Assembly (NCBI RefSeq): GCF_024437655.1
Contig: NZ_JANBVF010000001.1
Location: 62,001-126,000 of the forward strand
DNA length: 64,000 nucleotides
Direction of reading: 5' to 3'
Source: Chitinolyticbacter albus
GTDB taxonomy: Bacteria; Pseudomonadota; Gammaproteobacteria; Burkholderiales; Chitinibacteraceae
This document shows, in pieces, positions 1 to 64,000 of the stretch (positions are counted from its first letter, which is position 1; the number at the start of each line of letters is the position of its first letter). Made by a program: the position numbers and the translations under genes. The notes below the pieces were generated by a model, which saw only the letters and a list, made by a program, of their open reading frames with translations, made no database searches and had not been told where the DNA came from.

Positions 1-1425
1 GTTGGCGTTGCCGGTGCGCTGCAGCGCCGAGGCCAGCACGCCCAGCGACGGCGTCTCGCCCTTGAGCGGGTTGGCATTGAGCACGCCGACGTTGAAGCCG
101 CTCGGCACCGAGGGGCTGCCCGCCAGGATGGCGTTGGCGATGTTGGCGAGGTTGTTGGCCGCCGACGCTGGCGCCAGCGCCGACAGGCCGACGCCGACGA
201 TATCGGAGCCGCCGGCCAGGATCCACTGGATACCGAATTCGCCGACCTTGCCGACGTTGACCTCGGCAATCATCGCCTCGACATAGACCTGCGCGCGGCG
301 CATATCGAGCTTGTCGATCACCGAGCGCAGATTGTTATAGATGTTGTCCGGCGCCGTGATGATCAGCGAGTTGGTCATCGGGTCGGCCTGGATCAGCACC
401 GTGGTGCCGCCGATCTGCACGCTGGCGCCGGTCGCCGTGGGCGCGCTGCTGGCACTGGTGGTCGTGGTCGTGCTGCTGGAGCTACCAGTCGACGAGGGCG
501 ACGTGTTGGGCGATAACCCGCTGCTCGAAGCCACGCCGCTGTCCTGGCCGGTGAGTATGCCCTTGAGCGTCGCCGCCAGCTTCACGGCCTCGGCATTCTT
601 CAGATAGACCACGTTGATGTTGCCGCCGCTGGCGCCCGGCTGGTCCAGCGTTTCGACCAGGCGCCGGATCTGCTGCGCATGCACCGCCGTCTCGCTGCGC
701 ACCAGGAGACTGTTGCTGCGCACATCCGGCACCACGGCGCTGCGGCGTACACCTTCTGCCGCGGGGGCGCCCGCGTTCACGCCAGTGACGTTTACCTCCG
801 GCATCAGCCGGCCCACGGTCTGCGCCACGTCGACGGCGGACGCGTGCTGCAGGCGAATCGGGAACACGTCCGAGCTCGGCGGCACGTCGATGCTGTCGAT
901 GATGCGATTCAGTCGCCGGATGTTGTCGGCGTAATCGGTGATCACCAGCGTGTTGCCCGCCGGATACGCCGAAATCGCATTGTTCGGCGTGATCAGCGGG
1001 CGCAGGATGGGCACCAGCTGGGTGGCCGATTCGAACTTCAGCGGGTACACCTGGGTGATGATGCGATCTCCGGCCACCGTGCTGCCAGGCCGGGTCGTCG
1101 CGCTGTAGTTCTGCTTGGCATCGGCCTCGGGCACCACCTTGATGGCGCCGCCCGATTCCACTACGGCAAAACCCTGCTGGCGCAAGGCCGAGAGCAGGAT
1201 GGGGAACACCTCGGATTTCTTCACCGGGTGGGTCGAAACGATATTGACGGTGCCCTTCACCCGCGGGTCGAGCACGAAGTTCTTGCCCGAGATCAGCCCG
1301 ACTGCCTTGATCGTCGATTCGAGATCGGCATTGACGAAATTGAGCGTCACCTCGTCGTCGGCCGCGGGAGTGGGCATCGCGGCAAACAGAGCCAGGGCGA
1401 GCACAAGGGGGCGCAATCGGGTCAT
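1..1425 (-). CDS. gspD: Type II secretion secretin GspD, 5' part (C-terminus outside the window)
   Basis: Outer-membrane secretin of the type II secretion system, which exports folded enzymes such as chitinases. Reading leftwards from the ATG at 1423-1425 there is a signal peptide (MTRLRPLVLALALFAAMP, then APA-like cleavage region), the N0 domain (VTLNFVNADLESTIKAV, GKNFVLDPRVKGTV) and the N1-N3 repeats. A Ser/Thr-rich low-complexity insert lies near 440-530. The frame is open to the window edge, so the secretin pore domain is missing here. It starts 11 bp after the gspC stop, as in gsp operons. Family assignment is from recognised sequence pattern. Confidence 0.93.
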   Translation of the reverse strand, partial: MTRLRPLVLALALFAAMPTPAADDEVTLNFVNADLESTIKAVGLISGKNFVLDPRVKGTVNIVSTHPVKKSEVFPILLSALRQQGFAVVESGGAIKVVPEADAKQNYSATTRPGSTVAGDRIITQVYPLKFESATQLVPILRPLITPNNAISAYPAGNTLVITDYADNIRRLNRIIDSIDVPPSSDVFPIRLQHASAVDVAQTVGRLMPEVNVTGVNAGAPAAEGVRRSAVVPDVRSNSLLVRSETAVHAQQIRRLVETLDQPGASGGNINVVYLKNAEAVKLAATLKGILTGQDSGVASSSGLSPNTSPSSTGSSSSTTTTTSASSAPTATGASVQIGGTTVLIQADPMTNSLIITAPDNIYNNLRSVIDKLDMRRAQVYVEAMIAEVNVGKVGEFGIQWILAGGSDIVGVGLSALAPASAANNLANIANAILAGSPSVPSGFNVGVLNANPLKGETPSLGVLASALQRTGNAN

Positions 1426-1436
1426 CGGAGTCGCGT

Positions 1437-2300
1437 TCACGGTTGGATTTGATATTGCAGGTTGACGAGACTGCCATTGCGCAGCACTTGCAGTGTTACC
1501 TGGCTGAGCTGGCTGAACTGACTGTAAACCAGTGACATGTCGGACACATCGGCGAGCATGCGGCCATTGGCCTGTTTGAGCACGTCGCCATTTTGCAATT
1601 GCAGCAGGCTGGCAAATGGCTGGGTCGATGCATCGGTGATACGGATGCCACCGCCTTGCACGGCGGCGAGCCCCTTGTTCCAGTCGGCGATATTGAGCCC
1701 CTGCATGGCATCGGCCATCACCCCACGCGTCACCGTGAGCTTGGGGCCGACCACCGCGCTGGTAGCCAGCTGGCCCTGCCGCGCCGCCAGCGTGGCCGCT
1801 TCGGCATTCCCGATCGCATCACCGGCAGTGCCCTCTACCGCGGGCGCGCTGCTCCCCTGGTCACGACCTTCGAGCACGATTTCCTCGCTACGCCCGCCAT
1901 TGTCGACACGGGCCCGATCACGCTCGACGGCAAGCAGCTTCACCCCAGGCTGCAGCTCGTCACCGGGGCGCGCGGCCAATGGCGTTGCGCCGGCCCCGGT
2001 GAAGATGGCGGCACTATAGCCTTCCCCACCGGCAATCACCGCCACCAGCTTGATCGACAACGTCGTGGCAATCGCCTGCTGCGTCTGCGCGCGACCGAAC
2101 CAGCCGGTCGCATTGCTCCACGCGCCATTGCGCGCAGCCGGCGGCTCCATCGGTTGGGCCAGCCTCAGATCCGGTGTCGCGGGCGCGGCTATGCGCCACA
2201 ACAGCCCGGCCAGCAGCCAGGCCAGTGCCACGACGAGGATCAGCTCGGCCACGGTCACCAGCGTGCTGTTGCGTATGCGCAAGAAGGTGGGAACGCTCAC
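1437..2300 (-). CDS. gspC: Type II secretion inner-membrane protein GspC
   Basis: Clamp protein that links the inner-membrane platform of the type II secretion system to the GspD secretin. The 287-residue product has one N-terminal membrane segment (about residues 14-36, LVTVAELILVVALAWLLAGL), a periplasmic HR domain (residues about 75-135, with LVAVIAGGEGYSAAIF) and a C-terminal PDZ-like region with GGGIRITDAS and LLQLQNGDVLKQANG. The start is a GTG at 2298-2300. It is followed 11 bp later by gspD, so the two are one operon reading off the left edge. The secreted chitinase and nuclease in this window are plausible substrates (inference). Confidence 0.9.
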   Translation of the reverse strand: MSVPTFLRIRNSTLVTVAELILVVALAWLLAGLLWRIAAPATPDLRLAQPMEPPAARNGAWSNATGWFGRAQTQQAIATTLSIKLVAVIAGGEGYSAAIFTGAGATPLAARPGDELQPGVKLLAVERDRARVDNGGRSEEIVLEGRDQGSSAPAVEGTAGDAIGNAEAATLAARQGQLATSAVVGPKLTVTRGVMADAMQGLNIADWNKGLAAVQGGGIRITDASTQPFASLLQLQNGDVLKQANGRMLADVSDMSLVYSQFSQLSQVTLQVLRNGSLVNLQYQIQP

Positions 2301-2426
2301 AGAAACAGGGCCGATATTCAGGTACGGGAAAGCGGACTTTATACCTCAAGCCACGCCGCATTGACTACCAGCGCCCCCTTGCCGACGACCGCTACGGCAC
2401 GGTCGAAAAAAAATTCCGCCATGGCG

Positions 2427-2455
2427 TTGACACCCCCTGGGACGCATGATTAAAT
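2427..2455 (+). promoter_or_regulatory. Sigma-70 promoter of the tRNA-Val/tRNA-Asp unit
   Basis: TTGACA at 2427-2432, a 17-bp spacer and TTAAAT at 2450-2455. The expected transcription start lies about 12 bp before the 5' end of tRNA-Val, which fits a short tRNA leader. Confidence 0.75.
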
Positions 2456-2473
2456 GCGCCCTCTTTCGACGGC

Positions 2474-2549
2474 GGGTGGTTAGCTCAGTTGGTAGAGCGT
2501 CTGCCTTACACGCAGAATGTCGGCGGTTCGATCCCGTCACCACCCACCA
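2474..2549 (+). tRNA. tRNA-Val(UAC)
   Basis: Acceptor arms GGGTGGT (2474-2480) and ACCACCC (2539-2545) pair. The anticodon loop CTTACAC carries TAC. The T-loop GGTTCGATCC is standard, and discriminator A plus CCA (2547-2549) are encoded. Confidence 0.97.
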
Positions 2550-2586
2550 GCAACGCCTGTTGTTGAGTGCGTCGAAAGTCCGCTGC

Positions 2587-2663
2587 GGAGCGGTAGTTCA
2601 GTTGGTTAGAATACCGGCCTGTCACGCCGGGGGTCGCGGGTTCGAGTCCCGTCCGCTCCGCCA
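2587..2663 (+). tRNA. tRNA-Asp(GUC)
   Basis: Acceptor arms GGAGCGG (2587-2593) and CCGCTCC (2653-2659) pair. The anticodon loop CTGTCAC carries GTC. Discriminator G and CCA (2661-2663) are encoded. It lies 37 bp after tRNA-Val and is probably on the same transcript. No clear terminator follows. Confidence 0.97.
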
Positions 2664-2878
2664 GCATCCTCTTCCCCCCCATCTTCCTTCCTGTCCGTGA
2701 TCAGCGCACCCGCTTAGATCAAGACCTGCCGTCGTCTGTGCTTGATATTGCGCGCGGCTTACAGCCCGCAATACACCCGTATCGCTTGCGGATCAAATAC
2801 AACGTATGCATCGCCAAGCAACGGTTACCCGGCTAAACTTAGCCCTCATCATTGCCGTAAACCGAAGCCACCGCAGGC

Positions 2879-4141
2879 ATGACGCCCACATCCTCGCCAC
2901 CTCGCATCGATACCGCCTTGCTTGGCCTTGCGCTGCTCACCTGCATCATGGCCGCCATCGCGCTGCAGTGGTGGGCCGCGGACCGCATCGGCAACGGCAT
3001 CTGGTTCGTCCACGCCTGGATCGCGCTGGCCGTGATCGGACTGATCTATGTGGCTTGGCGCCGCGCGCCCTTGCCCGAACCTACCCAAGCCGACTCCGCG
3101 GTGACGCAGGCGGTCGTTGAAGACGCGGTGGCGCACTGCCTCCCCGACATTGTCTGGCGCATCGACTATGCCACCCGGGCCGTCACCGCGCTCAACACCA
3201 ACGATGTCCCCGGCCACCCTTGCGTCTCCGAAGCCGGCGCCAAGCTCTCAGCCCTGCTGCCGGCGCGCGTGTCGCGCCAATACCTCGAAGCGCTGATCAC
3301 GGTGCAGAGCACGCAGGCGCCGCAGCAGTTCGAATACCGCTTAGCCGCGAGCGAGCAGGATGATCAACGAGCGTTCGAGGCGCGACTGCTGCCGCTGTCC
3401 GGCAAGGAGTGCCTTGCGCTGATCCGCGACGTGTCGGACATGAAGGCCACCGAGGAGGCGCTCTTCAATCAGCAATTGTTCGTGCACCAAATCATCGATT
3501 CCAGTCCCAGCCTGATCTTCGTGCGCGACAAGCATGGCCGCTTCCTGCTGGTGAACCGCGCCACGCAAAGTGCGCTGGGGCACGACCTCCTGGTGCAGTC
3601 GCATACCGGCTTCGCCGAGCAGCAACTGCCGTTCACCAGCGGCGATGCCGACGTGCTCGACAAGGGCGAAACGGTGCGCATCGTCGACCATTACACGCTG
3701 GCCAATGGCCGCACGCATTGGTTCGACATCATCAAGCAGCCGCTGATCCGTGATGGTGAGATCTATATCCTGTCGATCGCGATGGATATCTCGCACGTGA
3801 AGGCCGCGGAAGCCGCGCTGGCTGGCAGCGACCCCCTGTCTGGCGAAGTGGCCGACGCGCTGCCGCAGCCCTTCATGCTGGTACGCGACGGTGTGATCGA
3901 ATTCGCCAATCTCGCAGCCTGCCTGCTGCTCAATGCTCCGCCCTCCGCGGTGCTCGGCCGGCCGTTATCGGCCTTTGCCAGCAATGCCATCGCGCTACTC
4001 TCGTGCAGCGACTTCGAAGCGCATCCGTTCGAGCTGCAACGTGGCGCGAGCCACCCCTGCTGGGCACGCCGCGTGCAGCACGGCGCGGGCCACGCGCAGC
4101 TCATCATTTTCGACACCTCGCGCGAGACCCAGGCCGCCTAA
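2879..4141 (+). CDS. Membrane-anchored protein with three PAS-like domains and no output domain
   Basis: Probable sensory protein of 420 residues. Two N-terminal membrane helices (about residues 11-31 and 41-60) are followed by three PAS-like blocks: about 85-190 (LPDIVWRIDYATRAVTAL, ending CLALIRDVSDMKATEEAL), about 195-315 (IIDSSPSLIFVRDKHGRFLLV, ending YILSIAMDISHVKAAEAAL) and a shorter one at about 325-415 (QPFMLVRDGVIEFANLAA). Each of the first two ends in the typical PAS-to-linker DxSxxK pattern. No histidine kinase, GGDEF, EAL or methyl-accepting domain follows, and the frame stops 68 bp before hrpA. Its partner and signal are unknown. Confidence 0.75.
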   Translation: MTPTSSPPRIDTALLGLALLTCIMAAIALQWWAADRIGNGIWFVHAWIALAVIGLIYVAWRRAPLPEPTQADSAVTQAVVEDAVAHCLPDIVWRIDYATRAVTALNTNDVPGHPCVSEAGAKLSALLPARVSRQYLEALITVQSTQAPQQFEYRLAASEQDDQRAFEARLLPLSGKECLALIRDVSDMKATEEALFNQQLFVHQIIDSSPSLIFVRDKHGRFLLVNRATQSALGHDLLVQSHTGFAEQQLPFTSGDADVLDKGETVRIVDHYTLANGRTHWFDIIKQPLIRDGEIYILSIAMDISHVKAAEAALAGSDPLSGEVADALPQPFMLVRDGVIEFANLAACLLLNAPPSAVLGRPLSAFASNAIALLSCSDFEAHPFELQRGASHPCWARRVQHGAGHAQLIIFDTSRETQAA

Positions 4142-4209
4142 ACCGGCCATTTTCCCCGCCATGTTAGAATCCGGCCGCCTAGCGGCCGTTTTCCATTCAG
4201 CACAGCTCG

Positions 4210-7200
4210 ATGACCCAGACTCCCACGCTCGCCCATTTGCAACAACAGCTAGACCTCGTTCCCGCCCGCGCCCGCTGGGCGCTGGAGCGCAAGGTCCGCA
4301 CGCTGGCCGAGCGCCTGGCGCAAGGCAAACCCTCGGATCGGATGGTGAGCGAATTGCAGGCGGAACTCGACGCAGCCGCCGCCAGCATCGCGCGCCGCCG
4401 CGAGCGGCTGCCGCGCCCCGAGTTTGACGACAACCTGCCGGTCAACCAGAAGCGCGACGAGATCGCCGCCGCCATCGCCGCCAACCAGGTGGTCATCATC
4501 TGCGGCGAGACCGGCTCGGGCAAGACGACGCAGCTGCCCAAGATCTGCCTCGAACTCGGTCGTGGTGTCACCGGCCTGATTGGCCACACCCAGCCGCGGC
4601 GCCTTGCCGCCCGCTCTGTGGCCAGCCGTATTGCGCAGGAACTGAAAAGCGAGCTGGGCGAGTGGGTCGGCTACAAGGTGCGCTTCACCGAGAAATCCTC
4701 CGGCGAGGGCTACATCAAGCTGATGACGGATGGCATCCTGCTCGCCGAGACGCTATCGGATCGTTATCTCGCCAACTACGACACGATCATCGTCGACGAG
4801 GCGCACGAGCGCAGCCTCAACATCGATTTTCTGCTCGGCTACCTCAAGCAGCTGCTGCCGCGCCGGCCGGATCTCAAGGTGATCGTCACTTCGGCGACCA
4901 TCGATGCCGAGCGCTTCTCCAAACATTTCGACGGCGCGCCGGTGCTGGAAGTGTCCGGCCGTACCTATCCGGTCGAGGTGCGCTACGCGCCGATTCAGGC
5001 GCGCGACGAGGACGATGCCGAGCTCGAGATGGAAGAAGCCATCGTTCGCGAAACCGAGCACCTGTGGCGGCATGACGGCCCCGGCGACGTGCTGGTGTTC
5101 CTGCCCGGCGAGCGCGAAATCCGCGAAACGGCCGAGGAGTTCCGCAAGGCCAAGCTAAGGGATGCCGAGGTGATCCCGCTGTTCGCCCGGCTGTCGAACG
5201 AGGATCAGCAGCGCATCTTCCGCCAGAGCAACGGCCGCCGCGTGGTGCTGGCCACCAACGTCGCCGAGACCTCCCTCACCGTGCCCGGCATCCGCTACGT
5301 GATCGACAGCGGCCAGGCGCGCATCAACCGCTACAGCCCGCGCGCCAAGGTCGAGCAATTGCTGGTCGAGAAGATCAGCCAGGCCAGCGCCCGCCAGCGT
5401 GCCGGCCGTTGCGGCCGGGTTTCCGCCGGCGTTTGCGTGCGCTTGTACGACGAGGACGATTTCAACAATCGCCCCGCCTTCACTGACCCCGAGATCATCC
5501 GCTCCAGCCTCGCCGCCGTCATCCTGCGCATGGCCGCACTTAAGCTCGGCCGGGTCGACGCGTTTCCCTTTATCGAGGCGCCGTCGAGCCGGCTGATCGC
5601 CGACGGCTACGCCCAGTTGCGCGAGCTCGGCGCCGTCGATGACGCGGACGAGCTCACCCGCATTGGCTCGCAGCTGGCACGGCTGCCGGTCGATCCGCGT
5701 CTGGGCCGCATGCTGCTGGCCGGCCACGACAACGGCTGCCTCAAGGAGATCCTGGTCATCGCCGCCGGGCTGTCGGTGCAGGACCCGCGCGAGCGCCCGT
5801 TCGAAGCACGCGACGCCGCCACACGCGCGCATGCGCGCTTCACCGACGAGAAGTCGGATTTCCTCTCCTACCTGCACCTGTGGACTTTCTTCGAGGAGGC
5901 GCTGGCGGGCAAGAGCTCCAACCGCCAGCTGGTGAACCTGTGCCACGAGCACTTCCTCTCCTACCTGCGGCTACGCGAATGGCGCGACCTGCACCGCCAG
6001 CTCGCCGATATTGTCGACGATCTGGAGTGGAAACCCGGTAGCGCCGCCGGCACCTACGAGCAAATCCATAAGGCACTGCTCACCGGCCTCTTGGGCAACT
6101 TGGGGATGAAGCAGCCGGAAAATGACGAGTACCTCGGCGCGCGCGCCATCAAGTTCAACATCTTCCCAGGCTCGGGCCTGAAGAAGGCACGGCCAAAGTG
6201 GATCGTCGCCGGCGAAATCGTCGAGACCAGCAAGCTCTATGGCCGAGCGGTCGCTGCGATCGAGCCCGAATGGGTCGAGCGGCTCGCCGAGCACCTGGTG
6301 AAGAAGCAGTATTTCGATCCGCACTGGGAGAAGGACAGCGCGCAGGTGGTGGCGAGCGAGCGCGTCACGCTGTACGGCCTGCCCATCGTCAACCGGCGCC
6401 GCGTGCACTACGGCAAGATCAATCCGGCCGAGGCGCGCGGAATCTTCATCCGCGAGGCGCTGGTCAAGTTCAACTACAAGAGCAGCGCCAAGTTCTTCGA
6501 TCACAACCTCGAATTGCTGCTGGAAATCGAGGAGCTGGAACACAAGGCGCGGCGCCAGGACATCGTGGTCGATGAAGAAGCGCTCTACGCCTTCTTCGAC
6601 GCGCTGATTCCGGCCGACGTGGTCAATGGTGCCGGCTTCGAGGCCTGGCGCAAGAAGGCCGAGCAGGCAGAGCCACAGTTGTTGTTCCTGTCGCGCGACT
6701 ACGTAATGAGCCACTCGGGCAGTCGCGTCACCGAGGAGCAGTTTCCGCCGTTCTTCCGCCTGGCCGAATCCAAGCTGCCGCTGTCATACCGCTTCGAGCC
6801 CGGTCATCCGCTCGACGGCGTGACCATCACGCTGCCGCTGCACCAGTTGAACCGGGTCAATCACGCCGTGTTCGACTGGCTGGTGCCCGGCATGCAGCGC
6901 GAGAAGATCACGCTATTGGTGAAATCGCTGCCCAAGGCCATCCGCCGGCTATGCGTGCCGGTACCCGAGTTCGCCACCCGCATGCTGACCGAGCTCGAAC
7001 GCGCCGACCACGAGGCGCCACTGCTGCCGCAACTGGCGCAGGCCATCACCCGGGGCGTCGGCCAACCGGTGAGCGCCGATGAGCTTGATGCCTCGGAATT
7101 GCCGCTGCATTTGCAAATGAACTACCGCGTCATCGATGACGGCGGCCAGGAGCTTGCCAGTGGTCGCGACCTGATCGCCATCCGCGCCCAGCTGGGCGAA

Positions 7201-8100
7201 GCGGCACAACTGACCTTCCGCGACGAGGCCGAGGATCAGGGCATAGAGCGCGATGGCATCACCGCCTGGGATTTCGGCGATCTGCCCGAGCAACTGACGA
7301 TCAAGCGCCAGGGCCGCAAGCTCACCGGCTATCCGGCCCTGGTCGACGAAGGGGAATCGTGTGCAATCCGCCTGTTCGATACCGCACACGCGGCGGACGA
7401 GGCGCATCGCGCAGGGGTGGTGCGGCTCTTGCGCATCGAGCTCAAGGACCATGTGAAGCAGCTGGAAAAATCGGTGCCGAACTTCCAGCAGCTGGCCATT
7501 CAGCTGCGTACGCTCGGCAACGCCGACATGCTGATGGACGACATCGTCGCCACCATCTGCAACCGCGCTTTCATCGGCGACGATGCACTGCCACGCAAGA
7601 AAAAGGCCTTCGACGAGCAGAAGAGCCGCGCCAAGGTACGGTTGCCGAGCGTGCGCGACGCCGTGGTCCGCGCACTGACCGAAGCCGTCGCCGAGTACAC
7701 ACCGATTGCCCAGGTGCTCGCCAAACCCGGCCCCTTGCAGCACGAACTCAAGGCCCAGCTATCGCAACTGGTATTCAATGGTTTCCTCGCCGCCACCACC
7801 TGGGAGCAGTTGCCGCGACTGCCGGTCTACCTGAAAGCCATGCGCGTGCGGCTCGACAAGCGGGTGCAGAACCCGGCGCGCGATACCCAGCGCGGAAGCG
7901 AGGTCGCCACGCTGTGGCAACGCTGGCAGGACGAGCTCACGCGCTGGCAGCGCGAAGGCCGCGATACGACGCCGCTGTTGCCGTTCCGCTGGATGGTGGA
8001 GGAGCTGCGTGTCTCGCTGTTCGCCCAGGAACTGCGCACGCCCTACCCCATCTCGCTCAAGCGCCTGGACAAAACCTGGGCTGAACTGACGCGGCGTTGA
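4210..8100 (+). CDS. hrpA: ATP-dependent RNA helicase HrpA (DEAH box)
   Basis: Large DEAH-box helicase, 1296 residues, the usual HrpA length. Walker A is GETGSGKT at residues 99-106. The DEAH box is near residues 196-199 in IIVDEAHERS, SAT is in VTSATIDAERF, and motif VI is in QRAGRCGRVSAG. The helicase core is followed by the winged-helix/ratchet and OB regions and the long C-terminal DUF3418-type extension specific to HrpA. In E. coli HrpA rescues stalled ribosomes. The ATG at 4210 lacks a strong Shine-Dalgarno sequence. It is a single gene with no close partner. Confidence 0.95.
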   Translation: MTQTPTLAHLQQQLDLVPARARWALERKVRTLAERLAQGKPSDRMVSELQAELDAAAASIARRRERLPRPEFDDNLPVNQKRDEIAAAIAANQVVIICGETGSGKTTQLPKICLELGRGVTGLIGHTQPRRLAARSVASRIAQELKSELGEWVGYKVRFTEKSSGEGYIKLMTDGILLAETLSDRYLANYDTIIVDEAHERSLNIDFLLGYLKQLLPRRPDLKVIVTSATIDAERFSKHFDGAPVLEVSGRTYPVEVRYAPIQARDEDDAELEMEEAIVRETEHLWRHDGPGDVLVFLPGEREIRETAEEFRKAKLRDAEVIPLFARLSNEDQQRIFRQSNGRRVVLATNVAETSLTVPGIRYVIDSGQARINRYSPRAKVEQLLVEKISQASARQRAGRCGRVSAGVCVRLYDEDDFNNRPAFTDPEIIRSSLAAVILRMAALKLGRVDAFPFIEAPSSRLIADGYAQLRELGAVDDADELTRIGSQLARLPVDPRLGRMLLAGHDNGCLKEILVIAAGLSVQDPRERPFEARDAATRAHARFTDEKSDFLSYLHLWTFFEEALAGKSSNRQLVNLCHEHFLSYLRLREWRDLHRQLADIVDDLEWKPGSAAGTYEQIHKALLTGLLGNLGMKQPENDEYLGARAIKFNIFPGSGLKKARPKWIVAGEIVETSKLYGRAVAAIEPEWVERLAEHLVKKQYFDPHWEKDSAQVVASERVTLYGLPIVNRRRVHYGKINPAEARGIFIREALVKFNYKSSAKFFDHNLELLLEIEELEHKARRQDIVVDEEALYAFFDALIPADVVNGAGFEAWRKKAEQAEPQLLFLSRDYVMSHSGSRVTEEQFPPFFRLAESKLPLSYRFEPGHPLDGVTITLPLHQLNRVNHAVFDWLVPGMQREKITLLVKSLPKAIRRLCVPVPEFATRMLTELERADHEAPLLPQLAQAITRGVGQPVSADELDASELPLHLQMNYRVIDDGGQELASGRDLIAIRAQLGEAAQLTFRDEAEDQGIERDGITAWDFGDLPEQLTIKRQGRKLTGYPALVDEGESCAIRLFDTAHAADEAHRAGVVRLLRIELKDHVKQLEKSVPNFQQLAIQLRTLGNADMLMDDIVATICNRAFIGDDALPRKKKAFDEQKSRAKVRLPSVRDAVVRALTEAVAEYTPIAQVLAKPGPLQHELKAQLSQLVFNGFLAATTWEQLPRLPVYLKAMRVRLDKRVQNPARDTQRGSEVATLWQRWQDELTRWQREGRDTTPLLPFRWMVEELRVSLFAQELRTPYPISLKRLDKTWAELTRR

Positions 8101-8414
8101 TCCTCCACCCCGCAGCTGTGGCAAGAGCTGACAATAATGATGACATCAGCACGATGACCCACCGCTCACCCCTCCTATACGGCCGCCCAGCAGCAAAAAC
8201 TGTAAGCCAACAAAATTCACATTGCGCACCGCACAAATTGCTGCATTTTCAGCATTAAACCGCTATTTATCAGATAATTAGCACGGTCATCCGATTTCCA
8301 ACGCATTGAAATTGTATCGTCACCAAAGACCGGATAGCATCCGACTGGCACAGAGTTCTTTCTGTGTTCTTAATATTCGGTTAATTAGAAATTCATAATA
8401 CAAGGAGTGTTTCC
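8101..8414. other. 314-bp intergenic region, AT-rich leader of the PEP-CTERM gene
   Basis: No coding region is supported. The right half is clearly more AT-rich than the flanking genes. A TGGCAC at 8346-8351 resembles the -24 half of a sigma-54 promoter, but the expected -12 TTGC reads TTCT. A Shine-Dalgarno AAGGAG lies just before the ATG at 8415. Confidence 0.5.
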
Positions 8415-8921
8415 ATGCGCTTTAAACCTACACTGCTCGGCCTGGTAATCGGCGCGATGCTGGCAGCCGGCGGCGCCCAAGCCTCGCTGATCTCTTCCGG
8501 CACGCAAAGCTACGGTCAAGACTATCTGCTGACCTACGGTGATTCGTTTACATCGTCGGAGAGCACCACCAGCGCGGTGCTCGACGTGTTGTTCACCCCG
8601 ACCGTCCAAGGCAGCGTCAACACCCTGCTGTTCGGCCTGTACGACCACAACGACAATGACTTCTTGGTGTTCGAAGGCTTCGGCGGCAACCTGGGCTTTA
8701 CCAAGGATGGCAACCGCAAGACCGGGTTCGCCTACAGCTTTAACGACCTGACCATCACCAGCGGTCACAACTACACCTTTGGCGTGCTGGGCCTCGGCAA
8801 CCAATACTCGGGCGACTTCAGCTACACGCTGACCAACCCGGTACCGGAACCCGAAACCTATGCACTGATGGGCCTGGGCCTTGCTGCCCTGATCGCTCGT
8901 CGCCGCAAAGCCAGCAAATAA
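8415..8921 (+). CDS. PEP-CTERM sorted exported protein
   Basis: Exported 168-residue protein. It has a signal peptide (MRFKPTLLGLVIGAMLAAGG with cleavage near AQA), a beta-rich body of unknown fold, and a C-terminal sorting signal: VPEPETYALMGLGLAAL followed by the basic tail ARRRKASK. The PEP motif, hydrophobic helix and Arg cluster are what exosortase/EpsH systems recognise. No exosortase gene is in the window. The ATG at 8415 has an AAGGAG Shine-Dalgarno and the gene ends in a strong hairpin terminator. The body contains GLYDHNDNDFLVF and is not recognised beyond the sorting signal. Confidence 0.88.
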   Translation: MRFKPTLLGLVIGAMLAAGGAQASLISSGTQSYGQDYLLTYGDSFTSSESTTSAVLDVLFTPTVQGSVNTLLFGLYDHNDNDFLVFEGFGGNLGFTKDGNRKTGFAYSFNDLTITSGHNYTFGVLGLGNQYSGDFSYTLTNPVPEPETYALMGLGLAALIARRRKASK

Positions 8922-8938
8922 TAGGTAGCGCAGCAACG

Positions 8939-8967
8939 AAAACCGCGCCTTCGGGCGCGGTTTTTTT
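8939..8967 (+). terminator. Intrinsic terminator after the PEP-CTERM gene
   Basis: Stem CCGCGCC (8943-8949), TTCG loop and GGCGCGG (8954-8960), extended by AAAA/TTTT pairing, then a run of seven T. The T run touches the stop codon of the convergent YkgJ gene. Confidence 0.9.
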
Positions 8968-9284
8968 CATGGTGCCGGCAATGCTGGCAAGCCATGCAGC
9001 GACCTCGCCTGATTACAGCGCGCGTCGCCCACATCGAACTCGTGACAAGTGCTCGAGCGTTGTGCATAGATGCTGCAGCCCACCTGTTCGCCCACGCGGC
9101 CTTGCAATGCGACGCAATGCACGGGCTTGTGATCGGTACCCCGCATCGCCACATGCCATGGCGTGATCGGCACCACCATGGCTTGCGGAACGGTGCCGCC
9201 GGGTGCGGCATCGGTCTCGCCCCAGTAGAAGGACACGCGAAAGCTGGCGCAACAGGCGCCGCAATTGAGGCAGGGATTGCTCAT
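8967..9284 (-). CDS. YkgJ family cysteine-cluster protein
   Basis: Small metal-chelating protein of the YkgJ/CxxCxxCC family, 105 residues from the ATG at 9282-9284. It begins MSNPCLNCGACCASF, so the CxxCxxCC cluster is intact. Later cysteines at VHCVAL, GCSIY, STCHEF and ARCNQA complete the usual eight-cysteine pattern. The family probably binds Zn or an Fe-S cluster, and its function is unknown. It lies 74 bp downstream of the rhodanese gene on the same strand and is probably cotranscribed. Confidence 0.85.
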   Translation of the reverse strand: MSNPCLNCGACCASFRVSFYWGETDAAPGGTVPQAMVVPITPWHVAMRGTDHKPVHCVALQGRVGEQVGCSIYAQRSSTCHEFDVGDARCNQARSLHGLPALPAP

Positions 9285-9358
9285 GACTCCCAGACGCCAC
9301 CGCCGGCGCCAAGCATGCTGGTCAGAGGTTAACAAAGCGGCATGGCGAGCACGCACGG

Positions 9359-10189
9359 TCAGCGATCCACGGGGCGATCCGGATCGCTGCACCATTCGCT
9401 CCACGACCCTGGGTAGAGCCGCCCGCCTTCCAGATTGGCCACAGCCAGCGCCAGCAGGTTATGGCACGCCGTAACGCCGGAGCCACACTGGTGGACCACC
9501 ATGGCCGGATCGCGCCCTGCCAGCAACGCCAGCCACTCGTCTCGCAGCTGCGACGCCGGCTTGAAACGGCCGCCTTCCAGGTTGAGCTGGAAGAAGCGAT
9601 TGAGTGCACCCGGAATATGGCCGCCAACCGCATCCAGCGTCTCGCCGACGCCGGCATAGCGCTCGGCGCTACGCGCGTCGACCAGTGTGAACTGTGCCGT
9701 ATCAAGATTGGCGAGCACCGCGCTGGCATCGACATGCACGTCCGGATGCAACGCCGGCACATAGGTGCCTGCCCCGCGTTGCGCCGCTGTGTTCGTGAGC
9801 ACCCCACCGGCCGCTCGCCAGGCGGCGATCCCGCCGTCGAGCACCGCCACCTGCCCGCGGTGCCCCAGCCAGCGCAGCAGCCACCAGCAACGCGCGGCAA
9901 ACATGCCACCAGCATCGTCGTAGGCGACGATATGACTATCCGCTGTGATGCCCTGCTCGCCCAGCCACACCGCGAGCCCCTCCGGATCGGGCAGCGGATG
10001 GCGGCCGTTGCGCCCGGTCCTGGGCCCGGACAAAACATGGTCTAGATGCGCAAAAACAGCACCGGGCAAATGCCCTTCGGCGTAGGCCCGCGCACCCGCG
10101 TCCGGGTCAGCCAGGCTGTGGCGGCAATCGATGAAGACGATACGTTCAGCCGCAGCAAGGGCTTCGGTTACGGTGATCAGCGGTGACAT
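9359..10189 (-). CDS. sseA: Rhodanese-type sulfurtransferase (SseA-like)
   Basis: Two-domain sulfurtransferase of about 276 residues. The N-terminal inactive rhodanese repeat contains FIDCRHSLADPDAG and the repeat hallmark GHLPGAVF. The C-terminal domain has the catalytic loop HQCGSGVTAC, with the active cysteine in CGSGVT, the 3-mercaptopyruvate sulfurtransferase-like loop, and ends LYPGSWSEWCSDPDRPV. The start at 10189 is chosen because AAGGAAG lies 7 bp upstream. A longer reading would add 11 residues. It probably transfers sulfane sulfur from 3-mercaptopyruvate or thiosulfate; which donor cannot be told from the sequence alone. Confidence 0.87.
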   Translation of the reverse strand: MSPLITVTEALAAAERIVFIDCRHSLADPDAGARAYAEGHLPGAVFAHLDHVLSGPRTGRNGRHPLPDPEGLAVWLGEQGITADSHIVAYDDAGGMFAARCWWLLRWLGHRGQVAVLDGGIAAWRAAGGVLTNTAAQRGAGTYVPALHPDVHVDASAVLANLDTAQFTLVDARSAERYAGVGETLDAVGGHIPGALNRFFQLNLEGGRFKPASQLRDEWLALLAGRDPAMVVHQCGSGVTACHNLLALAVANLEGGRLYPGSWSEWCSDPDRPVDR

Positions 10190-10211
10190 CGTTAGTCTTC
10201 CTTCCTTCAAA

Positions 10212-10601
10212 TCAGCACGCATAGAAGAAAATCACGGCCAGCACAGCCAGATCGACCACGCCGTGCAGCACCAGCGTTGAAGCCAGGCGAAAGCGGATGC
10301 CGCCATCGGCGAGCTCCGTACGCAGCAAGGGGCTGCGCAAGGCCGTATCGGCAGCGGCAAGGCGCATCTCGTCGCGCACGGCGCTCGCCAGCCGCGTCGC
10401 ATGCCAGATCACACCGAGGTTCGCTGCAAAGAATGCGGCAGCGGCAAGGGCGAGTGCAATGCATCTGCCCATGCCCCATTCGGGCTGCTTAACCAGCAGC
10501 CAGCCTGCCATCGCCAGTACCACCACCGACCAGAAATTCCAGTAGGCGTTGATCCGCGATTCCAGTTTCTCGTGCAGATCGAAGAGTTCTCGCAGCTCCA
10601 T
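10212..10601 (-). CDS. Small membrane protein of unknown function
   Basis: 129-residue protein with about four hydrophobic segments (residues 19-38 FWSVVVLAMAGWLLV, 46-66 IALALAAAAFFAANLGVI, 105-127 STLVLHGVVDLAVLAVIFFY, with an amphipathic stretch between). The N-terminus is charged (MELRELFDLHEKLESRIN). GAGGGG precedes the ATG at 10599-10601. It sits 22 bp upstream of the rhodanese gene on the same strand, so co-expression is likely. I do not recognise the family. Confidence 0.65.
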   Translation of the reverse strand: MELRELFDLHEKLESRINAYWNFWSVVVLAMAGWLLVKQPEWGMGRCIALALAAAAFFAANLGVIWHATRLASAVRDEMRLAAADTALRSPLLRTELADGGIRFRLASTLVLHGVVDLAVLAVIFFYAC

Positions 10602-10641
10602 GGCGCCCCCTCGGGGTATCGACTTCGGGCCGGTTCCAAGT

Positions 10642-10665
10642 AAAACGCCCTCCAGCGGAGGGCGT
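10642..10665 (-). terminator. Intrinsic terminator after the acetyl-CoA acetyltransferase gene
   Basis: Read leftwards: stem ACGCCCTCC (10657-10665 on the minus strand), loop of 3, GGAGGGCGT, then a short T run (AAAA at 10642-10645 on the plus strand). Confidence 0.8.
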
Positions 10666-10683
10666 CCCGATCATCATGCGGGA

Positions 10684-11862
10684 TCAGCGCTCAACGGCGA
10701 GCGCGACGCCCATGCCACCGCCAATGCACAGCGTGGCGAGACCGCGCTTGGCATCGCGACGCTGCATCTCGTGCAGCAACGTAACCAGCACCCGAGCACC
10801 CGATGCGCCGATCGGGTGGCCCAGCGCAATCGCGCCGCCATTCACATTGACCCGGTTCCAGTCCCAGTTCAGTTCGCGCGCCACGCCCAGTGCCTGGGCG
10901 GCGAAGGCTTCGTTGGCCTCGATCAGGTCGAGCTGGTCCAGCGACCAGCCGGCCCGCGCCAGCGCGCGTTGGGTGGCCGGCACCGGCCCCATGCCCATGA
11001 TGGTCGGATCGACCCCGGCCGAGGCGGCGCCGCGGATGGTCGCCAGTGGCGTGAGGCCTAGCGCGCGCGCCTTGTCGGCGCTCATCAGGAGCACGGCGGC
11101 GGCGCCATCGTTGATACCCGAAGCGTTGCCCGCGGTGACCGAGCCTTCCTTGTCGAAGGCCGGGCGCAACTTGGCAAGGCCGTCCATCGAGGCATTGGTC
11201 TTGATGAACTCGTCGGCGGCGAACACCAGCGGATCACCCTTCTTCTGCGGAATGCTCACCGGCACGATTTCATTGGCGAAACGGCCGGCGGCCTGGGCGG
11301 CGGCGGCCTTCTGCTGCGAGGCCAGCGCCAGCTCGTCCTGCTCGGTCCGGCTGATGTTGTACTTCTTGGCGATATTCTCGGCCGTGACGCCCATGTGATA
11401 GTTGTTGTACGCATCGGTCAGGCCGTCGTAGACCATGGAATCGATGAGCTGTGCATTGCCCATGCGGAAACCATCGCGGCTGCCGTTCAAGAGGTGCGGC
11501 GTGGCGCTCATGTTTTCCTGGCCGCCGGCAATCACGATCTCGTTGTCACCCGACAGGATCGATTGCACGCCAAGCGCAACGGCCTTGAGGCCGGAGCCGC
11601 ACACCTGGTTGATGGTAAGGCCGGGAATGGCATCGGGCAGGCCCGCGCGGCGCAGCGCCTGGCGGGCCGGATTCTGGCCAAGACCGGCGCTCAGCACGTT
11701 GCCGAGTATCACTTCACTGACCGCATCACCGGCCACGCCGGTCTTCTCGAGGAGAGCCTTGATCACGATGGCGCCGAGCTCCGGGGCCGAAACCTTGGCG
11801 AGCGCGCCACCGAAGTTGCCGATTGCCGTGCGCTGCGCGGCGACGATTACCACATCAGTCAT
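10684..11862 (-). CDS. phaA: Acetyl-CoA C-acetyltransferase (thiolase)
   Basis: Biosynthetic thiolase, 392 residues, which condenses two acetyl-CoA to acetoacetyl-CoA. The acylated cysteine is in [10 protein letters not shown]. The C-terminal catalytic motifs [10 protein letters not shown] and CIGGGMGVA are intact, and [12 protein letters not shown] is typical. It lies 114 bp downstream of the PHA synthase on the same strand, so the two probably form a phaC-phaA unit feeding 3-hydroxybutyrate polymer synthesis. A phaB reductase is not in the window. The same sequence could equally be called atoB; the pha name rests on the neighbour. Confidence 0.92.
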
Positions 11863-11976
11863 TGTCTTTCTCTCCGAAGTCGGGCGTTAAGCCCAGTAGG
11901 GTGCCCGCCGTCGCCGGCATGGCTTTATCTTAGGCCCGGGATGGCGCGAGTCGTTCCGCCACCGCCAGGCGGGGCA

Positions 11977-13692
11977 TCAAACCAGCTTTTCCTGCACGTA
12001 GCGCCCAGGCGCCGGCTCGACCACCGGGAAACCGGCCGCACCCAGCGTCTTCTTCGCCGCAACCTGCTTGCCCGATTGTGGCGCCAGCCAGGCGTGCCAG
12101 TCCTGCCACCAGCTGCCTGGACGCGATTCGGCAGCGGCGAACCATTCTTGCGCATCCGGCACCAGGGTCTCGTTTACCCAATAGTTGCGCTTGTTGCTGG
12201 TGACCGGATTGATGGTGCCGGCGATATGGCCGGAGGCACCAAGCACGAAGCGCAGCGGCCCCTGGAACAGGTGGGTGGTGCCGTAGGCCGATTGCCAGGG
12301 CACGATATGGTCCTCGCGCGCGGCAAACACGTAGGTGGGCACTTCGATGGTGGTGAGATCGATATCGACGCCGCATAGCGCAAAGCTGTTCGGTTTCACC
12401 AGGTTGTTCTTCAGATACATGTTCTCGAGGAAGAACGTGTGCATGGGCAGCGCCAGATTGGCCGAATCATTGTTCCAATACAGCAGATCGAACGGTGGCG
12501 GCGTCTTGCCCTTGAGGTAGTTGTTGACGACGTAGTTCCAGATCAGGTCGTTGGCGCGCAGCGCGGCGAAGGTGCGTGCCAACTCCTTGCCGGAAATCAC
12601 GCCGCCGGTGGCCAGCTGCGGCTCGCGCGAGCGGATCACGTTCCAGTCGATGAAGTGCTTGATGTCACCCGGCTCGGTGTGATCGAGCATCACCGTCATC
12701 AGCGTGAGCGACTTGAACCAATCGAGCTCGCGGTCCTGCATCACTGGCAGTGCGGTGGCGACGAGCTCACCGCCAACGCAGAACGACAGCACGTTCATCT
12801 GCGGCTTTTTGCTGATGGCGCGTACCACCTCGCCCGCCTTGATCACGCCGTGCTCGACGTAATCGTCCCAGGTCAGCTTGCCCAGTTCCGGCGTGATCGA
12901 TTTCCACGAAACGAGAAAGGTGGTGTAACCCTGCTCGACGATCCAGCGCACCATGGAGTTCTCGGGCTGCAGATCCATGATGTAGTACTTGTTCACGCAC
13001 GGCGGCACGATCAGGAGCGGCACCTCGTACACCTTGGCGGTGGAGGGCGTGTACTGCAGCAGTTGAAAGAGTTCGTTCTCGAACACCACCGCACCCGGCG
13101 TCACCGCGAGGTTCTCGCCCACAGCGAAATGGCTCTCGTCGGTCTGGGTGATGCTGCCCTTTTGTACATCGGCCAGCAGCTTCTTCACGCCCTCGTGCAG
13201 GCTCTCGCCCTGGGTTTCCGACGCGAGCCTCATCACTTCGGGATTGGTCAGTGCAAAATTGGCCGGGCTGATCGCATCGAGATACTGGCGGGTGAAGAAG
13301 GCAGCGCGTTCGCGCGCCACCTCGTCCGGATGTACCGTCTCCAGCGAATCGAGCAACCAGCGTGCGGTCAGTAGATAACTTTGTTTGATGAAGGAGTACG
13401 GTGGCTCGTCCCATTCGGGCGCGTTGAAACGGCGATCGCCCTTCTCCGGCTCGATCAGCTGTTGCTGCGGCTTCACGCCGACCAAGCCCAGCCACAGGTC
13501 GAGTTGCTGCTGGTAAAAGCTCGCCTGCTTCTCCAGCCATTGCGGCTGGGTCTCCAGCCAGCCAGACAAGCCGCTTGCCGGTTCGCTGGCCACGCCAGAC
13601 GTTGCGCCATGCGCGGCCCACTGCTGCCACCATAAGCGATTGGCGTCGTTCAACTGTTGCATCAATGTATCGAGGGATGGGGGGTTGATCAC
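11977..13692 (-). CDS. phaC: Class I poly(3-hydroxyalkanoate) synthase
   Basis: Polymerises (R)-3-hydroxyacyl-CoA into storage PHA granules. The product is 571 residues, close to the class I norm. The lipase-like box reads LSFCVGGEL with the nucleophile Cys305. The catalytic Asp lies in AAREDHIVPWQSA and the His in LGASGHIAGTINP. The start is a GTG at 13690-13692 with CGGAG a few bases upstream. It is transcribed divergently from pbpG, with phaA directly downstream. The box begins with Ser rather than the commoner Gly, which the family tolerates. Confidence 0.95.
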   Translation of the reverse strand: MINPPSLDTLMQQLNDANRLWWQQWAAHGATSGVASEPASGLSGWLETQPQWLEKQASFYQQQLDLWLGLVGVKPQQQLIEPEKGDRRFNAPEWDEPPYSFIKQSYLLTARWLLDSLETVHPDEVARERAAFFTRQYLDAISPANFALTNPEVMRLASETQGESLHEGVKKLLADVQKGSITQTDESHFAVGENLAVTPGAVVFENELFQLLQYTPSTAKVYEVPLLIVPPCVNKYYIMDLQPENSMVRWIVEQGYTTFLVSWKSITPELGKLTWDDYVEHGVIKAGEVVRAISKKPQMNVLSFCVGGELVATALPVMQDRELDWFKSLTLMTVMLDHTEPGDIKHFIDWNVIRSREPQLATGGVISGKELARTFAALRANDLIWNYVVNNYLKGKTPPPFDLLYWNNDSANLALPMHTFFLENMYLKNNLVKPNSFALCGVDIDLTTIEVPTYVFAAREDHIVPWQSAYGTTHLFQGPLRFVLGASGHIAGTINPVTSNKRNYWVNETLVPDAQEWFAAAESRPGSWWQDWHAWLAPQSGKQVAAKKTLGAAGFPVVEPAPGRYVQEKLV

Positions 13693-13965
13693 GACTCACT
13701 CCGGTAGACAAGCAGGGCAAACACTTTGGTAGTGCATACATAAAACCAACAAACGACAATTGGGAAAAGCACTTAAATTGTGCGACGCAGCATACAAAAA
13801 TCCCAGTTTTGGCGCAAGCGCAGCGAAATAATCGTAGAAACCGCATGCACAATCACACGGTTCTTATTGATTAGACATGACTTTTTAAATAATCTTGTTA
13901 TAAAATCAGCAGTAACTGATACACCAAACCGCGCTACAGCATTCGACGAGGCGGGAGAAACAACA
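13693..13965. promoter_or_regulatory. Divergent phaC/pbpG promoter region
   Basis: 273 bp without a gene. It is distinctly AT-rich from about 13735 to 13920. A TATAAAAT at about 13898-13906 could be the -10 of pbpG. No operator palindrome stands out. Confidence 0.45.
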
Positions 13966-14955
13966 ATGCGAAACTGGATCAATGCCTTAAGCCTGGCGCT
14001 CCTTGCCGTCTGTTTCAGCGCGCCAGCGCTGTCTGCGGGCAAATCGCAGGACAGCAAACAGGCCAGCGCCAAGCACGGCAAGAAGGCGGCACAACGCAAG
14101 AGCAATCTGTCGCGCGTTGCCACGACCAACGCCCGCAGGCAGGTCAACGTGGCCCGCGCCATGGCAGCGCCGACCATCGCCGAACACCCGGGCGTGCAGT
14201 CAGCTGGCGTGCTGGTGCTCAATGAGAAGAGCGGCGAGGTGGTTTACGAGAAGAACGCCGATTCGATCGCGCCGATCGCCTCGATCACCAAGCTGATGAC
14301 CGCCATGGTAGTGCTCGATGCGCATCTGCCGATGAACGAGCTCTTGACCATTGGACCGGAAGACGTCGATACGCTGAAGAACACCAGCTCGCGCCTGGGT
14401 GTCGGCACCCAGCTCACGCGCGCAGAGATGCTGCTGCTGGCGCTGATGTCGTCGGAAAACCGAGCGGCCTCGGCGCTATCGCGTCATTACCCGGGCGGGC
14501 AGCTCGCCTTCCTGCGGCAGATGAACGAGAAATCCCGCGAGCTGGGCCTGGTGCGCACCCGCTTTCTCGACCCCACCGGCCTCGCCCCCAACAATGTGTC
14601 GACCGCGCGCGAGCTCGCCAAGCTGGTCAGCGCTGCGCACCGCTATCCGGAAATCCACCATTTCAGTACCGCCAGCGAATACGCCTTCGTCTCCAACGTA
14701 TCGGGCCGTGAGCTGCAATTTCGCAACACCAACCCGCTGGTGCGCGAACATGACTGGACCATAGGTCTGTCCAAGACCGGTTACACCAGCGAGGCCGGGC
14801 GCTGTCTGGTGATGCAGGCAACCATCAACGGCTCGCCGGTGGTGATGGTGCTGCTCGATTCGGAAGGCAAGTTCACCCGTATCGGCGATGCGACCCGCGT
14901 GCGCAAGTGGCTGGAAACCAGTCCCTATGCCCAGTTGCACGCCAGCACCTACTAG
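13966..14955 (+). CDS. pbpG: D-alanyl-D-alanine endopeptidase (penicillin-binding protein 7 type)
   Basis: Periplasmic low-molecular-weight penicillin-binding protein of peptidase family S11 that cuts peptidoglycan cross-links. From the ATG at 13966 it has 329 residues. A signal peptide (NALSLALLAVCFSAPALSA) is followed by a basic linker, then SITK at residues 106-109 with catalytic Ser106, SSEN as the SxN motif and SKTGYTSEAG with KTG. The start is chosen over an upstream in-frame ATG at 13780 because GGGAG lies 10 bp before 13966 and the signal peptide begins there. A hairpin terminator follows. Confidence 0.92.
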   Translation: MRNWINALSLALLAVCFSAPALSAGKSQDSKQASAKHGKKAAQRKSNLSRVATTNARRQVNVARAMAAPTIAEHPGVQSAGVLVLNEKSGEVVYEKNADSIAPIASITKLMTAMVVLDAHLPMNELLTIGPEDVDTLKNTSSRLGVGTQLTRAEMLLLALMSSENRAASALSRHYPGGQLAFLRQMNEKSRELGLVRTRFLDPTGLAPNNVSTARELAKLVSAAHRYPEIHHFSTASEYAFVSNVSGRELQFRNTNPLVREHDWTIGLSKTGYTSEAGRCLVMQATINGSPVVMVLLDSEGKFTRIGDATRVRKWLETSPYAQLHASTY

Positions 14956-14975
14956 GCCGCACATCTAGCACCCAT

Positions 14976-15007
14976 ACAACGGCGCCGCATGGCGCCGTTG
15001 TCGTTTT
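14976..15007 (+). terminator. Intrinsic terminator after pbpG
   Basis: 11-bp perfect stem ACAACGGCGCC (14976-14986), loop GCAT, GGCGCCGTTGT (14991-15001), followed by CGTTTT. Confidence 0.8.
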
Positions 15008-15399
15008 CAGCGCGGCGCCGTCGGCAAACGCGCCATCCAGATGAACAGTGGCAGCCACAAGGCAAACACCAGCAGCACCGGCCAGCCATGGTCGCGCAGC
15101 ATCCACGCCGACCAGGCGAAACTGGCGCTCATCAGCAGCAACGCCCAGCGCTTGGCGCGCGCGGGCAATGCGCGCTGTTGCCGCCACAGGCGGATCGCCG
15201 GGCCCAATCGCGGATGATCGAGCAGCCACGCTTCCAGCCGCGGCGAGGAGCGCGCAAAGCAGGCGGCAGCCAGCAACACGAAGGGCGTGGTCGGCAACAA
15301 GGGCAGCACGACCCCCGCCGCCCCCAGCATCAGCGCCGCGATCCCCGCGCATAGCCACAGGCTGCGCACTATCCCGCGCTGGCGTAGCCGCTCAGACAA
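15007..15399 (-). CDS. ybaN: YbaN family (DUF454) membrane protein
   Basis: Inner-membrane protein of 130 residues with the YbaN family signature GVVLPLLPTTPFVLLAAACF, then RSSPRLEAWLLDHPRLG and a third/fourth hydrophobic stretch at about 85-120. Function is unknown in general. Its start overlaps the 3' end of trxC by 8 bp, so translation is probably coupled. Confidence 0.85.
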   Translation of the reverse strand: MSERLRQRGIVRSLWLCAGIAALMLGAAGVVLPLLPTTPFVLLAAACFARSSPRLEAWLLDHPRLGPAIRLWRQQRALPARAKRWALLLMSASFAWSAWMLRDHGWPVLLVFALWLPLFIWMARLPTAPR

Positions 15400-15811
15400 A
15401 TTGCATCAACCAGGCCTTGAACTGGCCCGAAGGCAGCGCGCCGGCCATCCGTTCCAGCTCATTGCCGCCATCGAATACCGCAATGGTCGGAATGCTGCGG
15501 ATCTTGTACTGCGCCGCCAGCGCCTGCTCAGCCTCGGTATCGATCTTGACGAACAGTGCCTTGCCGGCAAATGCCTCGGCGGCCGACGCAAATGCCGGTG
15601 CAAAAGTCTGGCAAGGCCCGCACCAAGTCGCCCAGAAATCGACGACCACCGGCACCTTGCTGTGACGCAGCAGCTCGGCGAAGTTGTCCGCGGTTCCTGC
15701 TATCGGGCCATTCAGCAAGGGCTGATGGCAGGCGCCGCAACTGGGCGCTTCGGCCAGCCGGACGGGCTCGATACGGTTGCCGGTGTGGCAATGGGGGCAG
15801 GAAACGATCAT
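15392..15811 (-). CDS. trxC: Thioredoxin 2 (TrxC)
   Basis: Zinc-containing cytosolic thioredoxin of 139 residues. The N-terminal zinc finger has two CxxC pairs (SCPHCHT and SCGACHQ). The thioredoxin domain has the active site DFWATWCGPCQTF and the cis-Pro loop IRSIPTIAVF. The gene lies 2 bp after the stop of a persulfide-dioxygenase remnant and overlaps ybaN, so it was the second gene of a blh-trxC-ybaN operon. Its job in thiol/persulfide reduction fits that context (inference). Confidence 0.93.
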   Translation of the reverse strand: MIVSCPHCHTGNRIEPVRLAEAPSCGACHQPLLNGPIAGTADNFAELLRHSKVPVVVDFWATWCGPCQTFAPAFASAAEAFAGKALFVKIDTEAEQALAAQYKIRSIPTIAVFDGGNELERMAGALPSGQFKAWLMQFV

Positions 15812-15813
15812 GA

Positions 15814-15990
15814 CTAGGCTTTTCCGAACTGGTTGAGCGGGATTTTCAGGTAGCGCACGCCGTTCTGCTCCGGCGCAGGCCGCTTTCCTGCCCGGATGTT
15901 GACCTGCAGCGACGGCAGAATCAACTGCGGCATGGCTAGCCCGGCATCGCGCGCAATGCGCGTTGCACTGAGATCGGCTCGCAGCGTCGC
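15814..15990 (-). pseudogene. 3' remnant of a persulfide dioxygenase / beta-lactamase-like hydrolase (blh type)
   Basis: The minus strand reads in frame ATRIARDAGLAMPQLILPSL, continuing QVNIRAG, NGVRYLKIPLNQF and a TAG stop at 15814-15816. From memory this matches the C-terminus of ETHE1/Blh-type metallo-beta-lactamase-fold persulfide dioxygenases, which are about 290-430 residues long. The metal-binding HxHxDH part is absent: in-frame sequence upstream runs to a TAA inside the operator at about 16075 without a usable ATG/GTG. So the 5' part of the gene has been lost. The stop is 2 bp from the trxC start. The neighbouring BigR-type repressor supports the assignment. Confidence 0.7.
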
Positions 15991-16056
15991 TGCGTTGTAT
16001 CGAAGAGCGCGGCGATTTGCGGCTGCGCTAAGGGGGGTCCAGCAGTGGACCCCAAG

Positions 16057-16080
16057 ACATTATATTTTTTCATATAATGT
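16057..16080. promoter_or_regulatory. Palindromic operator with divergent -10 elements (BigR-type)
   Basis: Perfect 8-bp arms ACATTATA (16057-16064) and TATAATGT (16073-16080) around an 8-bp spacer. Each arm holds a TATAAT, one per strand (16073-16078 plus, 16059-16064 minus). On the minus strand TTGAAA lies 15 bp upstream of its TATAAT. This fits an autoregulated operator between the repressor gene and the former blh-trxC-ybaN operon. Confidence 0.7.
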
Positions 16081-16103
16081 TTCAAAACAACCCTGGTACT
16101 GCC

Positions 16104-16427
16104 ATGCTTGCCCCCAAAGCCAACCAGCCATTGCGCATCGCCGCCGGTCGCGTTGCCGCGCTGATGAAAACGCTGGCCAACGAAGATCGTCTGTTGCTGC
16201 TATGCCAGTTGGTCGATAGCGAACTGTGCGTGTCGGATTTCACCGCGCGCACCGGTCTTGTCCAACCCACGCTGTCGCAGCAGCTCGGGGTGTTGCGCAA
16301 CGACGGTCTGGTCACCACCCGCCGTGACGGCAAGCGCATCTACTACCGACTGGAAAGCCCAGAAGTCATCCGCATATTGCAGTTGCTGTCCGAACTGTAT
16401 TGCCCCACCCCAGGAGCACCATCGTGA
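16104..16427 (+). CDS. bigR: ArsR-family sulfide/persulfide-responsive repressor (BigR-like)
   Basis: Winged-helix repressor of 107 residues. The core is [20 protein letters not shown], the recognition helix lies in [13 protein letters not shown], and the wing is [13 protein letters not shown]. Cys42 (ELCVSDF) and Cys100 (LYCP) occupy the positions of the Cys pair that forms a persulfide/disulfide switch in BigR and SqrR. Metal-binding Cys motifs of ArsR or CadC are absent. The start at 16104 is preferred because the in-frame ATG at 16077 lies inside the -10/operator. Two YeeE-type transporter genes and a SulP gene follow with overlapping ends. Confidence 0.85.
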
Positions 16428-16852
16428 CGCTGGACTGGCAGCACTTCACCCCTTGGGCCGCGCTCAGCGGCGGCTTGTTGATCGGCATCGCCGCGGGTGC
16501 CTTTGCACTGTTGGCCGGGCGGATCGCCGGCATCAGCGGCATCGTCGGGGGCCTGCTGCAACCCGGCACTGTACGCCAGGGCTGGCGTTGGGCCTTCGTC
16601 GCCGGCCTGCTTGCCGCGCCACTCGGCTGGCTAGTCGTTGCCGGACGCCCGACGATCACCGTCGCCGCTTCGCCGCTGCTACTGGTCTTGGCCGGTTTGC
16701 TGGTCGGGCTGGGCACCCGTTATGCCAACGGTTGCACCAGCGGCCACGGCGTCTGCGGACTATCCCGGCTGTCGCTGCGTTCGCTCGCGGCGGTACTGGT
16801 GTTCATGGCAACGGGGTTTGCCACCGTGTTCGCACTGCGGCACCTGCTGTGA
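16424..16852 (+). CDS. YeeE/YedE family transporter, first half (PmpA-like)
   Basis: Membrane protein of 142 residues with the YeeE/YedE sulfur-transport signature [20 protein letters not shown], containing the conserved Cys of the substrate path. About four to five hydrophobic segments are present. The start is a GTG at 16424 that overlaps the bigR stop (GTGA), with CAGGAGC 8 bp upstream. Together with the next gene it forms the split pair found beside BigR and persulfide dioxygenase genes. It probably moves a reduced sulfur species such as thiosulfate or persulfide (inference). Confidence 0.85.
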
Positions 16853-16859
16853 GGCTGCC

Positions 16860-17279
16860 ATGCTGAACCTCGTTTCCGTCGCTTGCGGCCTCGTATTCGG
16901 CTTGGGGCTGATCGCATCCGGCATGGCCAATCCAGCCAAGGTGCTGGGTTTTCTCGATCTGACCGGCCACTGGGATCCCAGCCTTGCGCTCGTCATGGGT
17001 GGTGCGATCGCCGGCGCATCCCCCTTTTTTGCGCTGGCGCGGCGGCGGCGCACCACGCTGATTACCCACGAGGCGATGGTGCTGCCGCGCGGGCAACTGA
17101 TCGATCGCCGGCTGCTACTCGGCAGCGCCGCCTTCGGCATAGGCTGGGGGCTGGCCGGCATCTGCCCCGGGCCCGGCCTCGTTGGCGTAGTGCTGGCGCC
17201 TGCCGGCTTCCTGCCCTTCGTCGCAGCGATGCTGGTCGGCTTCTGGCTGTTCGGCCGGCTGGAGCGCGCGCGTGGGTGA
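16860..17279 (+). CDS. YeeE/YedE family transporter, second half (DUF6691, PmpB-like)
   Basis: 139-residue membrane protein, partner of the preceding gene. It begins MLNLVSVACGLVFGLGLIAS and carries the signatures GMANPAKVLGFLDL and GWGLAGICPGPGLVG, with the second conserved Cys. The ATG at 16860 lies 7 bp after the upstream stop, with GAGG directly before it. Its 3' end overlaps the SulP gene by 8 bp. The two halves probably make one functional pore. Confidence 0.85.
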   Translation: MLNLVSVACGLVFGLGLIASGMANPAKVLGFLDLTGHWDPSLALVMGGAIAGASPFFALARRRRTTLITHEAMVLPRGQLIDRRLLLGSAAFGIGWGLAGICPGPGLVGVVLAPAGFLPFVAAMLVGFWLFGRLERARG

Positions 17280-18963
17280 ATGGCGGTGGTTACCGATAGC
17301 CCGCTGGTTGCCGCGCTACCGCCGCGCAGATTTCTTCGGCGACCTTGGCGCCAGCTTGATCGTCAGCCTGTTGCTGATCCCACAGAGCATGGCCTACGCC
17401 TTGCTCGCCGGGTTGCCGGCCGAGGTGGGGCTCTACGCCAGTACGTTGCCCCTATTGGCGTACGCGCTATTCGGCCATGGCATGACGCAATCGGTCGGCC
17501 CGATGGCACTGACCTCGCTGATGACGGCCGACGCCTTGGCCACCGCGGTCGCAGGCGGTCACGATGCGCTCGCAGCCGCCTGCGTACTGGCCCTGCTCAG
17601 CGGCACCATGCTGATGGTCTTCGGCCTGCTGCGGCTGGGCCGGATCACGCGCCTGCTGTCCTTGCCAGTGGTGAGCGGCTTTACCAGCGGCACGGCCATC
17701 CTGATCGCGCTGGGCCAGCTGGGACCGTTGCTAGGCGTGCGACTGGCGGGTGAACAGGCTCCGGCGCTGCTGGCGCAACTACCCTGGGCCCTGCGGGATG
17801 CCACTGGCAGCGTACTGGGGTTTGGCTTGGCGGCCCTCATCGGTTTCTGGCTGGTCGGGGACGTATTGGTCGCGCAGCTGCAACGCACGCGCCTTAATGC
17901 ACGCACAGCCTTGTTGCTCGGCCGAGTCGCGCCGGTGGCGCTGCTGGTCGCGTTGACCGCGCTGGCTACGTCACGCGGCGGCCTGGCTACCATCGGCGCG
18001 CTACCGCAACTGCAACTGGCCTGGTCGTGGCCCGATGCGTCGCTGGAGCTGGTCGCCGCATTGTGGCTGCCCGCGCTGCTGATCGGCCTCGTCGGCTATC
18101 TGCAGAGCCTGACCATCGCCCGGACATTGGCCGCGCAACGACGCGAAACCGTCGACGCCGACCAGGAGTTGCTGGCCTTGGGTGCCGCCAACCTGGCTGC
18201 GGGCAGCATCGGCGGCATGCCGGTCAGCGGCGGCTTCTCGCGTACCGCCGTCAATGCCGGCGCCGGGGCGCGCACGCCGCTCGCAGGCGTCTACACCGCC
18301 TGCTGGATCGTCCTGGCGGGCGCTTGGCTCACCCCGTGGCTGGCCCTGCTGCCCAAGGCCGCGCTCGCCGCCACCATCGTGCTCGCCGCGCTCAAGCTGA
18401 TCGACTGGCGCCAGCTGCGGGCGAGCTGGCGTTACGACAAGCGCGACGGCGCGGCGCTGCTGGCCACGCTGGCGGTCACCCTGCTGTTCGGCGCCATGCC
18501 GGGCATTGCCAGCGGCGTACTGCTGTCGCTGGCGCTCTATATCCAGCGCACCAGCCAGCCGCAGATCGTCACCCTGGGCCGTCTGCCCGGTAGCGAGCAT
18601 TTTCGCAACGTCGAGCGCTTCAGCACCGAAACCTGGCCGCAACTGACGCTGCTACGGATCGACGAAAACCTGTACTTCGGCAACGCCCTCGCGGTCGAGG
18701 AAGGCGTGCTGGCCAGAGCAACGCGGGAGACCCGCGATCTCGTGCTGGTGCTCTCGGGGGTCGCCAGCATCGATTACAGCGCAGCCGGCATGCTGGCCGA
18801 GCTCGACCGCCTGCTCGCCGAGCAGGGCGTGCGCCTTTACCTTGCCGAACTCAAGATGGCGCTGCACGAGCAACTGGCCAGCAATGGCCTGCTGCAGCCC
18901 CTGCTGGCGCGCAGCTTCCTCAACCCGCACCAGGCGGTAGAGGCGCTGCTCACGCCGCCATGA
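17272..18963 (+). CDS. SulP family inorganic anion transporter
   Basis: 563-residue SulP/SLC26 transporter. The N-terminal motif is LLLIPQSMAYALLAGLPAEV, with the family GLYAS and GPMAL signals, about 10-12 membrane segments, and a C-terminal cytoplasmic STAS domain from about residue 430 (RIDENLYFGNA, LVLSGVASIDYSAAGML). The start is a GTG at 17272 overlapping the previous gene. SulP proteins carry sulfate, bicarbonate or other anions. Being the last gene of the BigR-controlled operon suggests sulfate or a sulfur oxyanion, for example export of oxidised sulfur (inference). Confidence 0.9.
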   Translation: MGEWRWLPIARWLPRYRRADFFGDLGASLIVSLLLIPQSMAYALLAGLPAEVGLYASTLPLLAYALFGHGMTQSVGPMALTSLMTADALATAVAGGHDALAAACVLALLSGTMLMVFGLLRLGRITRLLSLPVVSGFTSGTAILIALGQLGPLLGVRLAGEQAPALLAQLPWALRDATGSVLGFGLAALIGFWLVGDVLVAQLQRTRLNARTALLLGRVAPVALLVALTALATSRGGLATIGALPQLQLAWSWPDASLELVAALWLPALLIGLVGYLQSLTIARTLAAQRRETVDADQELLALGAANLAAGSIGGMPVSGGFSRTAVNAGAGARTPLAGVYTACWIVLAGAWLTPWLALLPKAALAATIVLAALKLIDWRQLRASWRYDKRDGAALLATLAVTLLFGAMPGIASGVLLSLALYIQRTSQPQIVTLGRLPGSEHFRNVERFSTETWPQLTLLRIDENLYFGNALAVEEGVLARATRETRDLVLVLSGVASIDYSAAGMLAELDRLLAEQGVRLYLAELKMALHEQLASNGLLQPLLARSFLNPHQAVEALLTPP

Positions 18964-18986
18964 AAAAGCCCGGCCTAAGCCGGGCT
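18962..18986 (-). terminator. Terminator between sulP and pyk, with T-tract on the pyk strand
   Basis: Perfect 8-bp stem AGCCCGGC / GCCGGGCT around CTAA. On the minus strand it is followed by a T run (AAAAA at 18963-18967 on the plus strand), so it terminates pyk. The same stem may also serve sulP. Confidence 0.8.
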
Positions 18987-19004
18987 CTCGGGTACGCACC
19001 GCGT

Positions 19005-20441
19005 TTAGCGCGCCTTGCGATCGCCGATCTTCACGATCTTCAGGCTGTTGGTGCCGCCGCCCATGCCGACCACGTCGCCATAGGTGAAGATCACCACGTC
19101 GCCGTTCTGCACGATGCCCAGGCGCAGCATCTCGACTTCAGCGCGAACCAGCAGATTTTCGCGGTCGGCGTTCTCGTGCGCCAGCATCACCGGGTAAACG
19201 TCGCGGAACAGCGCCAGGCGGTTGTAGGTGTCGGCTTCCGGCGTCAGCGCGTACACCGGCACGCCGGAGACAAAGCGGCTGATCCACAGCGCGGACGAAC
19301 CCGACTGGGTCAGCGCGGCAATCGCGCGCACCTTCAGATGCGTTGCGGCAAACAATGCCGCCATCGAAATGCTCTGGTCGATGCGATGAAAATCGCCTTG
19401 CGCCAGCACTTCGTCGCTTACCTTGCTGTCGACCGATTTCTCGGCCTCGAGACAGACGCGCACCATGGCCTCGACCGTTTCAATCGGGAATTTGCCGCTG
19501 GCCGATTCGGCCGACAGCATCACCGCGTCGGTGCCATCGAGCACGGCGTTGGCGACGTCGGACACTTCGGCGCGGGTTGGCACCGGGCTCGTGATCATCG
19601 ATTCCATCATCTGCGTGGCGGTGATGGTCAGCTTGTTCTTGCGGCCGGCGGCCTTGATCATCTTCTTCTGCAGCGCCGGCACCGCCGCATCGCCCACTTC
19701 AACGGCCAGATCGCCCCGGGCAACCATGATGCCATCGGAAGCGTCGAGGATTTCCTCAAGGTTGGCCACGGCTTCGGTACGCTCGATCTTGGCGATCAGC
19801 AGCGCCTTGCTGCCGGCCGCGCGCAACAGCGTGCGCGCCATGTACATGTCGGCACCGGACTTGGGGAACGAGACGGCTACATAGTCGGCGTGCAGCTTGG
19901 CCGCCGTCTTGATGTCTTCCATGTCCTTGGCGGTCAGCGCCGGCGCGGTCAGGCCACCGCCTTGCTGGTTGATGCCCTTGTTGTTGGACAGGATGCCGCC
20001 CACCTTGACCACCACGTGGATTTCGCTGCCGAGCACCTCGGTCACTTCGAACACCAGGCGGCCATCGTCCAGCAACAGGATGGCGCCGGTATCGACGTCG
20101 TTCGGCAGCTCCTTGTAATCGAGGCCGACGCGCTCCTGGTTACCCATGGTGCAGTTGGCGTCGAGGATGAACTTGTCGCCATTCTTCAATTCGATCTTGT
20201 TCTTCTCGAACTTGCCGACGCGGATCTTGGGGCCTTGCAGGTCAACCAGCACCGCCACCGGCCGCAACGACTTAGCGGCAAGCTCACGCACCAGCGCGGC
20301 GCGATCGATGTGATCCTGCGCGGTACCGTGCGAGAAATTGAGGCGGACCATGTTCACGCCGGCGGCAAGCAGGCGCTCCAGCGTGGCTGCATCGCTGGTG
20401 GCTGGGCCCAGCGTGGCGACGATCTTGGTGCTGCGTAACAT
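19005..20441 (-). CDS. pyk: Pyruvate kinase
   Basis: Glycolytic enzyme that converts phosphoenolpyruvate and ADP to pyruvate and ATP. It has 478 residues. It begins STKIVATLGPATS, with NFSHG, LVDLQGPKIRVG, the catalytic-site signature LLIAKIERTEAVANLEEI, GIMVARGDLAVEVG and the C-terminal regulatory domain. AGGAGC lies 5 bp before the ATG. It resembles the PykA (type II) form more than PykF by overall pattern, but I would not fix the paralogue. A tRNA-Arg gene lies upstream on the same strand. Confidence 0.95.
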   Translation of the reverse strand: MLRSTKIVATLGPATSDAATLERLLAAGVNMVRLNFSHGTAQDHIDRAALVRELAAKSLRPVAVLVDLQGPKIRVGKFEKNKIELKNGDKFILDANCTMGNQERVGLDYKELPNDVDTGAILLLDDGRLVFEVTEVLGSEIHVVVKVGGILSNNKGINQQGGGLTAPALTAKDMEDIKTAAKLHADYVAVSFPKSGADMYMARTLLRAAGSKALLIAKIERTEAVANLEEILDASDGIMVARGDLAVEVGDAAVPALQKKMIKAAGRKNKLTITATQMMESMITSPVPTRAEVSDVANAVLDGTDAVMLSAESASGKFPIETVEAMVRVCLEAEKSVDSKVSDEVLAQGDFHRIDQSISMAALFAATHLKVRAIAALTQSGSSALWISRFVSGVPVYALTPEADTYNRLALFRDVYPVMLAHENADRENLLVRAEVEMLRLGIVQNGDVVIFTYGDVVGMGGGTNSLKIVKIGDRKAR

Positions 20442-20607
20442 AGGAACTGCTCCTGTCTTGGAATACTGTTGGTTATGCTTTTATACGGCAGAGACGAGAC
20501 ACACCGCCCGGGGTGCGCAGGGGACACACCGCGGCAGGCGCGGCGTACAGAAGAACACGGCGGATAAATCCGGTGTATGTCGTCATGAGTTGGCGCGTGC
20601 GCCGGTT

Positions 20608-20682
20608 TGGCACCCCCGACAGGAATCGAACCTGTAACTAGCCCTTAGGAGGGGCTCGTTATATCCATTTAACTACAGGGGC
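20608..20682 (-). tRNA. tRNA-Arg(CCU)
   Basis: Minus strand: acceptor GCCCCTG pairs with CGGGGGT (one G-T at each end region). The anticodon stem-loop AGCCC-CTCCTAA-GGGCT carries CCT. The T-arm is ACAGG-TTCGATT-CCTGT, with G73 and an encoded CCA (20608-20610). Confidence 0.95.
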
Positions 20683-21179
20683 AACAACCCAAGCCACGCG
20701 GCTTGATTTGTTTGATCTTCAACGGCTTGCCTTCCCAACCCAAGGCTGCGCAGTTAGCGCCTTGTCCTTCGGTTTGCATGAGCTTGAGCCGTTGTTTTCC
20801 GATCGGTGCTGCCGATAAGCAACGCGAGTCTGTCGCAGCGGCATCAATAGCACTCGAATACGGCGGCATTATACCGATCTACTGCGGCTGGCGGGCCACC
20901 GTACGTGCGAAGAAACAGGAAAAACTGATCTTGGACAGATCACGTGTCTGTCGCCTATCGCAGCGCAGCCGGATAGGCGAACCGTAGCGAGCCCCAGCGG
21001 CCTGCGCCGCGCCGGTCAAATGGCCAGCGCAACCGGGTGGCAAAGCCACCAGTCTGGGCGCAAGCTGCCGCAGCACACGCTACATTAAAGCGTTTGTCAC
21101 CCCGGGACCGCAATGCGTGGTGCTGCCTCTTGCCTTGCCCTGCGCTCGTGCTCCCCCTTCCCACCCTCGGATGCCTGCC
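20683..21179. other. About 500 bp without a supported gene
   Basis: No open frame here looks like a real protein on either strand. ATTATA at 20868-20873 gives TATAAT on the minus strand and could belong to a promoter for the tRNA-Arg transcript, but no good -35 accompanies it. Nothing else is recognised. Confidence 0.4.
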
Positions 21180-21563
21180 ATGCCCACCTTCAAACCCGAG
21201 CACTACAACAGCGTATCGCCCTATCTGATCGTCGCGAACGCTGCCGCGACGATCCTTTTCCTGCAACAGGCGTTCGACGGTGTGGCGCTGCGCCAGTATC
21301 CGGGCGAAGCCGGGCGGATCATGCATGCCGAGGTACGGCTCGACGACACGGTGATCATGCTGGCAGATGCGCACCCGGATTGGCCAGCGGTACTGGCCCA
21401 TGTCCACATCTACGTGCCCGACGTGGATGCCACCTACCAGCGTGCCCTGGCTGCCGGCGCGACGTCGGTGCAGGAACCTGTGCAGAAAGCCGACGAGGAC
21501 AAGCGCGGCGGGGTGAAGGATGCAGGCGGGACCACGTGGTGGATTGCCACCCGAATCGGGTAA
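21180..21563 (+). CDS. VOC superfamily protein (PhnB-like glyoxalase/bleomycin-resistance fold)
   Basis: 127-residue protein of the PhnB-like VOC group. It starts MPTFKPEHYNSVSPYLIV, continues ATILFLQQAFDG and IMHAEVRLDDTVIMLAD, and ends GGTTWWIATRIG. These proteins form paired beta-alpha-beta-beta-beta modules, and the substrate is usually unknown. The ATG at 21180 is preferred because CGGA lies 8 bp upstream; an ATG at 21171 would add three residues. It is probably a stand-alone gene. Confidence 0.82.
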   Translation: MPTFKPEHYNSVSPYLIVANAAATILFLQQAFDGVALRQYPGEAGRIMHAEVRLDDTVIMLADAHPDWPAVLAHVHIYVPDVDATYQRALAAGATSVQEPVQKADEDKRGGVKDAGGTTWWIATRIG

Positions 21564-21631
21564 TCCTTCGCAGGCGCGCGTCGCAGCTCGGCTGCTAGGC
21601 TGGCTTTGGTCATTTGCGCTAAGGAACCGCC

Positions 21632-22004
21632 ATGCTGTTGCGTCTGCCACTGCTCAGCGGCGTGCTGCTGCACCTTTATTCCCTGTTGTTTCTGGCGTCG
21701 GGCGGGCCGAACCTATTTATCGCAACGCTATTTGCCTGGTCCTGCCTGCCGTATGCCGTATGCCGTTGCGGCCTTGCTGCCCAAGCTACGCCTGCCCCCT
21801 GCGATCGGCGCCGGCTACGCTATGGCGGCACTGACGGGCGACCTGTACATGCACTACGCGGCGTTCCTCCGGCCCCGGTCCTCAACCGCCGCGCTCGGTC
21901 TGCTGCTGATGCCGCTCTGGAACCTTGTGCTGATCGGCCCGATCGGAGCGGCAAGCGCGTGGGGATGGCAGCGCCTGCGTATCCTTTGCTCTCCCCCACG
22001 GTAA
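21632..22004 (+). pseudogene. Small membrane protein gene interrupted by a 7-bp tandem duplication
   Basis: Frame 1 from the ATG at 21632 reads a membrane protein (RLPLLSGVLLHLYSLLFLAS, then FIATLFAWSCLPYAV) and then turns into out-of-frame Arg-rich sequence. A second frame continues the membrane protein (VAALLPKLRLPPAIGAGYAM, LGLLLMPLWNLVLIG) to a stop at 22002-22004. The switch lies in TGCCGTA TGCCGTA TGCCGTT at 21747-21767. Removing one 7-bp unit restores a continuous protein of about 121 residues with four hydrophobic segments. The gene is therefore either a recent frameshift mutant, phase-variable, or a sequencing artefact. The family is not recognised. Confidence 0.75.
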
Positions 22005-22019
22005 CGAGGAGGCTACATC

Positions 22020-22463
22020 ATGGCTGGTAGATCGCCCAAGCCCGCGGGAAAATCTGCTACCCCGATACTCCTGTCGGGTGGCAATCCGCAAATCGCCAAG
22101 GCCGACGGCGATGCGCCGGTGCAGGCCTACATCGCCGCGATGCCGGGCTGGAAGCACGACGTCGGTCGCCAACTCGACGCGCTGATCGAACGCACGGTGC
22201 CCAATGTGCAAAAAGCGGTGCGCTGGAACACGCCGTTCTACGGCATCGCCGGCGAGGGCTGGTTTCTGGCCTACCACTGCCTCAGCAAATACGTGAAAGT
22301 CGCTTTTTTGAATGGCACATTGCTGCAGCCCATGCCTCCGATCGCCTCCAGGCAGGAAGGCACTCGCTACTTCCATATCCACGAAGACGACCAACTCGAC
22401 GAAACCTCGCTCGCCAGCTGGATCAGGCAGGCGGCATCGCAGCCAGGCGAGCGCTGTTTCTGA
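22020..22463 (+). CDS. DUF1801 domain-containing protein
   Basis: 147-residue protein of the DUF1801 (YdhG-like) family. It has the typical VQAYIAAMPGWKHDVGRQL, RTVPNVQKAVRWNTPFYGI and WFLAYHCLSKYVKVAF. The basic N-terminus (RSPKPAGKS) is variable in the family. GAGGAGG lies 7 bp before the ATG. It starts 15 bp after the frameshifted membrane gene, so the two may share a transcript. Biochemical role is unknown. Confidence 0.85.
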   Translation: MAGRSPKPAGKSATPILLSGGNPQIAKADGDAPVQAYIAAMPGWKHDVGRQLDALIERTVPNVQKAVRWNTPFYGIAGEGWFLAYHCLSKYVKVAFLNGTLLQPMPPIASRQEGTRYFHIHEDDQLDETSLASWIRQAASQPGERCF

Positions 22464-22740
22464 ATTGCCATGCGCGCGCGCCCAATTGCAGCAAGGCGGG
22501 CTGGATAGCGACAGCGCCGATGCGTAAACCCCGCAACCGATCAACCGGAAAAAGCCGCCGGCCAGCCCCTGAGCGACCATGGCCAGCCCGTGTTTGCTGC
22601 CAGGTGTGATTCGGACAAAACGATAGGTCGGATATGAACATTGGATCTGGCACCGACCCGGATTAGGCTGCACGCTCAGGCAATTGGCGCGAGCGCAGAC
22701 GCGCCCAGCCGACTCTCGATAACGACAAAGGATGGATGAG

Positions 22741-24339
22741 ATGCAACGAACATTCGCACTCGGTGCGCTGGTCATGGCTGCGGTCGCAGCCTATGCCCAG
22801 GCAGCCTACCCGGCCTGGGCCGAAGGCAACACCTATGTGGCTGGCAGCTACGTGAGCTACAACGGTCGCGACTACCAGGCGCAGATTACCCACACCGCGT
22901 ACGTAGGTGCGGGCTGGAACCCGGCGGTGACCAACACGCTGTGGCGCGACCTGGGCCCATCGAGCGGTAATCCGCAACCCACCGCAACGCCGACACCGCG
23001 CCCCACCGCCACCCCGCAGCCAACCGCCACGCCGCGCCCGGCCACCCCGACTCCGGTCGGCCAGTGCAGCTACGTGGTCTGGCAAGCCGGCGTGAACTAC
23101 ACGCTGGGCACCGTGGTGCAATACCAGGGCGCGTACTACCGGGTGAAGGCGGTGACCGCCAACGGCACCGACGGCACCATTCCGACCATCAGCACCTGGT
23201 ATTGGGAGCCGACCACCTGCTCGGGCACCGCCACCCCGACGCCGCGCCCCACCGCCACCCCGTTACCCACCACCACGCCCACCCCGCGTCCGGCCACGCC
23301 GACCCCCGTGCCGCAGTGCAGCTATGTGGTCTGGCAATCGGGCGTGAACTACTCGCTCGGCACCGTGGTGCTGTACCAGGGCAGCTATTACCGGGTGAAG
23401 GCCGTCGGCGCCAATGGCAGCGACGCCACCATCCCGACCATCAGCACCTATTACTGGGAACCGACCACCTGCTCCGGCACCGCTACGCCGACACCGACCC
23501 CGGCAGGCCCGACCCCGACGCCAACCCCAGGCACGGCCAAGAAGATCGTCGGCGGCTACTGGCCGTACTGGCCGGGCTCACAGATCCGTATCCGCGACGT
23601 GCCGACGGGCTACAACCTGATCTATCTATTCGCGGCCACCCCGGTGGGCGGCTCGCCCGGTACCACGGGCGCAGTGCAATGGAACACGCCGGGTGACGGC
23701 CGTGGCGCAGCCACCAACCTGAAGGCGGACATCCAGTACGCCCGCAGCACGCAGGGCCGCAAGATCATCCTGTCCGTCGGCGGCGCCGGCAACGGCATGA
23801 GCTTCCCGAACCGGGCCAAGTCGCAGGCCTTCGTCGACAGCGTGACCGGCATCTACAACCAGCTCGGTGGCTTCGATGGCTTGGACTGGAACACCTTCGA
23901 GGCCGACCAGACGCCGGATACCTCGGAAATGGTCTGGATCAGCCAGCAGCTGAAGGCACGGTATCCGGGCTTCCTGATCTCGGCACCGCCCGCACCGTGG
24001 AATGCCCGCGACAAGACCTTCTGCCGCGACATGCTGGTGGCCGGTGTGCTCGACTACTGCGCACCGCAGTACTACGACGGCCCTAACCTCGCCGAAGTCA
24101 GCTACGTGGTGAACAACGTCAACGAGTGGGTCGCGCTACTGGGTGCGGAACACGTGGTGGTCGGCTTCGGCGTGTGGAACCAGACCAACTACATGAGCAT
24201 CGACCAGGCGATTTCCGCGTGGAACCAGATCAAGGCCAGCCATCCGGCTATCCGCGGCACCTTCAACTGGCAGATCGGCACCGATGAAACCCAGGGTTGG
24301 CCGTACGCCACGCGCATGCCGGCGCTGGTCAATCCCTGA
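22741..24339 (+). CDS. Secreted GH18 chitinase with three chitin-binding modules
   Basis: Extracellular chitin hydrolase of 532 residues. It has a signal peptide (1-22, cleaved after YAQA). A CBM5/12-type module at about 23-75 (YPAWAEGNTYVAGSYVSY, WRDLG) is followed by Pro/Thr linkers separating two near-identical modules at about 110-161 and 193-245 (CSYVVWQ.GVNY.LGTVV, YYWEPTTC). The GH18 domain covers about 267-532. The catalytic loop reads D379-G-L-D382-W-N384-T-F-E387, not the classical DxxDxDxE: Asn replaces the last Asp and Glu is one residue further. AAGGA lies 8 bp before the ATG at 22741. Type II export is likely. Confidence 0.93.
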   Translation: MQRTFALGALVMAAVAAYAQAAYPAWAEGNTYVAGSYVSYNGRDYQAQITHTAYVGAGWNPAVTNTLWRDLGPSSGNPQPTATPTPRPTATPQPTATPRPATPTPVGQCSYVVWQAGVNYTLGTVVQYQGAYYRVKAVTANGTDGTIPTISTWYWEPTTCSGTATPTPRPTATPLPTTTPTPRPATPTPVPQCSYVVWQSGVNYSLGTVVLYQGSYYRVKAVGANGSDATIPTISTYYWEPTTCSGTATPTPTPAGPTPTPTPGTAKKIVGGYWPYWPGSQIRIRDVPTGYNLIYLFAATPVGGSPGTTGAVQWNTPGDGRGAATNLKADIQYARSTQGRKIILSVGGAGNGMSFPNRAKSQAFVDSVTGIYNQLGGFDGLDWNTFEADQTPDTSEMVWISQQLKARYPGFLISAPPAPWNARDKTFCRDMLVAGVLDYCAPQYYDGPNLAEVSYVVNNVNEWVALLGAEHVVVGFGVWNQTNYMSIDQAISAWNQIKASHPAIRGTFNWQIGTDETQGWPYATRMPALVNP

Positions 24340-24367
24340 TCACCCTGTTGCTTGAGGGTGGCACCGT

Positions 24368-24395
24368 AGGGCCTCGCTTCGGCGAGGCCCTTTTT
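24368..24395 (+). terminator. Intrinsic terminator after the chitinase gene
   Basis: 9-bp stem GGGCCTCGC (24369-24377), TTCG loop, GCGAGGCCC (24382-24390), then TTTTT. Confidence 0.9.
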
Positions 24396-24685
24396 ATGTG
24401 CTTGCCCGGATGCACGCAAGGTAGCCATCGAAGATAGTGGCGCCGAGCGCACGCAACCGCACCGGCGCGGCCCACAAAGCCCTTGGGCGATCTCGCACTC
24501 AGTTGCCGTACACCTTCTAGTGCGAGCGACAGCCAGGAGTCCTGGTTTATCGCTTTTCAGGACGTTACGCGCGGCCTGCCAGAACGCTACACGGGATCTA
24601 GTCAGCCGCCCTTGGTGCTGCGACGCCAAGGTGCGCCATCGATCGCCACCCTGTCTGCGCTGAACGCAGCTTATAGGCCCCACAA
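24396..24685. other. About 290 bp between two terminators, no gene supported
   Basis: Open frames on both strands lack ribosome sites and recognisable protein sequence. I see no repeat or RNA structure apart from the flanking terminators. Confidence 0.4.
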
Positions 24686-24720
24686 AACAAAACCGGAAGG
24701 CTAGGCCTTCCGGTTTTGTT
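24686..24720. terminator. Very strong bidirectional hairpin terminator
   Basis: Perfect 16-bp stem, 24686-24701 against 24705-24720, with the 3-base loop TAG. A-rich on the left and T-rich on the right, so it can stop transcription in both directions. It directly follows the Tim44-like gene on the minus strand. Confidence 0.9.
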
Positions 24721-24737
24721 TGAGTCAGCAGAACCGA

Positions 24738-25652
24738 TCAAGCGTTCTGCTGGATCCCTGCCACCACCCAGCCGGTCCGGCCATCGAGCGGCTTGGTCAA
24801 ATGCCAGGTTTCGTCGACATTCACCGGTGCGGCACCAGCTTCCTCGCGCACAAGCCCGGTGAAACGCACGCTGGTCACATAGCGGCTACTTTCCTGCGTC
24901 GCTTCGAGCACCTGGGCGTTGATACTCACCACTTCGGTGGTCTGCGGCGCGCTACCGCGCTCGGCCAGTTGCAGCTTCACTTCGGCGTACATCTCGGGTG
25001 AAGTGAACTCGCGCAGATCGTCGAGATTGCCCGCGTCGAACGCGGCCTGCAGGCGGATGAAGTTGAGCTTGGCTTCACGCTCGAAACCGGTCACATCGAA
25101 TCCCGGCGGCAGGCTGGGAGCCGTGACGGGCTGGGCCGACGATTGCCACACGCTGTTGCTCGCGGCACCTGGCATGACCGGCTCGTTCACACGGGCGGCG
25201 GGCTCGAACGAGCGCGGCTGAGGCGCCGGCTGTTGTTGCCACGACGGCACGCCGTTGCCAGCACCCGCGTAGGCCGTGGCCGGCGCCTTCGGTCGCATAC
25301 GGTTCATGATGAAACGGATCGCGACAAAAGCCGCCAGTGCCAAGAGCGCGATCATCACGAAGTTGGCCATGCCCGCGCCCATGCCGAGGTGCGAAAACAG
25401 TGCGGCCAGACCCAGGCCTGCGGCGAGGCCGGCGATGGGGCCCATCCAGCTGTTCTTGCGCGGCGCGGCGCCCTGCATCGGCTGCTGCTTGGCCGGCGCC
25501 TGATCGACGCTGCGTTGCGGCGCGGCGTTACGATCGACCGAGCGCTGCATGCCGGACGATCTGCCGCCGCCAAAGCGCTTGGCTTCGGCGTCGTCGGCCA
25601 TGGCGCCAAAGCCGATGAACACGGCAAAAACGGCAACCAGAAAACGTTTCAT
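24738..25652 (-). CDS. Tim44-like domain membrane protein
   Basis: 304-residue protein of the bacterial Tim44-like family. A signal-like N-terminal helix (RFLVAVFAVFIGFGAMA) is followed by a low-complexity basic/Gln region, two membrane segments at about 72-115 (GPIAGLAAGLGLAALFSHLG, FVMIALLALAAFVAIRFI), a Pro/Gln linker and the C-terminal Tim44 domain (about 185-304: EREAKLNFIRLQAAFDAGNL, ending RTGWVVAGIQQNA). GGGGG lies 5 bp before the ATG at 25650-25652. Such proteins are of uncertain function in bacteria and are placed at the membrane. Confidence 0.88.
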   Translation of the reverse strand: MKRFLVAVFAVFIGFGAMADDAEAKRFGGGRSSGMQRSVDRNAAPQRSVDQAPAKQQPMQGAAPRKNSWMGPIAGLAAGLGLAALFSHLGMGAGMANFVMIALLALAAFVAIRFIMNRMRPKAPATAYAGAGNGVPSWQQQPAPQPRSFEPAARVNEPVMPGAASNSVWQSSAQPVTAPSLPPGFDVTGFEREAKLNFIRLQAAFDAGNLDDLREFTSPEMYAEVKLQLAERGSAPQTTEVVSINAQVLEATQESSRYVTSVRFTGLVREEAGAAPVNVDETWHLTKPLDGRTGWVVAGIQQNA

Positions 25653-25800
25653 CAAAACCCCCGATAGTGAATGTGCGGCACACCTTGCGCACCGCCAGCA
25701 TGGACCGGCGGCACGCGATTTGGTTCACGCGCTCGCAAGCGTACAACATGGTCACGAACGTGCGCATTTCAAGCGTCGCGTCAACGCGGCGCGTGGCGGC

Positions 25801-26016
25801 TCAATCCGCCTTGCGGGTGTTGTCCGGGTCGTACAGCATGCCGGTATCGTGATCGAACGGCTTTTGCAGCGTCACATCGACGCGGTGCACGCCGGGCAAC
25901 GCGCCCGGTGCTGCCAGCACCTGGCCACGCGGCGAGTGGTGCGGATGCAGATCGGCGTGCGCTGGAAACACGCCACGAAACGTTTCCGGATGCCTGAGGG
26001 CGGTGGCGAGGCTCAT
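25801..26016 (-). CDS. Small protein of unknown function at the 3' end of the ABC permease operon
   Basis: 71-residue product starting MSLATALRHPETFRGVF, His-rich near residues 21-29 and ending LYDPDNTRKAD. AAGGAGC sits 8 bp before the ATG at 26014-26016, which is good support for translation. It follows the second permease gene by 76 bp on the same strand. No signal peptide or membrane segment is seen. I do not recognise it. It may be the 5' fragment of a larger gene. Confidence 0.5.
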   Translation of the reverse strand: MSLATALRHPETFRGVFPAHADLHPHHSPRGQVLAAPGALPGVHRVDVTLQKPFDHDTGMLYDPDNTRKAD

Positions 26017-26092
26017 GGCGCAATGCTCCTTGCTTGGGAACAAGGCTGGGACTCGCGTGCGTGGCGCGGCGTTCAGCGCAACCGACAGCAGG

Positions 26093-26920
26093 TCAGCCGC
26101 GCAGCGGCAAGGCCTGCGGCTGCAGGAACAGCCGTTGCGTGGCGACGAACAGGACGATCACTGGCACCACCGCCATCACCACCGCCGCCATCACCAGGCT
26201 GGTCGACACCGCGAACGGCCCGGTCAGGTCGTTGAACACGCCCACCGAAATCGGCAGCTTGCTGCGGGTGTAGAACACCACCGCCGGCCACAGGTAGTCG
26301 TTCCAGGCGGTGACCAGCGTGAAGATCGCCAGCGTACCGATGGCAGGCAGATTGAGCGGCACCGCCACCCGCCACAGCAGCCGCCATTCGCTGGCGCCGT
26401 CGACGCGGGCGGCGTCGATCACCTCCTCTGGCACTTGCTCGAAGCTTTGCTTCATCAGGAATACGCCAAAGGCGCTGGCCAGATTGGGCAACACCGCCCC
26501 CAAGTAGGTATCGACCAGGCCCAGCCGCGAGATGGTGACGAAGTTGGGCACGATGGCCACTTCGGACGGCAAGGTCAGCGTCAGCAGCATCACCGCGAAC
26601 AACGCGCGCCGCCCGGGGAAATCGAGCTGCGCCAAGGCGTAGCCGCAGGGAATGGTCAGCGCCAGCACGCCGGCCACGGTAATGGCCGACAACAGCAAGG
26701 AATTTCCCACATAGGTGAAGAACGGCATCTCCGCGAACACGCGGCGGAACCACCCGGTACCGGGCGCGTTCGGTACAAAGGAGGCCGGGAAATGCCAGAT
26801 CGCGGAAGGATCACTCGACAGCCCGACCGACAGCGCCCAGAGGAAGGGAAACAGCGTGAACAGCGCAAACAGGCTCATCGCACCGTAGCGGCCGCCCCAG
26901 CTGGCGATCTGCCGATTCAT
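26093..26920 (-). CDS. Carbohydrate ABC transporter permease (MalG-type)
   Basis: Inner-membrane subunit of a sugar importer, 275 residues, about six membrane segments. The cytoplasmic EAA loop reads EEVIDAARVDGASEWRLLWR and then VAVPLNLPAI, which contacts the ATPase. The start ATG overlaps the stop of the upstream acetyltransferase gene (ATGA at 26917-26920). The binding protein and ATPase genes are not in the window. Substrate is unknown; in a chitin degrader an amino-sugar oligomer is possible but unproven. Confidence 0.9.
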   Translation of the reverse strand: MNRQIASWGGRYGAMSLFALFTLFPFLWALSVGLSSDPSAIWHFPASFVPNAPGTGWFRRVFAEMPFFTYVGNSLLLSAITVAGVLALTIPCGYALAQLDFPGRRALFAVMLLTLTLPSEVAIVPNFVTISRLGLVDTYLGAVLPNLASAFGVFLMKQSFEQVPEEVIDAARVDGASEWRLLWRVAVPLNLPAIGTLAIFTLVTAWNDYLWPAVVFYTRSKLPISVGVFNDLTGPFAVSTSLVMAAVVMAVVPVIVLFVATQRLFLQPQALPLRG

Positions 26921-27369
26921 ATCGCCCCCTTCAGATCCAGCGCGCGAATGATTTCATGCCCGTCGCGATCGATTTCGACAAAGCCCAGCGCGGCATACAG
27001 CGCCGCCGCCGCCGCGTTGCTGGCGCGGTGCCCGAGCAGTACGCGGCGGCAACCGGGCCGGACAGCCAGCCTCGCCGTCAGCGCCTGCATCGCCGCACGG
27101 CCGTAGCCCCGCCGCTGGAAGCGCGCATCGATCATCAGCGCGATCAGCCAGTGCTCCGCCGTTGCCTCGTCCTCGCCCAGCACGGCAAAACCGACCGCGG
27201 TCCCCTCGGCCTCGACGGCCCACAGCTCGAAACTGGGCTCGAAACGCGACTCAGCGATCCATTCCAGCACCGAGAAAGGGAACAGCACCTGTTGCTCGGC
27301 GCTGACCCGCAACGCCGCGCAAGCGTGCCAGTTGTGTCGCGTCACCGGCTGCAGGCTCACCGCGCTCAT
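26917..27369 (-). CDS. GNAT family N-acetyltransferase encoded between two ABC permease genes
   Basis: 150-residue acetyl-CoA-dependent acetyltransferase. The acetyl-CoA-binding motif A is MIDARFQRRGYGRAAMQALT, with the C-terminal ASNAAAAALYAALGFVEIDR. It resembles the spermidine/diamine acetyltransferase-like GNATs, but the substrate cannot be fixed. Its ATG (27367-27369) overlaps the stop of the upstream permease and its stop overlaps the start of the downstream permease, both as ATGA, so the three genes are translationally coupled. Position suggests it modifies the imported substrate (inference). Confidence 0.85.
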   Translation of the reverse strand: MSAVSLQPVTRHNWHACAALRVSAEQQVLFPFSVLEWIAESRFEPSFELWAVEAEGTAVGFAVLGEDEATAEHWLIALMIDARFQRRGYGRAAMQALTARLAVRPGCRRVLLGHRASNAAAAALYAALGFVEIDRDGHEIIRALDLKGAI

Positions 27370-28253
27370 GCGGCCCTCCGGAACGGGCTGTGGCGCCCCA
27401 TCACCCGCAGCTGCACCAGCGCCACGGCGAGGCAGACCAGCGTGAACAGCAGCGCCGCAGCGCCGGCGGCGCCGAAGTTGAAGCCGGAGAACGCCATGTT
27501 GTAGACAAAGTAGAGCGCGGTCACGGTATCGCCCGAGCCGCCGGTGAGCACCATCACCTCCTGGAAGGTCTTGAGCGCGGCAATGGTGGAGAGCAGCGTG
27601 CACAGCACGATCACCGGCGCCAGCATGGGCAGCGAGATATGGATAAAGCGCGCGCGCGGGCCGGCGCCATCGAGCACTGCGGCTTCGGTCAGCTCGCGCG
27701 GGATTGCTGCAAGGCCCACCAGATACAGCACCATGTAGTAGCCGACGTTCTTCCAGAACGCGAACAGCATCACCGCGACCAGCGCCGGGCCCGACTGCTC
27801 CAGCCATTGCGGGCCCTGCCTCGGCTCGAACACGCCAATGGCGGTAAGCGCCCAGTTGAGCATGCCGTCGTAGTGGAACACGTAGCGCCAGACGATGGCG
27901 GCGATCGATAGCGTGATCACCACCGGCAGGTAGAAGGTGGCGCGGAAGAAGGTGATGCCAGGCAGCTTGCGATGCACCAGCAGCGCGAGGCCCAGCGCGC
28001 CTGCCTGGATGATGGGCACCGTCAGCAGCATCAACAGCGAGTTGGCGACGGAAAGCCGAAAGGTGGCGGATTTATAAAGCGTGACAAAGTTGGCGAAATC
28101 ATTCCACGCCGTGGCGCGCTCGGCGATGAAATAGTCCTGGAACGCCAACCAGCCGTTGAACAGCATGGGCCAGAGCGTGAACACCACGAACACCAGCGCG
28201 CACGGCGCAACGAACAGCCAGCCAGTGAGTGCTCGCACGCCGGGCTTGGCCAT
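27366..28253 (-). CDS. Carbohydrate ABC transporter permease (MalF/UgpA-type)
   Basis: First permease subunit of the sugar importer, 295 residues. It has about six membrane segments and the EAA loop RELTEAAVLDGAGPRARFIH with the following ISLPMLAPVI. N-terminal GWLFVAPCALVFVVFTLWPM is typical for this family. Its ATG (28251-28253) overlaps a short upstream frame as TGATG. No solute-binding protein gene precedes it. The 240 bp upstream separate it from the divergent deacetylase gene. Confidence 0.9.
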   Translation of the reverse strand: MAKPGVRALTGWLFVAPCALVFVVFTLWPMLFNGWLAFQDYFIAERATAWNDFANFVTLYKSATFRLSVANSLLMLLTVPIIQAGALGLALLVHRKLPGITFFRATFYLPVVITLSIAAIVWRYVFHYDGMLNWALTAIGVFEPRQGPQWLEQSGPALVAVMLFAFWKNVGYYMVLYLVGLAAIPRELTEAAVLDGAGPRARFIHISLPMLAPVIVLCTLLSTIAALKTFQEVMVLTGGSGDTVTALYFVYNMAFSGFNFGAAGAAALLFTLVCLAVALVQLRVMGRHSPFRRAA

Positions 28254-28357
28254 CAGCCGCCCCTTGGCCGCAACGCCGTGTACGCACCGCTGGCCTTGCC
28301 AGCGTGCCGCCGCCAGGTTCCGGCCCCTGCGAGATTCATCGTGTTTTCCGTTGCCAT
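28254..28357 (-). CDS. Possible 34-codon leader ORF overlapping the first permease
   Basis: A short frame from the ATG at 28355-28357 (MATENTMNLAGAGTWRRHAG...) stops in the TGATG that starts the permease. An internal ATG at about 28339 has GGAAAA upstream. The overlap could couple translation of the permease to this frame. It could also be a chance frame; the product has no recognised similarity. Confidence 0.25.
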
Positions 28358-28493
28358 GCCGGCAACGATAGCGCGAAGTGGATCATCTTTTTTTGCCTGA
28401 ATTGTGTTGATGCCATGTCTGGCGCGCATACCAGGATTGCACGTGTTGCAATCTTGAACTGGGCATACTGCTGCAGAAAAAAAAGGGGGCGCC

Positions 28494-29393
28494 ATGCATT
28501 GGCGACGCGCAGTGATCACCATCCTGACCATCCTCGTGCTGGCACTCGCCGCGGCCGGCTGGTGGCGCTACGGCTACGTGCCGGCGCCGCCCGCCCCTTC
28601 GGCCATCCCCGAAGCCACACTCAAGGCTCGACAATACGTGCGCACCCCGTTCACGCCGCACTGGGATCAGGTGCCACTGGCCGAATTCGAGCGCCAAGCC
28701 AAGCGCTTCCCCGGCCAGCTGTGGCTGGAAGGAAGAACCCACCGCAAGCTGATCGCGCTTACCTTCGACGACGGCCCCACCTACAACACACCGCGCCTCT
28801 TGGACGTGCTGGCCCGGCACAAGGTCAAGGCCACCTTCTTCTGGCTGGGCCGGGAAATGATGCGCTTCCCCGAGGCCGTGCGCCGCGCTGCACGCGAGGG
28901 GCATCTGCTCGGCAACCACACCTGGGATCACCCGGATATCAGCGGGCTGGATGAAACCACGCTGTGGGATGAACAAATCGGCGCGACGCAAGCGGTGTTC
29001 AAGCAGATCCTCGGCACCACGCCACACCTGATGCGCCCGCCCTATGGCCGTATCGCCGACTGGCAGGTCGAGTTCATGCGCCGGCAAGGCCTGCGCGTGA
29101 TCCAGTGGTCGGTCGATGCGCAGGACTGGAACCGTGCCCGCATGGCCTTCGGCAGCCACTTGATCGAGCGCGACGTGCAGGACTACATCCACCCCGAAGC
29201 CATCGTGCTGATGCACGACGGCGGCGGTCCGCGCGAAGACACCGTCGCCGCAGTCGACCGGCTGATCCCCTGGCTGCGCGCGGCAGGCTATGAGTTCGTC
29301 ACCATCGACCAGTTGCTCGATACGCACCCCTACACCGGGCCAGGCCAGCCACGGCCGTTGCCGGAGCTAGCGGTCGACGGGTTCGTGGGCTGA
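28494..29393 (+). CDS. Polysaccharide deacetylase (CE4, NodB domain)
   Basis: 299-residue membrane-anchored or secreted deacetylase. The N-terminal hydrophobic helix (about 8-24, ITILTILVLALAAAGWW) is followed by a NodB domain with all five CE4 motifs: TFDDGP (motif 1, catalytic base and metal Asp), GNHTWDHPD (HxxxH metal ligands), RPPYGR, the SVDAQDW stretch and IVLMHDGG (catalytic His). Such enzymes remove acetyl groups from chitin, chitooligosaccharides or peptidoglycan, and which one cannot be decided here. It is divergent from the permease operon. Confidence 0.92.
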   Translation: MHWRRAVITILTILVLALAAAGWWRYGYVPAPPAPSAIPEATLKARQYVRTPFTPHWDQVPLAEFERQAKRFPGQLWLEGRTHRKLIALTFDDGPTYNTPRLLDVLARHKVKATFFWLGREMMRFPEAVRRAAREGHLLGNHTWDHPDISGLDETTLWDEQIGATQAVFKQILGTTPHLMRPPYGRIADWQVEFMRRQGLRVIQWSVDAQDWNRARMAFGSHLIERDVQDYIHPEAIVLMHDGGGPREDTVAAVDRLIPWLRAAGYEFVTIDQLLDTHPYTGPGQPRPLPELAVDGFVG

Positions 29394-29485
29394 TTGCCAG
29401 GAGCGGCAGCGCGGCAATCTCGGTGCGGTTCCGCACCCGCTCCAGCCGGCACGGTGGCCTTGTTGCGAAAGCATCCATGTCGCGT

Positions 29486-29513
29486 TTGCCCTTTACTTAA
29501 GGGCGCCTACAAT
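29486..29513 (+). promoter_or_regulatory. Candidate promoter in front of the cassette array
   Basis: TTGCCC at 29486-29491, a 16-bp spacer and TACAAT at 29508-29513, pointing into the integron-type cassettes that begin at 29625. Its role as a Pc-like promoter is an inference. Confidence 0.4.
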
Positions 29514-29577
29514 TCGCCAGAGCGCAGGAAACCCGGAACTGGCAAGGATTCACGGCCGAAAGGTTAGAGGGGAAACC

Positions 29578-29612
29578 CACCCTAAAACTTACTCAACACA
29601 CCTTTTAGGGTG
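29578..29612. other. 10-bp inverted repeat just left of the first cassette
   Basis: CACCCTAAAA (29578-29587) and TTTTAGGGTG (29603-29612) form perfect arms with a 15-bp loop, 12 bp before the cassette boundary GTTATGC. It could be part of an attI-like site or a hairpin. No matching integrase is visible. Confidence 0.5.
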
Positions 29613-29624
29613 TCTACTTACAAG

Positions 29625-30188
29625 TTATGCAAAGTGCACACGCAGGGAAATATGGAACAGCTTGATATATCCACATCAGCAATCGTAAAAGTAGCGCTAT
29701 CTGGAATCTTCATATATCTCATAGCGCCAATTTTATTACTCCTTAGAGACATGATCCTGCTTAAGATAATAGAAAAATTTATCCTGACAGGATCATTACA
29801 TTTTGATATTGGACTCTGCGAGTCAGACAGATGGTACTTGAACAACAAATACCAAAAGAAAAGACGAATGAAAATTCTAGTTTCAGGGGGCGCGCCTCAA
29901 TTTGAAATCGACGGCGAGCAAGTCTCGGCAGAAGATTATGAAAATTATGAATCCGGCTTAAATATGCATTTAAACAGATTTAACCTGCTCGACGCAAAAA
30001 TAAACTCTCGTCAAAATCTGGTATTTTGGTTAACCAAGCACTGCAAGCAAGACGGCTTCACAAATCCTATACCTTCATTGCGAGATGAAGCATATAAAAA
30101 TGTAGAGCGAAAGAACGCATAACAAGCGGTTCAAGCCGCTCGCTGCGCGAGCTCGGGACCGGCTAAGGCCGGCCCCTTAACCTGAACG
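29625..30188 (+). mobile_element. Integron-type gene cassette 1
   Basis: The left boundary G|TTATGC (29624-29630) is the exact reverse complement of GCATAAC (30117-30123), which opens the attC of the same cassette. The cassette carries one plus-strand gene whose stop lies in the attC. It is conspicuously AT-rich compared with flanking DNA. Confidence 0.88.
29652..30122 (+). CDS. Cassette 1 protein, membrane-anchored, unknown function
   Basis: 156 residues from the ATG at 29652, with AGGGAAA 2-8 bp upstream. An N-terminal hydrophobic segment at about residues 12-30 (VALSGIFIYLIAPILLLL) anchors a charged soluble part (GGAPQFEIDGEQVSAEDYEN; LNMHLNRFNLLDAKIN). Codon use is AT-rich and unlike the neighbours, consistent with acquisition as a cassette. 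The TAA stop sits inside the attC. I do not recognise the family. Confidence 0.7.
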   Translation: MEQLDISTSAIVKVALSGIFIYLIAPILLLLRDMILLKIIEKFILTGSLHFDIGLCESDRWYLNNKYQKKRRMKILVSGGAPQFEIDGEQVSAEDYENYESGLNMHLNRFNLLDAKINSRQNLVFWLTKHCKQDGFTNPIPSLRDEAYKNVERKNA

Positions 30189-30194
30189 TTAGGC
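30117..30194 (+). other. attC site 1 (integron recombination site)
   Basis: 78 bp. Opens with GCATAAC (30117-30123) and ends with GTTAGGC (30188-30194; recombination after G30188). The internal sequence is strongly self-complementary (GGCTAAGGCC, GCTCGCTGCGCGAGC). Size and ends fit the attC pattern RYYYAAC...GTTRRRY, with one deviation in the R'' box. Confidence 0.9.
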
Positions 30195-30563
30195 CGTATG
30201 AGCGACATCGCTACCCGCCAAATGCTGCTTCTTTCTCTCCAGCGTGCGTTGCTCGGAGAGGTGCATCCAGTTCTGCGGCAAGCCTCGATTGAGGCCGACC
30301 CAACGTCACAGGTGGTCCGCTTGCGCTTTGAGTACGATGGCAATCCATCAGATGCCGCACGAGAGAGTTGCTCCAGCGCTGCAACTGAGGTCATCGCTGA
30401 CTTTCCGACACCCTGGCAATTAGACGAGCAGCATCTTTCTGCTCCGGCTCCTGGCCCCCTGTCGCCCCTTGGCTTTGTTGCGTACCGGCGTGCGGAGGCC
30501 CAGGATGCGGCCTAACAATTCATTCAAGCCGAAGCCGCTTCGCGGCTCGGCTTAACTCAGGCG
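30189..30563 (+). mobile_element. Integron-type gene cassette 2
   Basis: Begins TTAGGC after G30188 and ends in its own attC, which opens with GCCTAAC (30510-30516), the exact reverse complement of GTTAGGC. It carries one plus-strand gene that nearly fills it. Confidence 0.9.
30198..30515 (+). CDS. Cassette 2 protein, unknown function
   Basis: 105-residue soluble protein. The start ATG lies 4 bp into the cassette after the attC core and the TAA stop lies in the next attC, the compact layout typical of integron cassettes. Sequence runs MSDIATRQMLLLSLQRALLG, with VRLRFEYDGNPSDAARE and TEVIADFPTPW. It looks like a small alpha/beta protein of a family of hypothetical proteins that I associate with cassettes (memory, not checked). 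No catalytic motif is evident. Confidence 0.7.
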   Translation: MSDIATRQMLLLSLQRALLGEVHPVLRQASIEADPTSQVVRLRFEYDGNPSDAARESCSSAATEVIADFPTPWQLDEQHLSAPAPGPLSPLGFVAYRRAEAQDAA

Positions 30564-30569
30564 TTAGGC
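30510..30569 (+). other. attC site 2
   Basis: 60 bp. GCCTAAC (30510-30516) to GTTAGGC (30563-30569), consensus ends. The centre is a near-perfect palindrome (AAGCCGAAGCCGC TTC GCGGCTCGGCTT region). It is close to the shortest common attC length. Confidence 0.93.
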
Positions 30570-31269
30570 GGCACGCATGGAGCAACCATCTCCCTTCGGT
30601 GAACTGACGATTGCCCTAGATCTGGCTCCAGTCTCTCAACAAGCGAGAGCCGAGAGCAAATTGGCATTTCAAGCCAAGCTACAGGAAATCACCTCACGGT
30701 ATGCCTTCCTTCTTGGAGGAGACATATCGGTATCTGTCGAGTGGTCAGTTGCGGAGCAGGATCGCTATGAAACCGACAGAGCCCCGGATGTAGACAACAT
30801 TCTTAAGCCACTCCTAGACGCTCTGGTGGGCCCCAACGGCCTACTCATAGATGACAACCAGGTCCAGCACGTTTCTTGTCACTGGATCGACTCCTACTCG
30901 AGAGAAGAAAGAGTGTCGATCACTGTGCGCCACTCACCGGATGAATGGCTAAAGAAGGAAGGCCTGTTCTTCGTTCAACTAGATGGCGGCCTATGTATCC
31001 CTCTCTCTCGAATGATGCAGCACGAGCTCCAAAAGAAAATCGTCGACCTGTACAAGAACGCACTCGCCCTCAGAAACAAGGCTATCGCAGATGGAATTGA
31101 CTACTACCAAGCTCAATACGCAATGCCAGTGCAAAGAGTCTTTCATCGAACCAGGCTAGGTGCATTCGAAGTCATCAGGGTTGAAGAATTCAATGGATCG
31201 AGTGCCGCCTAACCCTTCCATCGAGAGGACGTGGCCCGGCAAGCCGGGCGCCGCCTCTCATGTCAAACG
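30564..31269 (+). mobile_element. Integron-type gene cassette 3
   Basis: Begins TTAGGC after G30563 and ends in attC 3, which opens GCCTAAC (31207-31213). It carries one plus-strand gene encoding a RusA-like protein. Confidence 0.9.
30577..31212 (+). CDS. RusA-like Holliday-junction resolvase encoded in an integron cassette
   Basis: 211-residue protein. Residues 69-98 carry the RusA signature: APDVDNILKPLLDALVG and LLIDDNQV. Asp71, Asp73, Lys77 and Asp92 have exactly the spacing of E. coli RusA Asp70, Asp72, Lys76 and Asp91, the known catalytic residues. RusA-type enzymes cut four-way DNA junctions. This protein is longer than the usual 120-130 residues, with an extra domain of about 90 residues (LFFVQLDGGLCIPLSRM; RVFHRTRLGAFEVIRVEEF). 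The stop TAA lies inside attC 3. The function of the extension is unknown. Confidence 0.82.
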   Translation: MEQPSPFGELTIALDLAPVSQQARAESKLAFQAKLQEITSRYAFLLGGDISVSVEWSVAEQDRYETDRAPDVDNILKPLLDALVGPNGLLIDDNQVQHVSCHWIDSYSREERVSITVRHSPDEWLKKEGLFFVQLDGGLCIPLSRMMQHELQKKIVDLYKNALALRNKAIADGIDYYQAQYAMPVQRVFHRTRLGAFEVIRVEEFNGSSAA

Positions 31270-31275
31270 TTCGGC
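31207..31275 (+). other. attC site 3, right end of the array
   Basis: 69 bp. GCCTAAC (31207-31213) to GTTCGGC (31269-31275). The interior has GGCCCGGCAAGCCGGGC and GAGAGG...CCTCTC pairing. No reverse complement of the right end (GCCGAAC) follows, so the array appears to stop here. Confidence 0.85.
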
Positions 31276-31350
31276 GTCACACGCAGCCACGGGATGTCGG
31301 CTAAGTAGACGAATCCACATATCAGCGGCGCAATAATCCTGGGGGTGTCG

Positions 31351-31788
31351 ATGGACAAATATCTTGATGCGGCAGTAGTCGAAGCGGCAGCCGGCTTGGC
31401 TGAGGGCGGCATCCCGATTGGCTCCGTTCTGGTTCACGAAGGCCAGATCATCGGCCGGGGACATAACCGCCGCGTGCAACGTGGCAGCGTGGTTCTGCAC
31501 GCAGAGATGGACGCATTCGAGAACGCGGGGCGGCTATCTGCCGCGGTGTATCGCCAAAGCACCTTGTATACGACGCTGTCGCCCTGCGCGATGTGCTCGG
31601 GCGCGATTTTGCTATATGGCATCAATCGCGTAGTGATCGGCGAGAACGTGACCTTCCTCGGCGAGGAAGAGCTGCTACGCAGCCGCGGCGTGACGGTAGA
31701 GGTGCGGCAGGACACGCGTTGCATAGAAATGATGCGGCAGTTCATTCACCAGCACCCGGGGCTCTGGAACGAAGATATCGGCGTGTGA
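31351..31788 (+). CDS. Cytosine deaminase of the yeast FCY1 type
   Basis: 145-residue zinc-dependent deaminase. The catalytic motif HAE (His50, Glu52) and SPCAMC (Cys79, Cys82) bind zinc. The whole protein follows yeast Fcy1 in pattern and length: EGGIPIGSVL, GRGHNRRVQRGSVVLHAE, ENAGRL, YTTLSPCAMCSGAI, GENVTF and the C-terminal QFIHQHPGLWNEDIG. This is distinct from E. coli CodA, which is an amidohydrolase. The ATG at 31351 is used; an in-frame GTG lies 6 bp upstream. The gene directly follows the cassette array but shows no attC of its own. Confidence 0.88.
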   Translation: MDKYLDAAVVEAAAGLAEGGIPIGSVLVHEGQIIGRGHNRRVQRGSVVLHAEMDAFENAGRLSAAVYRQSTLYTTLSPCAMCSGAILLYGINRVVIGENVTFLGEEELLRSRGVTVEVRQDTRCIEMMRQFIHQHPGLWNEDIGV

Positions 31789-31941
31789 TGAGGTGGTGTG
31801 GCGGCACGACCCTCGCGCCTCGGATTGGACAGCAATGATGGGCACACAACCACCAGGTGATGCCCAAGCCAAGCTGTGCTAAAAACGTCCGCGCTTTCTG
31901 TCCCCTCGCAAAACCCATCGCACTCACCAAATGGAGTTCCC

Positions 31942-32313
31942 GTGCCGCTGACCGTCGCTGAATACTGCATCCTCATTGCCTGCCTGCTACCCATTGCCTG
32001 CGCCTGGATCGCCAAATCCAGGGGCTTTGACAACCACAACCCGCGGCAATCAGAAGCGGGCCTTTCAGGCTTGCTGGGGCGAGCCCATGCAGCGCAACTG
32101 AACGGTTATGAATCGCTGCCCATCTTCATCGCCGGCGTGCTGGTGGCCGAGCGGGCGCATCACGCGCAGCCGGTCATCGACGGGCTGGCAATGGCTTTTA
32201 TCGCTGCCAGGGTTGGGTATATCGGCGCTTATCTCGCCGATTTGGCGTCGCTCAGGTCTATCGTGTGGCTGGCCGGAATTGGCTGCTGCATTGCGATGTT
32301 TCTGGTGGGGTAG
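31942..32313 (+). CDS. MAPEG family membrane protein
   Basis: 123-residue membrane protein with four hydrophobic segments. The MAPEG features are NPRQSEAGLSGLLGRAHAAQ, then LNGYESLPIFIAGVLVAE and AFIAARVGYIGAYLADLASL with RS at the third loop. The bacterial members are mostly uncharacterised relatives of glutathione-dependent membrane enzymes. The start is a GTG at 31942 with TGGAG 6 bp upstream. Confidence 0.85.
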   Translation: MPLTVAEYCILIACLLPIACAWIAKSRGFDNHNPRQSEAGLSGLLGRAHAAQLNGYESLPIFIAGVLVAERAHHAQPVIDGLAMAFIAARVGYIGAYLADLASLRSIVWLAGIGCCIAMFLVG

Positions 32314-32777
32314 GCCCGTTGCACAACGCCGCTGATAAATTGAGGCCCCCTGCCCCAAACGGATTTATGCCATGCACGCCGTCACCGGTGTGCCCAGCTG
32401 CGTGCCACGGTTGCGTCGGATTGGACCAGACCTGCAGCGAGCCGCGTCCCTTGAGCGCGGCATCGTATTCGGCATAGTGGTGGTTTTGTATTGGGCTGGA
32501 CGGGTTTGCGCATGTGCGACGTTTATCGGCAGGGTTCCGGCACGGGGCGTTATGCGACATAGCCGCTCGGTGAGGAACAACGTGGGGTTGCCGGCACTGC
32601 AGCGGCAGAAATATTCCAACGTCGGACCACTGATCCCCGGATTTCAACCGCTGAAGGACCGCTATTGATGGCCTAAAGACAAGCCTGCTAGCATCGACTT
32701 GCTGACAATAAAAATCAGCCAATTGTGATATCTGCATAAGAATATCCCCATATTCCCGATTGCTCAGCAGGACGCCC
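32314..32777. other. 464-bp intergenic region with mobile-element debris
   Basis: No intact gene. The left half holds an IS5-type transposase scrap on the minus strand. The right part (about 32690-32770) is AT-rich and is the likely promoter region of vgrG. Confidence 0.5.
32400..32510 (-). pseudogene. IS5-family transposase fragment
   Basis: The minus strand encodes AEYDAALKGRGSLQVW, which matches the N-terminal pattern of IS5-group DDE transposases (nW.eYd.AL..RGsL..W). Stops and frame changes flank it, and no terminal repeats or target duplications could be identified. It is a relic only. Confidence 0.5.
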
Positions 32778-34982
32778 ATGTTCGACGCCCTTAACGCTGC
32801 GCAGCTGCTTCAAGGGCTGCTGGAAACCCAACACAACCGGCTGCTCACGCTGGCGTTCCCCAAGGATGATGGTCCTGCTGCCACGCTGATCCCCAACCGG
32901 CTCGATGCCGATGAAGGGCTGTCGCGCGATTTCCGCTACGTGGTGGAAGTGCTGTCCGACGACTCGGCCATCGCGCTCAAGGATGTGATGGGCAAGATGG
33001 TCACGCTGGAACTGGTGCGCGAGGATGGCAGCACCCGTTACTTCAACGGCTACGTGTTCGAGTTCCGTTATGTGCGCAATGAAGGCGGCTACGCGGTCTA
33101 CGAGATGTTGCTGTTGCCGTGGCTGGCGTTCCTGCGGCTGCGCCACGACAACTACCTGTTTCACGGCAAGGCACTGCGCGAGCAGACCGAGCTGATCTTT
33201 GCCGATTATCCCGCCTACCTCGACTGGGAAAGCCGTGTCAGTGGTGCCGATCCGGTGATGACCGACGCCTGCCAGTTCGATGAATCCGATTACAACTACC
33301 TGCACCGGCGCTGGGAAGTGCAAGGTTGGCATTACTGGTACGAGCATGCCGCCGACGGCCACCGTCTGATCGTTTCGGACGATTCGACCATGGCGCCGCC
33401 GGTGGCGGGCGCCAACGGGGTGCTGAGCTGGTCCGACGAAGCCCATGGCCTGGATCGGGATGGCATCGCCCAGTTTGCCCAGGTGCGACAGATCGTCTCC
33501 GGCAAGATCGCCTCGGTCAGCTTCGACTTCAAGAACCCCAAGCCGCAGCAAGTGCTCGACAATACGCTGAACCGGCAGGGCGAAGTACCGGAGATCGAGG
33601 TCTACGAATACGCCGGGGCCTACGGCTTCAAGCACCCGGACGACGGCGAGCAGCTGGTGCGCCAGCGGATGGAAGAAATCGAATCCACCGGTAAGCGCTT
33701 TGAAGGCGGCGGCAACCATCGCCAGGTGCAGGCCGGCCACACCTTCACCCTCGGCGGCGCATACGATACCTCGGCCCTCGGCGCCGACCCGCAGGATCGC
33801 GAGTTCCTGATTACCGAAGTGCGCCATACGGTCGAGAACAACTACCTGATGGCAGGCCAGCAACCCGCGCTCTACCGCAGCCAGTTCGCCTGCCAGCGCA
33901 AGACGGTACCGTGGCTACCGGGGCGTGGCTTCAACAGCACCATGCCGCGGATTTATGGCTTGCAGACTGCGCTGGTGGTCGGCCCACCCGGTGAAGAAAT
34001 TTATTGCGACGAGTACGGCCGGGTGCGCGTGCAGTTCCACTGGGACCGAGAAGGCGCTTACGACGAGAAATCCTCCGCCTGGATCCGCGTGGCCACCAGC
34101 TGGTCCGGCCCCAACTTCGGCAGCGTGTCGGTCCCGCGCATCGGCAGCGAAGTGGTGGTGCAGTTTCTCGACGGCAACCCGGATCGCCCGCTGATCACCG
34201 CGATGGTGCCCAACGCCGCCACCATGCCGCCGTGGGAGCTGCCGGCCAACAAGACCCAGAGCGGCCTGCTCAGCCGCTCCAGCCCCGGTGGCGTGTATGA
34301 CAATGCCAACGCCATCCGCTTCGAGGACAAGAAGGGCCAGGAAGAGCTGTGGCTGCACGCCGAGAAAGACCAGCGCGTGGAAGTGGAAAACGACGAATCG
34401 CACTGGGTGGGGCACGACCGCAGCAAGACCGTGGACCACGACGAAACCGTCCATGTGAAGCACGACCGCACCGAGACGGTGGACAACAACGAGACCATCA
34501 CCGTCCACAACAACCGCAGCGAGCGGGTGGACGTGAACGAAACCATCAGCATCGGCGCCAACCGCAGCGAGGATGTGGGTCAGAACGAAACCATCAGCAT
34601 CGGCGTGAACCGCACCAAGTCGGTGGGCGCCAGCGAGAACGTCAGCATCGGCCGCAACCAGAGCGTCACGGTGGGCTTGAACAAGACCGAGACGGTGACC
34701 ATAGCCAAGGCGCTGACGGTGGGTGCCGGTTACGCGGTCACCGTGGGCGGCGCGATGAACACCGCCGTGGGGCTGGCGCAGTTCGAGGAGGTGGGGCTGA
34801 ACAAGACGGTGATGGTGGGCAAGACCCTCAGCATCACCGCGGGCGACGAGATCACCCTGCAGTGCGGCAAGAGCCTGCTGCGGATGGACAAGGCCGGCAA
34901 CATCACCATCACCGGCACCCGATTCGAGTTCGAAGCCTCCGGCCCGGTGCAGATCACCGGCAAGGACATCGACCTGAATTGA
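32778..34982 (+). CDS. vgrG: Type VI secretion tip protein VgrG
   Basis: 734-residue spike protein of the type VI secretion needle. The N-terminal gp27-like part (residues 1 to about 380) contains FNGYVFEFRYVRNEGGYAVY and QFDESDYNYLHRRWE. It is followed by the OB/gp5 domain (DEYGRVRVQFHWDREG, ASWSGPNFGSV-like stretch) and a C-terminal beta-helix with many NETIS/NRSE repeats at about 535-690, ending TGKDIDLN. The ATG at 32778 is used. No extra effector domain is fused at the C-terminus. It heads the adaptor-spike-toxin operon. Confidence 0.95.
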   Translation: MFDALNAAQLLQGLLETQHNRLLTLAFPKDDGPAATLIPNRLDADEGLSRDFRYVVEVLSDDSAIALKDVMGKMVTLELVREDGSTRYFNGYVFEFRYVRNEGGYAVYEMLLLPWLAFLRLRHDNYLFHGKALREQTELIFADYPAYLDWESRVSGADPVMTDACQFDESDYNYLHRRWEVQGWHYWYEHAADGHRLIVSDDSTMAPPVAGANGVLSWSDEAHGLDRDGIAQFAQVRQIVSGKIASVSFDFKNPKPQQVLDNTLNRQGEVPEIEVYEYAGAYGFKHPDDGEQLVRQRMEEIESTGKRFEGGGNHRQVQAGHTFTLGGAYDTSALGADPQDREFLITEVRHTVENNYLMAGQQPALYRSQFACQRKTVPWLPGRGFNSTMPRIYGLQTALVVGPPGEEIYCDEYGRVRVQFHWDREGAYDEKSSAWIRVATSWSGPNFGSVSVPRIGSEVVVQFLDGNPDRPLITAMVPNAATMPPWELPANKTQSGLLSRSSPGGVYDNANAIRFEDKKGQEELWLHAEKDQRVEVENDESHWVGHDRSKTVDHDETVHVKHDRTETVDNNETITVHNNRSERVDVNETISIGANRSEDVGQNETISIGVNRTKSVGASENVSIGRNQSVTVGLNKTETVTIAKALTVGAGYAVTVGGAMNTAVGLAQFEEVGLNKTVMVGKTLSITAGDEITLQCGKSLLRMDKAGNITITGTRFEFEASGPVQITGKDIDLN

Positions 34983-34988
34983 TGCCCG

Positions 34989-36404
34989 ATGGAGTTCCGT
35001 AACCTCACCCCGTTCGATGTGCTGTGCTACAGCGCGCTCGACGTTGCCGACACCGAATACAAAGTGGTGGCCATGAAGGTGGGCTACCGCCTGGTGGCCG
35101 ATGGTCCGGTCGGCCACTATCGCGCCGAAGTCATCGCCGACGAGCCGCTGCCGCTATGCGTCGAAGACACCTTCTTTGGCGTAATGAACCAGAGCAGCGA
35201 ATCGGCCGAGAGTGATCTCGCCCCCTACAAGCCGCGTTGCGACGTTATCCTGCAAGGCCAGGCGCATGCGCCGGCAGGGCGAGCCGTGCGGCAGCTGCCG
35301 GTGCGGCTGCAACTGCGTGCTGCAGATCAGCCCCGCCCCGCCCCCCCTCAACCGCAGTCCTTCAATCCCTTGATGGGTCTGACCGCCCTGCAGCGGCAAC
35401 AGTGGGAAGCCGCTTGCACCTGGGCGCATAGCCACCCCATCGCCGGGCCGGTGTTGCTCGACAAGACGCTGAACGTGACCGGCCCGCGCCAGTTCATCCG
35501 GCGCAGCTTCATTCGCCGCAGCCTGGGCATGCTGGTTCGGGTGGCCAGCCTCAACCTGATCCAGCCCAATCTTTGGAAGCTCACCGCCCCGCAGCGCTTC
35601 ACCACCCAGCCGCTGCGCTACGAATACGCCTACGGTGGGCAGAACCGCATCGAGGCGAACGACCGGCGAGCTGCCAAGCGGATCAAGGCCAAATACCGGC
35701 TCACCCCGGCACAGCGCGCCGACCACCCCGAGCAGGAACAGCCCCCCGTCGCGCACACCGTGTGCGACACCAACCCGGTCGGCATCGGCTTTGCCCAAGC
35801 GTGGTGGCTCAAGGCCAAACGCATCAAGACCCTGCCGGCGCCGCAGATCGAACACCCGCAACACCCGATGAGCGCCAAGCTGTTCTGGCGCGCACTGCGC
35901 GGCAAGCTCAAGCCGGCACAGGCGCAGGCACTGCAACCGCAAGGCTTCGGCCTGATCGGCCGCCCCTGGCTGCCGCGCCGCACGCTTGCCGGCACCTATG
36001 ACCAGCAATGGCTGGACGAGCGCCATCCCCTGCTCCCCGCAGACTTCGATTTTGGCTACTGGAACGCCGCGCCGGTGGACCAGCAGATCGCCTATCCGCC
36101 ACCGGATGCGCATATCGAAGTTGAGCACGCCACCCCTGAGGGCAAGCTCGTCACCCGCTTGCCGGGGCATCGGGCCTTCATCATCACGCGCTTTTTGAAT
36201 GGCGTGATCCTGCCGCTGCCGATGCGCATGGACACGCTGATCATTGATGGCGATGCCCTCACCCTGACCATCACCTGGCGCTTTCATGTGCCGGCCAGTG
36301 CGCCGATCCGGGTGCTGGAAGCCGATTTCGAAATTGATCCCGCTGCGCCACTGATCAAGTGGCAGCCCGCAACCGCAGCGGCCACACAGCCCGAGCTGGG
36401 GTGA
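34989..36404 (+). CDS. DUF2169 protein, T6SS effector adaptor
   Basis: 471-residue protein of the DUF2169 family, which loads PAAR-type effectors onto VgrG. It begins MEFRNLTPFDVLCYSALDVA and has the family core DVILQGQAHAPAGRAVRQLP and YEYAYGG. It starts 6 bp after the vgrG stop and ends 5 bp before the PAAR-like gene, so the genes are one operon. The C-terminal third (about 330-471) is beta-rich with no separate domain recognised. Confidence 0.88.
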   Translation: MEFRNLTPFDVLCYSALDVADTEYKVVAMKVGYRLVADGPVGHYRAEVIADEPLPLCVEDTFFGVMNQSSESAESDLAPYKPRCDVILQGQAHAPAGRAVRQLPVRLQLRAADQPRPAPPQPQSFNPLMGLTALQRQQWEAACTWAHSHPIAGPVLLDKTLNVTGPRQFIRRSFIRRSLGMLVRVASLNLIQPNLWKLTAPQRFTTQPLRYEYAYGGQNRIEANDRRAAKRIKAKYRLTPAQRADHPEQEQPPVAHTVCDTNPVGIGFAQAWWLKAKRIKTLPAPQIEHPQHPMSAKLFWRALRGKLKPAQAQALQPQGFGLIGRPWLPRRTLAGTYDQQWLDERHPLLPADFDFGYWNAAPVDQQIAYPPPDAHIEVEHATPEGKLVTRLPGHRAFIITRFLNGVILPLPMRMDTLIIDGDALTLTITWRFHVPASAPIRVLEADFEIDPAAPLIKWQPATAAATQPELG

Positions 36405-36409
36405 TACCT

Positions 36410-36766
36410 ATGGCAAACAATATAACGGCCCGCAAAAACGGCAGCTGGAAAGTGGTGGGCATGGTGCCGGATGTCTGCAAAACCCCCATGGGCAACAGCA
36501 CCCCACCCATACCCTATCCGGTGATCGCCAATCTGGGCGACGCCGCACAGGTAATCCCGAGTGTGAAGGCCAATTCGGACCCGGTGGTGGTCTACGACAA
36601 GAGCAAGGTGCCCAAGACCATAGGGGATGCTGCCGGCTCAGCCAAAGGCATCAAGAGCGGCACGGTGGGCGCCAATTGCTATCCCAAGGACCACAGCAGC
36701 ACGGTGCGCGCCAAGGGGCGATTCATCATTCGTCACGATGACGAGTGGGAGATGAACGCCCCATGA
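36410..36766 (+). CDS. DUF4150 PAAR-like spike protein
   Basis: 118-residue PAAR-like (DUF4150) protein that caps VgrG. The pattern is MANNITARKNGSWKVVGMVP, then DVCKTPMGNSTPPIPYPVIANL and GTVGANCYPKDHSST. Here it is a separate gene, not fused to the toxin: its TGA overlaps the toxin ATG (36763-36766), so the two are translationally coupled and probably act as one effector unit. Confidence 0.88.
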   Translation: MANNITARKNGSWKVVGMVPDVCKTPMGNSTPPIPYPVIANLGDAAQVIPSVKANSDPVVVYDKSKVPKTIGDAAGSAKGIKSGTVGANCYPKDHSSTVRAKGRFIIRHDDEWEMNAP

Positions 36767-37731
36767 GCAAGAAAGGCAACACCACGGGTAAAACGGTGGG
36801 CCAGCCCGGTGGCGTGCCCACGCCGCTCGATCAGGAAAAACCCACCCTCAAGATCGAAACACCGGAAGAGGCCAGCGTAGGCACCCAGGTGCTCGATGGC
36901 TTGCAAATCGGGCTGGATGTAGTAGGTTTGATCCCGGGTTTCGGTGAGGTTGCCGATCTGGCCAACGCCGGGATCAGCGCCGCCCGTGGCGATTTTATTG
37001 GCGCCGGCTTGTCGCTGGCAGCTGCAATCCCCTTCGTGGGTTGGGGTGCGACGGGCGCCAAGGCCGTGAAGCGCGGCGTGGACGTGGCGGACGCCGCCAA
37101 CGACGCACGCAAGGCCAAGGAAGCGGCTGATGCCGCCGCCAAAGTCGCCAAGGAAAAAGCCGAACGGGAGGCCAGGGAAAAGGCAGAGAAAGAAGCCGCG
37201 GAAGCTGCGGCAAAAGCCGAGAAGGAAGCAGCTGAAACGGCCGCAGGGAAAGGTGGCAAGGGCAAGGATGGCAACAAGACCAAGCCAAAGAAAAAAATGA
37301 AGTGTGGTGAGTACGGGAAGTATGGTGATCTCAAGAAGAAAACGGGAGATGGGAAATTCGATCGGGATCATATTCCGTCGAAGGCCGCATTGAAGGCACG
37401 CGCAGAGGCGCTAAAAGGCGATACTCTCACCAAGGCGGAAAAGACTGCGATTGATAATGCTGCGGATGCAATAGCCATTCCACGACAAGCGCATATAGAC
37501 ATAAGTCCTACATATGGTCAGACCGCGGCAAACGCTGCGAAAGATGCGGGAGATTTGGCTGGCTCCGCCCGTCGCGATGTAGAAGCAATGCTTGGGAAGA
37601 TTGATGAATATGACGCTGACGGTGGGTGCAAAAAGGCATACCAAAAAGCCGCCAAGCGAGTATTGAAAAAGAACAACGCAGAGTTTGACAAGTGGCTGGC
37701 TGATGTTATGAAGACCACCAAGAAAAAATGA
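36763..37731 (+). CDS. T6SS effector with predicted HNH-like nuclease C-terminus
   Basis: 322-residue toxin. The N-terminal part has two hydrophobic Gly-rich segments at about 47-100 (IGLDVVGLIPGFGEVADLAN; GAGLSLAAAIPFVGWGATG), typical of pre-toxin regions. A highly charged Ala/Lys/Glu coiled coil follows at about 110-165. The C-terminal domain (about 179-322) starts KCGEYGKYGDLKKK and contains FDRDHIPSKAAL and IPRQAHIDISPTYGQ. The DxDH and second His suggest a His-metal nuclease of the HNH/EndoVII type (inference). Base composition becomes AT-richer from about 37290, as expected for an exchanged toxin tip. Confidence 0.78.
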   Translation: MSKKGNTTGKTVGQPGGVPTPLDQEKPTLKIETPEEASVGTQVLDGLQIGLDVVGLIPGFGEVADLANAGISAARGDFIGAGLSLAAAIPFVGWGATGAKAVKRGVDVADAANDARKAKEAADAAAKVAKEKAEREAREKAEKEAAEAAAKAEKEAAETAAGKGGKGKDGNKTKPKKKMKCGEYGKYGDLKKKTGDGKFDRDHIPSKAALKARAEALKGDTLTKAEKTAIDNAADAIAIPRQAHIDISPTYGQTAANAAKDAGDLAGSARRDVEAMLGKIDEYDADGGCKKAYQKAAKRVLKKNNAEFDKWLADVMKTTKKK

Positions 37732-37747
37732 CTGAAAGGAAAAACCA

Positions 37748-38209
37748 ATGCTAAATGTGAATGACATCCTCTCCCTGCTTGGCAAGTCGGAAAACGATGA
37801 GCAGGTCAAACAGTTGCTGTCCAAGCTTGGCATTCAATTGCCGCTTGATCGGCTACCGCGTGGCGAAGATCAAGCCAACTACGAGATTGAGAATCAACCG
37901 CTTGAGCTCTGTTTTGTTTCGGCAGACTCCCTGTACCCTGATGACGATAGTTTCAAGGAGGGCGAGTTGGTTCTAAAGACAGTTTTTGTCGAGCATAGAG
38001 GTGACGTTCAAGGCGACGACCCGCTCTTGCCTTTCGGCTTGCGCCTCGATCTGTCGCGCAGTGCGGCTCGAAAAGCATTTGGTTCACCCGCCTGGAGCAG
38101 CCCTGTAATGAATAACGACCGCTGGATTTTTGATGGCGTTAAGACGCTTGTCTGCTTCAATGACGATGAATCCGGGGTGCGCCAGATTGCCTTCAGTCCG
38201 AATGCATGA
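37748..38209 (+). CDS. Candidate immunity protein 1
   Basis: 153-residue acidic cytosolic protein directly after the toxin (16 bp), with AAAGGA 7 bp upstream. It begins VNDILSLLGKSENDEQVKQL. Its central LELCFV and late GSPAWSSPVMNNDRW align with the third candidate (GTPEWSSPV.VIHNDRW). Position and paralogy make it the likely antitoxin of the upstream effector. No named immunity family is claimed. Confidence 0.7.
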   Translation: MLNVNDILSLLGKSENDEQVKQLLSKLGIQLPLDRLPRGEDQANYEIENQPLELCFVSADSLYPDDDSFKEGELVLKTVFVEHRGDVQGDDPLLPFGLRLDLSRSAARKAFGSPAWSSPVMNNDRWIFDGVKTLVCFNDDESGVRQIAFSPNA

Positions 38210-38228
38210 GCTAACCGAGCATTTTTGA

Positions 38229-39185
38229 ATGATACGAGCAGGCGATATTACCGGTCTATTTGGCTCCCTGGTCAGCGCTGACTGCATTGAGGTGCTGTTT
38301 GATTCTCTTCGTACGGCCAACCGACCGTCGTTAACCGGAAGTGATCGGCATGCCTATCACGACTGGGTTCTGGTTCGTCGCAAAGGCATCGAGCTCGGTT
38401 TCGCAGATTCGGAATACCATAATGCAGCACCCCGCGCATGTTGGGGGCGTGGCGACCTTATATTGTCTCAAACCTATTTCTATAGCGGCCTTGGCGACAT
38501 TCAGGCATATGCTGGAGAATTGCCATTGGGCTTGATTTTCAGCGATGGCCGTGATGCAACACGGACCAAGCTGGCCGCTTTTGAATCGTCTCGACACTCT
38601 TATCGCAACGACACTTGGGACGCAGAAGGTTACCGCTTGAGCGTGACCTATACGGCGGATGGGCAAGCCATTGATCGGGTCGCATGTCGACAAATGGCAG
38701 CCCCGATTCTACGGGCACAGGAAATGCAGTGGCCCGAGCTTTCAGCGCTAACTTCTGCGTTTGGTGAAAAACAATCCGATCGAGCATTCGCCTCATTGTG
38801 GGGCGATGTGCTGGACGCTGAAAAATTGCAGGAAGCACAATCTGAGGGAGAAATTGACTTTACGGACACTTTCGGGGCAACCATTAGCCTCGTAGGTGGG
38901 GCATTCCGCTCTATCACCTTGCATCGCAATCGCGATATGGAGTCGGCAGGCTGGGATGGGGCTCTGCCTCAAGGTCTTGATTTTGAGGATGATCCCGAGG
39001 CGCTTTTCCGCAAGATTCCAGACCAGCCAGTCCAGCAATCCGATTCCGCCTTGACGGGCCACGCCGTCTGGCATTTTGCCGACTACACACTGCACGTGCT
39101 CTACAGCAACCTCGATAATCGACTGCTACGCGTCAAGTTAATCGCTCCAGGAACATGGAAATGCATCGCTGATGGAGATGCGTAA
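38229..39185 (+). CDS. Candidate immunity protein 2, two-domain
   Basis: 318-residue protein made of two weakly similar halves. Residues 1 to about 160 (DITGLFGSLVSADCIEVLFD; GIELGFADSEYHN; GELPLGLIFSDGRDATRTKL) and about 170-318 (ELSALTSAFGEKQSDRAF; GALPQGLDFEDDPEALFRKI) both follow the layout of the flanking single-domain immunity candidates. The start ATG at 38229 lacks a clear Shine-Dalgarno. Function as a second immunity protein is inferred. Confidence 0.6.
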   Translation: MIRAGDITGLFGSLVSADCIEVLFDSLRTANRPSLTGSDRHAYHDWVLVRRKGIELGFADSEYHNAAPRACWGRGDLILSQTYFYSGLGDIQAYAGELPLGLIFSDGRDATRTKLAAFESSRHSYRNDTWDAEGYRLSVTYTADGQAIDRVACRQMAAPILRAQEMQWPELSALTSAFGEKQSDRAFASLWGDVLDAEKLQEAQSEGEIDFTDTFGATISLVGGAFRSITLHRNRDMESAGWDGALPQGLDFEDDPEALFRKIPDQPVQQSDSALTGHAVWHFADYTLHVLYSNLDNRLLRVKLIAPGTWKCIADGDA

Positions 39186-39197
39186 AGGATTAATTCT

Positions 39198-39704
39198 TTG
39201 TCTCAGGGCAGAGAAGCAAGTGCGAATAAGGTGAATGCGAATGAAATACTGGCGCCGCTAGGGCAGCCTGTCTCCAATCAAGATATTGTCCAGCTGCTGC
39301 AAGCAGGCTGGCTCATGGGGGCGCGTCCAAAACCGAAGCGCGGTGAAACGGATATCAACATTCACTTGGAGGGCTCCGGCCTTGAACTGGGGTTTTCACT
39401 GGCCGAATCCTTACCGTCGCGCTGGGGTGGTGCCCGTTCGGAAGGGATGCTGATTTTCGACGTCGTGTTCTTTTCACCCACTGGCGCACCCTCGGCGGCC
39501 CTGTGTCGCGATCTGCCTCGCGGCCTGCAGTTCTCGACCTCCCGCTCACAGGCCCGAGCTAGTCTGGGGACGCCGGAATGGAGCAGCCCGGTTGCTGTCA
39601 TCCATAACGACCGCTGGCGCATGGGCGATAGAATGATAACCGTTGATTTTGATGACGACGAAGCGGCCATCGAACAGGTGGTGGTGCAATTGGCAACAGC
39701 TTGA
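39198..39704 (+). CDS. Candidate immunity protein 3 (TTG start)
   Basis: 168-residue paralogue of candidate 1. It reads ANEILAPLGQPVSNQDIVQL, then GLELGFSLAESLPSRWGG and LPRGLQFSTSRSQARASLG and GTPEWSSPV. The start is taken as TTG at 39198 because AAAGGA lies 8 bp upstream; a GTG at 39231 is the alternative. It ends 103 bp before the beta-propeller-like gene. Confidence 0.65.
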   Translation: MSQGREASANKVNANEILAPLGQPVSNQDIVQLLQAGWLMGARPKPKRGETDINIHLEGSGLELGFSLAESLPSRWGGARSEGMLIFDVVFFSPTGAPSAALCRDLPRGLQFSTSRSQARASLGTPEWSSPVAVIHNDRWRMGDRMITVDFDDDEAAIEQVVVQLATA

Positions 39705-39806
39705 ATCTGCAAGCTGGCCTGACCAAGCTGGGGCCGCACTCCGCCGTGGCCGGCGGCGGCGCGGCGACCGAATACGGCGATATCTAAAGAACCAGCACCG
39801 AGGAAA

Positions 39807-41159
39807 ATGGCTGCAGAAATGATTTGCGACAAAGCGCGTTACGAGCAGTTTTTCAAAGGATACACCGTCTACGACTGCGCCATCGGCTACGACAACACGC
39901 GCTATTGCTTCATCCTGGTCGAGACCACCGACTCCCCGCACTGCGATCCGCTGCCTCGCACCCGATTCCTGTTCGCGCGCATGGAACGCCCGATGGAACG
40001 GCGTTTCTATTATCAGGAGGCAGATTATTTCAACTTCACGCGGGTGGCCTTTTCCGATGCGGGTGGCAAGTCGGAGTTCGTGGCGGTGGATATGGGGAGG
40101 CATGTTTTCCGGTATGACGCGCCTGCCGCAAATGTAGAGCAGGACATCCCGCCCCAGATTCCCGATTCCGAATACTGGTGGTCGCCAACCAAGGTGACTC
40201 GGGTTGCCGGGCGGCTGACGGTAGCCGGCACGGCACGGCAGTTACGCATCCGGGCTGGCGCCGATGACTGGCGGCCTTTTTCCACCTCACCGCCCATACC
40301 CGAGCGGCTTGCAAAGGAAGGTAAAGGCGTACTGGAAACTGGTTTTGAGGATGTAGCCGGGTTTGCCGAAGACGATCTCTACGCCGTCGGCGGTACCGGC
40401 GACGTCTGGCATTTCGACGGCAAGGCCTGGCGACAGATCGATTTCCCATCCAACGAATTGCTCTACACCGTGTGCTGCGCCGGTGATAGCAACGTCTACA
40501 TCAGCGGCAATGGCGGCTCGCTGTGGGTGGGGCGCAATGACCGCTGGAAGCGATTGCTGGAAGGCGGCTACAGCCTGCCGTTCAAGGACACGGCGTGGTT
40601 CGCTGGCCGGCTGTGGTGCGGCTCGGACTACGGGTTGTGGGTATTGCAGGACGGCAAGCTGATTACCCCGCCGGATCAGCCACCGGCGGTGCGCAATGCC
40701 TGCGGGGTGATCGACATCAGCCCGGATGGCAAGGTGATGCTGACCGCCAGCCCGCACGGCGCGGTGATCTATGACGGCAAGACCTGGACCCTGCTGTTCT
40801 CTGCGTTCGCTTTTGCCGAACAATCACCGCGCGCCGCAGCGCGGCAGCAACTGGGGCGCGGCCAGGAACGACTGACCGACGACGACGGCATGCAGGCACT
40901 GCTGGACGTGATCGGCAACGACGGCCCCGACGCCGCGCTGGCGGCGCTGGGCCAGCCCGAAACGCTGGATCTGGCCGCACTGCGCGAGCACAGCTGGCTG
41001 TTGCTGGTGAACGCGATCAGCGCCCAGGGCGCCTGGGATGGCTACGACGCGGTAGCCCGGCGCCTGATCGAACTGGGCGCGAACGCGGATGCAGCCGACC
41101 CCGAAACCGGCATGACCGTGCGCGCGATCGCACAGGCGATGAATGTGTCGCTGACATGA
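39807..41159 (+). CDS. Beta-propeller-like protein of the T6SS island, unknown function
   Basis: 450-residue protein without signal peptide. The middle (about 110-330) has repeating GxxxVWHFDGKAW / GSLWVGRNDRWKRL / YGLWVLQDGKLI blades that look like a beta-propeller. The C-terminal part (about 385-450) resembles ankyrin-type helices (AVARRLIELGANADAADPET). Similar proteins occur next to VgrG/PAAR genes and may be immunity or accessory proteins (inference). GAGGAAA lies just before the ATG. Confidence 0.6.
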   Translation: MAAEMICDKARYEQFFKGYTVYDCAIGYDNTRYCFILVETTDSPHCDPLPRTRFLFARMERPMERRFYYQEADYFNFTRVAFSDAGGKSEFVAVDMGRHVFRYDAPAANVEQDIPPQIPDSEYWWSPTKVTRVAGRLTVAGTARQLRIRAGADDWRPFSTSPPIPERLAKEGKGVLETGFEDVAGFAEDDLYAVGGTGDVWHFDGKAWRQIDFPSNELLYTVCCAGDSNVYISGNGGSLWVGRNDRWKRLLEGGYSLPFKDTAWFAGRLWCGSDYGLWVLQDGKLITPPDQPPAVRNACGVIDISPDGKVMLTASPHGAVIYDGKTWTLLFSAFAFAEQSPRAAARQQLGRGQERLTDDDGMQALLDVIGNDGPDAALAALGQPETLDLAALREHSWLLLVNAISAQGAWDGYDAVARRLIELGANADAADPETGMTVRAIAQAMNVSLT

Positions 41160-41199
41160 GGAGCGCCGTTCTTTCGTTGCGCCGCACAGGGGATCAATG

Positions 41200-41670
41200 A
41201 TGCAGGCCGCGATCCCCGCCCACATCGAACCGCTGCTCATCCGCCACGCCGAGGACGCCGCATTCTATTGGGCGCAACTGGACGGCGCGGCGCGGGCATT
41301 CAATCTCTACCCCGAGCGGTACACGCATTTCAACCGCCTGCTCGATGCGCACCTTGAGGGCTTGCTGATCGCCGAGGAGCACGGCGTCGCGCCCGCGCTG
41401 AAGGCACTGGAACGCTGGGGTCAGCCGGGTGAGGCCTTCGTCGCGGCATGGTTGAGCCGCTTTGCGAGGTGCTGGCTGGTGCTCACCCGTGCCAGCGTGC
41501 CATCGAGATCGAAGCAGGCGAGTTTCCAGTCAGTCATCGTCGCGCTCCCCCATCCCCGGCAATACCCCTCTTGCTCCGGCCACGATCCGCCGGAACAGCG
41601 CATCCACCTGAGGTGGCTGGATCTGCCAGGCGTGCCAGTAGAGTGGCACGTCGTGCGGGTTGCCAGGTAA
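41200..41670 (+). pseudogene. TIGR02270-like T6SS-associated gene, truncated after about 87 residues
   Basis: The first 87 residues look like a TIGR02270-family HEAT-type protein often seen in T6SS loci (MQAAIPAHIEPLLIRHAEDA; FNRLLDAHLEGLLIAEEHGV; GEAFVAAWLSR). Beyond about 41460 the frame only reads antisense through a HAD remnant and the end of the argP-type gene, so the natural C-terminus of about 300 residues is lost. AGGGG lies 7 bp before the ATG at 41200. A short product may still be made. Confidence 0.6.
41421..41537 (-). pseudogene. 5' remnant of a HAD-family phosphatase gene
   Basis: The minus strand encodes MTDWKLACFDLDGTLARVST followed by SQHLAKRLN and then unrelated sequence with a stop at 41421. 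DLDGT is HAD motif I with the nucleophile Asp. The rest of the enzyme (about 180-200 residues) is absent. Its ATG (41535-41537) overlaps the end of the LysR-type gene, so it was once the second gene of that operon. Confidence 0.75.
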
Positions 41671-42444
41671 CAGATCGATCAGCTCACCGCGTGCCATCTG
41701 GCCTTGTACTGCCAACTCGGGCACCAGCACGTAGCCGAAATCGAGCAGCGCGAAATCGACGAAAGCTTGCGACGACGGCATCAGATGGCAGGGGAAGTGG
41801 CCTTCCAGGATGCCGAAGTGCTGCCGCAAATAGTCGCCGGACATCGCGTCCTTGCGGTTGTACAGCAGCGCGGGCGCGTCCAGCATGGCCTCGCGGGTGA
41901 CACCGCTGGCGAAATGGCGATCACGAAAGCGCGGCGTGGCCACGCACAGGTAACGCAGCAGCCCCAGTGGCTCGGCCACACAGCCACGCATGGCGCTGGC
42001 CCGGGCGGACACGCACGCCAGCACCTCGCCGCGCGCCAACAGCTCGTGCGTGTAATCCTCGTTGTCCACCTGCATGTCGATCAGGAACGGCGTGCCGGCC
42101 ACGGCCTGCGCCAGCACTGGCGGTACCCAGCTGTGCAGGCTGTCCGCGTTCACCGCGATCGGTAGCCGCGATGGGCCGGATTCGTCGCCCGCCAGCGCGC
42201 GCTGCGCTTCCTCTTCCAGCAGGCGGATGCGTTCCAGGTAGCGCAGCAAGGTCTGGCCCGCCGCCGTCGCGACGCAAGGCCGGCCGCGCGTGAGCAGGGT
42301 CTGGCCCAGCTGGGTTTCCAGCGCGCGTACCCGCTGCGATACGGCGGACTGGGTCAGCGCCAACACGCCGGCAGCGCGCTCGAAGCTGCCTTCACGCGCG
42401 ATGGTCACGAAGGCCGCGACGGCCCGGGCATCGAACATGATCAT
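41530..42444 (-). CDS. argP: LysR-type regulator ArgP
   Basis: 304-residue LysR-family activator. The N-terminal winged helix (AVAAFVTIAREGSFERAAGV, then LTQSAVSQRVRALETQLG) is followed by the effector domain. The family features ADSLHSWVPPVL, DNEDYTHELLARGEVLACVS and FPCHLMPSSQAF fit ArgP/IciA, which senses lysine and arginine and activates a basic amino acid exporter. It is divergent from a LysE/ArgO-type gene, the classic arrangement. Two in-frame ATGs (42444 and 42438) are possible starts. Confidence 0.9.
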   Translation of the reverse strand: MIMFDARAVAAFVTIAREGSFERAAGVLALTQSAVSQRVRALETQLGQTLLTRGRPCVATAAGQTLLRYLERIRLLEEEAQRALAGDESGPSRLPIAVNADSLHSWVPPVLAQAVAGTPFLIDMQVDNEDYTHELLARGEVLACVSARASAMRGCVAEPLGLLRYLCVATPRFRDRHFASGVTREAMLDAPALLYNRKDAMSGDYLRQHFGILEGHFPCHLMPSSQAFVDFALLDFGYVLVPELAVQGQMARGELIDLLPGNPHDVPLYWHAWQIQPPQVDALFRRIVAGARGVLPGMGERDDD

Positions 42445-42541
42445 TCACAAAATTTATGCAACCTGAAATAGATTAATAAAAATCGTCACCATCCGCCACA
42501 CCCCTCAAGCTGCATGCCATCGAACCAAGGGATAGAAGGCG
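42445..42541. promoter_or_regulatory. argP/lysE divergent control region
   Basis: 97 bp between divergent genes, AT-rich near 42448-42485. It contains TTATGCAA and ATAGATTAATAAA but no clear T-N11-A dyad that I can assign with confidence. GAAGG precedes the exporter ATG. Confidence 0.5.
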
Positions 42542-43144
42542 ATGCAGGCGGCGTATTGGCAGGGATTGGTGTTGTGCGCTGGATTGATCATGGCCATCGG
42601 CGCACAGAACGCACACGTGCTGCGCATGGGGCTGACGCGCCAGCATGCACTACTCACCGCCAGCATCTGCGCGCTGTGTGATGCGCTCTTGATCGCAGCC
42701 GGCCTGCTAGGGTTGGGGGCGCTGTTCGCGCATAACCCGGCCTTGATGGCCGGGGCGCGCTGGGGCGGCGCCGCCTATCTCGTGTGGTTCGCCTGGCGTG
42801 CGCTGCGCGCCGCGCTGCAGCCGGGCACGCTGGAGACGCAGGGAAACGCCATGCTCGACGCCCGCCAGGCACTGCTCGCCGCGCTCGGCTTCAGCCTGCT
42901 CAATCCGCATGTCTACCTTGATACGGTATTGCTGCTCGGCAGCGTTGGCGCGCAGCACGCGGGCAACGCGCGCTGGTGGTTCGGCGCCGGTGCCGTCACC
43001 GCGTCGCTCGCTTGGTTCTTCTCGCTGGCGCTGTCGGCACACGCACTGTCGCCCTGGCTGCAGCGGCGCTGGGTGTGGCGGGTGGTCGATCTCGCCACCG
43101 CAGCGGTGATGCTGGCCTTGGCAATCAAATTGGTCCGGGCCTGA
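42542..43144 (+). CDS. argO: LysE/ArgO-type basic amino acid exporter
   Basis: 200-residue membrane protein with about six hydrophobic segments. It exports arginine or lysine. The signature near the N-terminus is LIMAIGAQNAHVLRMGL, with GGAAYLVWFAWRALRAAL and SLLNPHVYLDTVLLLGS. The divergent ArgP-type regulator supports the assignment. The ATG at 42542 has GAAGG upstream, and a hairpin follows the stop. Confidence 0.92.
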   Translation: MQAAYWQGLVLCAGLIMAIGAQNAHVLRMGLTRQHALLTASICALCDALLIAAGLLGLGALFAHNPALMAGARWGGAAYLVWFAWRALRAALQPGTLETQGNAMLDARQALLAALGFSLLNPHVYLDTVLLLGSVGAQHAGNARWWFGAGAVTASLAWFFSLALSAHALSPWLQRRWVWRVVDLATAAVMLALAIKLVRA

Positions 43145-43148
43145 TCCG

Positions 43149-43174
43149 CGGCGCCCACGCGGGCGCCGTCGTTT
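43149..43174 (+). terminator. Probable terminator after argO
   Basis: 8-bp stem CGGCGCCC / GGGCGCCG around ACGC, followed by TCGTTT. The T run is short. Confidence 0.6.
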
Positions 43175-43250
43175 GCGGTCTGTCTGTTTTCGGAAATACA
43201 GGGGCATACGGGATAATGGCGGCTCATTCGTTGCAGCAGACCCGTCTCCA

Positions 43251-44726
43251 ATGCCCTTGAGCCCCGAACAACGCGACATCTGGCATCGTCTCGAATCCTA
43301 TATGCCGGGCGGGTATCAGTCCGACAACCTGTTCGTGGGAAAGCTGGCCGAGCAGCAAGGCTGGCCGTATGCGGAAGCGATGGCGGCGCTCGACGAATAT
43401 CGGCGCTTTGTCTTGCTGGCGGCCACCTCGGACAAGGAGCTGGCACCCTCTGTTCGTGTCGATGCGGTCTGGCATCTGCATTTGCTGCACACGCACGACT
43501 ATTGGGAGCATTTTTGCCCCAATGTGCTGGGGCGAACCTTGCACCACCGCCCCTATCAGCCCGAAGAAATACCGCGCCTGGGCTACCGGCCGTACAGCAC
43601 GACATTGCAGCGCTATCGCGAAGCGTTCGACAGCGAGCCACCCAGCGATATCTGGCCGGCACGTCTACCCTCCAACGTCACAGCCACGCCCGATGCCGCA
43701 CTGCCTGAACGGCCCGTGCCGTGGGCGGACCGGATCAATCTGCCGCTTTGTATCGCCATCGCGCTGATTGCAGCCTGCTGGCTGATCGGGCTGCTGACTG
43801 GGGTCGGCCTTGCGGCGATGTCCGGCCCGCGTTTCATGTCGCTGGCCCTCCCCATCTGGTTGAGCGTGTGGCTGGCCTATCGCGCCAACCTGCGCTTCTG
43901 GGCCTGGCTGGACAGACGCGATCCGATTCCCGCCACCACCCGGCTGCCGCTGCACGACCTGGCCTATCTGGCGGACGGCGCAAGACGCCAGTTCCGATAT
44001 GCGCTGGCCATCCTCGCGCAGCGGAAGGCTATTGGCATCATCGGCAAGGGTTATCTGAGCAAGCACCAGCCGGAGCCTGCCCTGCCCCATCCCCTGCTGG
44101 CCGAATTCCACCATTTGCTGCTGCCTGGAGATTCGCCATCGCGCGCGTTCACACGCAGCGCCGCGCTGGCCAGGCATAGCGAGGCGCGCCTGGCCGCTGC
44201 CGGCCTGAGGCTGCCGCGCAAGACGCTCGCACGGCGCCAGCGTGCCATACAGCTCTTGTTGCTCGCGCTCTTGCTGCTCGGCGTCATCCGGATCAGCGTC
44301 GGTCTCGAAACCGGGCACGCCGTGTTCGGCATGACCGTCATCTGGTTGATGGGGCTGGTTTATTTCAGCAACCGCCTGTATTGGGATCGCCGCGCCGCGC
44401 AAATCACCGAATCGGGTCAACAGGTGCTCGACGACGCGCTACAGCAATGGCGCGAACGAGCCGGCGGGCAAACCGATATCGGACATACTCTGCAAGCAGT
44501 GGCTCTGCTGGGCGCCTTGTCCTTGTTTGGCCGTGAGCTCGAGAACTGGGCCGAGCGCGCGCACTTTCACGACGATCCCGAGCAGACCTGGGTGAGCTCT
44601 GAAACCAGCGGCAGCAGCGGTGATGGTGGATCGGATGGCAGTTCAGCCGATGGCGGATCGTCAGATGGTGGCAGTAGCTGTGGCGGCGGGGGATGTGGCG
44701 GATGCGGTGGCGGCGGCGGGGATTGA
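43251..44726 (+). CDS. Glycine-rich-tailed membrane protein (TIGR04222-like)
   Basis: 491-residue protein. The N-terminal domain (about 1-130) contains [19 protein letters not shown], similar to the glycine-rich-domain (DUF1399-like) HLLHT motif. Two pairs of membrane segments follow at about 165-210 and 330-370. The C-terminus is a Ser/Gly/Cys-rich tail ([16 protein letters not shown]), as in TIGR04222 membrane proteins. The role is unknown. The ATG at 43251 is chosen because homologous-looking sequence starts there. The HerA-like ATPase gene follows 97 bp later. Confidence 0.7.
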
Positions 44727-44823
44727 GCGCGCCCGGCGCCGGGCAGGTCTGGGGCCGTGCTGGCTAGTCGTATTTCGATGGAGGCAGCTACACTCTAGGG
44801 GCCGCCCTAACCAGGAAGCTCAT

Positions 44824-46335
44824 ATGGCCGAACCACTCGTCATCGCCAAAACCGGCGATCTGGAACTTGCCCTGCTACCCGCCCTGGCCAACCGCCACGG
44901 TCTGATTGCTGGCGCCACCGGCACCGGCAAGACCGTGACGCTGCAAAAGCTCGCCGAATCGTTTTCCCGCATCGGCGTGCCGGTGTTCCTGGCGGACGTA
45001 AAGGGTGACCTCTCCGGCGTAGGCGCGGCCGGCGCCGAATCGCCCAAGCTCAAGGCCCGGCTCGATGAGCTTGGCCTCACGCTGACCTATGCCGCTTGCC
45101 CCACCGTGTTCTGGGATGTGTTCGGCGAACAGGGCCATCCGGTGCGCGCCACGGTCAGCGACATGGGCCCCTTGCTGCTCTCGCGCCTTTTGAACCTGAA
45201 CGACACACAGGAAGGCGTACTGCAGCTGGTATTCAAGATCGCCGACGACCAGGGCCTGCTTCTGCTGGACCTGAAAGACCTGCGCGCCATGGTCCAGCAC
45301 GTGGGCGACAACGCCAAGGAATTCACCACCGAATACGGCAATGTCTCGGCGGCCTCCATCGGCGCCATCCAGCGCGGCCTGTTGGCACTGGAGGCGCAGG
45401 GGGGCGACAGCTTCTTCGGCGAACCGATGCTCGACATCGCCGACCTGATGCAGACCGATAACGGTCACGGCGTGATCAATGTGCTGGCCGCCAGCAAGCT
45501 CTACCAGTCGCCGCAGCTCTATTCGACCTTCCTCTTATGGCTGCTGGCCGAATTGTTCGAGCAGTTGCCCGAGGTGGGTGATCTCGACAAGCCCAAGCTG
45601 GTGTTCTTCTTCGACGAGGCCCATCTGCTGTTCGCCGACGCGCCCAAGGCGCTCATCGAGAAGGTGGAGCAGGTGGTACGGCTGATCCGCTCCAAGGGCG
45701 TCGGCGTGTATTTCGTCACGCAGAACCCGCTCGACGTTCCCGAAACAGTGCTGGGCCAGCTCGGCAACCGGGTGCAGCACGCGCTGCGCGCCTTCACCCC
45801 GCGTGATCAGAAGGCGGTGAAGACGGCGGCCGAGACCATGCGCGCCAACCCCAAGCTCGATGTGGAAACGGCGATCACCGAGCTGGGCGTCGGCGAGGCG
45901 CTGATCTCGCTGCTCGATGCCAAGGGCACGCCTGGCATCGTCGAGCGCGCCTTCGTCATCGCCCCCGGCTGCCGCATCGGCCCGCTCGCCGAGGCCGAGC
46001 GCACCGCGAGCATCCAGGGCTCCACGCTGTACGGCCATTACGAAAAGGCGGTCGATCGCGAATCGGCCTACGAGCGGCTGCGGGTGAAGGTGGAAATCCA
46101 GGGCGACACGCCCGCTCCGGCCGGCACGCCCGAGCCGCAACAGCAGGAATCGGGCGGCGGCTTCTTTGGCATGATAGGCGAAGTGCTGTTCGGCAAGACC
46201 GGGCCACGCGGGGGCAAGAGCGAGGGCATGGTGCAGTCGGCCGCCAAGAGCATGGCGCGCCAGGTGGGTAACGAGCTGGGCCGGCAGATCCTGCGGGGCG
46301 TGCTCGGCTCGATCTCGGGCGGGCGCAAGCGTTGA
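44824..46335 (+). CDS. HerA-like ATPase (DUF853, YjgR type)
   Basis: 503-residue P-loop ATPase. Walker A is GATGTGKT near residues 30-37 ([20 protein letters not shown]), Walker B is [12 protein letters not shown], and later motifs include [21 protein letters not shown]-terminal DUF853 features include [14 protein letters not shown] and a basic tail ISGGRKR. The family is related to HerA/FtsK translocases; its exact role in bacteria is unsettled. The ATG at 44824 follows AGGAAGCTCAT. Confidence 0.9.
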
Positions 46336-46351
46336 TACCGAGTAGCGCCGC

Positions 46352-46675
46352 GTGAATCTTTATGAAGTGATCCGCTGGGGCAACGATGCGGACGATCCGT
46401 TTCGCGGCGGGCCGAACGGCGACGACACCTGCTTCCTGGTGCGGGCGGAGACGCACGAGGAAGCCGCGTCGCTCGCCGACGCTACGCTGGCAAATACCCG
46501 CAGCACGCAGGTCGTCGGCTGGGCGCAGGCGGTGTACCTGCTCGGCGTCGATACCGGAACGGGCACCGATGCACGCATCCTGCGCGGGCCATACCTGCAG
46601 CATGCCTACCTGCACGGCTGGCGCTGCTGGTACCGCGAAACGCGCGATGCACAGTGGGAGGCGCAGCGCGACTAG
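46352..46675 (+). CDS. Small protein of unknown function (GTG start)
   Basis: 107-residue acidic soluble protein from a GTG at 46352, 16 bp after the ATPase stop. It has GGPNGDDTCFLVRAETHEEA and ILRGPYLQHAYLHGWRCWYR. The compact, unbroken frame and spacing suggest a real gene cotranscribed with the ATPase. No ribosome site is strong and I do not recognise the family. Confidence 0.6.
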   Translation: MNLYEVIRWGNDADDPFRGGPNGDDTCFLVRAETHEEAASLADATLANTRSTQVVGWAQAVYLLGVDTGTGTDARILRGPYLQHAYLHGWRCWYRETRDAQWEAQRD

Positions 46676-46812
46676 GCGGAGCTCGGCAGCCCACAAAAGC
46701 CTCGGCGATATCGTGCATGATGCCCAAGTCGTGCAGCCTGCGTTTGGCGCTTCTTGCCAGAACCGCCACACCGGGTTTTGTCCGCCGCTCAAGGGCCTCG
46801 CCGGTCGCGACC

Positions 46813-47529
46813 TCAATGCTGGTATCGCCGGATCAGCTCACCAAGCTTGCCTTCACGCCCCAGCGCGTCGATCGCGTCGTTCACGGCGCGCAGCGTTGCT
46901 GCGTCACCGCGGTGCAACACGATGCTGACGGGCGTGCCGGGATCACCCGTATCGATGGTGCGCACCGCAACGCCTCGCGCGCCCGCGAGGTAGCGCCCCA
47001 CTTCCTCCGGCGCGATCACCGCAGCGACCTTGCCTGCGGCCAGCAGCTCGAACGATGCCGCCTTGCTCCCGGTCTGCATGATGCGCACCGACAGCTGCTG
47101 CGCCTTGAGTGCTTCCTCGGCAAACGATTGTCGGTCGCCGGCGATGACCTTGCCTTTGAGATCGGCCAGCGTGCGCAAGCTACCTTGTGCCGGAACGAAC
47201 ACCAGGCTGCGCCGCGCAAAATACGGCTGGGAGAAGACAAAGCGGCGGGCACGCTCAACGCTGAGCTCCGCCCCGCACAGGCCATCGAGCCTGCCGACAT
47301 GGAATGCCATCCGGCTGGTCAGCTCGTCGAAGTTGTCCTGGGTGAAGTGCAATTCGTGACCGACGCGGGCAAATACCAGCCGCGCCACGTCGACATCGAG
47401 CCCGGCCGGTTGGCCTTGGGCATCGCGGTACTGATAGGGTGGATAACCGTCCGCCACGCCACAAACAAACGGCGCCGCTGCAACCCAGCTGCTGGCCAGA
47501 GCCGCCAATACCGCCATCCTCACCCGCAT
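46813..47529 (-). CDS. Periplasmic solute-binding protein (amino-acid ABC type)
   Basis: Family-3 extracellular solute-binding protein of about 238 residues. The signal peptide is RMAVLAALASSWVAAA. The mature part starts FVCGVADGYPPYQYRDAQG, with GLDVDVARLVFARVGHE, a cluster FSQPYFARRSLVFV and ADLKGKVIAGD. No permease or ATPase gene is adjacent, so it may act as an orphan receptor. The start at 47529 is preferred; a longer frame adds 21 non-signal residues. Confidence 0.85.
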   Translation of the reverse strand: MRVRMAVLAALASSWVAAAPFVCGVADGYPPYQYRDAQGQPAGLDVDVARLVFARVGHELHFTQDNFDELTSRMAFHVGRLDGLCGAELSVERARRFVFSQPYFARRSLVFVPAQGSLRTLADLKGKVIAGDRQSFAEEALKAQQLSVRIMQTGSKAASFELLAAGKVAAVIAPEEVGRYLAGARGVAVRTIDTGDPGTPVSIVLHRGDAATLRAVNDAIDALGREGKLGELIRRYQH

Positions 47530-47598
47530 CCACACTCCCGTTTTCGTGTTGGGTGCAGGCACTATAGGTGGCACCGCCAAGTACTGCCTCAATGCAAC

Positions 47599-48258
47599 CT
47601 ACCTCACAGGTACGCCGTTTTCGGGGTCACGCCGCGGCCAGGCCAGCTCCCGGCTGTAGGGGCGAGCGTTCCCCGACATCGCCAAGGCGACGTCGACCAC
47701 CAGATAGTGCGGATAGTACAGACGCAGCGGCAGGCTCACGAAGCTGCCCGCCAGCATAAGGCTGAAATAGCCGGCGGCCAGCCAGCCTGGCTGGCGCCAC
47801 GATAGCGCCAGCGGCCACCGAACGCCGCGCAGGAACACAATCGCCACCAGCCAGCCCTGCACCAAACCGATCACCACTTCGGATGGCGTGTGCTGGTTGA
47901 GCTTGAGCCGCGAGATCGCAACCAGTACCGACCACACGACGGCAAGCGTCATGGCGACGTGCCGCTGCGCGCGCGGCGCGTGCTGCCACAGCAGCGCGGC
48001 CAGCACCGGGTAGATGGCTGCGGCGTTCGCCGCGTGGCCGCTGGTGCCGGCAAAATCGAGCGCCGCCACGCCGATGCCCCAGCCGATGAAGGCAAGCTTG
48101 GTCGCCAGCGTGAGCGCCATGCTCGCCGCAAGCAGCATGGTCCAGCGCAGCGCATCGCGGGTCGCGCCACCGAAGGCCATTGCGCAGGCCATGATGGCGG
48201 CGAGCGGCAACAACCACAAGGCATGAGCGGACAGCGAGACCCCGACCCAAGGTGACAT
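47599..48258 (-). CDS. PAP2-family membrane phosphatase
   Basis: 219-residue membrane protein with about six hydrophobic segments. The phosphatase motifs are KLAFIGWGIG (degenerate motif 1), GTSGHAAN (motif 2, His) and SRLKLNQHTPSEVVIG (motif 3, SRxxxxxHxxxxV). Such enzymes dephosphorylate lipid phosphates, for example undecaprenyl diphosphate or phosphatidic acid. TGGAGCC lies 4 bp before the ATG at 48258. It is transcribed in the same direction as the binding-protein gene. Confidence 0.82.
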   Translation of the reverse strand: MSPWVGVSLSAHALWLLPLAAIMACAMAFGGATRDALRWTMLLAASMALTLATKLAFIGWGIGVAALDFAGTSGHAANAAAIYPVLAALLWQHAPRAQRHVAMTLAVVWSVLVAISRLKLNQHTPSEVVIGLVQGWLVAIVFLRGVRWPLALSWRQPGWLAAGYFSLMLAGSFVSLPLRLYYPHYLVVDVALAMSGNARPYSRELAWPRRDPENGVPVR

Positions 48259-48414
48259 GACGGCTCCAGATGTTGAAATAGCGGCTGCGCAGCTAGACCG
48301 GCCTGCCTGGGCAAGGTTCATGTCGGCCCGGTGAGCGCCGCCACGCTCGGGAAAACCCGCATCCTGCGCGCCGCGCCGTCACCGCACAATACGCGGTCAT
48401 ACAGGAGCTCGATG

Positions 48415-49356
48415 ATGTGGACAGGTATCGCGGCTGGCCTTGCCGCCGGCGCCCTCTGGGGCTTTGCCTTCATCGCCCCGGCCGCCCTGCCCGGCCAGTC
48501 GCCGCTGGCGGTCGCCATCGGCCGCTACCTGGTCTACGCGGCGCTGTGCGCACTGCTGCTGGCACGTGAATGGCGCCGCGTGCGAGCGCTGATCAGCGGC
48601 AGGCTGGTGCGCGATGCCATCGTGCTCGGCCTGATCGGCAACGCTTTTTACTACTGCCTGCTGACGCTGGCGGTGCGCTACGCCAACAGCGCGGTCGCCA
48701 GCCTGATCATCGGCACCATCCCGCTGTGGCTGGCGCTGATCGATCTTGCACACACGCCGCGCTCCGCTGCCCAGCGCCACGCGCTGACGCTGGCGCTGCT
48801 GCTGCCCTTGTCGCTGGTGGCCACGGGCCTCGTGCTGATCAACTGGGCCGGGCTCAGCCAGCTGCAGGCGCCGCAAGGTTTTCTCATCGGTGTACTGCTT
48901 GCCGTGATCGCCGCCGCCAGCTGGACCGCCTTCGCCGTGTTCAATGCCCGGGTGGTGCGCACGCTGCCGACGGGATTCGGCAACAGCAACTGGACCAACC
49001 TACTCGGCATCGGCTCGGCGCTGGGCTTTTTGCCGCTGCTGCCCTTCGCCGGCCTTGCCGGTGGTATTCCGTACACGCTCACGCCGGCGCTGATCGCCTG
49101 GAGCCTGTTGCTGGGCATCGGCAGCTCGTGGGTCGGCAGCTGGCTATGGAATCTCGCCAGCCAGCGTCTGCCGGTGGGCCTCGTTGGTCAGCTCATCGTC
49201 GCCGAGACGGTGTTCGCGCTGATCTATGGCTTCGTGCTGGGTTGGCGCTGGCCAAGCGGGCTGGAATTGGCCGCCATCGGGCTGTTCGTCGCCGGCGTGA
49301 TGCTGGGCATCCGCGCATTCAGCCGCGCCCACGCCCACACCGAACCGGTGCACTGA
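48415..49356 (+). CDS. EamA/DMT family transporter
   Basis: 313-residue drug/metabolite transporter with about ten membrane segments and the two EamA repeats (first: GIAAGLAAGALWGFAFIAPA; second: LAVIAAASWTAFAVFNARVV). Conserved features include AVRYANSAVASLIIGTIPLW. AGGAG lies 7 bp before the ATG at 48415. Probably an amino acid or metabolite exporter; substrate unknown. Confidence 0.88.
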   Translation: MWTGIAAGLAAGALWGFAFIAPAALPGQSPLAVAIGRYLVYAALCALLLAREWRRVRALISGRLVRDAIVLGLIGNAFYYCLLTLAVRYANSAVASLIIGTIPLWLALIDLAHTPRSAAQRHALTLALLLPLSLVATGLVLINWAGLSQLQAPQGFLIGVLLAVIAAASWTAFAVFNARVVRTLPTGFGNSNWTNLLGIGSALGFLPLLPFAGLAGGIPYTLTPALIAWSLLLGIGSSWVGSWLWNLASQRLPVGLVGQLIVAETVFALIYGFVLGWRWPSGLELAAIGLFVAGVMLGIRAFSRAHAHTEPVH

Positions 49357-49445
49357 CACGCCCCCTTGCAACAAATCCTTCCCCAGCGCGTCATGCTGGC
49401 GCGCTAGCCTTGCGATCCATCTACAACGCAAGGATGGATACCGCC

Positions 49446-52142
49446 ATGAACCTCAAACCGATGGTCCTCGCCTGCGCGCTGGCGCTGAGCCTGCCCGCCC
49501 ATGCCGGTGTGGTGATCAGCCAGGTTTATGGCGGCGGCGGAAATAGCGGCGCGCCGTACACGCACGATTTCATCGAGGTCTACAACGCCGGCAGCGAAGT
49601 GGCGATACTCGACGGCTGGAGCGTGCAATACGCAAGCAGCTCGGGCACCAGCTGGCAGCGCACCCATCTCACCGGCACGCTGCAGCCGGGCCAGTACTAC
49701 CTGGTGCAGCAGGCGGTCGGCGCCAACACCGGCGCCACCCCGCTGCCTACGCCCGATGCGATCGGCACCATCGCCATGAGCGCCAGCGCCGGCAAAGTGG
49801 CACTGGTGAAATCGACCACCGCGCTTGCCTGCGGCAGCGCCTGCTCGACAGACGCCAACGTCGCGGACTTCATCGGCTTCGGCAGCGCCAGCGATGCCGA
49901 GACGGCGCCGATCACCGCGCTCAACAATGCCAGTTCCGCACTGCGTCGCGCCGGGGGCTGCACCGACAGCGGCAACAACGCGGCGGATTTCGAAGTGGCC
50001 GCACCGCAACCGCGCAACGGCGCGACCATCACCCCACCGTGCAGCAGCAGCCCGACTCCCACACCGACTCCAACGCCCACGCCGGGCAACACCCGCATCC
50101 ACGACATCCAGGGCACGGCGCATCGCTCGCCGCTCACCGGCCAGACTGTGTCTGGCGTGCCCGGCATCGTCACCCTGGTGGTCACCAACGGCTTCTATTT
50201 CCAGGATCCGCAGCCCGATGCCGACCCGCGCACATCCGAAGGCCTGCTGGTCTACACCGGCAGCGCGCCGACAGTGGCAGTCGGCGATAGCGTACTGGTA
50301 TCCGGGCGCGTCGCGGAATTCCGCCCTGGCGGCAGCGGTGGCGCCACCAACCTGACCATTACCGAGCTCACCAGCCCGCAGGTCAGCAAGCTCGCCAGCA
50401 ACCAGCCGCTGCCAGCGCCGGTCCAACTGACCAACCCGCCAACCGAGCGCATCTGGCAAGGCCAGCCTGGTGACATCGAAACCGCTGCGGCGCTCGATCT
50501 AGCCAATGGCATCGATTACTTTGAGGCGCTGGAAGGCATGCGCATCCAGCTGGACAACGCCGTCGCCACTGGCCCGACCAACAGCTACGACGAAGTCTCG
50601 CTGCTGGCGAACGCCGGCCAGGGCGCGGGGCTGCGCACGCCGCGCGGCGGCATCATCGTGCGCGCCGGCGATTTCAATCCTGAGCGGGTGATTTTCGATG
50701 CCGGCAGCATCACCCCGCCCAAGCTCAACGTGGGCGACGGCTTTGCCCGCGCCGTTGGCGTGCTCGACTACAACTTCGGCAACTACAAGCTGCTGGCGAC
50801 CGAACTCTCGCCTGTGGTCAACGGCGGCGTCACGCCAGAGATCACCCGCCCGGCGCGGCGCGAGGAACTGTCGGTCGCCTCGTTCAACGTCGAGAACCTC
50901 TCGCCCAAGGACGACCAGGCCAAGTTCCAGCAACTGGCAGTGCAGATCGTCACCCATCTGCAAGCGCCCGACCTGATCGGCCTGATGGAAGTGCAGGACA
51001 ACAACGGACCGGACAACGATGCCGTGGTCTCGGCCAATGAAACGCTGAACCGCCTCGTCGCCGCCATCGCCGCGGCCGGCGGCCCGGCCTACGCCTGGCG
51101 AGCGATCGATCCGGTGGATGACCAGGACGGCGGCCAGCCCGGCGGCAATATCCGCGTTGCCTTCCTCTACAACCCAAACCGCATCGAGTTCGGCGACAAG
51201 CCGGGCGGTGGCACCACGGTGGCCGTCGGCGTTACCGATTGCGGCAACCGCGTTTGCCTCACGCACAGCCCGGGGCGCATCGCGCCGACCGATGCGGCCT
51301 TTGCCAACAGCCGCAAGCCGCTGGTGGCCGAATTCCGCTACGCCGGCCAGACGCTGTTCGTGATCGCCAACCACTGGAACTCCAAGGGCGGCGACGAGCC
51401 GCTGTTCGGCCGCAACCAGCCGCCATTGCGGGTTTCGGAAACGCAGCGGCAGCAGCAAGCCGAACTTGTCGCCGGCTTCGTGCGCGAACTCACGCGCCAC
51501 GATGCGAACGCCAAGATCATCGTGCTGGGCGACCTGAACGACTTTCCGTTCTCGAACCCGGTGAACACACTGAAGGCAGCCGGCCTCATCGATCTGGTCG
51601 AACTGCTGCCGGAGAACGAGCGCTACACCTATGTGTTTGAGGGCAACAGCCAGGCGCTCGACCATATCCTTGCCAGCGCCAACCTCGCCGTGCGCGCCGA
51701 TTACGACGTGGTGCACGTCAACGCCGAATTCCACGAGCAGACCAGCGATCACGATCCGGAAGTGGCACGCTTTGCCATCGGCCCCACGGTACCTGGCTGC
51801 TACGCAGCCTGGACGGCCAGCACCGTGTATAGCGCCGGCCAGCGCGCGAGCGTCGGCAGCATCAACTTCGAGGCCAGGTGGTGGACGCGTGGTGAAAATC
51901 CGAGCCGCGCCAGCCAGTGGGAAGCCTGGCGCTCGCTTGGCGTGTGCAGCACCGCCATCGCCGCCGATACCCCACCTCAGCTCCAGCCGTCGCCCACCAT
52001 CACGCCGTGGCAAGCAGATGGCCGCTATGCGCTGGGGGACAGGGTCGCCTTTGCCGGCCGTATCTGGCAGTGCACGGTGGCGCATGCAGCGCAGCCGGCC
52101 TGGCAGCCGGACGTGAGCATCGCGCTATGGCGCGCGCAATAG
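49446..52142 (+). CDS. Secreted multidomain nuclease with chitin-binding modules
   Basis: 898-residue extracellular nuclease of the ExeM/NucH type. Signal peptide 1-20 (ALALSLPAHA), then a lamin-tail domain about 21-150 (VVISQVYGGGGNSGAPYTHD), a Thr/Pro linker near 200-215, an OB-fold region about 217-350 (RIHDIQGTAHRSPLTGQ) and an endonuclease/exonuclease/phosphatase domain about 475-778 (SVASFNVENLSPKD, GLMEVQDN, VIANHWNSKGG, LGDLNDF, TSDHDPEVA). Two CBM5/12-type modules lie at about 785-830 and 850-898 (CYAAWTASTVYSAGQRA; ITPWQADGRYALGDRVAF). AAGGA lies 11 bp before the ATG at 49446. Confidence 0.9.
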   Translation: MNLKPMVLACALALSLPAHAGVVISQVYGGGGNSGAPYTHDFIEVYNAGSEVAILDGWSVQYASSSGTSWQRTHLTGTLQPGQYYLVQQAVGANTGATPLPTPDAIGTIAMSASAGKVALVKSTTALACGSACSTDANVADFIGFGSASDAETAPITALNNASSALRRAGGCTDSGNNAADFEVAAPQPRNGATITPPCSSSPTPTPTPTPTPGNTRIHDIQGTAHRSPLTGQTVSGVPGIVTLVVTNGFYFQDPQPDADPRTSEGLLVYTGSAPTVAVGDSVLVSGRVAEFRPGGSGGATNLTITELTSPQVSKLASNQPLPAPVQLTNPPTERIWQGQPGDIETAAALDLANGIDYFEALEGMRIQLDNAVATGPTNSYDEVSLLANAGQGAGLRTPRGGIIVRAGDFNPERVIFDAGSITPPKLNVGDGFARAVGVLDYNFGNYKLLATELSPVVNGGVTPEITRPARREELSVASFNVENLSPKDDQAKFQQLAVQIVTHLQAPDLIGLMEVQDNNGPDNDAVVSANETLNRLVAAIAAAGGPAYAWRAIDPVDDQDGGQPGGNIRVAFLYNPNRIEFGDKPGGGTTVAVGVTDCGNRVCLTHSPGRIAPTDAAFANSRKPLVAEFRYAGQTLFVIANHWNSKGGDEPLFGRNQPPLRVSETQRQQQAELVAGFVRELTRHDANAKIIVLGDLNDFPFSNPVNTLKAAGLIDLVELLPENERYTYVFEGNSQALDHILASANLAVRADYDVVHVNAEFHEQTSDHDPEVARFAIGPTVPGCYAAWTASTVYSAGQRASVGSINFEARWWTRGENPSRASQWEAWRSLGVCSTAIAADTPPQLQPSPTITPWQADGRYALGDRVAFAGRIWQCTVAHAAQPAWQPDVSIALWRAQ

Positions 52143-52178
52143 ATGACGCCAAGCGCTTCACCTTGCAGTGCAGCAAAG

Positions 52179-52202
52179 AGCCGGCCCGACAGCCGGCTTT
52201 TT
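52179..52202 (+). terminator. Terminator after the nuclease gene
   Basis: 7-bp stem AGCCGGC (52179-52185) / GCCGGCT (52192-52198), loop of 6, then TTTTT. Confidence 0.85.
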
Positions 52203-52217
52203 GCCGCACCGCCTCGC

Positions 52218-52246
52218 TTGACAACGCGTGTAGCAAAAAATATCTG
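52218..52246 (+). promoter_or_regulatory. Sigma-70 promoter of gnd
   Basis: TTGACA at 52218-52223, exactly 17 bp spacer, TATCTG at 52241-52246. It predicts a leader of about 150 bases before the gnd ATG. Confidence 0.75.
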
Positions 52247-52407
52247 ACTACACAGGATTTTTTGCCGGAAGAAGGCTTTATTTACCCCCGCATTGCCCCA
52301 TATCATGCGCAGTCTCAAATTCACAAGACTGCTGGCGTCGCCCGGGTCACGACCCGTACGGCCACGCACGGCAATCATCACTTGCGCTAAGACAGGAGCA
52401 AACCACG

Positions 52408-53820
<1,413 letters not shown>

Positions 53821-53841
53821 GCGTGTACTGGCCGTTGCAGT

Positions 53842-53874
53842 GACAAAGGCCCCGCGAGGGGCCTTTGTCGTTTC
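53842..53874 (+). terminator. Terminator after gnd
   Basis: 12-bp perfect stem GACAAAGGCCCC (53842-53853) / GGGGCCTTTGTC (53858-53869), loop GCGA, then GTTT. Confidence 0.8.
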
Positions 53875-53887
53875 CGCAGGCCTGCAA

Positions 53888-54154
53888 TCAGCCGTTGGCG
53901 TAGGGGCCGGTGCAGGTCAGGCCGGCGATCTCGTCCGGTGTCAGCGGGCACCAGTATTGCGAATTGCGCGGTGCGTAATAGCAGCCGGGCAGGCCGCGCG
54001 GAATGCAGCCACTGGCCACGACGAGGCCGGAAGCCTGCGCCGACGGCGTGGCAAAGCCACTGCTGATAAAGAGCGGCTCGGCAACCGGGGCATCGGCGGC
54101 GGCGGCAAAAGCTGTGGTCAGGGCAAATCCGAGTGCAACGACGAGCTGTTTCAT
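53888..54154 (-). CDS. Small exported cysteine-containing protein
   Basis: 88-residue protein with a signal peptide (MKQLVVALGFALTTAFAAAA) and a short mature part with four cysteines (SGCIPRGLPGCYYAPRN, QYWCPLT, GLTCTGPYANG), which could form two disulfides in the periplasm. GGAGG lies 4 bp before the ATG at 54152-54154. It is not recognised. It is convergent with gnd. Confidence 0.6.
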   Translation of the reverse strand: MKQLVVALGFALTTAFAAAADAPVAEPLFISSGFATPSAQASGLVVASGCIPRGLPGCYYAPRNSQYWCPLTPDEIAGLTCTGPYANG

Positions 54155-54821
54155 CATTCCTCCAGATCGGACATCAGTCTTTCGCAGGACTATCCTGCGC
54201 GCCCACATTAGACTTTACTGATTCCAACATCCAGCTGTCTTTATATTGCAGTTTCCAAACGGCCGATCCAAGGGTATGAACGTCGTTCGCCGCCACGGCG
54301 GCGACACAGGCGGCGGCTGCCCTGTTTTTGATCAGCGCAGCACAACACCAGGCAGATCAAGGACTTGCCCGGCTTACCCACAGGCACCCCACACCGTTGC
54401 GCCCATCTTCCGTGGAAAACCGGGCCGGGCCTGCCGCTACGCGGTATTCACGCCCACTCCGGATGCGCAGGCCGCGGCCACCTGCGCAGTGCCGCTTTTT
54501 TGCGCAGCCGGCTCTATCCACCGGCGCGACAAGGACTTAGCCGACCTATCCACAGCCTTTCCCCACCGTTCTCCGCAAACGGTGGGGAAAACGGTCAAGG
54601 CTCTGCCCATATATTGAGCGCCCGCGGATTCTCCTTGCTGTTCAGGCACTTGGACCACTCATCCACAGGCTCTCTACAAGCTTGCTCCAGCAAGACCGTG
54701 GAAAAGCACGCGGTGCCCCCTGGCCAGCTTGCAGGGCCCTCCCCCAACACCTAGGCTGAGCCTGTCAAGGCGCCTTTTGCGAAGGCGCCCAGCCCCCGGC
54801 GCACGCCTATCCACAAACACC
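54155..54821. other. Noncoding region with a cluster of DnaA-box-like 9-mers
   Basis: 667 bp without a supported gene. Four 9-mers differ by one base from TTATCCACA, all on the plus strand: 54374-54382, 54546-54554, 54659-54667 and 54807-54815. A weaker one is at 54514-54522. By a simple random expectation about 0.1-0.2 such sites would occur in this length. No dnaA or dnaN gene is near. Confidence 0.5.
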
Positions 54822-58380
<3,559 letters not shown>

Positions 58381-58387
58381 CGGCCCG

Positions 58388-59071
58388 CTAGCGTCCCAGG
58401 GCCCTTGCCAGCCAGGCTTCGATTTCCTGCGGCAGGAACGGCGTGCCACCTTCCAGCAACTGGGTGCCGTGGCCCGCGGAATCGAGGATGCGCACCGCGA
58501 TTTCGCCCTGGTCATCCTTGAGGAAACGCCGCGCGACGGTATTGGCGCCGCGATCATAGCGCCCGGCATAGATCGCGACCGAGCGGCCGAGAAAGGATTT
58601 CATCATCGCCGCGCCGAAGAGCTCGTTGTCAGCGGGAGAGAGCGCCACCACGGTCGGGCAGGCCGGCCGCCCGGCACAGGCCTGCAAAGCCAGATTGGCG
58701 CCCGCGCTCGCGCCCACCAGGGCAATTCGCTTCGGGTCCACGCCGGGTTGCCGGGCGACCCAGGCCAGCCAGGCGTCCACGTCCCTGGGGGCAATTTCCC
58801 AGTCCACCAATCCCCCTGTCTGGCCAAACCCGCGCAGATCGACCGCCAGCACCGACCACCCCGCGGCCTGCAGGTTGGGCAGCAACGGCGCCCAGGTCTT
58901 GCGCCCTTCGGGAACCGTCATATGTAGCAGGACGACGGTGCCCTTGCCTTCCTGGGCGGAAGCCGACCAGTCGCCGTAGAGCTTCAGGCCATCGGCGGCA
59001 TCCAGGGTGACGGTCTGGGCGCTGGCGGTGCAGGCACCGCAAAGGGCGATCAGGCTGATCCAGTACTTCAT
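58388..59071 (-). CDS. Exported alpha/beta-hydrolase
   Basis: 227-residue hydrolase with a signal peptide (ISLIALCGACTASAQ). The fold markers are VVLLHMTVPEGRKTW (oxyanion strand), LAVDLRGFGQTGG, the nucleophile elbow GASAGAN with the catalytic Ser, the Asp near YAGRYDRGANTVA and the His in ILDSAGHGTQLLE. Substrate is unknown; dienelactone-hydrolase-like. The start at 59071 is chosen for the signal peptide. It is convergent with fadH. Confidence 0.82.
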   Translation of the reverse strand: MKYWISLIALCGACTASAQTVTLDAADGLKLYGDWSASAQEGKGTVVLLHMTVPEGRKTWAPLLPNLQAAGWSVLAVDLRGFGQTGGLVDWEIAPRDVDAWLAWVARQPGVDPKRIALVGASAGANLALQACAGRPACPTVVALSPADNELFGAAMMKSFLGRSVAIYAGRYDRGANTVARRFLKDDQGEIAVRILDSAGHGTQLLEGGTPFLPQEIEAWLARALGR

Positions 59072-59252
59072 GGTGCGTTCTCCACAGTTGGCACACTTCC
59101 GAAGTATCAGGAGGAACACCGCGCCCCGCAAAGCGCGTACCGGCATGGCGGATATGCGTGAAAATCATGATCGCCCCGGGGCTTCAGGCGCCAGCACGCC
59201 GGCCAACACGCACCGCGGTATCGTCCAGAATGGCGTGCCCGATTGCGTGAAT

Positions 59253-59687
59253 TCAGCCCAGATGGGTATGGCGGACCACGCTGCGCGCATCCTCATCCAT
59301 TTCGGCGAGGCCTTGCAGGATGCCGCATTGATCGAGCGTCGAGTCACGCTGGCAGCGCTGGCGCAAGGCCAGCAACTGCGTCTTGAGTTGCTGCAGCTCG
59401 CTGATGCGCAACACGACATGATCGATATGCGCATCGATCACCTGGTCGATACCGCCGCAACTTGGCGCGGCCTCTGCCATCGTGTCGAGCAGCAGGCGGA
59501 TTTCACCATGCGTCATATCGAGCGCACGGCAGTTGCGAATGAAGCGCAGCCTGTCCAGGTGCTCGGTGCCATAGGCGCGGTAGTTGCTCGCCGTGCGCGC
59601 GGCCAGGGGCAGCAAGCCCTCGCGCTCGTAGTAACGGATAGTCTCGACGCTGCACTGCGCGGCTTTCGCCACCTCCCCGATCTTCAT
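59253..59687 (-). CDS. cadR: MerR-family Cd(II)/Pb(II)-responsive regulator (CadR/PbrR)
   Basis: 144-residue MerR-type activator. The winged helix reads MKIGEVAKAAQCSVETIRYY and EREGLLPLAART, then a dimerisation helix. Metal-binding cysteines are in APSCGGI, RQRCQRDS and LDQCGIL, the three-Cys pattern of CadR/PbrR. The C-terminal His (VVRHTHLG) may add a ligand. It is divergent from a DUF3703 gene with a typical MerR promoter between them. Confidence 0.9.
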   Translation of the reverse strand: MKIGEVAKAAQCSVETIRYYEREGLLPLAARTASNYRAYGTEHLDRLRFIRNCRALDMTHGEIRLLLDTMAEAAPSCGGIDQVIDAHIDHVVLRISELQQLKTQLLALRQRCQRDSTLDQCGILQGLAEMDEDARSVVRHTHLG

Positions 59688-59710
59688 GGTGTCATTCCCG
59701 CCTCAAGCCC

Positions 59711-59741
59711 TTGACCCTACAGTCACTTCAGGGTGTGTACT
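59711..59741 (+). promoter_or_regulatory. CadR/PbrR-type operator-promoter
   Basis: TTGACC (59711-59716), a 19-bp spacer and TGTACT (59736-59741). The spacer region carries the dyad ACCCT...AGGGT. Over-long 19-20-bp spacers with a central dyad are the hallmark of MerR-activated promoters. It reads toward the DUF3703 gene. Confidence 0.8.
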
Positions 59742-59823
59742 GCCAGCATACGTGGCGCAGCGCCCACCGTCATGGCGAGGGCCGCGCCCAATGCGGCACC
59801 ACAAACCCATCAGGAGCGCAGCG

Positions 59824-60372
59824 ATGTCGATAACCCCCCTTGCCACGGCTTACCAGGGGGCGCTAACGCAGGCCCGCCAGGCGCGCAGTGAAGGCAAACC
59901 CGAGCTTGCCTTCACGCTGCTGGAACGCGCCCATATCCTGGGCCAGCAACGGTTCGGCTGGCATTTTCGCGTGCACTGGAGGATGTTGGAGCTCGCCATC
60001 CTCCTGCGCGACGGTCGGGAAATCCGCGGCCAGCTGCTGCGGCTGTTGCTGACGCCATTGGGCCACCTCACCGGCCGACTACCGCTGGGCAATACCGGCC
60101 GCGCCAACGTCAGTGCTTTTGCGCCGATGCCCATTGCGCAGGAATTACAGCAACTCGCAGCACAAGCAGGGGGCGTACCTGAAGCGCCTCGGAACCAACC
60201 GAGCGATCGGTGCGCCCCCGCCATTTACCGTCTCGCGGCCAGCCCTGGTCGAGATGCCGAGCAGTCGCTCTTGCATGGTCATGCCTTGCGGCAGGAACAA
60301 CGCCATGCGCGGGTCCAGGTGAAAATCGGCGCAGCCGCTATAGCCAATAAAGCGCGAGCTCGGCGAAAATAG
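59824..60372 (+). CDS. DUF3703 protein with unusual C-terminal extension
   Basis: 182-residue product. The first 115 residues match the DUF3703 pattern (YQGALTQARQARSEGKPELA; LLERAHILGQQRFGWHFRVH; VSAFAPMPIAQELQQL), a small family found next to metal-resistance regulators. Family members normally end near here. The remaining 65 or so residues (basic, Arg/Gln-rich) look like read-through of noncoding or antisense sequence. CAGGAG lies 8 bp before the ATG. Control by the CadR-type promoter upstream is likely. Function unknown. Confidence 0.75.
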   Translation: MSITPLATAYQGALTQARQARSEGKPELAFTLLERAHILGQQRFGWHFRVHWRMLELAILLRDGREIRGQLLRLLLTPLGHLTGRLPLGNTGRANVSAFAPMPIAQELQQLAAQAGGVPEAPRNQPSDRCAPAIYRLAASPGRDAEQSLLHGHALRQEQRHARVQVKIGAAAIANKARARRK

Positions 60373-60394
60373 CGCACGACGCAAAGGAAGCTGC

Positions 60395-60898
60395 ATGACG
60401 ACCAAGACCAAACTCGCGCTGGCGCTCGGCCTGCTGGTGATGGCTATCGCGGGATACGCGCTCTGGCACAGCCAGCGCCCCGTCGTACCTATCGCCAGCT
60501 ACACCACGCTGGATGGCCGCAGCGGATCGATCTCGGGTCTGCGTGGCAAAGTGGTGCTGGTAAATTTCTGGGCTACCAGCTGCCCAGGCTGCATGCAGGA
60601 AATGCCGGATCTGATGCGCGTGCACCAGAAATTCAAGCCGCAAGGCTACGAAACACTGGCCGTGGCGATGAGCTACGACGTGCCGGTCTATATCCGCACC
60701 TATCGCCAGCGCGCCCAGCTCCCCTTCGTGGTCACGCACGACCAGAGCGGCGCCATCGCGACGGCTTTTGGCGACGTAACGCTCACGCCCACCAGCTTTT
60801 TGCTCGACAAGCGGGGCGCGGTGATCAAGAAGTACGTCGGCGTGCCGGACATGGCCGAGCTGGAAGCGCAGATCGGCAAGGCGCTGCGGGCCAGCTAA
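60395..60898 (+). CDS. TlpA-type thiol:disulfide oxidoreductase
   Basis: 167-residue thioredoxin-fold protein anchored by an N-terminal helix (LALALGLLVMAIAGYAL), facing the periplasm. The active site is WATSCPGCMQE (CPGC) and the cis-Pro loop lies in LTPTSFLLDKRG. AAGGAAG lies 5 bp before the ATG. It follows the DUF3703 gene by 22 bp, so it may share the metal-responsive promoter. It probably reduces periplasmic thiols, for example in cytochrome c maturation or metal/redox stress. Confidence 0.88.
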   Translation: MTTKTKLALALGLLVMAIAGYALWHSQRPVVPIASYTTLDGRSGSISGLRGKVVLVNFWATSCPGCMQEMPDLMRVHQKFKPQGYETLAVAMSYDVPVYIRTYRQRAQLPFVVTHDQSGAIATAFGDVTLTPTSFLLDKRGAVIKKYVGVPDMAELEAQIGKALRAS

Positions 60899-60955
60899 CA
60901 CCTGGCCGGCTCGGCATGACAATCAGCCCGCAACACGTGGGCGCGATGCCGGCCA

Positions 60956-62497
60956 TCACTGTCCGTGCCGCTTTTCCAGCCGGCACTCGTAGCACAGGAT
61001 CACCCGGCCCTGGTCGTCCACGCTTTCCAGCTTCACCGTAAAGCCCCACAGCCGGGCCACGTGCTTCAGTACCTCGTGCACGCTGTTCGCGAGCGGTCGA
61101 CGCTGATGCTGAGTGTGCCGTAACGTCAGCGTCCTATCGCCCCTGACATTGACGTCGAACACCTGGATATTGGGTTCGCGCGCGGCCAGATTGTATTGCT
61201 CGGCGAGCTTGCGCCGGATCTCGGCATAACCGGCGTCGTCATGGATGGCCGAAACCTTGAGCCGGGATTGCTCGTCATCGTCCAGGATGGCGAAGAAGCG
61301 GAAATCGCGGATCAGCTTGGGCGACAGGTATTGCGCAATAAAGCTCTCATCCTTGAAATTGCGCATCGCGAAATCGAGCTGACGGCGCCAATCGGTGCCT
61401 GCCAGTTCCGGAAACCACTGCTTGTCCTCGTCGGTCGGTTCCTGGCAGATGCGCTGGATATCGCGATACATGGCAAAACCGAGCGCATAGGGATTGATGC
61501 CGTTGAAGTATGGGCTATCCACGCCGGGCTGGGTCACCACGCTAGTGTGGCTATGCAGGAATTCGAACATCGACGAGTCGGTGAGCTTGCCATCGTCGTA
61601 CAGCTTGTTCAGTAGCGTGTAGTGCCAGAATGTGGCCCAACCTTCATTCATCACCTGCGTCTGGCGCTGCGGGTAGAAATACTGCGCCACCTTGCGCACG
61701 ATACGCACGATCTCGCGCTGCCATGGCTCCAGGAGCGGCGCGAACTTCTCGATGAAATAGAGCAGGTTCTCCTGCGGTTCGTCCGGAAAGCGCTGCGGAG
61801 ACGATGACGCTTCGAGCTCGGACTGCATGGTGGGGATGGTGCGCCACAGCGTGTTCACCTGCGATTGCAGGTATTCCTCGCGCTCGGCTTGCCGGGCGCG
61901 TTCCTGGGCCAGCGACAGTTTCTGCGGCCGCTTGTAGCGGTCGACGCCATAGTTCATCAGCGCATGGCAGGAATCGAGCAGCTCCTCCACCTCCTCTTCG
62001 CCGTAGCGTGCCTCGCAATCGGCGATGTATTTCTTGGCGAACACCAGATAGTCGATGATGGCATCGGCCTCGGTCCAGGTGCGGAACAGGTAGTTACCCT
62101 TGAAGAAGCTGTTGTGCCCGAACGACGCGTGCGCGATCACCAGCGCCTGCATCGTCATCGTGTTCTCCTCCATCAGGTAGGCGATGCAGGGGTTGGAGTT
62201 GATGACGATTTCATACGCCAGGCCCATGGCGCCGCGCTGGTAGTTCTTCTGCGTAGAGAGGAAATGCTTGCCGTAGCTCCAGTGGTGGTACATCACCGGC
62301 ATGCCCACCGAGGCGTAGGCATCCATCATCTGCTCTGCGCTGATGACTTCCAGCTGGGTGGGGTAGGTGTCGAGCCCGAAATCGCGGGCGATACGGCCAA
62401 TCTCGTCGTAGGTCGACTGGATCAACTCGAAGGTCCATTCGGAGCCGGAGAACAGCGGCGTACGCACGGGGGCGTCGGTATGGGCGACTGCGGTCAT
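60956..62497 (-). CDS. SpoVR family protein (YcgB)
   Basis: 513-residue protein of the SpoVR/YcgB family. Features include YPTQLEVISAEQMMDAYASV, MYHHWSYGKHF, ACLGHNSFFK-like HASFGHNSFFKGNYLF, NEGWATFWHYTLL and GINPYALGFAMYRDI. In E. coli YcgB belongs to the RpoS/stress regulon together with YeaG and YeaH. It is the third gene of the prkA-yeaH-ycgB set, starting 29 bp after the yeaH stop. Confidence 0.93.
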   Translation of the reverse strand: MTAVAHTDAPVRTPLFSGSEWTFELIQSTYDEIGRIARDFGLDTYPTQLEVISAEQMMDAYASVGMPVMYHHWSYGKHFLSTQKNYQRGAMGLAYEIVINSNPCIAYLMEENTMTMQALVIAHASFGHNSFFKGNYLFRTWTEADAIIDYLVFAKKYIADCEARYGEEEVEELLDSCHALMNYGVDRYKRPQKLSLAQERARQAEREEYLQSQVNTLWRTIPTMQSELEASSSPQRFPDEPQENLLYFIEKFAPLLEPWQREIVRIVRKVAQYFYPQRQTQVMNEGWATFWHYTLLNKLYDDGKLTDSSMFEFLHSHTSVVTQPGVDSPYFNGINPYALGFAMYRDIQRICQEPTDEDKQWFPELAGTDWRRQLDFAMRNFKDESFIAQYLSPKLIRDFRFFAILDDDEQSRLKVSAIHDDAGYAEIRRKLAEQYNLAAREPNIQVFDVNVRGDRTLTLRHTQHQRRPLANSVHEVLKHVARLWGFTVKLESVDDQGRVILCYECRLEKRHGQ

Positions 62498-62526
62498 GGT
62501 GGCCTCGCTGGCGTGCGGCGGCAGGG

Positions 62527-63810
62527 TCAGGCGGCGCTACGCTCGCCCAGGCCCGCCTTCTTGAACAGGTCACGGAACACTGGCCAGATCTGGCCGGCAT
62601 CCTTGATACGGCGCATCACGAAGTGGTGGTGCTGCGCCGCCACCTGCTCATACTCGTACCACAGGTTCTGCGGCTCCCCCTCGGTGATCTCGACGTAGGC
62701 GTAGTACTGCAGCAGCGGCAATAGCTCGTTGGACAGCAGCTCGCGGCAATGCGGGGAATCGGAATCCCAGTTGTCGCCGTCCGACGCCTGGGCGACGTAG
62801 ATGTTCCAGTCTGCGGTCGGGTAACGCGCCAGCACGATCTTCTTCACCAGCTTGAGCGCGGACGACACCACGGTGCCGCCGGTATCGCGCGCATGGAAGA
62901 ACTCGTCCTCGTTCACCTCGAACGCCTGGGTGTGGTGACGCACGAACACCACATCGATCTTCTCGTAAGCGCGCTCCAGGAACAGGTAGAGCAGGATGAA
63001 GAAACGCTTGGCGATATCCTTCTTCATCTCGTCCATCGAACCTGACACATCCATCACGCAAAACATCACCGCCTGCGTGGTCGGATTGGGCACCCGTACC
63101 CGGTTGCTGTAGCGCAAGTCAAAGGGATCGATCCAGGGGATACGTGCCAGCCGCGCCTTATGTTCGCGGATTTCCTGCATCAGTGCGTGGATTTCCGGAT
63201 CGTGCTCGTCGCGGCTTTCCAGCAGCTCGTCGAGTTTTTCCTGCGCAGCGCCAAGCTCATCCATCGGCAGCGCCGACAGCGCAATACGCCGGCCGAGCGC
63301 ACCGCGCAGGCTGCGCAACACGTGGATGTTGGTCGGAGTGCCATCACTGGTGAAGCCCGCGCGCATCGGTTTGAAGGTGGTGGTTTGCGCCAGCTGCGTC
63401 TTGATCAGGTTGGGCAGCTCCAAATCGTCGAAGAAGTAGCTGAGAAACTCCTCCTTGGAGAGCGTGAACACGAATTCGTCCTGCCCGTCGCCGCCGTCAC
63501 CCGAACCGCCGCCACCTCCGCCTCCACCACCGCCTTGCGGGCGCTCGAATTCGTCACCGCGCAGGTATTCCTTGTTGCCCGGATAGACACGCTCGGTCAC
63601 CCCGCCCTGTGCATGGCCGAAGGTCGGCTCGCCGATATCCTTCACCGGGATCGACACCTTTTCACCGCGCTCGATATCGGTGATCGAGCGGTCCTTCACC
63701 GCGCGCGCCACCGCCTCCTTGATCTGCCCCTTGAAGCGCTTGAGGAAGCGCTCCCGGTTCACCGCGGATTTGTTCTTGCCATTCAGACGCCGGTCTATCA
63801 GATGGAACAT
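62527..63810 (-). CDS. yeaH: YeaH/YhbH family protein (DUF444)
   Basis: 427-residue protein. The conserved N-terminus is MFHLIDRRLNGKNKSAVNRE. A Gly-rich stretch at about 93-105 is followed by a von Willebrand-like domain with a MIDAS-type motif (FCVMDVSGSMDEMKKD) and the C-terminal EPQNLWYEYEQV. It works with the PrkA/YeaG kinase in starvation responses. CGGAG lies 5 bp before the ATG at 63808-63810; an in-frame GTG 6 bp upstream is less likely. Confidence 0.93.
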   Translation of the reverse strand: MFHLIDRRLNGKNKSAVNRERFLKRFKGQIKEAVARAVKDRSITDIERGEKVSIPVKDIGEPTFGHAQGGVTERVYPGNKEYLRGDEFERPQGGGGGGGGGGSGDGGDGQDEFVFTLSKEEFLSYFFDDLELPNLIKTQLAQTTTFKPMRAGFTSDGTPTNIHVLRSLRGALGRRIALSALPMDELGAAQEKLDELLESRDEHDPEIHALMQEIREHKARLARIPWIDPFDLRYSNRVRVPNPTTQAVMFCVMDVSGSMDEMKKDIAKRFFILLYLFLERAYEKIDVVFVRHHTQAFEVNEDEFFHARDTGGTVVSSALKLVKKIVLARYPTADWNIYVAQASDGDNWDSDSPHCRELLSNELLPLLQYYAYVEITEGEPQNLWYEYEQVAAQHHHFVMRRIKDAGQIWPVFRDLFKKAGLGERSAA

Positions 63811-63905
63811 GGCCACTCCGGTGAATTGTGATTCGCGCAGCCGCGCTCAGGTGAAACGTGAAACGCAATCCGTCCTGCGTTTCACCCCCCACACTCACGT
63901 ATCCA

Positions 63906-64000
63906 CTACGAAGACTTGCGCACCCGCAGATACCATTCGCACAGCAGGCGCACCTGCTTGGCGGTGTAGCCCTTGGTGACCATGCGGTTGACGAAGTCCT
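63906..64000 (-). CDS. prkA: PrkA (YeaG) serine protein kinase, C-terminal end only
   Basis: The last 31 codons read DFVNRMVTKGYTAKQVRLLC and end EWYLRVRKSS with a TAG stop at 63906-63908. This is the recognised C-terminus of PrkA/YeaG, the AAA-type protein kinase of the operon. The rest lies to the right of the window. The 95 bp to yeaH hold no gene. Confidence 0.9.
   Translation of the reverse strand, partial: DFVNRMVTKGYTAKQVRLLCEWYLRVRKSS

Follow-up and report, generated by a model that had tools for sequence, protein, structure and literature searches.

An integrase-less array of three cassettes in Chitinolyticbacter albus as the probable remnant of a sedentary chromosomal integron

The window (i.e. 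the whole 64-kb stretch of DNA analysed here) contains an array of three attC sites at 29624–31275, which is read in the + direction. Three cassettes stand head to tail on the + strand: cassette 1 (29625–30188, with bounds taken from the attI and attC1 crossover points), cassette 2 (30189–30563) and cassette 3 (30564–31269). They end in attC1 (30117–30194; GCATAAC...GTTAGGC), attC2 (30510–30569; GCCTAAC...GTTAGGC) and attC3 (31207–31275; GCCTAAC...GTTCGGC), respectively, all on the + strand. The left 7-mer of the array is GTTATGC (29624–29630), and in all three cassettes the left 7-mer is the reverse complement of the 7-mer that opens the cassette's own attC. The open reading frames at 29652–30122, 30198–30515 and 30577–31212 each stop within their own attC. 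A sequence-only reading of the window had already proposed three complete cassettes with this end pairing and with all stops inside the attC sites; the pairing and the stops are confirmed in the sequence, and the attC sites were assessed with covariance models.

A simple string rule for attC was rejected because it is unspecific (five matches in the window, against a mean of 1.55 and up to six in shuffles), and covariance models were therefore used. The first model was built from 17 attC sites of the same genome, window sites included. In its alignment 89% of the cells in the R''/R' and L''/L' helices stay paired, and the covariation score exceeds those of all shuffles and all slid controls; attC1, attC2 and attC3 score 36.4, 60.3 and 74.4 bits in this model. 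Because it contained the window sites, a second, held-out model was built without them. The held-out model finds attC2 (65.8 bits, E 2.5e-13) and attC3 (64.8 bits, E 4e-13), while attC1 reaches only 12.3 bits (E 0.96). The stem of attC1 is longer and different. Compared with dinucleotide shuffles, the bottom strands of attC1, attC2 and attC3 show better folding (z −2.2, −5.1 and −3.2, respectively); attC1 (z −2.15 before rounding) thus folds better than most shuffles. An Rfam scan gave no family matches at the attC sites. By sequence, attC1 thus appears to be a divergent and weakly detected site whose gene, boundaries and own-end pairing fit a cassette site, and the locus has tandem cassettes that each end in an attC, with attC1 weak in the held-out model.

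The three cassettes differ in what their genes resemble. The cassette 1 gene (29652–30122) encodes 156 aa from an ATG, with an N-terminal hydrophobic helix. It has no family match in Pfam, NCBIfam, PHROG or PADLOC and, as an orphan, no relative among 300 genomes from the order; distant relatives occur on Klebsiella plasmids at 26% identity, and no attC was found near those examined. Cassette 1 is AT-rich, with a GC3 of 0.39 against 0.84–0.88 in the deacetylase and ABC-transporter host genes. A structure prediction for its product was set aside (pLDDT 55). The cassette 3 gene (30577–31212, 211 aa) encodes a RusA-like Holliday junction resolvase with a C-terminal extension (PF05866, E 5.6e-10; PHROG RusA-like). 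It has plasmid relatives at 29–30% identity, again with no attC near those examined. Neither cassette 1 nor cassette 3 has relatives among viral contigs, and a defence-system library gave no match for the three cassettes.

The cassette 2 gene (30198–30515) encodes a predicted MafI2-like immunity protein of 105 aa, which falls outside all Pfam, NCBIfam, PHROG and PADLOC families. It has 26 relatives, including proteins of Lysobacter, Pseudoxanthomonas, Xanthomonas, Vogesella, Chromobacterium, Stutzerimonas and Comamonas. In the loci of seven relatives the start codon has the same spacing as in the window, with exactly 3 nt between it and the end of the preceding attC, and nine loci have their next attC starting at the stop codon. 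This cassette-precise conservation across genera indicates that cassette 2 is a real mobile cassette. From the family alignment we obtained an AlphaFold model (pLDDT 88), whose best structure match is 8hhj_A ('MafB2 immunity protein'; Foldseek E 3e-6), with a Z of 12.1 and an rmsd of 2.4 over 96 residues; the next unrelated match has a Z of 7.9. The same chain is also the best sequence-profile match of cassette 2, though a weak one (E 0.06), and the predicted structure has the MafI2 fold. MafI2 binds its toxin through a face of acidic residues that lie on helix 2, on the loop after it and on strand 3 (PMC9970974). Five acidic residues (E56, E64, D68, D76 and E77) are kept in 21–25 of the 26 relatives and are predicted to sit in this named region. 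An immunity role for cassette 2 is therefore likely, as far as a predicted structure can suggest one, and the family offers a testable role for an unnamed cassette, namely immunity to the toxins of competing bacteria.

Directly upstream of the array lies an attI and integrase-promoter region (29479–29624, +), recognized by its homology to the intI–attI regions on contigs C11 and C2 of the same genome (the window lies on C1). The identity is 73% to C11 over 29475–29620 and 81% to C2 over the last 79 bases. The crossover point at attI falls between G29624 and T29625, so that a stretch of ∼145 bp homologous to an intI–attI region sits exactly at the crossover point of the first cassette. The conserved attI core TTTAGGGTGTCTACTTA, at 29604–29620 in the window, is present as an exact match on C1, C2 and C11, with one mismatch on C27 and with three mismatches on C36, and all five core sites adjoin cassette arrays. 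The reversed control pattern has no match in the genome. A further match with three mismatches on contig C24 was left uncounted, since no attC was found on that contig. Elsewhere in the family and order, other genera have the same motif adjoining their IntI genes; the presence of an attI at the first cassette is thus indicated by homology to the C11, C2, C27 and C36 sites as well as to intI-adjacent sites in other genera. Within the attI there is also an inverted repeat (CACCCTAAAA...TTTTAGGGTG, window 29576–29614), both arms of which are altered together in C27 (ACACCATA...TATGGTGT), as if pairing mattered.

Next to the attI, on the − strand, is an intI remnant (29418–29478) that begins at the start codon and extends over roughly 20 codons, with the remainder gone. 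Compared in a fixed register from the ATG, it is 53% identical to the C11 intI over 60 nt, a value equalled by none of 20000 random window segments, and the similarity fades beyond about nt 60. The fixed-register test took the place of a free local alignment of the intI start, which was unconvincing (52 of 2975 random segments were as good). The remnant is short, and its similarity is significant only in the fixed-register test. The earlier claim that no integrase is visible in 64 kb thus holds for a full-length gene, which is absent from the window, but overlooks the ∼20-codon remnant and the attI; the linked intI is reduced to these ∼20 codons and is not functional. The same reading had left the choice between a free-standing array and one with a lost or distant platform. 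The absence of a linked integrase stands, but the platform is in place, with its attI and intI start directly upstream. Integron cassettes are usually expressed from the attI side, and an attI-side promoter would presumably serve this array too; a promoter scan gave no more predictions than shuffles give.

To the left of the array is a polysaccharide deacetylase gene (28494–29393, +; PF01522, E 3.7e-35) that is 90% identical in the sister species, and to the right a MAPEG-family gene (31927–32313, +; PF01124, E 7.6e-25). The sister species has this gene immediately behind the deacetylase, and 48 bp there replace window 29417–31855, i.e. the whole block. The comparison covers this one other species of the genus, and both a gain here and a loss in the sister are compatible with it. 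The sister species has no IntI. At the C11 locus the integron is also missing from it, and at the C2 locus it matches only the side beyond intI. The block ends have no clear target duplication or terminal repeat. Homology to intI ends at about 29418 and host-flank homology to the sister species ends at 29416, so that the two borders meet, as expected if a deletion had taken away intI from about codon 20 on. The claim of a foreign three-cassette array without a linked integrase is supported.

The block missing from the sister also holds a gene of the cytidine/nucleoside deaminase family (31345–31788, +; PF00383, E 2.7e-22). It is accessory, being found in four of 43 family genomes, with different neighbours in the others. 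We considered it as a fourth cassette and dropped it, since there is no attC downstream of it or in the vicinity of its relatives. Elsewhere in the window there are three tRNA genes (2474–2660 and 20611–20682), none of them at the array border. Close to the array, a Type VI secretion VgrG (TIGR03361) and then a DUF2169 gene occupy 32760–36404; the open reading frames at 36745–41670 have no Pfam match and could contain an effector and immunity set.

The genome contains further integron platforms in various states. Two genes elsewhere in the genome score above the NCBIfam IntI cut-off, one open (C11:27769–28713) and one with an internal TAG (C2:171647–172588). The C11 IntI (326 aa; TIGR02249, 479 bits against a cut-off of 265) aligns end to end with VchIntIA, the Vibrio integron integrase (2a3v), and has its R, HxxR, H and Y motifs in place. 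Judged from its sequence, this open integron-type tyrosine recombinase is the only integrase in the genome that looks intact and might be able to act in trans. The C2 IntI reads 'AGLV*RVSPHVLRHSF', with the TAG stop preceding the HxxR box and the tyrosine. The two proteins are sister copies in a tree (81% identity, support 100/99). Contig C36 carries the fifth integron platform (C36:13721–17941), made up of an intI pseudogene with several stops, an attI and a cassette array in which the product of the second cassette is, by sequence, an ATP-binding (AAA-type) protein. On C27 (18041–19758) an attI that lacks an intI adjoins a TetR-like gene, and cassettes whose attC sites are degenerate come after it. 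Partial IntI N-terminal matches that adjoin attC clusters on C14 (36747–37007, IntI positions 1–87) and C27 (12395–12598, positions 21–88) are likely to be further intI fragments. In all, at least five attI platforms are present, of which one has an intact IntI, one an early stop, one a pseudogene and two no intI. Genome-wide, 42 matches to the attC model (E up to 1) fall into ∼12 clusters on nine contigs; this locus number is approximate, since the assembly is a draft in 84 contigs and completing it may join some attC clusters. For several of the other attC clusters no attI was found. A stricter family-wide search gives 36 matches in this genome, one in the sister species and 0 to 29 in other family members.

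We interpret the locus as the remnant of a sedentary chromosomal integron from which the integrase was deleted while the attI and the array were kept, and give this reading a probability of roughly 0.85. An integrase would have inserted the cassettes at the attI (29624/29625), giving the three-cassette array in the + direction. A deletion would then have taken away everything in intI beyond about codon 20 and left the attI, the promoter region and the array in place. This order of events, capture first and intI deletion second, is the one we infer. The cassettes would no longer be served in cis, although the C11 integrase may still excise, shuffle or add cassettes in trans.

A different history would produce a similar structure if the attI–cassette segment was copied from another platform by recombination that started inside intI, so that no complete integrase was ever present here. 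The sister relationship of the C2 and C11 IntI suggests that platforms have multiplied in this lineage, and both the left border that cuts intI and the empty sister site fit such a copy. However, the window attI is only 73–81% identical to those of C11 and C2, so the copy would have to be old or come from an unsampled source, and we consider this history rather unlikely. Nor do we favour an ancestral block that the sister species lost, which seems doubtful to us: other genera of the family do have IntI-bearing integrons and the sister retains one attC elsewhere, but three genomes of genus g3 (G003, G013 and G022), which have the next closest deacetylases, contain no IntI and no such block beside the deacetylase, and the strikingly AT-rich composition of cassette 1 also argues against it. 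That a distant integrase placed the cassettes at a secondary, non-attI site which never had its own platform (a true CALIN) would agree with the lack of a full intI linked within 64 kb, with IntI elsewhere in the genome and with several other attC clusters not found to have an attI, but it is very improbable and largely refuted by the intI–attI homology with an in-register intI start that lies exactly at the first crossover point.

On the reading of a decayed sedentary integron, one intact IntI elsewhere in the genome means that the window cassettes are not necessarily immobile. Given an identical attI core and attC sites of a single type, it is plausible that the C11 IntI would work on the window site in trans. 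A wider proposal, which we put forward as a tentative possibility, is that this one intact integrase serves at least five attI platforms in trans, with the window platform still exchanging cassettes, and that an unnamed orphan family of MafI2-like immunity proteins moves between Proteobacteria as cassettes and protects against the toxins of other bacteria. The five-platform genome allows a direct test of whether one integrase serves several platforms.

The locus can be compared with several known systems. In Xanthomonas, integrons have undergone loss or truncation of intI, CALINs occur elsewhere in the genome and CALINs are mobilized in trans (PMC12444791). The present locus is like these inactivated sedentary chromosomal integrons in being a one-site chromosomal platform with a truncated or deleted integrase, a short residual array and CALINs elsewhere, and differs from them in that (i) the attI and the intI start are recognizable after the deletion and (ii) one genome holds several related platforms that have decayed to different degrees, so that integrase decay can be read in stages in a single genome. 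The window array, with its three attC sites and no intact intI in the window, also matches the CALIN class of IntegronFinder (at least two attC without a linked integrase) and would be so labelled by the software. However, an attI is present in the window, and the CALIN label hides it; IntegronFinder 2 offers no attI detection outside class 1 and CALINs are about as frequent as complete integrons (PMC9024848). An array that software would call a CALIN can thus be an integron with its attI retained. Pseudogenes account for about a third of intI genes, and one in five integron-bearing lineages carries more than one intI copy, in some cases through duplication (PMC2426708). The sister intI genes found here in one genome, one of them broken, are like those intragenomic copies, whereas the presence here of five attI platforms and one intact integrase differs from them. 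Finally, the cassette 2 protein resembles MafI2 of Neisseria meningitidis (PDB 8hhj, PMC9970974) in its predicted fold over 96 residues and in the predicted placing of acidic residues on helix 2 and strand 3, and differs from it in belonging to a single-gene integron cassette without a toxin gene and in sharing 15% identity. In brief, an integrase-less integron with a residual array is already known as a type, and what is added here is a genome with five attI platforms and one intact integrase, together with a MafI2-like cassette family.
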